This document shows, in pieces, positions 1-44,952 of a DNA stretch of 44,952 bases. Both the position numbers and the translations under genes were made by a program. The DNA is from Bacteroidota bacterium. GTDB taxonomy: Bacteria; Bacteroidota; Bacteroidia; UKL13-3. Positions within the stretch are counted from its first letter, which is position 1. Each line of letters starts with the position of its first letter. The notes below the pieces were generated by a model. It did not search any database and was not told the DNA's origin. It was given only the letters and a program-made list of their open reading frames with translations. The stretch lies in contig JAWXAU010000135.1 in assembly GCA_034439655.1 (NCBI GenBank), positions 1-44,952 on the forward strand, written 5' to 3'.

Positions 1-34
1 GTGTATATCTATTCGTATTCATTATATATATAAA

Positions 35-274
35 TTATCCACCCGAAAATGGAGGTAGAATTGCAATTTCTGAATCTGATGTTATTATAATTTCATTACT
101 TGCTATATTTTTATTAACTGCTACCAAATAATTAATCCCATTTAAATATATATATTTCTTTTCGAGTATTGCACGTAGTTGCTCCACATTTTCGACAGAC
201 TCATCCACTTCTATCATACTTCCTATTTGCTCTTGCAACATTCCAAAAAACTTTATAGATATGGCTTTATTCAT
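35..274 (-). CDS. moaD: Molybdopterin synthase sulfur-carrier subunit MoaD
   Basis: This 79-residue protein is the small subunit of molybdopterin synthase. Its C-terminal glycine is thiocarboxylated and donates sulfur, with MoaE, to cPMP to make molybdopterin in the cytoplasm. The sequence shows the family's usual length of about 80 residues, a start typical of the ubiquitin-like fold (AISIKFFGMLQEQIG) and the required Gly-Gly end (PPFSGG). Its ATG overlaps the stop of the upstream transporter gene by one base (TAATG), so translation is probably coupled. moaA and moeA lie in the same operon; moaE and the activating enzyme are not in the window and may lie beyond the left edge. ThiS-like carriers share the fold, but the neighbours favour MoaD. 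Confidence 0.9.
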   Translation of the reverse strand: MNKAISIKFFGMLQEQIGSMIEVDESVENVEQLRAILEKKYIYLNGINYLVAVNKNIASNEIIITSDSEIAILPPFSGG

Positions 275-1020
275 TAGGCAAATATAAGTTTAATTGATGC
301 AATACCAAGACCTATAGCCAGCAGTCGCTTAATGGAAACTTCATGGGCTTTTGCACTACCCCACCATGCACCCAATAATCCACCAAAAATTACAACTGAT
401 AATAACGCATAGGTTTCTTTTGTAAAAATTATATTACTTGGTGGCCAGGTTTTTTCATTTAATAATCCTGCAGCAGAATTAACCAATATAAACAAAGCCG
501 ATACCGCCGCTGTTTGCTTGGCCAATGCCCATCCAAAAAGCAATATAATAGGACTTAACAATATACCGCCCCCTATTCCCAGCAGTCCCGACAAGAAACC
601 AATAACAGCACCAATGAGCAAGGCAATATATATATTCAATTCCAATTTAATTTTTTTGATGGGTATAGGAATACCACTTAATTTGATGACAGGGAATAAC
701 AAAATAATACCTAAAATTTTCTTATATGTTACAGGATTTATGGGAATACCCGCACCTATAAATGCCGCAGGAATTGAAGCCAGAGCAAAAGGATAAAACA
801 ATTTCCAATTAAAATATTTTTTAATATAATATTGACTAAAGGAAATAGACGATACCGCAATATTCAAAATTAATGCAGTAGTTTTCATATAATCTGTTGG
901 CAATGCCCATAAGGCCATCACGGCCAAATAACCACTGGCACCGCCATGCCCCACTGATGAGTACATAATTGAAACGAGTCCAATCAATATAATCATATAT
1001 ATATCAAAATGAACTGGCAT
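274..1020 (-). CDS. TauE/SafE-family membrane transporter in the Moco operon
   Basis: A 248-residue polytopic inner-membrane protein of the TauE/SafE family, whose characterised members export sulfite or sulfoacetate or move other small anions. Two internal-repeat signatures are visible: a glycine-rich stretch near residues 22-30 (SSVGHGGASG) and the more canonical GIGGG at 148-152 followed by a proline. Hydrophobic stretches allow about seven to eight membrane segments. The gene begins four bases after the moeA stop and its own stop overlaps the moaD start, so it is embedded in the molybdenum-cofactor operon. The substrate cannot be read from the sequence; export of sulfite or handling of another oxyanion linked to a molybdoenzyme is an inference from position. 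Confidence 0.82.
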   Translation of the reverse strand: MPVHFDIYMIILIGLVSIMYSSVGHGGASGYLAVMALWALPTDYMKTTALILNIAVSSISFSQYYIKKYFNWKLFYPFALASIPAAFIGAGIPINPVTYKKILGIILLFPVIKLSGIPIPIKKIKLELNIYIALLIGAVIGFLSGLLGIGGGILLSPIILLFGWALAKQTAAVSALFILVNSAAGLLNEKTWPPSNIIFTKETYALLSVVIFGGLLGAWWGSAKAHEVSIKRLLAIGLGIASIKLIFA

Positions 1021-1024
1021 AGTA

Positions 1025-2206
1025 TTAATTAATCCAATGAATTTCTATAATATCTCCCGCATTTTTTTCTTCCACATCTTCATGAATACAAACGAGGCAA
1101 TTTGCCAAAGCATACGAATGTAATATATAAGATTCTTGACCTGATAATATTTCAACACCATTTTCATCAGCAATTCCTTTGAGAAAATGGGTGAGTCCCT
1201 TCTTTTTTGTATATGAATTTTTTAGCGGTAGAAAGGATTTTTTTAATACTGCATTATCATAACCCATCATTGATTTTAAAGCTATGGAAACATACTCATA
1301 AAAACAGGTAAGCACCGAGGCGGGGTTGCCTGGCAAGCCAAATACAAGTTTATCTCCCAGTGTTCCAAAATATAAGGGTTTGCCGGGTTTTTGTTTGACA
1401 TTATGAAATACTTTTTTTACGCCTGCTTTTTCTAGCATCGTAACTACATAATCATAATCACCGACCGACACACCACCCGTTACCAAAAGCATATCTACTT
1501 TCTCAAATGCTATTTGTATATCTTTGTATAATACTTCAGGTTCATCAGGAACATGATTTATATAAATAGGTTCTATTCCTAAACTTGCCAAAGCAGCCAC
1601 CAACATAGGTTTATTAGAATCATATATACTTCCTTCCTCAAGTTCCAAACCAGGCTCTATCAATTCATCTCCAGTTGTAATAATAGCTACCTTGGGTTTA
1701 TTATATACGAATACTTCTGTAATACCCAAGCCCGTTAAATGCCCCACCGCAGCAGGTGTAATTAACTGCCCTTTGGCAAAAGCTATTTCCCCTTTTTGTA
1801 TATGTGAACCTATGGGTCTAACATTCATTCCTTGTTTAGCAGGTAATGGCGAAAAAGCTATATTTCCACCCGATACAATTGCATGCTCCTGCATAATCAC
1901 CGTGTCAGCACCTTCGGGTACAGATGCACCAGTAAAAATTCGAATAGCCGAATTGGGTTCTATCATACTTGTATAATATCCCCCAGCAGCAACTTCGCCC
2001 GCAAGCCTAAAATTATTCTTTTCTATATCTTTAAATCTGATTGCATAACCATCCATTGCACTTTGATTAAAGGGTGGCAACGCAAGTGGAGAATATATGT
2101 CTTGTGCCGATATAAACCCGCAAGCCTCAATAACACCAAGCCTTACCGAAATAAGCCCTGGAATATTTTCTTTAATAAATGCTACTGCTTCGTTAACACT
2201 AATCAT
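1025..2206 (-). CDS. moeA: Molybdopterin molybdenumtransferase MoeA
   Basis: MoeA inserts molybdate into adenylylated molybdopterin, the last general step of molybdenum-cofactor synthesis in the cytoplasm. The 393-residue length is normal. Family motifs are in order: SAMDGYA at residues 49-55, TTGDEL at 177-182, TGGVSVGDYD at 243-252, KQKPGKPL at 271-278 and GLPGNPAS at 290-297. It starts 11 bases after moaA ends and is followed after four bases by the TauE/SafE gene, so all four genes should be one transcript. No separate MogA/MoaB-type adenylyltransferase is seen here, so that activity must be encoded elsewhere. Confidence 0.95.
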   Translation of the reverse strand: MISVNEAVAFIKENIPGLISVRLGVIEACGFISAQDIYSPLALPPFNQSAMDGYAIRFKDIEKNNFRLAGEVAAGGYYTSMIEPNSAIRIFTGASVPEGADTVIMQEHAIVSGGNIAFSPLPAKQGMNVRPIGSHIQKGEIAFAKGQLITPAAVGHLTGLGITEVFVYNKPKVAIITTGDELIEPGLELEEGSIYDSNKPMLVAALASLGIEPIYINHVPDEPEVLYKDIQIAFEKVDMLLVTGGVSVGDYDYVVTMLEKAGVKKVFHNVKQKPGKPLYFGTLGDKLVFGLPGNPASVLTCFYEYVSIALKSMMGYDNAVLKKSFLPLKNSYTKKKGLTHFLKGIADENGVEILSGQESYILHSYALANCLVCIHEDVEEKNAGDIIEIHWIN

Positions 2207-2217
2207 ATATTATATAA

Positions 2218-3192
2218 TTATCCGCCGATAGAAATCATACTGCGATTTTCCATTTCATTGCTCAATTGCTGACCACCCAACATGGCAAATTTTGATTTTA
2301 CATTTTGTATAATAAGTGGTCGAATATCTTCACCCTTTCTATATGCGGAAAGTAAATCTGTTTCGGTTTGCGAAAACAAACAATTTTTCATCTTGCCATC
2401 AGCGGTTAATCTTAACCGGTTGCACCCACTGCAGAAAGGTTCGGTAACGGTGCTTATTACGGCAAAGGTTCCTGCAAATCCTTTTGCCTGATATTTTTTT
2501 GCGGTATCTTCGGGTTTGTCTTCTAGTTTTTCTATATCATACTTCCCTTCTATTTGCTCCATCATTTCCCTGTAACTATATACTTTTTCATGATCCCATT
2601 CATTCCCTTTAAAAGGCATAAATTCTATGAATCGCACATGCACAGGGAGATTACGGGTAAGCTCCACAAAATCACAAATTTCTGTTTCGTTCATGCCTTG
2701 CATCACCACTGCATTTATTTTAACATGAAAATCGTGTTGAATTAATTTTTCGATATTACCAATCACTTTACTAAAAGCATCCACTTTGGTAATTGTTTTA
2801 AATTTATCTGCGTCTAAAGTATCCAAACTCACGTTGATGGAACGCAAGCCGATTTCTTCAAAACAGGATATATATTTATCGAGGAAAACGCCATTGGTGG
2901 TGATGGCCAATTTAAGTGGCAACTTTCCTATATTATTAAAAACATGGAGAGCATCTTTTCTCACTAGCGGTTCACCGCCTGTAAAACGAACCCTATCTAC
3001 ACCCAACTCGGAAAATATTTGTATGATAGCTGTTATCTCATCAGCTTGCATCAAGTGTGGTGAAGGGTGGTTGATTTCGCCAAACGAAGCCACACAATAT
3101 TGACAGCGAAAATTACAGGCATCGGTAAGCGAAACCCTTAAATAATTATGGGCTCGACCAAAGGTGTCTGTAAGGCTATTCATGTCAGTCAT
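2218..3192 (-). CDS. moaA: GTP 3',8-cyclase MoaA (radical SAM)
   Basis: MoaA starts molybdenum-cofactor synthesis by converting GTP to 3',8-cyclo-GTP with radical SAM chemistry. The 324-residue protein has the N-terminal CX3CX2C cluster site (C26, C30, C33), the SAM-binding TGGEP at 71-75, the C-terminal second iron-sulfur site (C254, C257, C271) and the conserved Gly-Gly end. Everything needed for activity is present. It is the first gene of the minus-strand operon. A TAnnTTTG-type box lies about 30 bases before the start codon. The start at 3192 gives MTDMNSLTDTFGRAHNYLRV; the methionine three codons later is an alternative. Confidence 0.96.
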   Translation of the reverse strand: MTDMNSLTDTFGRAHNYLRVSLTDACNFRCQYCVASFGEINHPSPHLMQADEITAIIQIFSELGVDRVRFTGGEPLVRKDALHVFNNIGKLPLKLAITTNGVFLDKYISCFEEIGLRSINVSLDTLDADKFKTITKVDAFSKVIGNIEKLIQHDFHVKINAVVMQGMNETEICDFVELTRNLPVHVRFIEFMPFKGNEWDHEKVYSYREMMEQIEGKYDIEKLEDKPEDTAKKYQAKGFAGTFAVISTVTEPFCSGCNRLRLTADGKMKNCLFSQTETDLLSAYRKGEDIRPLIIQNVKSKFAMLGGQQLSNEMENRSMISIGG

Positions 3193-3222
3193 TTAGATTT
3201 GATGCGTGAGGGATTTGATATG

Positions 3223-3230
3223 CAAATTTA
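3223..3230 (-). promoter_or_regulatory. Candidate -7 box of the moaA operon promoter
   Basis: TAAATTTG on the minus strand matches the Bacteroidota -7 consensus TAnnTTTG and sits 30 bases before the moaA start. I see no good TTTG element at the expected upstream spacing, so this is a partial match. Confidence 0.42.
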
Positions 3231-3294
3231 CGCTAAGTAACCCTAATTAAATAAGAATTTAAAAAAGACTAAAGTATCATCAGATATTGCACCT

Positions 3295-3302
3295 TATGTT
3301 TG
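3295..3302 (+). promoter_or_regulatory. Candidate -7 box for the glycosyltransferase pair
   Basis: TATGTTTG matches TAnnTTTG and lies 20 bases before the TTG start at 3323. A clear -33 TTTG is missing. With the box at 3223-3230 on the other strand it would make the 130-base gap a divergent promoter region. Confidence 0.4.
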
Positions 3303-3322
3303 CATAAAATTTTACACGGCCT

Positions 3323-4420
3323 TTGAAAAAGATTCTATTTTTGTGCAGCGAATTCCCTCCAGGGCCTGGTGGTATTGGTAACCATGGATTTAACCTGATC
3401 AAAACATTACAGCAAAAAGGTTATGAAGTTTCCATCGTTACCAATTTAGAAAATGCTACTCACGTTGAAAGTCAAAATTTTGCGACTGCCCAACATTTGG
3501 AGGTGAATTATATAAATCGGGAAGGCGTTTTGCCTGTTCAGTTCAGAAGAATTTTGGCAGCATTCTCTATCGTTTCTCATCATAATATTATACTTTGTTC
3601 GGGCATGTTTTCACTTTGGGTGGCTGGCTTATTAAAAATATTTTACAGAAAGAAAAAATATATAGCCATCATTCACGGAACCGAAGTTACTGATACCAAT
3701 GCCATACACCAAAGATTCACCAAATGGGCTTTGAAAAAATTCGATACGGTTATATCTGTTTCTAAATATACACAAGAACAAATCGAGCCGAAAAATAAAA
3801 AAACTAAATATGAAGTAATTCCAAATGCGATCACCGCAGCCGATTTGCAAAAATATATTGTATCTGAACCTACCAAATGGAAAGGCAATCCCTCCTTGCT
3901 TACTGTGGGGAATGTTACCCGCAGAAAAGGACAACAAAATGTGATTAAAGCTTTGCCGCAAATTATTAAAATGTATCCCAAAGTACATTATCACATAGTT
4001 GGATTGCCTTCAAAGAAATCAGAATTTGAGACTTTGGCAAACGAATTAAAAGTGAGCGACTATATTACTTTCCACGGCAAGGTTGATGTACAAACACTAT
4101 ATACTTCCTATCAAAGTTGTGATGTGTTTGTGATGCTAAGTGAGAAACAACCCGATGGTGATGTAGAAGGTTTTGGAATAGCGATATTGGAAGCAAATTA
4201 TTACGGCAAACCTGCCATTGGTGCAACAGCCTGCGGTATTGAAGACGCAATAGAAGAAGGAAGTACAGGCCACAAAGTATCCAACAAAAATCCAGAACTA
4301 ATTGCAACAGCTTTACAAAAGATAATGGGGAATTACAATCACTATCATACTAATTCGAAAAGCTGGGCAATGAAACATGATTGGAATGATATTGCAGAAG
4401 ATTATATAAAACTGATGTGA
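3323..4420 (+). CDS. GT4-family glycosyltransferase (GT-B fold)
   Basis: A 365-residue cytoplasmic glycosyltransferase of the GT4 type, likely adding a sugar to a cell-surface glycan or lipid. The N-terminal Rossmann half has the glycine-rich acceptor loop near residues 14-20 (GPGGIGN). The donor-binding C-terminal half has RKGQQN at 201-206 and the E-x7-E motif EGFGIAILE at 282-290. It begins with TTG; the -7-like box at 3295-3302 supports that start and no better ATG is near. The next glycosyltransferase starts at its stop codon, so the two are co-translated. Donor and acceptor cannot be deduced. It is separated from the exopolysaccharide operon at 13-21 kb. Confidence 0.85.
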   Translation: MKKILFLCSEFPPGPGGIGNHGFNLIKTLQQKGYEVSIVTNLENATHVESQNFATAQHLEVNYINREGVLPVQFRRILAAFSIVSHHNIILCSGMFSLWVAGLLKIFYRKKKYIAIIHGTEVTDTNAIHQRFTKWALKKFDTVISVSKYTQEQIEPKNKKTKYEVIPNAITAADLQKYIVSEPTKWKGNPSLLTVGNVTRRKGQQNVIKALPQIIKMYPKVHYHIVGLPSKKSEFETLANELKVSDYITFHGKVDVQTLYTSYQSCDVFVMLSEKQPDGDVEGFGIAILEANYYGKPAIGATACGIEDAIEEGSTGHKVSNKNPELIATALQKIMGNYNHYHTNSKSWAMKHDWNDIAEDYIKLM

Positions 4421-5481
4421 TGACGACCAAGCTAATTGTAATATTTGACGCCACTAAAACAGGAAATAGGGAAAGTGGCCTGGGCAATTTTTGTTATAAT
4501 TTAGGTAAAGAAATTTCGTTGATAAAGCCAGAACGTTTTGAGATACAATTTTTGGTACATAAGGAGCAAATTAATTTATTCGGCCCTGAACATAAATATA
4601 TAATGCTGAATGCTACCCATAAATTTCCCGTAAACAATTTCAAAAACACGTCATTACTGCATGCTTGCTGGCAACTTAGCTCTTTGCAAAGCAGTAATAA
4701 AAAACTGAAATGGCTATACACGGTTCACGATTTAAATTTTCTTTTCAAATATAAAAGTTTCAAAAAAACATATTATACAAGCCGATTTCTAAGTAATATA
4801 AAACGTGCCGATAAGGTTGTATGTATCTCGCAAGCTACCAATGTACTCTTTGCTGATTTAACAGGCGATAATTACAGGGCCGATATTATATATAATGGAA
4901 ATTCACTATCAAATATACTACATACTCAAAAACCTGCAATAGATTTGCCCCAAAGATATTTATTTTTTATTGGAATTATATCACCTAAAAAAAATATTGA
5001 AAGCATATTCGAACTATTACAACAAATTCCTGAATTAAACCTTGTACTTGCTGGCGAGGCACAAACTATATACAAACAGCAACTACAGCAAAAAGCCACC
5101 CAATTAAATATCGTAAATAGCATTATATTTACTGGCAAAGTGAGCGAAGAAGAAAAACTATATTTATATAAAAATTGTGAAGCATATATTAACCCTTCTA
5201 TAGCCGAAGGCTTTGGTATTCCAGTAGTGGAAGCCATGAGTATGGGCAAGCCTTTGGTATTAAATAATATTCCTGCATTTATGGAAATAGCAGGAGATTT
5301 GGCTTTATATATAACCCCAGAAAACAAAACTGATTTTAGGAATAGTTATGATCACTATCTTCAAAAATTTAATGACTCTGAGATTGAGGATGAGATTAAA
5401 TGTGCATCACAGAAATTTTCATGGAAACAAGCTGCAGAGAGTTATGTGAAACTATATGAAGATATTTTGTTTGGTGATTGA
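4417..5481 (+). CDS. GT4-family glycosyltransferase, second of a coupled pair
   Basis: A 354-residue GT-B glycosyltransferase. Visible features are the N-terminal GLGNFCYNL loop (21-29), SPKKNIE at 189-195, at the start of the donor-binding half, and the E-x7-E motif EGFGIPVVE at 264-272. Its start overlaps the stop of the preceding glycosyltransferase. Translation could begin at GTG 4417 or at ATG 4420, which forms TGATG with that stop; the second seems at least as likely. The coupled pair probably adds successive sugars to the same acceptor. Specificity is unknown. A palindrome-bearing spacer follows before birA on the opposite strand. Confidence 0.84.
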   Translation: MMTTKLIVIFDATKTGNRESGLGNFCYNLGKEISLIKPERFEIQFLVHKEQINLFGPEHKYIMLNATHKFPVNNFKNTSLLHACWQLSSLQSSNKKLKWLYTVHDLNFLFKYKSFKKTYYTSRFLSNIKRADKVVCISQATNVLFADLTGDNYRADIIYNGNSLSNILHTQKPAIDLPQRYLFFIGIISPKKNIESIFELLQQIPELNLVLAGEAQTIYKQQLQQKATQLNIVNSIIFTGKVSEEEKLYLYKNCEAYINPSIAEGFGIPVVEAMSMGKPLVLNNIPAFMEIAGDLALYITPENKTDFRNSYDHYLQKFNDSEIEDEIKCASQKFSWKQAAESYVKLYEDILFGD

Positions 5482-5628
5482 TTCCGATTTGTCATTCCGA
5501 GTATGCGAGGCTCGCCGACGGCGGGTACTATGCTTGAGCCTTGCACCTGGCCTTATTAGCAGCAGATGTCTCCTTCTCCCGATAGCTATCGGGAGACGTG
5601 ACAAACTACTTGTAAACTATGGAGCTAC
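5482..5628. repeat. Intergenic palindrome-bearing spacer
   Basis: This convergent spacer between a glycosyltransferase gene and birA is clearly more GC-rich than its surroundings. It holds a perfect 22-base palindrome at 5575-5596 with core CCCGATAGCTATCGGG. A GC-rich stretch with a short GCCG/CGGC pairing lies near 5510-5525. A related core, CCCGATAATTATCGGG, occurs inside the repeat copy at 13054-13073. It looks like a dispersed palindromic element and could also act as a bidirectional transcript end, although no long T-run follows it. No reading frame is visible. Confidence 0.55.
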
Positions 5629-6384
5629 CTAATATATATAACCAATCTCCCCATTTTTAAATTTCAAAACGTTTCCTTCAATTTCCACCAACAAACAACC
5701 ATATTCATCAATACCTTTTATTATACCTTTTACACATTGAGTCTCTATCAAGAAACTATGAGGCTCCTTCATTCCAAAAAGATGTTTTAAATAATCTGCT
5801 TTCAGTGCTTCAAACTTACGGGCACGAAGTTGTTTGTATCGTTCGTCGATGCTATCTGTTAGACGCAACTGACAGGCTGTTAAGTTATACTCCTTTGCTG
5901 TCAATATTTTTAACGACGTTGCGTGTGATAATTCAGGTTCAAATTGACTTTGGTTAACATTAATTCCGATGCCTATCACACTACTGGCTATGGAATCGCC
6001 ACTTAAAGTATTCTGAATAAGCATCCCACAAATTTTCTGACCATTCACCATTATATCATTGGGCCATTTGATCGAAACCCCTTCAATAAGTTCCGCCAAA
6101 AAATCATATACCCCCAAACTCATGGCCATCGACAAATAAAACTGCTCTTCGGCTCTAATAAAAGTTGGATAAAGTACAAACGACATTAAAATATTTTGCC
6201 CTGGCAATGAGTGCCATTGCTTGCCCATTTGGCCACGTCCACCATTCTGATATGCGGTACTCACAGTAAAACCTTCCTTTACTGGCCCGCTCTTGAGGAG
6301 CATTTGCAACTGATGATTTGTGGAGTCTGTTTCCTGCAAAAAAACTTGCTCGTGACCCACAATTTTTTCTGTGGTAAGTAACAT
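5629..6384 (-). CDS. birA: Biotin--[acetyl-CoA-carboxylase] ligase
   Basis: This enzyme activates biotin with ATP and attaches it to the carrier lysine of biotin-dependent carboxylases. The 251-residue form starting at ATG 6384 (MLLTTEK) contains the whole catalytic domain: the substrate threonine/serine region TDST (19-22), the biotinyl-AMP loop GGRGQMGKQW (48-57) and KWPND (106-110) with the lysine that contacts biotin. There is no N-terminal winged helix, so it is a ligase without the repressor function of E. coli BirA. An upstream in-frame start at 6432 would add 16 unconserved-looking residues and crowd the divergent rsfS gene, so I prefer the shorter form. The birA-rsfS pairing is common in Bacteroidota. 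Confidence 0.92.
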   Translation of the reverse strand: MLLTTEKIVGHEQVFLQETDSTNHQLQMLLKSGPVKEGFTVSTAYQNGGRGQMGKQWHSLPGQNILMSFVLYPTFIRAEEQFYLSMAMSLGVYDFLAELIEGVSIKWPNDIMVNGQKICGMLIQNTLSGDSIASSVIGIGINVNQSQFEPELSHATSLKILTAKEYNLTACQLRLTDSIDERYKQLRARKFEALKADYLKHLFGMKEPHSFLIETQCVKGIIKGIDEYGCLLVEIEGNVLKFKNGEIGYIY

Positions 6385-6450
6385 GTTGCAAATGTGTGGT
6401 ATTTGTATTACATTTTTACACGATATTTGCAAAATATTTAATATTTTTTA

Positions 6451-6837
6451 GTGAAGGGTCAAATCAAGTTAGCACAAAAACAAAATGCCACCGCACAGCA
6501 GCTCTTAGACAGCGTGGTGGAAGGCATGAAGGAAAAGAAAGCAAAGAACATTGTAGTTCTAGACATGCTTAACCTCAAATCAGCTCCAGCAGATTATTTC
6601 GTAATATGTCATGGTGAGTCAGACAAACAAGTAGAAGCCATAGCCCGCAGTGTGGACGAAGTAGTAAAAAAGAATACAGGTGAAGATGCCCTACATATCG
6701 AAGGTCAGGACAATGCCGAATGGATCCTTCTCGATTATTTCAATGTGGTGGTGCATGTGTTCCAACAAGAAAAACGAAATTTCTTCGACATCGAAGGTTT
6801 GTGGGGCGATGCCCGAATACAAAATATCGAGGATTAA
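6451..6837 (+). CDS. rsfS: Ribosomal silencing factor RsfS
   Basis: RsfS (DUF143/Iojap family) binds protein L14 on the large ribosomal subunit and blocks subunit joining when nutrients are scarce. The 128-residue length and conserved blocks fit: the core with SAPADYFVICHGESDKQVEA, the EGQDNAEWILLDYF region and the VVHVFQQEKRNFFDIEGLWGDA end. The only sensible start is GTG at 6451. It diverges from birA. Its stop codon interlocks with that of the convergent rsmE gene by four bases (TTAA at 6834-6837). The ftsH gene that often follows rsfS in related genomes is not here. Confidence 0.93.
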   Translation: MKGQIKLAQKQNATAQQLLDSVVEGMKEKKAKNIVVLDMLNLKSAPADYFVICHGESDKQVEAIARSVDEVVKKNTGEDALHIEGQDNAEWILLDYFNVVVHVFQQEKRNFFDIEGLWGDARIQNIED

Positions 6838-7529
6838 TTTCCCAAATCCCAAACCGCTGCTATAGCCATAGCCGCAGTTTCAGTACGTAATATTTGTTTG
6901 GAGATTAATATCGGTTTAAATCCTTGGGCTTTTGCCAAAACAATTTCTGATTCATTAAAATCTCCCTCAGGGCCAATTAAAATTGTCGCTGACTTTTGTG
7001 CGTTAAATTTTATATATTCTTTGGCATCACAAAAAGCTATATATTTTTCACCCACAAATTCTTGCTGCATATATTTTTCATACGACATCACACCTTCTAT
7101 AACGGGCAACCACGAGCGTTTGCATTGTTTTAAAGCAGCAATTGCAATCTTCTGCATTCGTTCCAAATTTAGCTTATTGCGTTCCGTGCGTTTGCATTCA
7201 ATAAACGAAATTTTAGCTACGCCAAGTTCTGTTAGTTTTTCTAACATCCACTCCATGCGTTCATTGGTTTTTAAAACTGATACAGCAATGCTCAAACTAT
7301 TAGTTGCAGGATGATGATATAATACTTTATCTAAAATTACTGCGGTTTGTTTGTCGTGAACAGTTTGTATTCTCCCCTCTCCTATCCAACCTTTGCCGTT
7401 TAATACTATAATACTTTCGTCATTTTTTATCCTCAATACTTTGGCTCCATGCCACGATTCTTCAGCATTTAAAGTAATTATTTCACCTTCTTTTAGTTCA
7501 TCACATTCTGGAGTATAAAATGCTATCAT
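6834..7529 (-). CDS. rsmE: 16S rRNA (uracil1498-N3)-methyltransferase RsmE
   Basis: RsmE methylates N3 of U1498 in 16S rRNA on the assembled 30S subunit. The 231-residue protein has the family layout: an N-terminal PUA-like domain (about 1-70) and a C-terminal SPOUT knot whose SAM-binding segments are clear, namely ILIGPEGDFNESEI and LRTETAAMAIAAVWDLGN near the end. It is the last gene of the minus-strand series argS-cca-sco-rsmE, nine bases after the SCO gene. Its stop overlaps the rsfS stop on the other strand. Confidence 0.94.
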   Translation of the reverse strand: MIAFYTPECDELKEGEIITLNAEESWHGAKVLRIKNDESIIVLNGKGWIGEGRIQTVHDKQTAVILDKVLYHHPATNSLSIAVSVLKTNERMEWMLEKLTELGVAKISFIECKRTERNKLNLERMQKIAIAALKQCKRSWLPVIEGVMSYEKYMQQEFVGEKYIAFCDAKEYIKFNAQKSATILIGPEGDFNESEIVLAKAQGFKPILISKQILRTETAAMAIAAVWDLGN

Positions 7530-7538
7530 GATAATATA

Positions 7539-8153
7539 TTAATCTCTCAACAGCATCTTCGCATCCTCTATCAATTTATATACTTTATTCAAATCAGTTC
7601 CATCATAAGCATCACCACGCAAATGCCCTTGTTTATCGACCAACATGAAAAATTTGGTATGTAAAAAATATTCAGGTGATTTCACTCTTGCAGGCGAATC
7701 TAATAAATAGCTTTCGGCAGCCGTTGTATACAAATCTCTTTGAGTGCCTGTTAAAAACATCCAGTTTTTGCTTGAATGATGGGCTTCTGCATATTGTTTA
7801 AGTATATCAACTGAATCTGTTTCCGGATCAACCGTATGCGACAATATCATAAAATCATTCCTGTCTTTAAAAGCAGAATCCACTTTCATCATATTTTGGC
7901 CCATCGGCACACATATACTTTGGCATGTGGTAAAAAAATATTCTACCACATATACTTTCCCCTTTAAATCATTTTGTGTAACTATTTTCCCATCTTGATT
8001 GATGAATGAAAAAGGTTTTACTACGTGTCCAGAATCACCGAGAACAGGTATTTCCCTAATGGGCATTACATTATTCTTTTGCCATATATTATATAGAAAA
8101 AAACCTATCCCTACTATTGCAACTATAACTAATATCGTTTTTGTATTTTTCAT
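7539..8153 (-). CDS. SCO1/SenC-family copper/thiol protein
   Basis: A 204-residue membrane-anchored thioredoxin-fold protein of the SCO family. Such proteins deliver copper to the CuA site of cytochrome c oxidase or act as thiol reductases in the periplasm. A single N-terminal membrane segment (about 6-22) would anchor it with the domain outside. The copper ligands are intact: C77 and C81 in CQSIC and H165 in FLHTKFF. It sits between cca and rsmE with gaps of 20 and 9 bases, so it is co-transcribed with RNA-related genes. No oxidase subunits are near, so its target must be encoded elsewhere. Confidence 0.9.
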   Translation of the reverse strand: MKNTKTILVIVAIVGIGFFLYNIWQKNNVMPIREIPVLGDSGHVVKPFSFINQDGKIVTQNDLKGKVYVVEYFFTTCQSICVPMGQNMMKVDSAFKDRNDFMILSHTVDPETDSVDILKQYAEAHHSSKNWMFLTGTQRDLYTTAAESYLLDSPARVKSPEYFLHTKFFMLVDKQGHLRGDAYDGTDLNKVYKLIEDAKMLLRD

Positions 8154-8173
8154 TTTCTATTATAATATACTTT

Positions 8174-9586
8174 TCATTCTGCAATTGGAGCAAGCCCAAT
8201 CTCTTTTGCTTTCTCTATCATAAATACAATAGCAGCTTCGCGGTTATTATCTATTTGTCCTTCTAATATTGCTTCTCTTATCGCATCTTTTATTACGCCT
8301 ACTTCACGTCCAGGTTTTATATTAAATGTTTCCATAATATCCAATCCTGTAATGGGTGGCTGCCAATAGCGAAGATTATCACGCTCTTCTACCTCACGCA
8401 TTCTTTCGCGTACCTCGTACAAATTTTTTCTAAAAGTTTCTACCTTAGTTTTGTTCTTAGAAGTGATATCTGCATAACATAAAGTAAAGAGGCTATCCAC
8501 TTCCTCTCCTGCATCAACTATGAGTCTTCTAAAACCACTATCGGTTATTTGTGGACTTTCGGCCAGTGCTTTGGGACGCAAATGTAGCAATACTATTTTA
8601 GCCACAAATTCCATCTTTTCATTCAAAGGTAATTTCAGTTTCTTAAATATCTGTTTCACCATGCGTGCACCTTTATCTTCATGGCCATGGAAGGTGAAAC
8701 CTTCGGGTTCAAATCTTTTGGTGATTGGCTTTGCAATATCATGCAAAATTGCAGCCCACCTTAACCAAAGATCCTCCGTTAATTCACTGATTTGATCGAG
8801 CACTTGTAAAGTATGATAGAAATTATCTTTGTGAGAAAGTCCGTTAATAGTTTCTACGCCTTGCAGGGCAACCATTTCGAGAAAGAACCGATGCAAAAGC
8901 ATTGTATCGAATAAAATTTTAAAACCTATAGATGGTGTTTTAGATAAAATAATCTTATTTAGCTCATCGCTAATTCGCTCCATAGATATAATATCTAAAC
9001 GGTGTGCATTTGCAGCAAGAGCTTGAAAAGTTTTTTCTTCAATTGTGAAATCTAATTGCGTGGCAAATCTCACGGCTCGCATCATCCTTAATGGATCGTC
9101 ACTAAAAGTTATATCAGGGTCGAGCGGGGTTTTTATTATACTATTTTGTATATCGTCTACGCCGCCAAATGGGTCATTAAGCTCGCCAAAATTATCGGGA
9201 TGTAAACTAAGTGCGAGTGCATTAATCGTAAAATCTCTTCGTTTTTGATCATCATCCAAAGTGCCCGGTAATACTTGTGGATTGCGTGATTCAAGACTAT
9301 ATGATTCTTTACGTGCTCCCACAAACTCAAATATCCAATCTTGGGTTTTTAATTGTGCGGTGCCATAGTTTTTAAAAAAGGAAAAATCACATTTTTCTTC
9401 ATATCTTTTTTTAACTTCGTGGGCTAATTCTATACCATCTCCCAATACTACAATATCTGCATCTTTACTGGGGCGTTGCAAAATAAGATCACGCACAAAA
9501 CCGCCAATCACGAACACTTGCTTTTGTTGCTCGCCTGCAATTTCTCTTATAATATTAAAAATAGGATGTTGTAATGCCTCTTTCAT
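8174..9586 (-). CDS. cca: CCA tRNA nucleotidyltransferase with HD domain
   Basis: A 470-residue class II nucleotidyltransferase that most likely adds or repairs the CCA end of tRNAs. The head domain carries GGFVRDL (28-34) and the catalytic carboxylates in DADIV (42-46). The tRNA-binding neck and body domains of the family follow. A C-terminal HD phosphohydrolase segment contains LHDIAKP and HGHEDKGA. In the window the gene fits need: of the five tRNA genes only tRNA-Thr(UGU) has CCA written in the DNA. A poly(A) polymerase of the same superfamily is the alternative, but the HD fusion favours a CCA enzyme. It begins one base after the argS stop. Confidence 0.9.
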   Translation of the reverse strand: MKEALQHPIFNIIREIAGEQQKQVFVIGGFVRDLILQRPSKDADIVVLGDGIELAHEVKKRYEEKCDFSFFKNYGTAQLKTQDWIFEFVGARKESYSLESRNPQVLPGTLDDDQKRRDFTINALALSLHPDNFGELNDPFGGVDDIQNSIIKTPLDPDITFSDDPLRMMRAVRFATQLDFTIEEKTFQALAANAHRLDIISMERISDELNKIILSKTPSIGFKILFDTMLLHRFFLEMVALQGVETINGLSHKDNFYHTLQVLDQISELTEDLWLRWAAILHDIAKPITKRFEPEGFTFHGHEDKGARMVKQIFKKLKLPLNEKMEFVAKIVLLHLRPKALAESPQITDSGFRRLIVDAGEEVDSLFTLCYADITSKNKTKVETFRKNLYEVRERMREVEERDNLRYWQPPITGLDIMETFNIKPGREVGVIKDAIREAILEGQIDNNREAAIVFMIEKAKEIGLAPIAE

Positions 9587-9587
9587 A

Positions 9588-11354
9588 TTACATGCGTTCT
9601 ACAGCTTCAATACCCAATATATTTAATCCTTGCTTGAGAACATGGGCAGTAAGTTGCGATATTGCTAAACGGTTGTTTTTTATGGCTTCATCGGATTCAC
9701 GAACCAATGGTAATTCATGATATAAACGGTTAAATTCTTTGGCTACTTCATATATATAATTTGCTATAATAGCCGGACTATATAATTTGCCCGCTTCTAT
9801 TATAATACTTGGCCATTTATATATTAATGCCAATAATTCTTTTTCATACTTATCAAATTTTTCTACCAAAACTGCTTGAGGTAATTTACCAAATGTACGC
9901 ATTACCGAACATATACGGGCATGGGTATATTGTATAAATGGGCCAGTATTACCATGCAAGTCTATACTTTCTGCTGGGTTGAAAAGCATACGTTTTTGTG
10001 GGTCAACTTTCAATAAAAAATATTTAAGAGCACCCATACCCAAAGCATGATATAGTTTATTCATTTCTGCTTCAGTAAACCCTTGCGTTTTTCCTAATTC
10101 AGTAGTTTTATCTTTGGCGGCTTGCACCATTTCGTCCATCAATTCATCGGCATCAACCACTGTACCTTCGCGTGATTTCATTTTACCACTTGGTAAATCG
10201 ACCATACCATAACTTAGGTGCATAACGCCCGGAGCATAAGGTTTGCCAAGCTTTTGCAAAATTAATTTTAATACTTTAAAATGATAATCCTGTTCATTTG
10301 CTACTACATATATAGATTTATCATAGCCCACCTCATCATATTTTTTTTGAGCAGTTCCTAAATCTTGTGTTATATAAACAGATGTGCCATCGGCACGCAA
10401 AACTAATTTTTCATCGAGTCCGTCTGCTGTTAAATCTATCCATACAGATCCGTCTGCCTTTTTGTAGAAAACTCCCGATGTCAAACCCTCCTCCACAAAT
10501 TTTTTACCTAATAAATAAGTTTGCGATTCATAATAATAATTATTAAAATCGACCCCCATTCTACTATAAGTTTCTTCAAAACCTTTATAGACCCAGCCAT
10601 TCATCAAAGTCCAAATGCGTAATGTTTCGGCATCACTAGCTTCCCATTTGCGTAGCATCTCCTGGGCCTCTATCATTAAGGGTGCTTGCTTTTCTGCATC
10701 GGCTTCTATAATACCCTTTGCTATTAGTTCTTGCACTTCGGCTCTATAATACTTCTCGAATGCTACATAATATTTGCCAACCAATTTATCGCCTTTAGAG
10801 CCTGTACTTTCAGGAGTTTCCCCATTCCCATAACTCATCCACGCTATCATACTTTTGCAAATATGGATTCCACGATCATTTACCAAATTGGCTTTATATA
10901 CTTGGTAGCCGTTTGCTTTTAAAATTTCGGAAACACTCCATCCCAGTAAATTATTTCTGGTATGGCCTAAGTGCAAAGGCTTGTTGGTATTGGGCGATGA
11001 ATATTCGACCATCACTTTCTGCCCATTTCCTACAGTACCTTTACCGAAAGATGGATTATTATATTGTTCATTTAAAAAATTACTCCAAATATTATCTGCA
11101 ATTACTAAGTTCAAAAAACCCTTCACCACATTAAAACTACACACCACTTTGGTATTGGATATAATATATTCTCCAAGTTCCGCTGCGGTTTGTTCAGGAT
11201 TTTTTTTGCTGATTTTTATATAAGGAAAGACCACAAAAGTATAATCACCCTCAAAATCTTGACGGGTGGTTTCCAATTTAACCCCCTCTGGTTTTGCACC
11301 ATATAGGGTTTCAAATGCTTGTATTATATAGCCCGCAAGCTGATGTTCAATCAT
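9588..11354 (-). CDS. argS: Arginyl-tRNA synthetase
   Basis: A class I aminoacyl-tRNA synthetase that charges tRNA-Arg in the cytoplasm. The 588-residue protein has the N-terminal tRNA-binding Add1 domain (about 1-85), the HIGH signature as HLGH at 128-131 and the KMSKS equivalent as KMKSR at 391-395. The helical DALR anticodon domain fills the C-terminus and ends in GLNILGIEAVERM, typical of ArgS. It is first in the minus-strand series argS-cca-sco-rsmE and diverges from ahcY across a 181-base gap. I found no convincing minus-strand promoter box there. Confidence 0.96.
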   Translation of the reverse strand: MIEHQLAGYIIQAFETLYGAKPEGVKLETTRQDFEGDYTFVVFPYIKISKKNPEQTAAELGEYIISNTKVVCSFNVVKGFLNLVIADNIWSNFLNEQYNNPSFGKGTVGNGQKVMVEYSSPNTNKPLHLGHTRNNLLGWSVSEILKANGYQVYKANLVNDRGIHICKSMIAWMSYGNGETPESTGSKGDKLVGKYYVAFEKYYRAEVQELIAKGIIEADAEKQAPLMIEAQEMLRKWEASDAETLRIWTLMNGWVYKGFEETYSRMGVDFNNYYYESQTYLLGKKFVEEGLTSGVFYKKADGSVWIDLTADGLDEKLVLRADGTSVYITQDLGTAQKKYDEVGYDKSIYVVANEQDYHFKVLKLILQKLGKPYAPGVMHLSYGMVDLPSGKMKSREGTVVDADELMDEMVQAAKDKTTELGKTQGFTEAEMNKLYHALGMGALKYFLLKVDPQKRMLFNPAESIDLHGNTGPFIQYTHARICSVMRTFGKLPQAVLVEKFDKYEKELLALIYKWPSIIIEAGKLYSPAIIANYIYEVAKEFNRLYHELPLVRESDEAIKNNRLAISQLTAHVLKQGLNILGIEAVERM

Positions 11355-11481
11355 AATTTAATGCGGCAAATTTCGGCAAATTGAGCGACTAAGCCAAATT
11401 AAACATTGAGCTTATATATAGTACTCGCTCAAGAGGTCAAACCGTTTCAGAACTAAAATGCACACTTTCAAAAACTTTTTT

Positions 11482-11513
11482 TTTGTAATTAGCTCACAGT
11501 TATTATATTTTTG
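11482..11513 (+). promoter_or_regulatory. Bacteroidota-type promoter of ahcY
   Basis: TTTG (11482-11485) is followed after exactly 20 bases by TATTTTTG (11506-11513). This is a near-perfect match to the Bacteroidota consensus TTTG-N19-21-TAnnTTTG. Transcription would start about 15-18 bases before the ahcY ATG, leaving no room for a riboswitch. Confidence 0.82.
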
Positions 11514-11535
11514 CACTGAAATTTAAAAAATAAAC

Positions 11536-12840
11536 ATGACAGATACAAACACAGTGCCTTACAAAGTTAAGGACATTACTCTGGCCGAATGGGGTCGCAA
11601 AGAAATCAAACTTGCCGAAGCAGAAATGCCAGGTCTTATGTCAATCCGCAAAGAATACGGTCCTTCACAACCTTTGAAAGGTGCCCGTGTTGCTGGTTGT
11701 TTGCACATGACTATCCAAACTGCGGTACTTATTGAAACCTTGAAAGAACTAGGTGCGGAAGTTACTTGGTCATCTTGCAATATTTTCTCAACTCAAGACC
11801 ATGCCGCCGCTGCTATTGCCGCTGCAGGTATTCCTGTATTTGCTTGGAAAGGTCAAAATGCTGAAGAATTTGATTGGTGTATTGAACAAACCCTTACTGC
11901 TTTCAGTAATGGACAATCTTTAAACATGATATTAGACGATGGTGGAGACCTTACCAATTTGGTATTGGACAAATATCCAGAACTTGTCGCTGCTATTAAA
12001 GGCCTTTCGGAAGAAACCACCACTGGTGTTCACCGTTTGTATGAGCGTGTTGCTAAAGGTACTTTACCTATGCCAGCTATCAATGTGAATGACTCAGTTA
12101 CCAAATCGAAATTCGATAACAAATATGGTTGCAAAGAATCTTTGGTTGACGCTATCCGTCGTGCCACTGATATTATGCTTGCTGGCAAGGTTGCTGTGGT
12201 TGCGGGTTATGGCGATGTAGGAAAAGGTTCAGCCGAATCATTGCGTGGTGCTGGTTGCCGTGTAATTGTTACCGAAATCGACCCTATCTGTGCACTTCAA
12301 GCCGCTATGGATGGTTTCCAAGTAATGCCTATGAGCAAAGCGGTAAATCATGCAAGCATTTTTGTTACTGCTACGGGTAATGTAAATATTATCAATGGCA
12401 AACACTTCGAGGCCATGCGTGATAAGTCAATCGTGTGTAACATTGGCCATTTCGATAATGAAATTGACGTTGCTTGGTTAAATAACAACCACAAAAAAGA
12501 CACTTTGAAACCTCAAGTAGATGTGTATACGGTGAATGGCAAAGAAATTATTTTGCTTGCTGAAGGTCGTTTGGTAAACTTAGGTTGTGCTATGGGTCAT
12601 CCTTCATTTGTAATGAGCAATTCATTCAGCAACCAAACACTTGCTCAAATTGAGTTGTGGAATAATAGCCATAATTATAAAAACGAAGTATATGTATTGC
12701 CAAAAATTCTTGACGAGAAAGTAGCCGCATTACATCTTGCCCACGTAGGTGCAGAGTTAGAAATACTTGACACGCAACAAGCCGATTACATTGGTGTTCC
12801 AGTTAATGGCCCCTTCAAAAAGGACACATACAGATATTAA
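11536..12840 (+). CDS. ahcY: Adenosylhomocysteinase (S-adenosylhomocysteine hydrolase)
   Basis: AhcY reversibly splits S-adenosylhomocysteine into adenosine and homocysteine, clearing the product of SAM-dependent methylations. The 434-residue protein has the NAD-binding [11 protein letters not shown] at 224-234, the substrate-domain HMT and CNIFSTQDH signatures (57-59 and 81-89), the active-site segment FDNKYGC (193-199) and the characteristic end in TYRY. It stands alone on the plus strand with its own promoter (11482-11513) and terminator (12858-12890). It lacks the roughly 40-residue insertion present in some bacterial forms, so it is the shorter type. Confidence 0.97.
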
Positions 12841-12857
12841 TTTTATATCAATCATTC

Positions 12858-12890
12858 AAAAGCCGGGCTATACATTGCTCGGCTTTTTTT
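12858..12890 (+). terminator. Intrinsic terminator of ahcY
   Basis: An 11-bp stem AAAAGCCGGGC/GCTCGGCTTTT with one G-T pair and an 8-base loop is followed by a T-run. It begins 18 bases after the ahcY stop. Confidence 0.88.
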
Positions 12891-12942
12891 ATGCCTTATG
12901 CCAATTCTTAAACAATAATAGTTCTAAGCCTGTGGCGGATTT

Positions 12943-13018
12943 GGTTTGTAGAATGTTAATGCCGAACTACAATACGTTTTGTCCCTTTCTTTTGGAATAT
13001 TATATATTGAGTTTCGGT
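12943..13018. repeat. Structured intergenic repeat, copy A
   Basis: Two blocks match copy C at the right edge almost exactly: 12943-12972 (GGTTTGTAGAATG then TAATGCCGAACTACA) and the roughly 38 bases from GTCCCTTTCTTTTGGA to TTGAGTTTCGGT, each with about one difference. The hairpin that sits between these blocks in copy C is missing here and is replaced by about 10 unrelated bases. Copy A directly abuts copy B. The left flank 12901-12924 weakly resembles the left arm of the long inverted repeat before copy C. Confidence 0.75.
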
Positions 13019-13127
13019 GGTAATGCCGAACTACATCCCGAAAGCCCCGCTTAATCCCGATAATTATCGGGATGAGGGGGATTAGTCCCCCTTTTTTTGG
13101 ACTATTATATATTGAGTGTCGGTATTA
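13019..13127. repeat. Structured intergenic repeat, copy B, with extra palindrome
   Basis: The copy starts with GGTAATGCCGAACTACATCC and ends with GTGTCGGTATTA. TAATGCCGAA and TTCGGTATTA can pair as an outer stem (one G-T). TAGTCC/GGACTA forms an inner hairpin at 13083-13104. The other inner hairpin begins as in copy C but has been replaced or enlarged by a perfect 20-base palindrome, ATCCCGATAATTATCGGGAT, at 13054-13073. Together with copy A and the ahcY terminator this accounts for most of the 317-base gap between ahcY and the next gene; I see no reading frame in the rest (13128-13157). Confidence 0.75.
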
Positions 13128-13157
13128 TCAGTCTCGAAGCTGCTGCTAATATCAGAA

Positions 13158-14186
13158 CTAATAGTCAAAATTGGTTTTATAATACAATACCATTTCTTTG
13201 GCTACTTGTTCCCATGAGAATTTTGCTGCTTGAATTCTAGCATTCTTTCTCATTTGTTTGTTCAAAGATTCATCATTGAAGAGTTGCGTTACCACATCAA
13301 TAGTGTCATGCATATTATTATTCTTTATCATAAAACTACAACTTTCATCTAAATAACCTCTATTCCCTAAAATATCAGTAGTTACTATAGGTAATCCGCA
13401 GGCTAAAGCTTCAAGAATTGCATTACAAGCCGTTACATCTTTCAAGGGGAGCAATAGTAACGATGAGCTTCTGTAAAGCTCTCTCAACTTCTCATCAGAG
13501 ATCCCTGAATATACTTCCACATAATCAATCTTGGGCAATAAGGCCATATAGTCTTTGCGTATAACGGCACGTAATTTAAATTTAGGGAAGCGTTTTTTTA
13601 ACTCAAAAGCCAATTGTGACAATACTTCAAAATCTCTTAAGTGTATACCAACAAACAAGCAAGTAAATTGCTCCCACTCTTCGTGAACGGGGGTGAAAAA
13701 ATTTGTATCAATTCCATGGGGGATATATTGAACAGCTTTACCGCCCAAAACTTCATTCAACAAATTTAATTGGTTCATTCCTACAGCGATGGCTCCATCA
13801 AGTTTTTTCAAATACTTGAAATCTTTAATTTCTGCGTGAATTGCACTTGGGGGTTCATGAAATGAAGCAGTAAATTTCCAACCCCTCACCCCTTTGAAAA
13901 AAGTACCGAAACGAACATCTCTTTCTCCATTCAAATAGTGGGCGATACCACCTTTTTGACTATACATTTTTTTTATTAAAGAAATATCCTTACCAAAGCT
14001 AGAACTATCATATATCCCCTTTTTTTCGGAGACCAAATAAGCAAACCATTTTCTGAACTGATACGGGACCCTGGAATATATGCCTGTAATATATTCGCAA
14101 TCCATATAATCAATTAATTTTGTATAGCCTGAATGTGAAGCATGATGTCTTGAACTATGCTTTAAATAAATTAGAGGTTTACTCAT
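13158..14186 (-). CDS. GT4-like glycosyltransferase of the exopolysaccharide operon
   Basis: A 342-residue GT-B-type glycosyltransferase. The C-terminal donor domain is recognisable by NAILEALACGLPIVTTD near residues 255-271, matching the E-x7-E region of GT4 enzymes in divergent form; the N-terminal half is poorly conserved. The last 40 residues (FNDESLNKQMRKNARIQAAK then FSWEQVAKEMV) have the usual C-terminal helix. It is the last gene of the minus-strand polysaccharide cluster, 190 AT-rich bases after the GT2 gene, and may therefore have its own transcript start. Its product should add a sugar to the same polymer; the sugar is unknown. Confidence 0.78.
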   Translation of the reverse strand: MSKPLIYLKHSSRHHASHSGYTKLIDYMDCEYITGIYSRVPYQFRKWFAYLVSEKKGIYDSSSFGKDISLIKKMYSQKGGIAHYLNGERDVRFGTFFKGVRGWKFTASFHEPPSAIHAEIKDFKYLKKLDGAIAVGMNQLNLLNEVLGGKAVQYIPHGIDTNFFTPVHEEWEQFTCLFVGIHLRDFEVLSQLAFELKKRFPKFKLRAVIRKDYMALLPKIDYVEVYSGISDEKLRELYRSSSLLLLPLKDVTACNAILEALACGLPIVTTDILGNRGYLDESCSFMIKNNNMHDTIDVVTQLFNDESLNKQMRKNARIQAAKFSWEQVAKEMVLYYKTNFDY

Positions 14187-14376
14187 TTGAACTCATTTGC
14201 TGTTGTTAAAAAAATATTATTTGTTATCTTTTGGCAATGTCTATCATATAATTGCGATTGGCAATATATAATATGAGTAGGTATTTTGCCAAGTTGCTGT
14301 AAATTTATGATATGATTAATATAAAAAAAAATAAACTTTATTTTTTATCCATTTAATAAAAGTCAATGCTTTTAGA

Positions 14377-15315
14377 TTATGCAGTTTTTCGTTTGTTGGG
14401 GTGCGGAATTCCTAATAGTTTCCTCCGTATAAAATAAGTTCTTAACTTGCGTGAACGGGATAGAAATAATATAGAGAATATCGGGTGTAAGTATATTTTG
14501 CCTGTCCAAGAATATAACTCATTAAGGCTTTCTGAAATTTCCTGTCGGGTATTATCAAGCCCCCTGCTCGAAATCATCCGCCCATAACAGTTAATAAAAG
14601 AATTGAGTATGGCAGGGTCACTCTTTAAGTCCGAAGTTTTTAACAGCTTCGAGATTTTTGTAACAGCAATCAATTTGTCGGGTATATTTACTTGCGAATT
14701 TGAAAGCTTTTCTAGGGCACCCATATCATAGTAACAGAGGAGTTTGGGAACACATGAAATATGGTTTGATTGAAGTGCCGCAGTAAAATCAAAAAGATAA
14801 TCCTCCCATGCTCTAATATCTTCAAAATAAACTTTACCTTTTATAAATGAAAAATTCCATAAACAAGAGGAGTTGGCCCATACTTTTTCGTGGATAAAAA
14901 TAGTCGGGACAATTTTATCGAAAGCATATTTATTATTCTTGTATACTGAAACAACATGATTGTCTATTACATTATTAGTGAAGGTATAACACAGTATACT
15001 TGTAGGGTTCTTTGATAACTTTTCAAAAGTAAGTCTTAGGAAATCAGGATGCCAATAATCGTCGGAATCCAAGAAAGCTAGATAGGTCCCTTTTGCCAAC
15101 TTCATTCCGCTGTTACGCGATAGACCAGGGCCGATATTCTTTTCATTCCTAATTAAATGTATTCTTGAATCTTCAAAGCCACTCTCAAATACTTCCTTCG
15201 ATTCATCATCGATGAGTATTATTTCAAAATTGTTATATGATTGATTTAAAACCGAATTCAAGCATCGTTTTACCAAATCAAAGCGATTTCTGAATGGAAT
15301 AACAACACTTATCAT
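14377..15315 (-). CDS. GT2-family glycosyltransferase
   Basis: A 312-residue GT-A glycosyltransferase of family 2, transferring a sugar from a nucleotide donor to a polysaccharide intermediate at the cytoplasmic face of the membrane. The start MISVVIPFRNRFDLVKRCLN, the NDP-binding IILIDDES (32-39) and the metal-binding DSDD at 83-86 are all typical. The C-terminal half is less conserved and ends in a basic stretch (RRKLLGIPHPNKRKTA) without a clear membrane helix. It follows the epimerase gene after 96 bases on the same strand. The 190-base gap downstream is strongly AT-rich and shows no gene. Confidence 0.85.
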   Translation of the reverse strand: MISVVIPFRNRFDLVKRCLNSVLNQSYNNFEIILIDDESKEVFESGFEDSRIHLIRNEKNIGPGLSRNSGMKLAKGTYLAFLDSDDYWHPDFLRLTFEKLSKNPTSILCYTFTNNVIDNHVVSVYKNNKYAFDKIVPTIFIHEKVWANSSCLWNFSFIKGKVYFEDIRAWEDYLFDFTAALQSNHISCVPKLLCYYDMGALEKLSNSQVNIPDKLIAVTKISKLLKTSDLKSDPAILNSFINCYGRMISSRGLDNTRQEISESLNELYSWTGKIYLHPIFSILFLSRSRKLRTYFIRRKLLGIPHPNKRKTA

Positions 15316-15411
15316 ATATTATAAATTATTATGTATATATACAATAGCCCAAAACTTAGAATATATTAAGCCCAATTTGAAGCACCGCTATTTATGAGGA
15401 TTGTTCCTAAA

Positions 15412-16467
15412 TCAAACTTGATAATATTCCCTATACCAAGTAATGAAATTATGAATCCCTTCTTGCACACTGGTTTGTGGTTTAAAGTTCGTTAGCGATT
15501 CAAGTCTATCAACCCTTGCATAGGTTTGTTTCACATCGCCAGGTTGCAGTGGCATATAATTTATTTGGGCTTTAATATCCAATTCTTCTTCTATGGCATG
15601 AATAAAATCCATCAAGTTTACAGGGTTATTATTGCCAATATTAAATACCCTATATGGTGCCGAACTCTCCGATGAGCGTGTATTTGTAAAGTCGTAATCT
15701 GGATTGCTAAGTGGTGGTTTATCAATAAGCCTAGCTATTGATTCTACTATATCGGAAACATACGTAAAATCACGCATCATTTTCCCATTATTAAATACAT
15801 TAATTGGTTCACCGCTTAATATAGCTTTGGTAAAAAGAAACAAGGCCATATCAGGTCTTCCCCATGGGCCATAAACTGTGAAAAACCTCAAGCCTGTTGA
15901 TGGAATATTAAATAAATGAGCATAGGTGTGTGCCATCAACTCATTTGTTTTTTTGGTAGCAGCATATAACGAAACGGGATGGTCAGTTACAGCTTCTTCC
16001 CCAAAAGGCATTTCTTGGTTTAAACCATATACCGATGAAGTAGATGCATATATTAAATGCTTCACAGGATTATGTCTGCATGCTTCAATTATATTTAAAA
16101 ACCCGTCAATATTACTTTTAATATATACTTCTGGATTGGAAAGTGAGTAACGAACACCCGCTTGGGCAGCCAAATTCACCACATAATCAAATTTGCTATC
16201 TTCAAATAGTTTGTCAACACCTTGCTTATCGGCCAAATCAAGTTTTATGAAATGGTGTTTCCCAGAAGTTGAATCTATTAATTTTCCATTTTCAATATGA
16301 GCAATATCGAATCCTTGCTTTGCTAAGCGTTGAAGTTTGAGATTGGGGTCATAATAATCATTAATAACATCTAACCCTGTTATTTCTAAATCGGCACTAC
16401 CACACAAAAGATTGAATAAGTGATTGCCGATAAAGCCTGCGGTACCCGTAATCAAAAGTTTTTTCAT
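15412..16467 (-). CDS. UDP-glucuronate 4-epimerase-like SDR enzyme
   Basis: A 351-residue extended SDR protein that probably interconverts UDP-glucuronate and UDP-galacturonate. It has the NAD-binding GTAGFIG at residues 8-14, the catalytic STSSVYG segment and YAATK (Tyr-x3-Lys). Segments characteristic of UDP-GlcA 4-epimerases (CapI/GAE group) are present: GLDVINDYYDPNLKLQRL after the first strand and YGPWGRPDMALFLFTKAIL in the substrate domain. It lies nine bases after the UDP-sugar dehydrogenase gene, so nucleotide-sugar supply genes are paired. A WbpP/TviC-type UDP-HexNAc epimerase is less likely because those lack the NDYYD segment. Confidence 0.83.
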   Translation of the reverse strand: MKKLLITGTAGFIGNHLFNLLCGSADLEITGLDVINDYYDPNLKLQRLAKQGFDIAHIENGKLIDSTSGKHHFIKLDLADKQGVDKLFEDSKFDYVVNLAAQAGVRYSLSNPEVYIKSNIDGFLNIIEACRHNPVKHLIYASTSSVYGLNQEMPFGEEAVTDHPVSLYAATKKTNELMAHTYAHLFNIPSTGLRFFTVYGPWGRPDMALFLFTKAILSGEPINVFNNGKMMRDFTYVSDIVESIARLIDKPPLSNPDYDFTNTRSSESSAPYRVFNIGNNNPVNLMDFIHAIEEELDIKAQINYMPLQPGDVKQTYARVDRLESLTNFKPQTSVQEGIHNFITWYREYYQV

Positions 16468-16476
16468 CTACTAATA

Positions 16477-17769
16477 TTATAAGCTCCAATATCCAATTTC
16501 CTTGAATTTATTGCGGTAAATTCCTTTGATATCTATCACAAAACCATTCGGTTTCTGGATGGACTTGAAGTAATTTTCGTCGAGGTTTAGATATTGATTA
16601 TGGCTAACAGCCACTATCACCCCATCATAATCATTTGCCGTTTTTTCGGCAAGGCTATAATTATATTCATGTTCTAGTTCTTCTGAAGAGGCACAGGGGT
16701 CGACCACTTCCACATTGACCATAAATGATTTGAGCTCGTTAATAATATCCGCAACTTTAGAATTGCGTATATCGGACACGTTCTCTTTAAATGTGGCCCC
16801 CATAATCAATACTTTGGATTGTTTAATATTCCTATCGCGTGATATGAGTTCATTAACTACTTGACGAGCTATATATAATCCCATTGAATCATTGATACTT
16901 CTACCTGACAAAATTACTTTAGAGTGATAGCCAAGTTCGCTGGATTTATAAGTAAGATAATAGGGATCTACGCCTATGCAGTGGCCTCCTACCAAACCTG
17001 GTGTAAACTTAAGGAAATTCCATTTTGTACCTGCTGCTTCTAAAACATCGAAGGTATTAATATCCATTTTATGGAAAATAAGAGACAGCTCATTCATCAA
17101 TGCGATATTGATATCGCGTTGCGTGTTTTCAATAACTTTAGCTGCTTCTGCCACCTTAATAGTAGGTGCTTTGTGTATTCCAGCTTTTATAATACTGCCA
17201 TATATCTGGGCAATAGTTTCTAGGCTTTCGGCATCGGAACCTGATACTATTTTCAATATTTTTGTAAGGGTGTGTTCCTTATCGCCGGGATTAATGCGTT
17301 CAGGTGAATATCCTGCTTTAAAATCGTGCATGTATTTCAAACCCGAATGTTTTTCAAGCACTGGGATGCAATCTTCTTCGGTGCAGCCAGGATATACGGT
17401 GGATTCATAAACTACAATATCTCCCTTTTTTAATACTTTACCTACCGTAGTAGAGGCACCAATTAAGGGTCTTAAATCAGGATGTGTATGCTCGTCGATA
17501 GGAGTGGGAACAGCCACCACAAAAAAACAAACATCACGAAGGTCTTCTATAGAATGGCTAAATAATATATCTGCATCGTCAAACTCTTCGGGCTTCAATT
17601 CTTTGCTAGGGTCGATTCTGTTTTTCAACATCTCAATCCTAGCAGGGTTAATATCGAAACCTACAACAGAGAATTTCTTTGCAAATTCAAGAGCGATGGG
17701 CAAACCAACATAGCCTAACCCAATTACTGCCAATTTTTTTTCCCTATTGGAAAGTGCTTGAAACATCAT
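16477..17769 (-). CDS. UDP-N-acetylhexosamine 6-dehydrogenase (TviB/WbpA/WbpO-like)
   Basis: A 430-residue UDP-glucose/GDP-mannose dehydrogenase-family enzyme that oxidises C6 of a nucleotide sugar to an acid using two NAD. It has an N-terminal Rossmann fold (VIGLGYVGLP, residues 15-24), a central domain with the catalytic cysteine in GGHCIGVDPYYL, and a C-terminal UDP-binding domain with MGATFKENVSDIRNSK. The GGHCIGVDPYYLTYKSSELGY form is typical of the Vi-antigen TviB / WbpO group, so UDP-GlcNAc or UDP-GalNAc is a likelier substrate than UDP-glucose. It begins six bases after the tyrosine-kinase stop. The product would supply an acidic sugar to the polymer. Confidence 0.87.
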   Translation of the reverse strand: MMFQALSNREKKLAVIGLGYVGLPIALEFAKKFSVVGFDINPARIEMLKNRIDPSKELKPEEFDDADILFSHSIEDLRDVCFFVVAVPTPIDEHTHPDLRPLIGASTTVGKVLKKGDIVVYESTVYPGCTEEDCIPVLEKHSGLKYMHDFKAGYSPERINPGDKEHTLTKILKIVSGSDAESLETIAQIYGSIIKAGIHKAPTIKVAEAAKVIENTQRDINIALMNELSLIFHKMDINTFDVLEAAGTKWNFLKFTPGLVGGHCIGVDPYYLTYKSSELGYHSKVILSGRSINDSMGLYIARQVVNELISRDRNIKQSKVLIMGATFKENVSDIRNSKVADIINELKSFMVNVEVVDPCASSEELEHEYNYSLAEKTANDYDGVIVAVSHNQYLNLDENYFKSIQKPNGFVIDIKGIYRNKFKEIGYWSL

Positions 17770-17775
17770 AATTAA

Positions 17776-20325
17776 TTATTCTTCGCGTCTTGGTTTTATG
17801 TTGAGTTTCCGCTGCAAATATTTAATAAATTTCTTAAATACATTGCCTTTATGTTGATCGTCTTCATCGTAGTATCCGTAGCCGTATCCATAACCATAGC
17901 CGTATCCATAACCATAACTATTACCTCCGTATTGACCACCATAACTGCCATAACCCGAGTAACTGCCATAACCACCATAGCCACCGTAACCATAACCATA
18001 GCCATAACCGGAGCCATAACCATAACTATAGCCGTAACGGTAACTGCTCGAATATATATTTGAGTCGTTTAGTACAATACATGTATTCTTTAGTTTACGC
18101 GTTTCAACCAATCCGTTAATGGCTTGTAGGAAATTCAGCCTCGAATAGTTTTCACGCATTACATACACATTGATATTGGAATAATCCATCAACAAAATAG
18201 CATCGGTTACAAGTCCTAATGGAGGTGTATCAACAATTACATAGTCATACTCTTTTTTAAGAACATCGAACAATATAGGAATTTTGTCACTCGCAATCAG
18301 TTCGGCAGGGTTGGGTGGAATAGGACCTGATGGTATAAAATATAAATTTTCTATTTGAGTAGGTTGAATGATATCTTTTATCTCGGCTTTGCCAATCAAA
18401 TAATTGGTAATACCAATATCATTTTTTAATTTAAAATCTGTGTACAGTTTTGGTTTCCGCAGGTCAAATCCCAATAGCACCACTTTCTTATCGGACAATG
18501 CAAATATTGTCGCCAAATTCATTGAAAAAAAGGTCTTACCTTCGCCACCCACTGTAGAACTAGTAAGTATTACTTTTTTTTCTGACTCTGTCGAAAAATA
18601 CTGTAGGTTAGTCCTTATGGCTCTAAATGCTTCTGCAATATGCGACTTGGGATTATTGTTCACCACCAAATTAATTTTCTTGAAGTTGTGGCTAATAATA
18701 CCAATTAAGGGAACGAGTGAGGCTTTTTCAACTTGGAACCTGTTCCTAATCTTATCATCCAACATATTAATAAGATATATAAGTAGTGAAGGCAAAAACA
18801 AACCTAGCATAATAGCTATGGTATAATTTTGCGATTTTAAAGGTTTAATAATTCCTTTGGCTGTTGCATCATCCACCAATTTATTGTCAGGTATATTGGC
18901 TGCTTTTGTAATACTTAGTTCAGCCCTTTTCTGCAACATATATAAATATACGTTCTCACTAAGGGAGAACCTTCTTTTGATTTGCAGCAATTCACGTTCT
19001 GTATGAGGCACATGTCGAAGTTCTTCTTCAAAAACATTCATTTGCTCTTTTAAGGTGGTAATTGAGCTTTTGGTCGTAAGAATGGTATTATTAATATTTT
19101 CTAACAATAATCTTTTTGTATTCGAAATTTTATCTTTTAAAATTTTGATACTGGGAAAGGCATCTGTAACGTTTACCTGAAGTTCTTTTAGATTACTTTG
19201 GGCACCTCTTAATTCTTCAACAAAGTTCAATACCGATGGATCCTTTACATCTTCGAGTGTGGGTGCCAATAATGTTAAATCTTTATTAAGCACTATATAA
19301 CTCCTCAACAATTCAAGAGAGTTCAGCTTTAATAGTATAGCTTGTTGCTGCCTGTTAATATCGTTGATATTTGTCATGAACTGCCGAGTCTCATCACTCA
19401 GATCCACAAAATTTTTGCTCTCTTTGAAATTCTCCAAATCACTCTCCACACTGTTCAATGAATTGGATATTTCTTCAAGTTGATTATTAATAAATTGAAT
19501 TGATTTTTCCGAAATTTCATTCTTTGTTTCCAGATTTTGTTCTATATATACTTTGCATAGCATATTAAGAAAATCAACACCCTTCTGCACATTGGACGAT
19601 GAAATAAAAATATTTAATAAGTTTGTTTCACGGTCATTTTTTGTGGTGATGGCCTCATTAAATTCCTTAATTAACGCTTCCCTGCTATTTAAAAAAAACT
19701 TGTATTCCCTGCTTTCTGAATTTAATACTTTTTTCAAACTATCGTTTACAGTGAGCACAATATCTCCAAATTTAAACTTGATCATCTGACCGTACTTAAA
19801 AATACCGGAAGAATTATCACCAGTTTTAGGGTCAGTAAAAACTAACTTGAATTCCTTATCGTCTTTGGTTTGTACGTAAAAGGCGTTACCATACGCACTG
19901 CTGTCCTTGATAAGTATATGTGCCTTAAATGGACATTGATTATATATTTCCTGAGTTGAGATATGTCCTATTTCGTAATAGCTAACCGAGAAATCCAGAT
20001 TGCTCAATATCTCGGAGGTGAGCTGGCGTGAGGTTATTATTTGAACCTCGTCGGAAATGGATGACCCAAATTCCACAAAGTTCATGCTCCTATTTTTGTC
20101 GCCCAGTATGGATTGGGCCGATGAGTTTTGCTTATCATTAATCATCACCGAGCAACTCACTCTGTACACAGGAACGGTGTACTTATTAACGAGATATGCA
20201 ACAATCATTGATGAAATGACAATAATGGCATACAAATACCAATATTTGATCACCAAATATATAATGGGCCTAAAATTATATTTTTGCCCTATTCCTGATA
20301 GTATACTTTCTTCCTGACTAGCCAT
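17776..20325 (-). CDS. Wzc-type polysaccharide copolymerase / bacterial tyrosine kinase with Gly-Tyr tail
   Basis: An 849-residue inner-membrane protein of the Wzc/BY-kinase type that regulates chain length and export of capsule or exopolysaccharide. It has two membrane segments (about 23-46 and 501-522) flanking a periplasmic Wzz domain with long coiled-coil-like stretches (about 260-460). The cytoplasmic kinase has Walker A TVGGEGKT (591-598), Walker A' VVLLGFDLRKP (615-625) and Walker B YVIVDTPPLG (695-704). Such kinases end in a tyrosine cluster that is autophosphorylated; here it is expanded to 24 tyrosines in residues 762-819, mostly alternating with glycine, followed by an acidic patch (DEDD) and a basic end. 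It starts 14 bases after wza. Confidence 0.93.
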   Translation of the reverse strand: MASQEESILSGIGQKYNFRPIIYLVIKYWYLYAIIVISSMIVAYLVNKYTVPVYRVSCSVMINDKQNSSAQSILGDKNRSMNFVEFGSSISDEVQIITSRQLTSEILSNLDFSVSYYEIGHISTQEIYNQCPFKAHILIKDSSAYGNAFYVQTKDDKEFKLVFTDPKTGDNSSGIFKYGQMIKFKFGDIVLTVNDSLKKVLNSESREYKFFLNSREALIKEFNEAITTKNDRETNLLNIFISSSNVQKGVDFLNMLCKVYIEQNLETKNEISEKSIQFINNQLEEISNSLNSVESDLENFKESKNFVDLSDETRQFMTNINDINRQQQAILLKLNSLELLRSYIVLNKDLTLLAPTLEDVKDPSVLNFVEELRGAQSNLKELQVNVTDAFPSIKILKDKISNTKRLLLENINNTILTTKSSITTLKEQMNVFEEELRHVPHTERELLQIKRRFSLSENVYLYMLQKRAELSITKAANIPDNKLVDDATAKGIIKPLKSQNYTIAIMLGLFLPSLLIYLINMLDDKIRNRFQVEKASLVPLIGIISHNFKKINLVVNNNPKSHIAEAFRAIRTNLQYFSTESEKKVILTSSTVGGEGKTFFSMNLATIFALSDKKVVLLGFDLRKPKLYTDFKLKNDIGITNYLIGKAEIKDIIQPTQIENLYFIPSGPIPPNPAELIASDKIPILFDVLKKEYDYVIVDTPPLGLVTDAILLMDYSNINVYVMRENYSRLNFLQAINGLVETRKLKNTCIVLNDSNIYSSSYRYGYSYGYGSGYGYGYGYGGYGGYGSYSGYGSYGGQYGGNSYGYGYGYGYGYGYGYYDEDDQHKGNVFKKFIKYLQRKLNIKPRREE
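17868..18050 (-). repeat. Coding low-complexity repeat (Gly-Tyr codons) in the tyrosine kinase
   Basis: The DNA encoding kinase residues of about 759-819 is a near-tandem array of GGN-TAY codons (6-base period), with some Ser, Gln and Asn interruptions. Such a tract can lengthen or shorten by slippage in six-base steps without breaking the frame. Confidence 0.8.
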
Positions 20326-20339
20326 TAATTATATCTTTT

Positions 20340-21092
20340 TTATAGAAAACGGAAGGAAATAGTTAAGATAATATTAATCGCTGACAACACTCCGTAAAAT
20401 TGTTGTGCTTTATTTAGATATCTCTTATAATTATATTGCTGAACAATTATAATATCATTACTTTTCAAATAAAACGCTTCCGATGATAGCGTTGCTACAG
20501 AAGTTAAATCGAGTTCATACATATCTGTTTTATCAGCTTTGTTTTTACGCAGAACTTTGACAGTCTTCCTATTCGCTTCCTCGCTTAAATCACCTCCCAT
20601 TCCTATTGCCTCAAAAATATTGATGGTAGAAACACCAACTATTTTTAACCCAGGCGTCCGCACGTCGCCCAACACAGAAATATTAAACGACACTAATTGC
20701 ACGTTTACAGAAGGATTTATATATACTTTGCTATACAGCGAATATATAGTGTCGCTAAGCTGACTGATGGTCATTCCATCTACTTTCACTTTGCCTACAA
20801 ATGGGATAGATATATTTCCATCTAATCCTACTTTTACGTTTGAAGCTGAACCTAATCTTTGTCCTGAACCTAATTGGTATTGATTGGGCTCAAGTGAAAT
20901 AAGTACTTGGTCATTATGGTCGAGCACATGCTCAAAGGCCGCACTCGTTTTAATATTGCTAAAAATAGAATCTTGCGGGGCCTTATACCCACTCTTGTTC
21001 AAATAATAATAATTTCGCTTACTAACGCATGACAACATAAGACAGAGAGCAAAAAATATGTATGCGAGAAACTTGTAATTATACTTGTTCAT
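20340..21092 (-). CDS. Wza-like polysaccharide export lipoprotein
   Basis: A 250-residue outer-membrane polysaccharide export protein. From ATG 21092 it has a lipoprotein signal peptide ending in the lipobox MLSC. The polysaccharide-export domain follows (DHNDQVLISL to VYINPSVNVQL), then one SLBB-type beta-grasp unit (ISVLGDVRTPGLKIVG). It ends in a hydrophobic stretch (FYGVLSAINIILTISF) that may cross the outer membrane. A start eight codons upstream (21116) is ruled out if the -7 box at 21104-21111 is real. It is first in the operon, just before the kinase gene, the usual wza-wzc order. At 250 residues it is shorter than E. coli Wza (about 380). Confidence 0.88.
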   Translation of the reverse strand: MNKYNYKFLAYIFFALCLMLSCVSKRNYYYLNKSGYKAPQDSIFSNIKTSAAFEHVLDHNDQVLISLEPNQYQLGSGQRLGSASNVKVGLDGNISIPFVGKVKVDGMTISQLSDTIYSLYSKVYINPSVNVQLVSFNISVLGDVRTPGLKIVGVSTINIFEAIGMGGDLSEEANRKTVKVLRKNKADKTDMYELDLTSVATLSSEAFYLKSNDIIIVQQYNYKRYLNKAQQFYGVLSAINIILTISFRFL

Positions 21093-21103
21093 TTTTATGG
21101 CTG

Positions 21104-21111
21104 CAAATATA
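21104..21111 (-). promoter_or_regulatory. Candidate -7 box of the exopolysaccharide operon
   Basis: TATATTTG on the minus strand matches TAnnTTTG. It lies 11 bases before the preferred wza start, between that start and the terminator of the upstream transporter. A TTTG element at the normal spacing is missing; one occurs 12 bases away. If correct, the mRNA leader would be only about five bases. Confidence 0.42.
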
Positions 21112-21130
21112 GGCACGCCTATTCAAACGA

Positions 21131-21161
21131 AAAAACCCCGTTTGAAAATACCAAACGGGGT
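21131..21161 (-). terminator. Intrinsic terminator of the POT transporter gene
   Basis: A perfect 10-bp stem (ACCCCGTTTG/CAAACGGGGT, 21135-21161) with a 7-base loop is followed on the minus strand by a T-run. It lies 29 bases after the transporter stop and insulates the exopolysaccharide operon. Confidence 0.9.
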
Positions 21162-21189
21162 GTGAATTTTATAAGTAAGTGAGTGAACT

Positions 21190-23307
21190 CTACCTTACTC
21201 CATGCATCATTTTAAGCATTCTCCTCGATAAGAAAAACAAAATAATGGAAGCTGCTCCTGCCATGAAAACGAAAATCATAAAGAAATCTTTCAAATTGTT
21301 TATCTGAACACCCATGAAAGAAGGTTTGACTGGTTTCAAATCCCAAACCTGTAATTTTGCTACTTTCACAAACCCGCCATCTTTCTTTGTTTCAACTGAA
21401 TCATGGGTATATAAATATCTACCATCGGCACTTACGGTGGCTCGGTCTATATTTCCGTTGGTCGACTTAATTATGCTTAGGAAATAATCGGAAACCTCTA
21501 CTGATTTTCCATTACTGGCTATAGCAGTTACACTATCGATTTCGCTTTGTTTATTCTCAATTTTTGTAACGGCAACCATAGGTAGGGAGGTACTTAAATT
21601 TAATTTTAAGTCCTTCTTCCATACGTTGGTATCAATTTTATAATTTGACAAACTATCCAATACTGATTTATTTACCTCCGTATTAATTGATTTTTCTATT
21701 TTAACTTCTTCAGGATATAACGCACTTAAGGTTCCGGCAAACTTGTTTGCAAATGAAGTAGACAAGAACCATACGCCCATGAGCAATGATGCAAATTTAA
21801 TGGGTGCCAATTTGTTAACCATGGAAAGGCCAATTGGCGACAAACAAAGTTCTCCGAAGGTATGGATTACATATAACATAACCAACCATAACATGGTTAC
21901 CTTAACACCAGGGGCAAAAGGTGCTTGAGCTATAACCAAATATCCCAAAGCTAAAAGGAACAAACCAATAGATTGCTTATATGGCGATGCAGGTTCGATG
22001 TTTTTCTTGCCCATCCATGTCCACAACATAGCGAAGAAGGGAGCGAAAATAACAATGGCTACTGCATTAATAGATTGAAAGGAACTCGCTGTAATTGTTT
22101 TTATCTCTAATCCAGTTTCTGGTATTTTAATAAAACCATATATACAACCCCCGATACTGGCAAGCATGAGTAGCATAAACAACTCTTTTACCCCTGCCTT
22201 TTCATTTTTCATCTTCACAGTTTTGCTTAGCAGCCAACTCATAATTACAACAATTAAGCCCAATACTCCATATATTACTTCCCTTGGGAAATGCCAGTTT
22301 ACATCGCGTTCTGTTTGGTCGGATGCAAAATAGGTGAGTGAGGCCCCTGCCTGCTCAAATGCTGCCCAAAAGAATATAACAAAAAATGCAACAATATATA
22401 TTACCCAAATCCTATCTCGCTCTAATTTAGTAAGCGATTTATCGGAAATAATTAATCCCGGAGCAGCTATAGTTAACCCCAATATTATAGAACCAAACAT
22501 ATCGAAAAAATGCGTAAAATAAGAGGCCGCAGTAATTGCAGCAAAAATTACAGTCCACATTCCTATTTGTCCCATCGTAAATTCCGATTTAAGCTCGGCT
22601 GGAGTATCAATATCGGCCGCATCTCTGCTTACATTAGGAGATACGCCTATTTGCTTTCCTTCTGGTGTAACAATATAATGATTCTTGAGCCACACAAAAA
22701 GTATAATGCTTAATACCATCCCACAACCTGCGGCAAAAAATCCCCATTTAAATTCACTCGGCACTATACTGCCCGTTGAATCGTATACTTCACCCAAAGC
22801 ACCACATAAAAGCGGTGCGATAAAAGCTCCCAAATTAATTCCCATATAGAAAATTGTAAACGCCGAATCTATCCGCTTATCCCCTTTGGGATACAACTGC
22901 CCAACCATGGTAGAGATATTGGGTTTAAAAAATCCATTTCCGAATATTAAAAAACCAAGTCCCGAATACATGATTAAACTAGCAGTGCCAGGATCCTGAT
23001 ACATACTACCACTAAAGAACATGAGGAACTGGCCCATAGCCATCATAATACCGCCTATGATTATTGATTTGCGATTGCCCCAATACCTGTCAGCCATATA
23101 GCCGCCCAAAAGAGGTGTTAAATAGACTAATCCAGTATAACTTCCATAAATTTGTGAACCCAAAGACTTGTCGAATAACAGTGCTTTGGTCATAAAAAGT
23201 GTGAAAATTGCTCGCATACCATAGTAACTGAAACGTTCCCACATTTCTGTTACAAACAGTACGTACAACCCCTTCGGGTGTCCATTGTTTGTAGATAGTT
23301 GATTCAT
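21190..23307 (-). CDS. POT/PTR-family proton-dependent peptide transporter with inserted domain
   Basis: A 705-residue major-facilitator transporter that imports di- and tripeptides with protons through the inner membrane. The POT signature is clear: EMWERFSYYGMRAIF (residues 21-35), including the proton-coupling ExxER motif at 21-25, and the GFFKPNISTMVGQLY block at 125-139. A hydrophilic segment of about 140 residues at about 530-670 separates the last membrane helices and should face the periplasm or cytoplasm as its own domain. Most POT proteins are about 450-500 residues. The gene is monocistronic, with a terminator at 21131-21161. Substrate range cannot be read from the sequence. Confidence 0.92.
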   Translation of the reverse strand: MNQLSTNNGHPKGLYVLFVTEMWERFSYYGMRAIFTLFMTKALLFDKSLGSQIYGSYTGLVYLTPLLGGYMADRYWGNRKSIIIGGIMMAMGQFLMFFSGSMYQDPGTASLIMYSGLGFLIFGNGFFKPNISTMVGQLYPKGDKRIDSAFTIFYMGINLGAFIAPLLCGALGEVYDSTGSIVPSEFKWGFFAAGCGMVLSIILFVWLKNHYIVTPEGKQIGVSPNVSRDAADIDTPAELKSEFTMGQIGMWTVIFAAITAASYFTHFFDMFGSIILGLTIAAPGLIISDKSLTKLERDRIWVIYIVAFFVIFFWAAFEQAGASLTYFASDQTERDVNWHFPREVIYGVLGLIVVIMSWLLSKTVKMKNEKAGVKELFMLLMLASIGGCIYGFIKIPETGLEIKTITASSFQSINAVAIVIFAPFFAMLWTWMGKKNIEPASPYKQSIGLFLLALGYLVIAQAPFAPGVKVTMLWLVMLYVIHTFGELCLSPIGLSMVNKLAPIKFASLLMGVWFLSTSFANKFAGTLSALYPEEVKIEKSINTEVNKSVLDSLSNYKIDTNVWKKDLKLNLSTSLPMVAVTKIENKQSEIDSVTAIASNGKSVEVSDYFLSIIKSTNGNIDRATVSADGRYLYTHDSVETKKDGGFVKVAKLQVWDLKPVKPSFMGVQINNLKDFFMIFVFMAGAASIILFFLSRRMLKMMHGVR

Positions 23308-23435
23308 GTTTTTTATATTTTATTTAGTTTTTGCGAAAGTGCAATAATACACCACTTTGCACACTTTAAAAATTTTGAATAATTTACTATCTCAATAAAT
23401 TGATTCCCAAAGGGTAAAATTATATTTCCACAAAT

Positions 23436-23457
23436 AAAAAAAGCCACATTGCTTTTT
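23436..23457 (-). terminator. Intrinsic terminator after the broken lipoprotein gene
   Basis: A 7-bp stem (AAAAAGC/GCTTTTT) with a 6-base loop and a T-run on the minus strand, 37 bases after the stop of the minus-strand lipoprotein gene. Confidence 0.65.
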
Positions 23458-23493
23458 AGGGCAACGAAGCTTTCACTCAAAAAAAAACAGATA

Positions 23494-23937
23494 TTACTTT
23501 ATTACAATTATCTTTTGAGCATCAGTCCATTTTGCAGCTTCGCCATTTATCCGCACTATATAATTGCCTGCGGGCACACGTCGTAAATCGAGCTTACAGG
23601 TTTTGCCCGTGAAGGATTCGGTTTTTATAATACTGCCTGCCATATCAACTAAAAACACACTGGCCCTGATACTTTCTTCGCTCAACTCTATATCCCCACC
23701 CGAGCCGTCTGCGATAGCCCCGCCGCGGCGGGGGGATGCAATCGGCTTGTGAAAGGAAAAGGGTTTGTAACCCATCACTTTACTCAAATCCAAAGTGTCT
23801 TTGTGTATTTTAGCAATGGTGTCGATAGAAACGGTGTCTAACTATGTTGCCAATCCCATATTAATGGGGGCAGCTTCGTTCTGGCATGATGCAATAAAAA
23901 GCACCAACCCGGCAAGGGTATATGCTATTCGATTCAT
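23494..23937 (-). pseudogene. Small lipoprotein gene with in-frame amber codon and T9SS-like tail
   Basis: Reading from ATG 23937 gives a lipoprotein signal peptide (MNRIAYTLAGLVLFIASC), 13 more residues, then TAG at 23842-23844. The same frame then runs on without interruption for 115 residues to a normal stop at 23494. Only one base (CAG to TAG, for example) separates it from an intact gene of about 147 codons. The C-terminal part (SIIKTESFTGKTCKLDL to the end KIIVIK) resembles a Por-secretion tail. The middle, IASPRRGGAIADGSG, is encoded by a GC-rich palindromic element (about 23704-23747). It could be a recent pseudogene, a sequencing error or a readthrough case. The function is unknown; a terminator follows. 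Confidence 0.7.
23704..23747. repeat. GC-rich palindromic element inside a reading frame
   Basis: A perfect 16-base palindrome CCCCGCCGCGGCGGGG (23718-23733) lies inside a longer imperfect one whose outer arms are AGCCG and CGGCT. Its base composition contrasts sharply with the AT-rich surroundings. It keeps the lipoprotein frame open and adds about 15 Gly/Arg/Ser/Pro-rich residues. Confidence 0.65.
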
Positions 23938-24020
23938 GAAAAACAGGGGTTATTGTTTACAATATTAGAAACGTAAAAATGAAATATTTATTGTGGTGGA
24001 CACAATAATATCCATAAACA

Positions 24021-24049
24021 AAAAAGAGCAGACCAACTGGCCTGCTCTT
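24021..24049 (-). terminator. Intrinsic terminator of the 177-residue lipoprotein gene
   Basis: An 8-bp stem AAGAGCAG/CTGCTCTT (24024-24049), extended by an inner CCA/TGG-like pairing, is followed on the minus strand by a T-run. It lies 25 bases after the stop codon. Confidence 0.85.
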
Positions 24050-24073
24050 CCTTTTATTATATTTATAAATATA

Positions 24074-24607
24074 CTAATTAATAAGTTCGCCTACTACGTT
24101 CAACCTAACGGTGGCACGCATCTGTATTGGGTTAACAATGGGGGCATTGGTACGCCCTGACAAACGAAACTGTGCCGAACTTGATTTGAGGTAGGTAACC
24201 AATTCTTGTGGCACAACATCTAACATAATTGTGCGAACATGGTCGGCTGGAATTGGATTTTTAGAAGCTATTTTTATTTCAGCTTGGTTATCCACTTTAC
24301 AATAAGCTTCAGCCCACGATACCAAATCAAAAGTACTACCATTTTGGTCTATAATATCAAGACGCACTTCGGCCAATTTAATTGATTTGATCTGCGAAAG
24401 ACTAATGCTGTTTGCCTTGGCCAAACTATCCAAATTGTAATCTAATTTGTTCAGCACAAAGGTCATGTCGCCAGCTTGTGAGGTAACAGGTACGGTGAAC
24501 TCTACTGTTTTAGGAGTAAAGTCAAATTTGACAGGTAAACTTGTTTTGCTGCATCCCGCAACAAACACAATTGCGGCCAAGGCCAAGGGTGTGAATATTT
24601 TTTTCAT
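24074..24607 (-). CDS. Predicted lipoprotein of unknown function
   Basis: I do not recognise the family. From ATG 24607 the 177-residue product has a lipoprotein signal peptide with lipobox VAGC (residues 16-19). The mature part alternates short hydrophobic and polar stretches (FTVPVTSQAGDMTFVLNKLDYNLD, IKLAEVRLDIIDQNG given here in pieces; AQFRLSGRTNAP; MRATVRLNVVGEL). This suggests an all-beta domain, possibly an immunoglobulin-like sandwich facing the periplasm or cell surface. A start eight codons further upstream would only lengthen the n-region. The gene has its own terminator and diverges from the SprT-like gene. It could be a surface or envelope lipoprotein; nothing in the context assigns a role. 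Confidence 0.75.
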   Translation of the reverse strand: MKKIFTPLALAAIVFVAGCSKTSLPVKFDFTPKTVEFTVPVTSQAGDMTFVLNKLDYNLDSLAKANSISLSQIKSIKLAEVRLDIIDQNGSTFDLVSWAEAYCKVDNQAEIKIASKNPIPADHVRTIMLDVVPQELVTYLKSSSAQFRLSGRTNAPIVNPIQMRATVRLNVVGELIN

Positions 24608-24647
24608 GTTATTAAAGTTTTTTATACCCAAATTTGCATGGGAATTG

Positions 24648-24660
24648 GTTAATGATTAAC
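24648..24660. promoter_or_regulatory. Short perfect palindrome between divergent genes
   Basis: GTTAATGATTAAC is a 6-bp inverted repeat around one base, in the 99-base gap between the divergent lipoprotein and SprT-like genes. It could be an operator, but AT-rich palindromes of this size arise easily by chance. Confidence 0.25.
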
Positions 24661-24706
24661 AAGTTCAAAATAAAGGTATTTTATTTAATCCTGCAAGACA
24701 ATTTTC

Positions 24707-25333
24707 GTGAAAAACTTTCATCTTCTTGAACAATTTATCCCCGATGCGGCTGTGCAACGTGTTAACAGCCTGCTGCAACGACACCCCGTCAATATCCGCA
24801 TCACGGGAAGGCGGTCATCAAAATATGGAGATTTTCGTCCCTTACCCGATCAGCATTTCCACGCCATCACTATTAACCACGACTTAAACCCCTATTCTTT
24901 CCTTATTACTTTTTTGCACGAGCTTGCCCATTTGCTTACATGGCAAAACCATCAAAACGGTGTGAGCCCTCACGGAAAAGAATGGAAAATGCATTTCAAA
25001 GTATTGATGCACCCTTTTATCGAAGAGCAAATTTTTCCTGACGATGTTAAGCATGCCTTAATGCATTATATGTCAGACCCTGCTGCTTCGAGTTGCAGTA
25101 GTCCCGGATTAATAAAAAGCCTACGCAACCACGACAAACGAAAGAAAGGAATTTTGCTCGATGAACTTGCTGCAGGCTCCACCTTTAAAATGGTTGACAA
25201 CAAAAATTATTTGTTCCGCAAAGGTGAAAAAGCTCGCAAGCGTTATAAATGTCTCGACCTAAATAGCGGGCGTGAATATTGGGTAAGTGGGCTTGCAGAA
25301 GTAATACCAATACAAGAAACTTTAGGAATTTAA
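24707..25333 (+). CDS. SprT-like domain protein (zinc metalloprotease-like)
   Basis: A 208-residue soluble protein with a SprT-like zinc-binding site. HELAH at residues 71-75 gives two histidines and the catalytic glutamate, and H89 in SPHGKEWK is the expected third ligand. The N-terminal 65 residues match the SprT layout, and the basic C-terminal part (about 140-208: KSLRNHDKRKKG, FRKGEKARKRYKCLDL) resembles the zinc-ribbon end of the family but without a full cysteine set. SprT/Spartan proteins act on DNA-protein crosslinks in eukaryotes; the bacterial role is not established. Translation starts at GTG 24707. Its stop codon interlocks with that of the convergent FG-GAP gene. Confidence 0.85.
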   Translation: MKNFHLLEQFIPDAAVQRVNSLLQRHPVNIRITGRRSSKYGDFRPLPDQHFHAITINHDLNPYSFLITFLHELAHLLTWQNHQNGVSPHGKEWKMHFKVLMHPFIEEQIFPDDVKHALMHYMSDPAASSCSSPGLIKSLRNHDKRKKGILLDELAAGSTFKMVDNKNYLFRKGEKARKRYKCLDLNSGREYWVSGLAEVIPIQETLGI

Positions 25334-27588
25334 TCTTTTACAATTTTTTTGTACCCTGCTGCTCCTTTATCGTTTTCTATTTTGAGGATATAAACACCCA
25401 AGGGTTGGCTTTGCAAATCAACGCTTATATAATTCCCTGTTTTGGCTTTACTTCTCAATATTATTTTGCCAGCTATATCCGATAAAGTTATATATACATT
25501 GCCAATATCCGAAGGCAGAACTATATTAATTTTATCGTGTGCGGGATTGGGAAATATTTCAAACGCCAACTGCTCGGCTAACTGAACGGGATTGATGATG
25601 GATTTAAATTGTGTGATTTTTTGAGAGCCCCAAAAATAAAACCCGCCACGTTGGGTCCCTACAAGAATATCAGGCAGCGAATCGCCATCGAGCATTGCTA
25701 CTGCTGGCGAAATAAATGTATTATATTTAATATTTTCAAAGGTATCACTCACAAAATTAAATTGAAAACTGTCGGTCTCTTCTGCTTTTGCGTTTATATA
25801 TTTATGGGCATCCATATACAGTCTTAAACTACCTTTATAACTTCCGGCCATTAAATCCAATTTGCCATTATTATCAAAATCATATAATACTGGCACTGCC
25901 ATACCATTGTGCATCATCATCCAACAATAACAGGTATAATCAAAAAAACTATCTGATACATTAATGTTTCCAAAAGTATCGGTTACCAAGGTAAACGTTC
26001 CACTATTATTACGATAATAATTAAGCTCTCCATTATATCTTCCAATCAACATATCATTATCTCCATCGCCGTCTATGTCGCCCAGTGCTGGTGCAATGGG
26101 AGTTCCCAAATTAATACCTGCAAAAGAGTCTTTTTGCAAACTGAAAACCGGTGATAATGCAGTTCCAGTATTTTTCCACCACATTATTTTTCCCTTTGCA
26201 TGGCCCACTAGTAAGTCAGGCAAATTATCTCCATCCACATCGCCAAAGGCAGGATGGGGCCAGATTATTTTTTGGCTACGCATACCTAACCAATTACTAT
26301 CGGTCAATATATATTCTGGCTTGATTTTAGTGCCGATGTTCTTATATAATTTTAGTACCGATGTGGTGTCTTGGTTATTGAAATTATCACCCCCTGTGCC
26401 CACTATCAAATCCATGAGCGAATCGCCATCCACATCAAAAAATACAGGATTGTTCATATATCCTTCATCAATAGTTTGATCATGCAAAAAACTATTTGTT
26501 TGATATTTGAAATTTGGCAATTTATTACTGCCAGTATTCTTAAAAAATTGGATATTATTGATACCTTGGTTCACTTTTTCATCGTTCGATGCTACCAATA
26601 AATCTAATATATCATCGGCATCTACATCAACCAAAAAAGAAGCTGGAAAAGTAAAAGATTTTGCCCCGCCGCCTTCATTAGGCAAGTATATAGTATCCTG
26701 TGCAATGGCAGAATCGTAGGCCCAATTATATTCCTTTTTACCATTTTTAATATATAATAGTTCTGGCAAAAAAGCATCGCCTAATAATAAATCTTTATCT
26801 CCATCATTGTCAAAATCGTAAGCAGTAATTGTTGTGCCAGCATGTGCATGACGCTCGTAATACCTATCGCATGAATAACCAAGTCCTACTTTATTGTCGC
26901 CCGTTGGCAGAAAAAAGCCGCCGTAACAGAAATCCACCGCCATAAACATTAAACTGTCTTTAGGTAACTTTCGCTCTACCTGAACATTTTGGTACAGGTT
27001 CAAAAGCCCGCCCTGCAAATCAGTCACTAAAATATCATAGTCGCCGTCGTTATCAATATCATTTACTTCGGGATACATAAATGTGAAACAGGGAAGATTG
27101 ATGGTATTAAAACCAAATATGTTTGAATCCAAAAAACTATATATGGAATCGGGTCTACGCTCGAAAATCAAATCTCCGCCGGTTGATTTATTATTGTATA
27201 CAATAAAGTCGGAATACTGATTGGTGAAAATATCAAGATCCCCATCTCTATCATAGTCGACCATGCGAAACCAATTACTAATCTTTGGGAACTTGGCCGA
27301 AAGAAAGGCATCATGCACCCAAAGCGGGCTTCCACTTTTGGCAGTATCAGCATATACTGAAAGGCTGGCTCCTACTCTATCATATACCACCAAATCCTTA
27401 CGCCCATCGAAGTTCGCATCAATTGTTGCAAACTGTGGTGCAGTTATTCCTCCAGAGAACGGATATCTGTACAAATCATTCGTTTTATGATTTTTGAAAA
27501 TAGGGGGTTGTGTGGGATATAACTTGATTTGGGAATAGGATTGGCAAAAAACAAAGATTAAGAATGCAAGGGTGAGTAGCTTTTTCAT
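25330..27588 (-). CDS. Secreted FG-GAP/VCBS repeat protein with T9SS sorting tail
   Basis: A 752-residue exported protein. From ATG 27588 it has a Sec signal peptide (MKKLLTLAFLIFVFCQSYSQ). Then come about eight to ten FG-GAP/VCBS units marked by calcium-binding DxDxDGxxD loops such as DYDRDGDLD, DIDNDGDYD, DFDNDGDKD, DVDGDNLPD, DIDGDGDND and DFDNNGKLD, which should fold as a beta-propeller. It ends with a type A Por-secretion tail: FPNPAHDKINI, GVYILKI and the basic KKIVKD. It is therefore predicted to cross the outer membrane by T9SS and be surface-bound or released. An earlier in-frame start (27714) would bury the signal peptide and is rejected. Adhesion or matrix binding is plausible; no catalytic domain is seen. 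Confidence 0.9.
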   Translation of the reverse strand: MKKLLTLAFLIFVFCQSYSQIKLYPTQPPIFKNHKTNDLYRYPFSGGITAPQFATIDANFDGRKDLVVYDRVGASLSVYADTAKSGSPLWVHDAFLSAKFPKISNWFRMVDYDRDGDLDIFTNQYSDFIVYNNKSTGGDLIFERRPDSIYSFLDSNIFGFNTINLPCFTFMYPEVNDIDNDGDYDILVTDLQGGLLNLYQNVQVERKLPKDSLMFMAVDFCYGGFFLPTGDNKVGLGYSCDRYYERHAHAGTTITAYDFDNDGDKDLLLGDAFLPELLYIKNGKKEYNWAYDSAIAQDTIYLPNEGGGAKSFTFPASFLVDVDADDILDLLVASNDEKVNQGINNIQFFKNTGSNKLPNFKYQTNSFLHDQTIDEGYMNNPVFFDVDGDSLMDLIVGTGGDNFNNQDTTSVLKLYKNIGTKIKPEYILTDSNWLGMRSQKIIWPHPAFGDVDGDNLPDLLVGHAKGKIMWWKNTGTALSPVFSLQKDSFAGINLGTPIAPALGDIDGDGDNDMLIGRYNGELNYYRNNSGTFTLVTDTFGNINVSDSFFDYTCYCWMMMHNGMAVPVLYDFDNNGKLDLMAGSYKGSLRLYMDAHKYINAKAEETDSFQFNFVSDTFENIKYNTFISPAVAMLDGDSLPDILVGTQRGGFYFWGSQKITQFKSIINPVQLAEQLAFEIFPNPAHDKINIVLPSDIGNVYITLSDIAGKIILRSKAKTGNYISVDLQSQPLGVYILKIENDKGAAGYKKIVKD

Positions 27589-27602
27589 GATAAAATATTT
27601 TT

Positions 27603-27610
27603 CAAATATA
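27603..27610 (-). promoter_or_regulatory. Candidate -7 box for the FG-GAP protein gene
   Basis: TATATTTG on the minus strand matches TAnnTTTG and lies 14 bases before the preferred ATG at 27588, which supports that start. No clear -33 TTTG is present. Confidence 0.42.
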
Positions 27611-27652
27611 CGGGGAATAATTAATTTGAATATCGAAATTCTACAGCAAAGA

Positions 27653-27700
27653 AAAAGGCAACACCATATATGAACCAATAAAAAAACATAGTTGCCTTTT
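27653..27700. other. Hairpin-forming inverted repeat in a divergent gap
   Basis: AAAAGGCAAC and GTTGCCTTTT are perfect 10-base inverted repeats separated by 28 bases. They lie between the divergent FG-GAP and murF genes. With A- and T-runs on the outside this looks like a bidirectional terminator, but no gene ends here. It may be a relic or mark a short untranslated RNA. Confidence 0.35.
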
Positions 27701-27796
27701 CCATTTAACTGCAAGTCCTGTAAAAAATATGCTTTGCAAATGTGTTACAAGACTTAAAATTGCAGGACATTTCTATTTTAAACTAACCAATTAATT

Positions 27797-29086
27797 ATGA
27801 ACCTAGAAGAACTTTACCACAAATTCAAAAGTTGTGGTTCTATAAGCATCGACTCACGAACCCTGCCAAAAGGTTGCCTGTACATTGCCATAAAAGGAAA
27901 TAATTTTAATGGAAATGCATTTGCACAAGAGGCATTGCACAATGGAGCCGCCTATGCAGTAGTGCAAGAAGTTGAATTTGCTACCGATGAAAATATTTTT
28001 TTAGTCCCCGATACTTTACAATTCTTGCAACAATTAGCCCACCGGTACCGCAACAGTTTCATTATCCCTTTTATAGGTATTACAGGTTCCAATGGTAAAA
28101 CCACCACCAAAGAACTATTATATAGTGTATTGAAACAAAAATACAAAACCCATGTTACCAAAGGCAATTTAAACAACCATATCGGATTACCGCTCACTAT
28201 ATTATCCATGCCTACCGATACCGAGATAGCGGTAATAGAAATGGGGGCTAACAAAGTGGGCGACAATGCTGAACTGTGTGAAATATTTGACCCCAACTTT
28301 GGGTTAATAACCAATATTGGCAAAGAACACCTGGAGGGTTTTGGCAATATTGAAGGAGTGGTATTGGGGAACGGAGAATTGTTTAACCATTTGCAAAAAA
28401 AAGGTGGGACAACCTTTGTAAACCTTCAACAGGAGCAGGTGCTTATGATGGCAAGTAAACTTTCCAATAAGATTACTTATGGATTGGATATTGCCGAAGC
28501 GAATTATTCTGCCGAAGTATTATCGATTAACCCATCTATCAAATTAGCAATCGAGGGTACCATTATCAATTCACCACTCTTTGGTACTTATAATGCCGAA
28601 AATATGATGGCCGCAATCGCTATCGGATTATATTTTGAAACACCATTGGAATTAATAAAAAAAGGCATTGAAGAATATGTACCTGCCAATAACCGCTCTC
28701 AGGTAATTGAAAGAAATAGCAACCATATTATAGTTGACTGCTATAATGCGAACCCCAGCAGTATGGAAGTGTCCATCAAAAATTTTATGGGTATGAATTT
28801 ACCAGGCAAAAGCAAAGTATTAATGCTTGGCGATATGTACGAAACAGGTGCATTTGAAAATGAAGAACACGCGGCCATTGCAAAATTAGTTTTAAGTTTA
28901 AAACCCGATAAAACATATTTATGTGGCAAGGCATTCGGCGTGCAAAAAAACTTACTAAACTGTGAATGGTTTGAAAAATCAGAAAATTTAGCAGAGCACT
29001 TAAAAAAACATCCGATTGAAAATGCTTCTATATTTATTAAGGGTTCCAGAGGCATGCAAATGGAAAAATTGTTAGAGAACCTATAA
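27797..29086 (+). CDS. murF: UDP-N-acetylmuramoyl-tripeptide--D-alanyl-D-alanine ligase
   Basis: MurF adds D-Ala-D-Ala to UDP-MurNAc-tripeptide, the last cytoplasmic step of peptidoglycan precursor synthesis. The 429-residue protein has the N-terminal UDP-binding domain with SIDSRTLPKGCLYIAIKG (17-34), the ATP P-loop GITGSNGKTTT at 94-104, the central ligase segment with VIEMGANKVG and a C-terminal domain with DCYNANPSSM and MLGDMYETG. Length and motifs are normal. It lies outside any mur/fts (dcw) cluster here; the neighbours are an FG-GAP protein upstream and two outer-membrane proteins downstream, the first after 76 bases. Confidence 0.96.
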   Translation: MNLEELYHKFKSCGSISIDSRTLPKGCLYIAIKGNNFNGNAFAQEALHNGAAYAVVQEVEFATDENIFLVPDTLQFLQQLAHRYRNSFIIPFIGITGSNGKTTTKELLYSVLKQKYKTHVTKGNLNNHIGLPLTILSMPTDTEIAVIEMGANKVGDNAELCEIFDPNFGLITNIGKEHLEGFGNIEGVVLGNGELFNHLQKKGGTTFVNLQQEQVLMMASKLSNKITYGLDIAEANYSAEVLSINPSIKLAIEGTIINSPLFGTYNAENMMAAIAIGLYFETPLELIKKGIEEYVPANNRSQVIERNSNHIIVDCYNANPSSMEVSIKNFMGMNLPGKSKVLMLGDMYETGAFENEEHAAIAKLVLSLKPDKTYLCGKAFGVQKNLLNCEWFEKSENLAEHLKKHPIENASIFIKGSRGMQMEKLLENL

Positions 29087-29162
29087 TATATATCGCTTTA
29101 GCTTTATTGCAATAATTTCTATTATAAAAACTTTGATGTGCTATAATTGTTAAACTAGCTGC

Positions 29163-30443
29163 ATGACAAAACATACCTCTTCCAAAAGCACAAATAATAA
29201 GGATGCCCGGTACGTTCTCTATACTAAATTATTCTGGTGTGTTGTACTTGTTTTTTGTTATTCTTTTTGTCAGGCACAATCAAAAGAGCCTGTGCTAAAA
29301 GATACGCTAAACACCGATACAGTGGTTGCACAGAAAGACTTAATAGATGTATTAAAAAAATGGTTCGGAAAAAAGAAAGATTCTCTTGAAAGTAATATAA
29401 AAAAGCCAGGCGTATATTACTTTGTATTTATCCCCAGTATTGGCTATGCCCAGCAAACAGGCTTTAGCTTGTGGAGTTCTATCAATTGTTCTTTTTATAA
29501 TGATAGTGTGCACAAACAAAATATTTCTGTAATTTATGGGAGCGTTGAGTATGCTCAAAAAGGGCAATTGTCCACATTCTTATCTTCCAATATTTGGACT
29601 AAAGGTAACAAACTTAATTTATTAAGTGATGTTAGATATGAACTTTATTCTCAAGAGACTTATGGTTTAGGTGGGCAAAGTAACTTAGCAGACGCAGATA
29701 GGATTTATTATAATTATTTTAGGTTTTATCAATTGTTTCAAAAAAAAATTGCACATGATTTCTTAGCAGGAGCAGGATATAGCATCGATTATTATTTTAA
29801 AATAAATGACCAAAATGCAAATAAGCACCAGCTTAGTACATTATATAATCAATATGATAGCAGTAAGCGAAACGTGGCTTCAGGGCTAGTGGTCAATATA
29901 TTGTACGATGCCCGTCGTAACGCCAACAATCCGGTAAATAGTAATTATGCCAATATTATATACAAGCAATGCACCAAAAGCTTAGGCAGCGACAATAATT
30001 GGCAATCGCTATATTTAGATTTCAGGAAATATATCAAGTTCCCCGCAAACTCTAAAAACCTGTTAGCTTTTTGGAACTTCAATTGGTTCACTTTTGGTAG
30101 CAAGCCTCCTTATTTCACGCTTCCTGGCACTGGTGGTGATACCTATGCCAACTCTGGCCGCCAATATATTGCAGGGCGATTTCGCAGCAAAAATATGTTA
30201 TACCTGGAATCGGAATACCGCTTTACGGTAACCCGAAATGGCTTATGGGGTGGTGTGGTATTCGCCAATGTGCAAAGTGTAACCAATATGAATACATCAC
30301 AATTCGATAATTTGAAAGGTGGGTACGGGGCTGGTTTCAGACTTAAACTTAACAAAAAATCCAATATCAATTTAATCGTTACCTATGGATTTGGAGCAGC
30401 CGGAGCAAAAGGCTTATTCTTTAATTTGGGTGAAGTATTTTAA
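29163..30443 (+). CDS. BamA/TamA-like outer-membrane beta-barrel protein
   Basis: A 426-residue predicted outer-membrane protein. The N-terminus has a hydrophobic signal (about 22-38, FWCVVLVFCYSFCQAQ) with likely cleavage after CQA. A short basic linker (KKWFGKKKDS) follows, then alternating amphipathic strands ending in aromatic Phe, as in beta-barrels. The segment YIAGRFRSKNMLYLESEYRF plus VTRNGLWGGVVFANV resembles the conserved R-G-R / E-Y-R-F part of Omp85 (surface antigen D15) barrels, and the protein ends in FNLGEVF. No POTRA domains are seen, so it is a barrel-only member. Its role is unknown. It may share the murF transcript (76-base gap). Confidence 0.72.
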   Translation: MTKHTSSKSTNNKDARYVLYTKLFWCVVLVFCYSFCQAQSKEPVLKDTLNTDTVVAQKDLIDVLKKWFGKKKDSLESNIKKPGVYYFVFIPSIGYAQQTGFSLWSSINCSFYNDSVHKQNISVIYGSVEYAQKGQLSTFLSSNIWTKGNKLNLLSDVRYELYSQETYGLGGQSNLADADRIYYNYFRFYQLFQKKIAHDFLAGAGYSIDYYFKINDQNANKHQLSTLYNQYDSSKRNVASGLVVNILYDARRNANNPVNSNYANIIYKQCTKSLGSDNNWQSLYLDFRKYIKFPANSKNLLAFWNFNWFTFGSKPPYFTLPGTGGDTYANSGRQYIAGRFRSKNMLYLESEYRFTVTRNGLWGGVVFANVQSVTNMNTSQFDNLKGGYGAGFRLKLNKKSNINLIVTYGFGAAGAKGLFFNLGEVF

Positions 30444-30526
30444 CCCTAAAAGTAATCAATATTCCAAAAAAGATTTTTCACCCAAAGCAACCAAATTCAC
30501 AATATTGATATCTTGTTAAAAGACAA

Positions 30527-30559
30527 TTGTATTTTTTATGCCTAGCTTTTGTAAATTTG
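30527..30559 (+). promoter_or_regulatory. Candidate promoter for the second barrel protein
   Basis: TTG (30527-30529) and TAAATTTG (30552-30559) are separated by 22 bases, close to the Bacteroidota consensus. The box lies 12 bases before the proposed TTG start, which would leave a leader of only six to eight bases. Confidence 0.4.
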
Positions 30560-30571
30560 CCCATTGATATT

Positions 30572-31381
30572 TTGAGAACTACTATTTTATATCTGATAAT
30601 TAGCTGCTGCCTCGGTACTGTTGCCAGTGCCCAGAAAATGGAGGAGGAGGACAAGTACCACTTTGGTGTGGTTGCTGGGCTAGCAACGGGTTGGTACCGG
30701 AGTAACCGACTTAATGTTCAGGGTGACAGCGTAAGGTATTCCACAAAACCACATACTGGGTTTTCAGTGAGTCTTTATTCACGCCAAAAGATCGATAAGT
30801 TTTTTAAACCCTTCACCAATACTCGCAAAATAAAAAACTGGTACTGGCAGGCGGAGATAAGTGGGTCATACCGTGGTAGCAATTATAATTATTACGAAGG
30901 GCCTAAGGATACAGCAGGTAAATACATATATAATAGCCAAGGCAGAATTGATAGTTATACCAAAAGTGCCAAAGGCCGGTTCAACCGCATTACTACCTTT
31001 GGGTTGGAGGTGCCTTTAATGTTAGTTTGGGATATACGAAATAAACAAAAACACCAAGTCCTTTTTGGTGCTGATATCCATTATTTAATCAGTTGGGAAT
31101 TTTACAGGGCTAACGACCCCTTCCCTGTATATTTTGACCCTGGAGGATACAAAGAAGATTTTTTCGACAAATTTGTAACCCCACAAAAATGGAATAGCAG
31201 TGGTCTCTTGGGATATCAGTATTCAGGCGATGTGTGTGGGTTTCGTGCCATGTTGCGATATGGTTTTTTTAATGTGAACAATAATATAGTGGTGGATTTT
31301 AATACGCAAAACAACCAACCTACTGCTATTATTAGAGGTTATCTTATCCCAATGGCGATTGACTTAAGTATTGTTTTTTAA
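30572..31381 (+). CDS. Predicted outer-membrane beta-barrel protein
   Basis: I do not recognise the family. From TTG 30572 the 269-residue product has a clean signal peptide (starting LRTTILYLIISCCLGTVASA, cleaved before QK). The mature part is rich in Tyr, Trp and Gly, with alternating strand patterns (WYWQAEISGSYRGSNYNYYE, VLFGADIHYLISWEF, FRAMLRYGFFNVNNNIVVDF) and a C-terminal phenylalanine (IDLSIVF). This matches small porin-like or outer-membrane PMT-type barrels of Bacteroidota. A longer reading frame starting at TTG 30527 would add 15 residues that overlap the promoter-like box, so I prefer the later start. The sequence gives no substrate or partner. Confidence 0.65.
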   Translation: MRTTILYLIISCCLGTVASAQKMEEEDKYHFGVVAGLATGWYRSNRLNVQGDSVRYSTKPHTGFSVSLYSRQKIDKFFKPFTNTRKIKNWYWQAEISGSYRGSNYNYYEGPKDTAGKYIYNSQGRIDSYTKSAKGRFNRITTFGLEVPLMLVWDIRNKQKHQVLFGADIHYLISWEFYRANDPFPVYFDPGGYKEDFFDKFVTPQKWNSSGLLGYQYSGDVCGFRAMLRYGFFNVNNNIVVDFNTQNNQPTAIIRGYLIPMAIDLSIVF

Positions 31382-31552
31382 AGCTTGCCCAGTGCGAGGT
31401 TAATCCATTTTATCACAGTTTTTATCTCGATAATTTCTGTTTATATTTCTTCCACATTAAAAGCAGAAATTTTTATTCCCTGTAAATCAAGCAAAAAGGG
31501 CATTTTTGCTAAATTTTATCAAAGGCTTATCAAGAAATTCGTAGCCCCTGTA

Positions 31553-31582
31553 TTGTTTTTAATACAAATAGGTCTACATTTG
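31553..31582 (+). promoter_or_regulatory. Promoter of the tRNA-tuf operon
   Basis: TTG (31553-31555), 19 bases, then TACATTTG (31575-31582) match the Bacteroidota consensus well. The box lies 63 bases before tRNA-Thr(UGU). The 264-base gap 31382-31645 otherwise holds no gene or repeat that I can see. Confidence 0.65.
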
Positions 31583-31645
31583 CAGTCCTTTTTTGGGCAG
31601 GAATGCTTAGATTCAGTTCTTAATGTATTGATAAACAAGGTGTAG

Positions 31646-31718
31646 GCCACTTTAGCTCAGCTGGTAGAGCAACTGATTTGTAATCAGTAGGTCGCTGGTT
31701 CGATCCCGGCAAGTGGCT
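31646..31718 (+). tRNA. tRNA-Thr (UGU)
   Basis: A 73-base cloverleaf: acceptor GCCACTT/AAGTGGC, anticodon stem ACTGA/TCAGT around loop TTTGTAA (anticodon TGT) and T-arm GCTGG-TTCGATC-CCGGC. CCA is encoded at 31719-31721, unlike the other tRNAs here. Confidence 0.97.
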
Positions 31719-31730
31719 CCAAAAAACAAG

Positions 31731-31811
31731 GGGGAGATACCAGAGCGGTCAAATGGGGCAGACTGTAAATCTGCTGAGAAATCTACGAAGGTTCGAATCC
31801 TTCTCTCCCCA
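31731..31811 (+). tRNA. tRNA-Tyr (GUA)
   Basis: An 81-base class II tRNA: acceptor GGGGAGA/TCTCCCC, anticodon stem GCAGA/TCTGC around CTGTAAA (anticodon GTA), a long variable arm, and T-arm GAAGG-TTCGAAT-CCTTC. CCA is not encoded. Confidence 0.96.
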
Positions 31812-31871
31812 CGCTGCACATCTTTATTTTGATTTGAAGATATTATATATTTAAGAATTTAAAATAACTCT

Positions 31872-31944
31872 GCGGGAGTAGCTCAGTTGGTAGAGCGACA
31901 GCCTTCCAAGCTGTAGGTCGCCGGTTCGAACCTGGTCTCCCGCT
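31872..31944 (+). tRNA. tRNA-Gly (UCC)
   Basis: A 73-base cloverleaf: acceptor GCGGGAG/CTCCCGC, anticodon stem ACAGC/GCTGT around CTTCCAA (anticodon TCC), and a normal T-arm with TTCGAAC. CCA is not encoded. Confidence 0.96.
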
Positions 31945-31997
31945 CTAAACCAAACTTTAACCAAGTTTGGCTGCTGCGAAAAACGCAAAAGGCGAAA

Positions 31998-32069
<72 letters not shown>

Positions 32070-32143
32070 CAACAAGAAAAGACAAGAAATAACAAAACAA
32101 TAAAACATAAATTAAAAACTAACAACAATTAAATTCTACTAAA

Positions 32144-33331
32144 ATGGCAAAAGAAAATTTCGACCGTTCAAAACCACACGTGAACATCGGCACCATCGGT
32201 CACGTTGACCATGGAAAAACCACCCTTACGGCTGCCATTACCAAAGTGCTAGCCGACAAGGGTCTTTCAACAGCTCGTTCATTCGAATCTATTGACTCTG
32301 CTCCTGAAGAAAAAGAACGCGGTATTACAATCAATACTGCACACGTAGAGTATTCTACAGCAAATCGTCACTACGCTCACGTAGACTGTCCAGGTCACGC
32401 TGACTATGTTAAGAACATGGTTACTGGTGCTGCCCAAATGGACGGAGCTATTTTGGTAGTAGCATCAACTGATGGCCCAATGCCTCAAACACGCGAACAT
32501 ATTCTTCTGGCTCGCCAGGTAGGTGTGCCTCGTATCGTTGTATTCATGAACAAAGTGGATATGGTTGATGATGAAGAATTGTTAGACTTAGTAGAATTAG
32601 AAATACGTGAATTGCTTACCAAATACGATTTTCCTGGAGACGATATCCCAATCATTCGTGGTTCTGCCCTTGGTGGACTTAACGGCGATGCCAAATGGGT
32701 AGAAAAAATTATGGAACTTATGGATCAAGTAGATGCATATATCCCTGTTCCTCCTCGTGCAGTCGATCTTCCTTTCTTGATGCCTGTAGAAGATGTATTC
32801 TCGATCACTGGTCGTGGCACGGTTGCAACTGGTCGTATCGAACGTGGCGTAGTTAACGTAGGCGACGCAGTTGATATCATCGGTATGGGTGCTGAAAACT
32901 TGAAATCAGTTTGTACTGGTGTTGAGATGTTCCGCAAACTATTAGATCGTGGTGAAGCTGGCGATAATGCTGGTATATTGCTACGTGGTATTGAAAAAAC
33001 CGATATCCGCCGTGGTATGGTTATTTGCAAACCAGGTTCAGTTAACCCACACAGCGATTTCAAAGCCGAAATATATGTACTAAGCAAAGATGAAGGTGGA
33101 CGTCATACTCCATTCTTCAACAAATATCGCCCTCAATTTTATTTCCGTACCACAGACGTTACTGGCGAAGTAATGCTACCTGATGGAATGGAAATGATTA
33201 TGCCTGGTGATAACGTAACTGTAACCGTTAACCTTATCCAATCTATCGCTATGGAAAAAGGACTTCGCTTCGCTATCCGCGAAGGTGGTCGTACCATTGG
33301 TGCTGGTCAGGTTACCGAAATAATTAAGTAA
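32144..33331 (+). CDS. tuf: Elongation factor Tu
   Basis: EF-Tu carries aminoacyl-tRNA to the ribosome as a GTP complex. The 395-residue protein has the P-loop GHVDHGKT (19-26), the switch region with [25 protein letters not shown], and the two beta-barrel domains ending in [15 protein letters not shown]. It lies inside a tRNA-rich operon: four tRNA genes precede it and tRNA-Trp follows. This is the arrangement expected ahead of secE-nusG in Bacteroidota. The leader has no Shine-Dalgarno sequence. A hairpin at 33347-33376 follows the stop. Confidence 0.98.
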
Positions 33332-33346
33332 TTAACCAAAAAGAGA

Positions 33347-33380
33347 GTAAGCCATAAGCAACCGTTTATGGCTTACTTTA
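33347..33380 (+). terminator. Hairpin between tuf and tRNA-Trp (terminator, attenuator or processing site)
   Basis: A perfect 11-bp stem GTAAGCCATAA/TTATGGCTTAC (33347-33357 and 33366-33376) with an 8-base loop is followed by TTTAT. The T-run is short, and tRNA-Trp and secE follow within 110 bases with no promoter that I can see. Partial termination or RNA processing is therefore likelier than a full stop. Confidence 0.6.
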
Positions 33381-33387
33381 TCCATAA

Positions 33388-33458
33388 ACGGGCATAGTTC
33401 AATGGTAGAATAGAGGTCTCCAAAACCTTTGATCTGGGTTCGAATCCTAGTGCCCGTG
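33388..33458 (+). tRNA. tRNA-Trp (CCA)
   Basis: A 71-base cloverleaf: acceptor ACGGGCA/TGCCCGT, anticodon loop CTCCAAA (anticodon CCA) and T-loop TTCGAAT. The 3' CCA is not encoded. It sits 22 bases before secE, the usual bacterial position. Confidence 0.95.
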
Positions 33459-33480
33459 CAAAAAACAAAACAAGAAAATT

Positions 33481-33672
33481 ATGAGCAAGTTTTCAGAAGT
33501 AATAGAATCAACAACAGACGAGTTAAAAAACAAAGTAACCTGGCCTACTTGGCAAGAGTTGCAGAGTAGTACCGTATTAGTGATGGTTGCTACTTTAATA
33601 CTTTCTGTAGTAATAGGAATTATTGATTTGGTGGGCAGCCAACTTATCAACCTCTTGTATTCATTGTCGTAA
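33481..33672 (+). CDS. secE: Preprotein translocase subunit SecE
   Basis: SecE clamps the SecY channel in the inner membrane. This 63-residue form has the conserved amphipathic segment (about 6-28, with VTWPTWQEL) and one membrane helix (about 29-52), as in most bacteria outside the enterics. It is expressed between tRNA-Trp and nusG; nusG starts 31 bases after its stop. Confidence 0.94.
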   Translation: MSKFSEVIESTTDELKNKVTWPTWQELQSSTVLVMVATLILSVVIGIIDLVGSQLINLLYSLS

Positions 33673-33703
33673 ACTAACATTAATAATTATAACAGGTACA
33701 AAA

Positions 33704-34246
33704 ATGGCTCACGATTTTAAATGGTACGTAGTCCGTGCCATAAGCGGGCAAGAAAGAAAAGTTAAGTCTTATATTGAGGCTGAACTTACTAGGGAAGGCT
33801 TGATGGACTTTGTTCCACAAATCCTTATCCCTATGGAGAAAGTGTACCAAGTTAAGAATGGCAAGAAGACTACCAAGGAGAAAAATTACTTCCCTGGATA
33901 CATTCTAATTGAAGCTGATTTAACAGGTGAAGTCGCACCCACTATTAAAGCTATTAATGGTGTGGTTGGTTTTTTGGGAGCCAAAGACGGTGGCCCAACA
34001 CCCTTGCGTCAAAACGAAGTAAACAGAATATTGGGAACCATAGATGAAGTTTCGGAAAAACCCGAAAGCATGATGGAGCCTTTTATCGTAGGCGAAAATA
34101 TCAAAGTAACCGATGGCCCATTCAATGGTTTCTCGGGTTCGATTGAGGAAGTAATGGAAGACAAAAAGAAATTGAAGGTGATGGTGAAAATATTTGGACG
34201 CCGTACGCCTTTAGAACTTAATTATTTACAAGTAGAAAAAGAATAG
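33704..34246 (+). CDS. nusG: Transcription termination/antitermination protein NusG
   Basis: NusG binds RNA polymerase and couples it to Rho or to the ribosome through S10. The 180-residue product from ATG 33704 begins [20 protein letters not shown], the normal NGN-domain start, contains [11 protein letters not shown] and ends in a KOW domain ([18 protein letters not shown]). The reading frame is open 27 codons further upstream, but that part overlaps secE in another frame and is not homologous. Gene order secE-nusG-rplK is standard. Confidence 0.97.
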
Positions 34247-34259
34247 ATTTTATACAACC

Positions 34260-34697
34260 ATGGCAAAAGAAATTACAGGATACGTTAAACTACAAGTTAA
34301 AGGAGGTGCTGCCAACCCAGCTCCGCCAATTGGCCCAGCCTTAGGATCTAAGGGTATCAACATTATGGAGTTTTGTAAACAGTTCAATGCTCGTACTCAG
34401 GATAAACCTGGAAAAGTACTTCCCGTTTTGATTTCTGTATATAATGATAAGTCATTCGACTTTGTGATCAAAACCCCACCGGCAGCTTCACAATTAATGG
34501 AGGCAGCCAAAATCCAAAAAGGCTCAGAAATGTCAAACCGTAAAAAAGTTGGTTCCGTTTCTTGGGATCAAATAAAAACCATAGCCGAAGATAAAATGCC
34601 CGACCTTAATTGCTTTAATATCGAGTCAGCCATGAAAATGATTGCAGGTACGGCCCGCTCTTTAGGATTAACACTTACAGGCAATTCACCCTTTTAA
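34260..34697 (+). CDS. rplK: 50S ribosomal protein L11
   Basis: L11 builds the GTPase-associated stalk base of the 50S subunit together with 23S rRNA. The 145-residue sequence has the hallmark proline-rich stretch ([20 protein letters not shown]) and the C-terminal rRNA-binding domain ending [12 protein letters not shown]. It starts 13 bases after nusG, without a Shine-Dalgarno sequence. I do not see a recognisable L1-binding mimic in the short spacer. Confidence 0.98.
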
Positions 34698-34710
34698 TTG
34701 ACATACGAAA

Positions 34711-35409
34711 ATGGCAAAAATTACTAAAAAAAGAAAAGCTATAATAGGCAAAGTAGATGCTAACAAGCAATACACTTTGACCGATGCTTCTAAATTGGTT
34801 AAAGATATAACCTATACCAAATTTGATGCTTCAGTTGATTTAGATATCCGCTTAGGTGTTGACCCACGTAAAGCCAATCAAATGGTGCGTGGTATAGTTT
34901 CATTACCTCATGGAACTGGCAAAAACAAAACAGTATTGGTATTATGCACACCCGATAAAGAAGCCGAAGCTAAAGAAGCAGGTGCCGACCATGTTGGATT
35001 GGATGATTATATTGCAAAAATTGAGCAAGGTTGGACCGACGTAGATGTGATAATTACTATGCCAACAGTTATGGCAAAACTTGGTAGATTAGGTAAAGTA
35101 TTAGGTCCCCGTAACTTGATGCCAAATCCGAAATCTGGAACTGTTACTATGGATATAGGTAAAACGGTAAAAGAAGTAAAAGGCGGTAAAATCGACTTCA
35201 AAGTCGACAAAGCTGGCATTATTCATACTTCTATTGGAAAAGCATCTTTTACGCCTGAGAAATTATATGAAAATGCCGTTGAGCTTTTAGTGAGTATTTC
35301 TAAATTGAAACCTTCATCAGCTAAAGGTACCTATATGAAATCGGTTTGCTTGTCGTCAACCATGAGCCCTGGAATTATCATTGATCCCAAATCAATTCCC
35401 GGCGTTTAA
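34711..35409 (+). CDS. rplA: 50S ribosomal protein L1
   Basis: L1 forms the mobile stalk at the tRNA exit side of the 50S subunit and in many bacteria represses its own operon. The 232-residue protein has the L1 signature ([20 protein letters not shown] then [11 protein letters not shown]) and normal length. It starts 13 bases after rplK. A Shine-Dalgarno-like AAGGAGA follows it, in front of rplJ. Confidence 0.98.
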
Positions 35410-35417
35410 TAAAAAAT

Positions 35418-35424
35418 AAGGAGA
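35418..35424 (+). promoter_or_regulatory. Shine-Dalgarno-like site before rplJ
   Basis: AAGGAGA ends nine bases before the rplJ ATG, ideal spacing for a classical ribosome-binding site. It stands out because tuf, secE, nusG, rplK, rplA, rplL, rpoB, rpoC and ahcY in this window all lack such a sequence. Confidence 0.6.
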
Positions 35425-35433
35425 TAGAAAACA

Positions 35434-35955
35434 ATGAAAAAAGAAGATAAAATAACTGCAATTGCTGAACTTACTGTTCAGTTCAAACAGTATAACAATA
35501 TATATATATCCGATTCATCGGGTTTATCAGCCTCTGCCGATAACAGTTTTAGAAGGGAACTTCATAAAAACGGTATCAAAATGGTGATAGCAAAAAACAC
35601 TTTGATTCAAAAAGCTATGGAAAATAGCGGTCGGGATTTTTCCGGATTATTTGGAACATTAAAAGGTACTTCTGCCTTAATGTTTTCAGATGATATTAAA
35701 GCCCCTGCAAAAGCTATCAAAACTTTTAGAAAGAAAGCTGAAAAGCCATCTCTTAAAGGTGCGTGGATCGATTCAGATGTGTTTTTAGGTGATGCCAGTT
35801 TAGATGCACTTATATCTCTTAAAACCAAAAACGAACTTATTGGCGAAATTATTGGCCTACTGCAATCACCTGCAAAAAATGTTATTTCTGGCTTGCAAAG
35901 CGGTGGCAACAAATTGGCCGGTATCATCAAGACTCTTTCAGAAAGGGCATCATAA
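35434..35955 (+). CDS. rplJ: 50S ribosomal protein L10
   Basis: L10 anchors the L7/L12 dimers to the ribosomal stalk. The 173-residue protein begins MKKEDKITAIAELTVQFKQY and has the conserved core with FRRELHKNGIKMVIAKNTLI and FGTLKGTSALMFSDD; the C-terminal helix binding L7/L12 follows (LQSPAKNVISGLQSGGNKLA). Only 24 bases separate it from rplA, so the usual long L10-leader structure is not possible immediately upstream. It has the one Shine-Dalgarno-like site of the operon. Confidence 0.97.
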   Translation: MKKEDKITAIAELTVQFKQYNNIYISDSSGLSASADNSFRRELHKNGIKMVIAKNTLIQKAMENSGRDFSGLFGTLKGTSALMFSDDIKAPAKAIKTFRKKAEKPSLKGAWIDSDVFLGDASLDALISLKTKNELIGEIIGLLQSPAKNVISGLQSGGNKLAGIIKTLSERAS

Positions 35956-36024
35956 TCTCGGCTTCCAACGCAATCAAATATATACAATCATTAATTTAAA
36001 CAATTTAAAAACACAATAAATATC

Positions 36025-36399
36025 ATGGCAGACTTAAAAGCATTTGCTGAACAGTTAGTTAATCTTACAGTGAAAGAAGTTAACGAATTAGCTCAAATTT
36101 TAAAAGACGAATACGGCATCGAGCCTGCAGCAGCAGCAGTTGCAATGGCAGCTCCAAGTGCTGGTAGTGGCGAAGCCGCTGTTGAACAATCAGAATTCGA
36201 CGTAATCCTTAAATCGGCTGGTGCCGCTAAACTCAACGTAGTGAAATTGGTAAAAGACCTTACAGGTCTTGGTTTGAAAGAAGCCAAAGATTTAGTTGAC
36301 GGAGCACCAAAAGCAGTTAAAGAAAAAGTTTCTAAAGCAGACGCAGAAAGCTTGAAGAAATCTTTGGAAGAAGCTGGTGCCGAAGTTGAAATCAAATAA
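36025..36399 (+). CDS. rplL: 50S ribosomal protein L7/L12
   Basis: L7/L12 is the multi-copy stalk protein that recruits translational GTPases. The 124-residue sequence has the N-terminal dimer helix region (1-30), an Ala/Gly-rich hinge (about 37-52) and the factor-binding domain with [20 protein letters not shown]. It follows rplJ after 69 bases. A structured 166-base spacer separates it from rpoB. Confidence 0.98.
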
Positions 36400-36422
36400 T
36401 TGGTTTCGCAAAAACTTGTTAT

Positions 36423-36537
36423 TCAGACCTCAGGTGTTCAAAACACTAGGGGTCTGATTTAACGTATATAGAGGTTACATCGTTTGGCCTCTCAAAACAA
36501 TCGGACGATAAAACAGCCAACGGATTGAAAAATCCGT
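36423..36537 (+). promoter_or_regulatory. Structured rplL-rpoB spacer with hairpins
   Basis: The first hairpin has outer stem TCAGACC/GGTCTGA (36423-36429 and 36451-36457) and inner stem GTGTT/AACAC. It is followed by only three T residues, so it is a weak terminator or attenuator. A short GAGG/CCTC pairing follows near 36470-36492. The last hairpin, ACGGATT/AATCCGT (36520-36537), has a GAAA tetraloop and ends 28 bases before the rpoB start. These could set the ratio of L7/L12 to RNA polymerase or be RNase processing sites. Confidence 0.6.
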
Positions 36538-36565
36538 CTTAGGACTTTTAATATAAACTATTACC

Positions 36566-39500
36566 TTGGCAACAAAAAACAACAACAGCAGTCTTCGCAT
36601 CAATTTTGCGTCGCAAAAAACGATTATCGACTATCCGGATTTTTTGGATATACAACTCGAATCGTTTAGGGAATTTTTCCAATTAGAAACATCTCCTGAA
36701 AATAGGAATCATGAAGGGCTTTTCAAAGTATTCAGCGAAAATTTCCCGATCACGGACTCAAGAAATATATTTTTGCTCGAGTTTCTTGACTATTTTGTTG
36801 ATCCTCCACGTTACAGTCTCGATGAATGTATCGAAAGAGGATTAACTTATGGTGTTCCTTTAAAAGCAAAACTAAAACTTTCGTGTAGCGATAAAGAACA
36901 CGAAGATTTTCAAACAATTATTCAAGATGTGTACTTGGGAACTATCCCCTACATGACCCCAAAAGGGACTTTTATTATTAATGGTGCTGAACGTGTTATT
37001 GTAAGTCAATTACACCGTTCACCAGGTGTGTTCTTCGGACAAACCTACCATACCAATGGTACCAAATTATACTCAGCCCGTATTATACCTTTCAAAGGAA
37101 GCTGGATAGAATTTGCAACTGATGTAAACAACGTAATGTATGCATACATCGACCGTAAAAAGAAATTCCCAGTAACTACTTTGTTAAGAGCTATTGGCTT
37201 TGAAACTGACAAAGACATTTTGAACATTTTTGATTTGGCCGAAGAAGTAAAAGTTTCCAAATCTGGATTGAAAAAAGTAATGGGTCGCAAACTAGCAGCT
37301 AGGGTGCTACGCACTTGGATCGAAGATTTCGTGGATGAAGATACCGGTGAGGTAGTTTCTATCGAACGAAATGAAGTAATACTTGAGCGTGATACACAAC
37401 TAGAAGATGCAAATATTGACCAAATAATAGATGCAGGTGTAAAAACCGTTATTCTGCATAAAGAAGATGGTAATCATAATGATTTTGCAATCATTTTGAA
37501 TACCCTGCAAAAAGATACATCAAACAACGGAAAAGAGGCTGTTGAGCAGATTTACCGTCAGTTACGTAATAGCGAAGCCCCCGATGAAGAAACTGCCCGT
37601 GGTATTATCGAGCGTTTGTTCTTTAGTGATAAGCGTTACGATTTGGGCGAAGTTGGTCGTTACCGTATCAACCGCAAACTAAATAAAGACACATCCATGA
37701 ATGTGAAGGTATTAACCAATGACGACATTATCGCCATTATCAAATACCTAATCGATTTGTCCAATTCCAATGCCGATGTGGATGATATTGATCACTTGAG
37801 TAATCGCCGCGTGCGTACAGTGGGTGAGCAATTATATGCCCAATTTGGAGTAGGATTGGCTCGTATGGCTCGCACAATTCGTGAGCGTATGAACATCCGC
37901 GACAATGAAGTATTTACCCCTACTGATTTAATAAATGCCCGTACCTTGAGTTCGGTAATCAACTCCTTTTTTGGTACCAACCAATTAAGCCAGTTTATGG
38001 ACCAAACAAATCCGTTGGCCGAGATTACACACAAACGCCGTATGTCGGCACTTGGCCCAGGTGGTTTGAGTCGTGAGCGTGCAGGTTTTGAGGTGAGGGA
38101 CGTACACTATACCCACTATGGCCGTCTTTGTACCATCGAAACTCCTGAGGGACCAAACATTGGTTTGATTTCGAGCCTTTGTGTTCATGCCAAAGTAAAT
38201 GGCATGGGTTTTATTGAAACCCCTTATAGAAAAGTAACTTCTGGAAAAGTATCATCCAATATCACCTATTTAAGTGCTGAGGATGAAGAAGGAATGACCA
38301 TCGCCCAGTCGAATGCAACCATTAATGAAGGTGGAAACTTCCTTGAAAAAGCTGTGAAAGCTCGTAAAGAAGGTGACTTCCCGATGGTTGATCCTGCTCA
38401 ATTGGATTATATGGATATTGCTCCAAACCAAATTGTATCTATCGCAGCCTCATTGATTCCTTTCCTCGAGCATGATGATGCTAACCGAGCTCTGATGGGT
38501 TCGAATATGCAACGTCAGGCTGTGCCTTTATTGAAACCTGAATCTCCCATTGTGGGAACAGGACTTGAAGGACGTATCGCACGTGACTCAAGGTCTATGA
38601 TAACTGCCGAAAGAGAAGGTGTTATAACTTATGTAGATTCAAATGAAATTCGCATTAAGTATGATATGAGTGAGGAAGAAAAGATGGCGAATTTTGAAGA
38701 TGAAGTAAAATCATATCGCCTTACCAAATTCCGCCGTACCAACCAAAACACCAGCATCAACCATAGACCCATCGTAAAAAATGGACAAAGAGTGAGCAAA
38801 GGTGATATTTTAGTGGAAGGCTATGCTACCGAAAAAGGAGAACTGGCCCTTGGTCGTAACCTAAAAGTGGCTTTCATGCCTTGGCAAGGTTACAACTTTG
38901 AGGATGCTATTGTAATCAATGAAAAAGTAGTGAGAGAGGATTGGTTTACTTCTATCCATATTAGCGAATACGAACTTGAAGTTCGCGATACCAAACGTGG
39001 TGAGGAGGAATTGACCAACGACATACCAAACGTGAGCGAAGAAGCAACTCGAAATTTGGATGAAAATGGTTTGATAAGAATAGGTGCAGAAGTACATGAA
39101 GGCGATATTTTGATAGGTAAAATTACTCCCAAGGGAGAAACTGAACCATCGCCTGAAGAAAAACTTTTGAGAGCTATTTTTGGAGATAAAGCAGGCGATG
39201 TAAAAGATGCCTCATTGAAAGCACCACCATCGACCATGGGTATTGTAATCGACAAAAAACTATTTGCCCGTGCCAAAAAAGACAAACAGAAAGCTGATGA
39301 AAAAGTTCGCATTGCTAAGATTGAAGACAAGCATAGCAAACAAATTGCAGCACTAAAAGTGATTTTGGTTGAAAAACTTTTCACTGTGGTAAACGGAAAA
39401 ACTTCGCAAGGAGTTTCTACAGTTTATGGTGAAGAGATGATTCCAAAAGGAACTAAATTTAGTGCCAAACAATTGAATGAACTTAACTTCGATGTAGTTG

Positions 39501-40372
39501 ACAACTCAGGTTGGACCACAGACAAAGCCAAAAACGAGTTGGTGAAAAACATTATACTCAATTTCAAAATGAAAGCCAATGAGGAAATTGCCCGTTACAA
39601 ACGTGATATGTTTGCCATATCGGTAGGTGACGAGTTACCTTCAGGTATTTTGAAAATGGCCAAAATATATATTGCCCAGAAAAGGAAACTGAAAGTGGGT
39701 GATAAGATGGCTGGTCGTCACGGAAATAAGGGTATTGTAGCTCGTATTACCCGTGAGGAAGATATGCCATTTATGGAAGATGGAACCCCGGTAGATATCG
39801 TATTGAACCCACTAGGTGTGCCTTCGCGTATGAACTTGGGACAGATATACGAAACTGTTCTGGGCTGGGCTGGAAAAGAGCTTGGGGTAAAATTTGCAAC
39901 TCCTATTTTCGATGGTGCTACACAAGCAAATATTGATGAGTACACCAAAAAAGCCAACGTGCCTGAAAATGGACAGGTATTTTTATATAATGGTTTAACT
40001 GGTGAACAGTTTGATCAGAAAACCACCGTTGGTATTATATATATGCTTAAACTTGGCCACATGGTTGATGATAAAATGCACTCACGCTCTATTGGCCCCT
40101 ATTCGCTCATTACTCAACAACCTTTGGGTGGTAAAGCACAGTTCGGTGGTCAAAGGTTTGGTGAGATGGAGGTATGGGCATTGGAGGCGTTCGGAGCTGC
40201 AAATATCTTGCAAGAGATATTGACAGTGAAGAGTGACGACATTGTAGGCCGTGCCAAAACTTACGAAGCCATTGTAAAAGGGGACAATATGCCTACACCA
40301 GGTATACCCGAATCGTTCAATGTACTATTGCATGAGCTTAGAGGGCTGGGCTTGGATGTAACCTTGGAATAA
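36566..40372 (+). CDS. rpoB: DNA-directed RNA polymerase subunit beta
   Basis: The beta subunit forms one jaw and part of the active centre of RNA polymerase and carries the rifampicin pocket. The 1268-residue protein is complete. The rifampicin region is visible around [20 protein letters not shown] and [20 protein letters not shown]; further conserved blocks include [36 protein letters not shown] and the C-terminal [20 protein letters not shown]. Translation starts at TTG 36566 ([15 protein letters not shown]); no in-frame ATG is closer to the conserved start. The rifampicin-region residues look wild-type for the family. Confidence 0.98.
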
Positions 40373-40421
40373 CACCCCTCAAATTAATTAACCATCATTT
40401 TTAATATTACAAAATTTTTGT

Positions 40422-43400
40422 ATGTCATATAATAAAAAGGACCCGAAACTAAAAAGCAATTTTACGAGGATTAAAATTTCTTTGGCTTCGCCAGAGACAA
40501 TTTTGCAACGTAGCCACGGTGAAGTTGTAAAGCCCGAAACGATTAATTATCGTTCGTACAAACCCGAAATGGGTGGTTTATTTTGCGAACGTATATTTGG
40601 ACCTATTAAAGACTATGAATGCCATTGCGGTAAATACAAACGTATCCGTTATAAGGGTATTGTTTGCGACCGTTGTGGTGTGGAAGTTACCGAAAAGAAA
40701 GTACGTCGTGAGCGTATGGGACATATTAGTTTAGTAGTTCCTGTAGCTCATATTTGGTACTTCCGTTCATTGCCCAATAAAATAGGATACCTTATTGGTT
40801 TACCTACCAAAAAACTTGATATGGTTATATACTACGAAAGATATGTAGTTATTAAACCTGGTATTAAAGCCAATGATGGTATTACTTATTTAGATTTATT
40901 GACCGAAGAAGAATATCTTGAAATATTAGATACGCTTCCTAAAGAAAATCAATACCTAGAAGATACAGACCCTAATAAATTTGTAGCCAAAATGGGTGCC
41001 GAAGGTTTGTGGGAAATACTTACCAAACTCGATTTGGATCAAATGAGTTATGACTTACGTAACCAAGCCGCTAACGAAACTTCACAACAACGTAAAAGTG
41101 AGGCTTTGAAACGTTTGAAAGTTATCGAGGGTTTCCGTTCGGCCAAACAAAATGGCGTAGAAAACAGACCTGAGTGGATGATTTTACGCATGCTTCCTGT
41201 TATACCACCAGAACTTAGGCCCTTAGTGCCTTTGGAAGGTGGCCGTTTTGCTACTTCCGATTTGAATGACCTTTATAGAAGAGTTATTATAAGAAACAAC
41301 CGTTTGAAAAGATTGGTAGAAATAAAAGCCCCTGAGGTAATTTTGCGTAACGAAAAACGTATGCTTCAAGAAGCTGTCGATTCGTTGCTTGATAATACCC
41401 GTCGTGCCAGTGCTGTAAAATCTGAGGGTAACAGACCTTTGAAATCTTTGAGCGATATGCTTAAAGGTAAACAAGGTCGTTTCCGTATGAACCTACTTGG
41501 TAAACGTGTTGACTATTCTGGTCGTTCGGTAATTGTAGTAGGTCCTAATTTGAAATTGCATGAATGTGGCCTTCCCAAAGGCATGGCTGCCGAGCTTTTC
41601 AAACCATTTATTATTCGCAAATTATTAGAAAGAGGTATTGTAAAAACAGTCAAATCTGCTAAGAAATTGGTGGATCGTAAAGAAGCTATTATATGGGATA
41701 TCCTTGAGAATATTTTGAAAGGCCACCCAATATTGCTGAATCGTGCTCCTACACTGCACAGACTTGGTATACAAGCTTTCCAACCTAAACTGATTGAAGG
41801 TAAAGCTATACAATTACATCCATTAACTTGTACTGGTTTTAACGCCGACTTTGACGGTGACCAAATGGCTGTGCACGTACCATTGGGTAATGCTGCTATT
41901 TTGGAAGCCCAATTGTTGATGCTTGCTTCGCACAATATCTTAAACCCTGCCAATGGTACTCCTATTACTGTTCCTTCTCAGGATATGGTACTTGGTTTAT
42001 ACTATCTTACTAAAGGTCGTAACCATACCAAAGAGCATCCTGTTGCTGGCGAAGGCATGACATTTTATAGCCCTGAAGAAGTTATTATAGCTTTAAATGA
42101 AAAGATAGTTGACCTTCATGCCAATATAAAAGTGAAAGTAACTACCTTGGACGAAAATGGCGAATCAATACAAAAAATTATAGAAACTTGTGTAGGTCGT
42201 GTTATTTTAAACCAAGTAGTGCCAACTGAAATTGGCTATGTAAATACACTTTTGACCAAGAAGAGTTTGCGTGATATTATAGGTGAAAGCATTAAGAAAG
42301 CTGGAACTGCACGTACTGCTAAATTCTTGGACGATATTAAGGATTTGGGATACTATCACTCTTTCAGAGGTGGATTGTCATTCAACCTTTCTCATGTGCA
42401 GATTCCTAAAGAAAAAACACAATACATTAAAGAAGCCAATATCGAAATTGCAACTATTAAAGACAATTACGAGAATGGTTTTATTACGAATAACGAAAGA
42501 TATAATCAGGTAATTGACCTTTGGACACGTGTAAACAACCGTCTTTCGGATGTGTTGATGAAACAATTATCAAGCGACGATCAAGGATTTAATCCTGTAT
42601 ATATGATGCTTGACAGCGGGGCCCGTGGATCTAAAGAGCAAATTCGTCAGCTTGGTGGAATGCGTGGATTAATGGCTAAACCACAGAAGAACCTTTCTGG
42701 TTCTGGTACTGGTGAGATTATCGAAAACCCGATTTTATCAAATTTGAAAGAAGGTCTTTCGGTACTGGAATACTTTATCTCCACTCACGGAGCTCGTAAA
42801 GGTTTGGCCGATACGGCTCTTAAAACTGCGGATGCGGGTTACCTTACCCGTCGTTTGCACGATGTGGCTCAGGATCTTGTTATCAATGAAGTTGACTGTG
42901 GAACCCTTCGTGGTATCCCTGCAACGGCGTTGAAAGAAAATGAAGACGTAATCGAATCATTATATGACAGAATATTAGGCCGCTTCTGCTTGCATGATAT
43001 CTATCATCCATTAACAAATAAACTTATTGCAACTGCAGGTACTGAGCTCAACGAAGACTTATCTGTAGCAATTGACGAATCGCCTATTGAAATGGTTGAA
43101 ATTCGTTCCTTACTTACTTGCGAAGCCAAAGTGGGTGCCTGCACCAAATGCTATGGCCGTAACCTTGCTTCTGGACGTACCGTTCAGAAAGGTGAAGCCG
43201 TTGGTGTTATTGCAGCCCAATCAATTGGGGAGCCTGGTACACAGCTTACACTTCGTACTTTCCACGGTGGTGGTACTGCTTCCAATATTGCAACTGAATC
43301 GACCATGGTTGCTAAGTTCTCGGGTAAACTTGAGATTGAAGATGTGCGTACCGTTAAATACAAAGGCGATAACGATGAAGAAGAACAAGTTGTTGTTGTG

Positions 43401-44738
43401 AACCGCCAAGGTGAGGTTAGAATTATAGATGAAAAATCTGGTACTGTTATTATTACCAATAATATTCCTTATGGCTCGGTATTGTATGTAAAAGATGGCC
43501 AAAAGGTAGAAAAAGGTGACAAGATTTGTGCATGGGATCCTTTTAATGCTTTGATATTAACTGACCTTCCTGGTAAAATCGTATTTGATAATTTGATTGA
43601 AGGTATTACTTATAAAGATGAAACTGACGAGCAAACAGGTCACAAAGAATCGGTAATTATAGAAAGTAAAGATAAAACCAAAATTCCTTTGATTCGTGTA
43701 GAAGATAAAGGTGGTAAAGTGATCAAAGAATTTAACTTACCTGTGGGTGCCCACATTATGGTTGAAACTGAAGCCAAGGTAAAAGCAGGACAAGTAATTG
43801 TGAAGATACCTCGTATGGTGGGTAAAACCCGAGATATTACAGGTGGTCTTCCCCGTGTTACAGAGTTATTTGAAGCACGTAACCCTTCAAATCCTGCGGT
43901 AGTTACCGAGATTGACGGTGTTGTGACTTATGGCGGTATCAAACGTGGTAATCGTGAGATTATGATTGAATCGAAAGAAGGTGAGATTAAAAGATATCTG
44001 GTTTCTTTGGGCAAACATATTTTGGTGCAAGATGGCGACTATGTGAAAGCTGGTCAACCGATGAGTGATGGAGCCATTACGCCTCAGGATATTTTAAGAA
44101 TTCAAGGTACACTTGCGGTTCAAATGTATATAATCAATGGTATCCAAGAAGTTTATCGCTTGCAAGGTGTTAAAATTAATGACAAACACGTAGAAGTAAT
44201 TGTACGTCAAATGATGCAGAAGTTTACCGTTGCCGACCCTGGAGACACCCGTTTCCTTGAAGGTGAAGTGGTAGAACGCCTTGACTTTAAAGACCAAAAC
44301 GATTGGATATATGATAAGAAAGTAGTAAGTGACCCTGGTGATAGCCCAGCGATGAAAGCGGGTATGATAGTGAGCATGCGTAAACTGCGTGACGAAAACT
44401 CAAGCTTGAAACGTAAGGATTTAACTTTGGTTCAATACCGTGATGCAAAACCTGCTACCTCTAGCTCGGTGCTGCAAGGAATTACCAAAGCATCATTGGG
44501 CACACAAAGCTTTATGAGTGCTGCATCGTTCCAGGAAACCACCAAGGTGCTAAACGAAGCAGCGGTACAAGGTAAAATAGACGATATGCTAGGCCTAAAA
44601 GAGAATGTAATTGTAGGACACTTGATACCTGCCGGAACTGGAATGCGTGATTACGACAAACTAGTAGTAGGTTCGCAAGAAGAGTACGATGCATTGTTAG
44701 CTTCTAAAAAAGAAAGCCGCACAGCGAAAGTTAGTTAG
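40422..44738 (+). CDS. rpoC: DNA-directed RNA polymerase subunit beta'
   Basis: The beta' subunit holds the catalytic magnesium of RNA polymerase. The 1438-residue protein is complete: N-terminal zinc site C67, C69, C82, C85; catalytic [10 protein letters not shown] with D476, D478 and D480; second zinc site C826, C900, C907, C910; bridge/trigger region with [17 protein letters not shown]. The C-terminal end ([20 protein letters not shown] and [12 protein letters not shown]) is typical. It lies 49 bases after rpoB and ends the operon at a strong terminator. Confidence 0.98.
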
Positions 44739-44784
44739 TATAAAGTATATAGTAGCAAGTATAATATTTGCTACTCCATAAACA

Positions 44785-44818
44785 AAAAACCCTTGAGTGA
44801 ATGCTCAAGGGTTTTTTT
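44785..44818 (+). terminator. Intrinsic terminator of the rpoBC operon
   Basis: A perfect 13-bp stem AAAAACCCTTGAG/CTCAAGGGTTTTT with a 6-base loop and T-run, 46 bases after the rpoC stop. Confidence 0.93.
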
Positions 44819-44822
44819 ATAC

Positions 44823-44874
44823 CCATTCTACAAACCTAAAATAGTCAAAAGACTATTTTAGGTTTGTAGAATGG
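44823..44874. repeat. Perfect 24-bp inverted repeat with 4-base loop
   Basis: The arms 44823-44846 and 44851-44874 are exact reverse complements around AAAA. The right arm ends in GGTTTGTAGAATGG, which is the start of repeat copy C and is also found in copy A at 12943-12955. It begins right after the rpoC terminator. Confidence 0.85.
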
Positions 44875-44952
44875 TAATGCCGAACTACATCCCGAAAGCA
44901 TTCGGGATTAGTCCCTTTCTTTTGGACTATTATATATTGAGTTTCGGTATTA
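44861..44952. repeat. Structured intergenic repeat, copy C (reaches window edge)
   Basis: This is the clearest copy. The outer stem is TAATGCCGAA (44875-44884) with TTCGGTATTA (44943-44952), one G-T pair. Inside are two hairpins: ATCCCGAA-AGCA-TTCGGGAT (44889-44908) and TAGTCC/GGACTA (about 44909-44929) with a pyrimidine loop. Together these could fold as a three-way junction. The window ends at the last base of the outer stem, so any extension is unseen. Confidence 0.78.

Follow-up and report, generated by a model that had tools for sequence, protein, structure and literature searches.

The window, a stretch of 44,952 nucleotides, forms contig 135 in the draft genome of an uncultured Bacteroidota organism (205 contigs, 3.50 Mb in all). 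As judged by the ArgS-like protein (9588-11354), its closest named relative in GTDB is the uncultured 'Bacteroidetes bacterium' MAG RH-26jul17-255 (89% identity). The minus strand at 17776-20325 encodes an 849-aa exopolysaccharide protein, Wzc-like, whose C-terminal tail is very long and rich in Tyr and Gly. Two repeat elements, both read on the plus strand, were delimited. The first, element AB, occupies 12899-13124 (226 bp) between two copies of the target-site duplication TTA (12896-12898 and 13125-13127), in keeping with the TWA rule that holds family-wide. It is composed of a degenerate module 1 (12899-12958), which carries the left terminal inverted repeat and an internal GCC..GGC hairpin as in the family-consensus fold, a hairpin-less variant of module 2 (12959-13022), and a second module 2 of the long variant (13023-13124), which contains a nested CCCGATAATTATCGGG hairpin and closes with the right terminal inverted repeat. 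The second, element C, occupies 44820-44949 (130 bp) and comprises a module 1 of the palindromic GACTATTTTAG variant (44820-44876) and a module 2 of the short hairpin variant (44877-44949). Its left TTA (44817-44819) is located in the T-run of a terminator-like hairpin 3' of a 1438-aa ORF, named rpoC in the preliminary description, and its right TTA (44950-44952) coincides with the end of the contig.

The repeats of the window are real and far above chance: AATGCCGAACTACA occurs at 12958, 13022, and 44876 with 0 mismatches (0.27 occurrences expected at up to 2 mismatches), and the 25-mer GGACTATTATATATTGAGTTTCGGT is present three times (0.00 expected). These shared blocks had been recognized in the preliminary description and assigned to three copies, two of them adjacent (A and B, 12943-13127) and a third (C) starting at 44861. 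Copies A and B are instead the duplicated module 2 of a single element, and the start of C is at 44820; only the edge of a larger repeat family had been caught, and the figure of three copies was a large undercount. Bases 44855-44952 are identical (98/98) to two more genomic copies. Near position 12890, DNA similarity to both same-genus genomes ends within about 10 bases of the insertion of element AB, and the sequence about 2.5 kb beyond this insertion is placed elsewhere in both genomes, which marks a rearrangement point near the element.

The further copies that had been anticipated were found in the home genome, where a blastn search with copy C returned 51 matches; the same query had 0 matches in 39 relatives, among which two same-genus genomes were included. 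A right-end pattern of 23 bases (up to 3 mismatches) matched the home genome 232 times and a left-end pattern 245 times, and the reversed-pattern controls gave 0. The right-end pattern had 0 matches in G001, G002, and G006, and the left-end pattern had 0-2 matches per genome, which is chance level, in 63 other genomes of the family. A 133-base consensus had no match in 394 sampled genomes of the class, for each of which the two best candidates were scored. The exact 24-base right end was absent from 84,980 GTDB species genomes, a set to which the home genome possibly does not belong, and a slightly shorter form was absent from IMG/VR viral contigs; plasmid, viral, and GTDB scans with the repeat likewise gave no match. 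About 230-245 copies are therefore carried by one 3.5 Mb genome, with none in two same-genus species or in any other genome searched, and the expansion is limited to one species among these genomes. At about 135 bp per copy, the elements would amount to approximately 0.9% of the genome. Because contig ends fall within element copies (18 of the 86 examined), part of the fragmentation of the draft can be attributed to them.

Element anatomy was determined in 1.04-1.21 Mb of the genome sequence. Complete elements are 117-219 bp long, begin with TACC and end with GGTA, and have no coding capacity, being too short and variable for a transposase gene. Their terminal inverted repeats, as judged by inspection, are imperfect and 26 bp long with 20 of 26 positions paired (TACCAATTCTTAAACTATAATAGTTC versus TACCGAAACTCAATATATAATAGTCC). 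In the usual layout, module 1 is followed by module 2. Module 1 (59-60 bp) has the structure TACCAATTCTTAAACTATAATAGTT-CTCCGCCTGTGGCGGA-TTTAGTTTTTAGAATGGTA with two main loop types, and module 2 (57-103 bp) consists of ATGCCGAACTACA, a variable hairpin, and TTAGTCCCTTTCTTTTGGACTATTATATATTGAGTTTCGGTA. The latter exists in three main forms, namely without the first hairpin, short with ATCCCGAAAGCATTCGGGAT, and long with the nested CCCGATAATTATCGGG, and the compound arrangements m1-m1-m2, m1-m2-m2, and m2-m2 were also found. Within module 1, GGTTT accompanies AACC in 10 of 14 cases versus AAAC in 18 of 70, which may represent subfamily linkage. The element appears to be a fusion of two palindromic modules, each of which resembles a shorter and older unit of its kind, and inner hairpins appear to have been swapped as blocks among copies. 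A second, related-looking repeat beginning with TACCAATACTCATTATAAAATAATCCAATTA was observed at L100:11409 and 14603 and on the minus strands of L113 and L018; the copy at L100:11409 is complete at both ends, measures about 86 bp, and is flanked by a TTA duplication, and this repeat is possibly an older sister MITE family.

Exact 3-bp direct repeats flank 40 of 48 complete elements (TAA/TAA in 25, TTA/TTA in 15), and flanking repeats of any other length are almost absent from this set. Among 74 unique elements, a larger set, the duplication was exact in 51. The middle base of the flanking triplets is identical on the left and right in 51 of 69 cases, compared with a mean of 34.4 in shuffles, and a value of at least 51 was reached in 1 of 10,000 shuffles; TWA is thus a duplication and not an extension of the inverted repeat. 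Where the duplication is not exact (23 of 74 elements), the element is in some cases an internal module of a compound one, and other cases may be recombinants or misassemblies. Two unoccupied sites were identified. The element at L118:4519-4651 corresponds in the same-genus genome G002 to an ungapped read-through (L141:4611-4709, 74.7% identity) with a single TAA, which looks like part of a coding sequence, and the element of L030 corresponds to a 97% identical paralogous site on its own contig, which is element-free and has a single TAA. A nested insertion is present in L217 (about 2737-2862), where TATTATATATTGA is split into GGACTATTA (TATTA on the left) and TTATATATTGA by an element, with TTA duplicated. 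Other comparisons of both flanks with G002 were mostly uninformative because the intergenic DNA is too divergent. Independently of one another, the intact paralogous site, the intact site in a related species, and the insertion of one element into another establish TWA as the target-site duplication, and the repeat is therefore a MITE, that is, a non-autonomous DNA transposon. Our confidence in this assignment, leaving aside the superfamily of the mobilizer, is very high. The family is a new, large, and species-limited one of a well-known kind, and the early suggestion of a non-autonomous mobile element was right, as judged from the terminal inverted repeats, the TWA duplication, and the unoccupied sites.

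No autonomous copy with the ends of the element was present in the 1.21 Mb of the genome that was read. Searches of the whole genome for five transposase domains yielded only truncated, frame-disrupted, or contig-edge genes of the IS4/IS5 type, or nothing; the profiles with matches (PF01609, PF13586, and PF13359) were examined, and no rve transposases were detected. Several candidates were rejected. The IS1182-like gene C95 is truncated and followed by a MITE, but the ends of the element do not bound the gene; the IS4-like IS C83 has a broken gene, is inserted within a MITE hairpin, and lacks these ends; and the IS5-like genes C98, C19, and C168 are disrupted by another IS or by the edge of a contig. 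Long pairs of terminal inverted repeats at L121 and L217, although suggestive of autonomous elements, each proved to be two separate MITEs flanking ordinary sequence, the sequence of a 604-aa ORF in L217 is not that of a transposase, and TACC ends are lacking from the IS5 genes of G001. An IS4-like IS with 17-bp ends (CCTATCGTGTGGACACA) and an interrupted transposase frame lies at L125:428-1861 in the hairpin loop of a MITE module 1. Draft assemblies of this type often lose or break IS elements that are present in many copies, so the absence of a mobilizer is weak evidence.

A resident multi-copy IS5/ISL2-like IS with the ends AGACCTCTTTCATAATT, found at many contig ends of the home genome, was considered as the element that moves the MITEs, having the commonest IS end in the contigs read, the right superfamily, and a duplication that is also 3 bp long and A/T-centred. 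This is unlikely, since the inverted repeat of this IS is unlike TACC... and, as deduced from landings inside MITEs, it duplicates ATT/AAT (AWT) and not TWA. Its ends occur, with ATT duplicated, at the same spot in the right end of the MITE, between TATATATT and GAG, in L090 and L101 (left junctions) and in L093, L103, and L107 (right junctions), and a different IS end (AGACCATTACTTAACCC) is located at this spot at the left junction in L026. The MITE seems to serve as a landing pad for ISL2-like elements.

Placement was counted per available TWA site using ORFs from a simple caller. There are 27 elements per 1492 sites in convergent gaps, 44 per 5013 in tandem gaps, and 4 per 2071 in divergent gaps, and 3 elements were found inside predicted ORFs, which contain 50,737 TWA sites. 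Coding sequence and divergent (promoter) gaps are avoided, as would be expected had the elements inserted into AT-rich DNA and then been subject to purifying selection, although insertion may also have been targeted. The strong enrichment between convergent relative to divergent genes, together with the GC hairpin and subsequent T-rich tract of module 2, would also suit elements that had been co-opted as transcription terminators or 3'-end stabilizers of mRNA. We regard such co-option as improbable, given that the T-rich tract shows no strand bias with respect to tandem genes (15 on the same strand, 19 on the opposite one), that the stems are not maintained, and that the distribution is equally well accounted for if coding and promoter DNA are avoided. 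The proximity to intrinsic terminators that had been pointed out for the window is correct for both of its elements but does not extend to the family: terminator-like hairpins were found at 5 of 80 element-facing gene 3' ends versus 74 of 1245 control sites. A preference for the neighbourhood of terminators was therefore rejected; that both copies in the window have one beside them is coincidental.

The outer stem enclosing two hairpins that had been proposed is recovered in the predicted fold of the short-form module 2, both as DNA and as RNA, and folds better than shuffled sequences; it represents, however, an internal module, and the ends of the element lie outside it. A transcribed structured RNA under selection for this three-way junction, which the preliminary description had offered as its other reading, is very improbable. 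When the covariation analysis suggested there was carried out on unique copies, stem pairing was hardly above that of column shuffles (1525 of 1617 paired cells versus 1517.5, 614 of 644 versus 611.7, 480 of 522 versus 476.9, and 416 of 450 versus 416.5). Double changes in the stems are few, stem positions vary without compensatory change, one class of module 2 lacks the first hairpin, and no Rfam family was matched. The copies decay like neutral DNA. Least credible of all is a REP/BIME-like or IS200/IS605-derived repeat that a Y1 (TnpA-REP/RAYT) transposase would mobilize as a folded DNA single strand, a reading with which the nested palindromes, the strong folding of the single strand (z -3.5 to -6.5), and the location in intergenic DNA and at gene 3' ends would agree, but not the inverted-repeat ends, the 3-bp target duplication, and the clean unoccupied sites, nor the search for the TnpA-REP/IS200-like transposase that had been envisaged, which detected no Y1_Tnp (PF01797) in the home genome while its control was positive in 5 known genomes. 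To our knowledge, IS200/IS605 and REP/RAYT elements have no terminal inverted repeats and make no target duplication, and a mechanism of this type is excluded because the present elements duplicate their target.

For the MITE, the TWA duplication points to a DDE transposase of the IS5/PIF-Harbinger superfamily as the putative mobilizer, a proposal for and against which we see about equal chances; the gene may be missing from the fragmented draft or may have been lost. PIF/Harbinger, which is placed together with bacterial IS5, is defined by its TWA duplication (PMC4482050), and the 3-bp duplication found here is of the kind, TWA (or TNA/ANT), that characterizes IS5/PIF-Harbinger (PHIS) elements. 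The duplication of bacterial IS5 is given as ANT (PMC4482050), and because typical bacterial IS5 ends are unlike TACC (PMC4596501), the duplication is the one feature by which the superfamily is suggested. More tentatively, and with somewhat less than even expectation, the family could be a bacterial counterpart of Tourist MITEs, in which an IS5-superfamily transposase with the TWA specificity of PIF/Harbinger and unusual TACC ends would have expanded a palindromic MITE of modular build within a single species, and inner hairpins would have been exchanged during transposition or by conversion. A conspicuous repeat is thereby explained as a mobile element that makes up about 1% of one uncultured Bacteroidota genome and is absent from its same-genus neighbours. 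With a clear high-copy bacterial MITE that duplicates TWA in hand, a concrete search for the responsible transposase is now possible, the question being which enzyme of the lineage makes TWA duplications at TACC ends.

Tourist-type MITEs of PIF/Harbinger (PHIS; PMC4482050) share the TWA duplication, the short terminal inverted repeats, and bursts of non-autonomous copies with the present family, but they are eukaryotic, and no transposase ties the two together. The MITEs of Porphyromonas gingivalis (MITE239, MITE464/PgRS, MITE700, and BrickBuilt; PMC4596501) are likewise intergenic, have an affinity to the IS5 family, and reside in a Bacteroidota host. They are present in about 10-20 copies each and have terminal inverted repeats matching known ISPg elements (PMC4596501), whereas the family described here has 230-245 copies, terminal inverted repeats beginning with TACC, and no parent IS found. 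ERIC, Correia/NEMIS, RUP, BOX, and QMITE2 of Coxiella (PMC10969869) are similarly short, non-coding, mostly intergenic, and of high copy number, with terminal inverted repeats and target duplication. Since ERIC reaches 711 copies in Photorhabdus (PMC10969869), the copy number reported here, though high, sets no record. A preference for 3' ends is likewise seen in QMITE2, and pneumococcal elements also insert into one another (PMC10969869). Compared with this group, the present family is unrelated in sequence and is distinguished by its 3-bp TWA duplication, its two fused palindromic modules, and its exchangeable inner hairpins.
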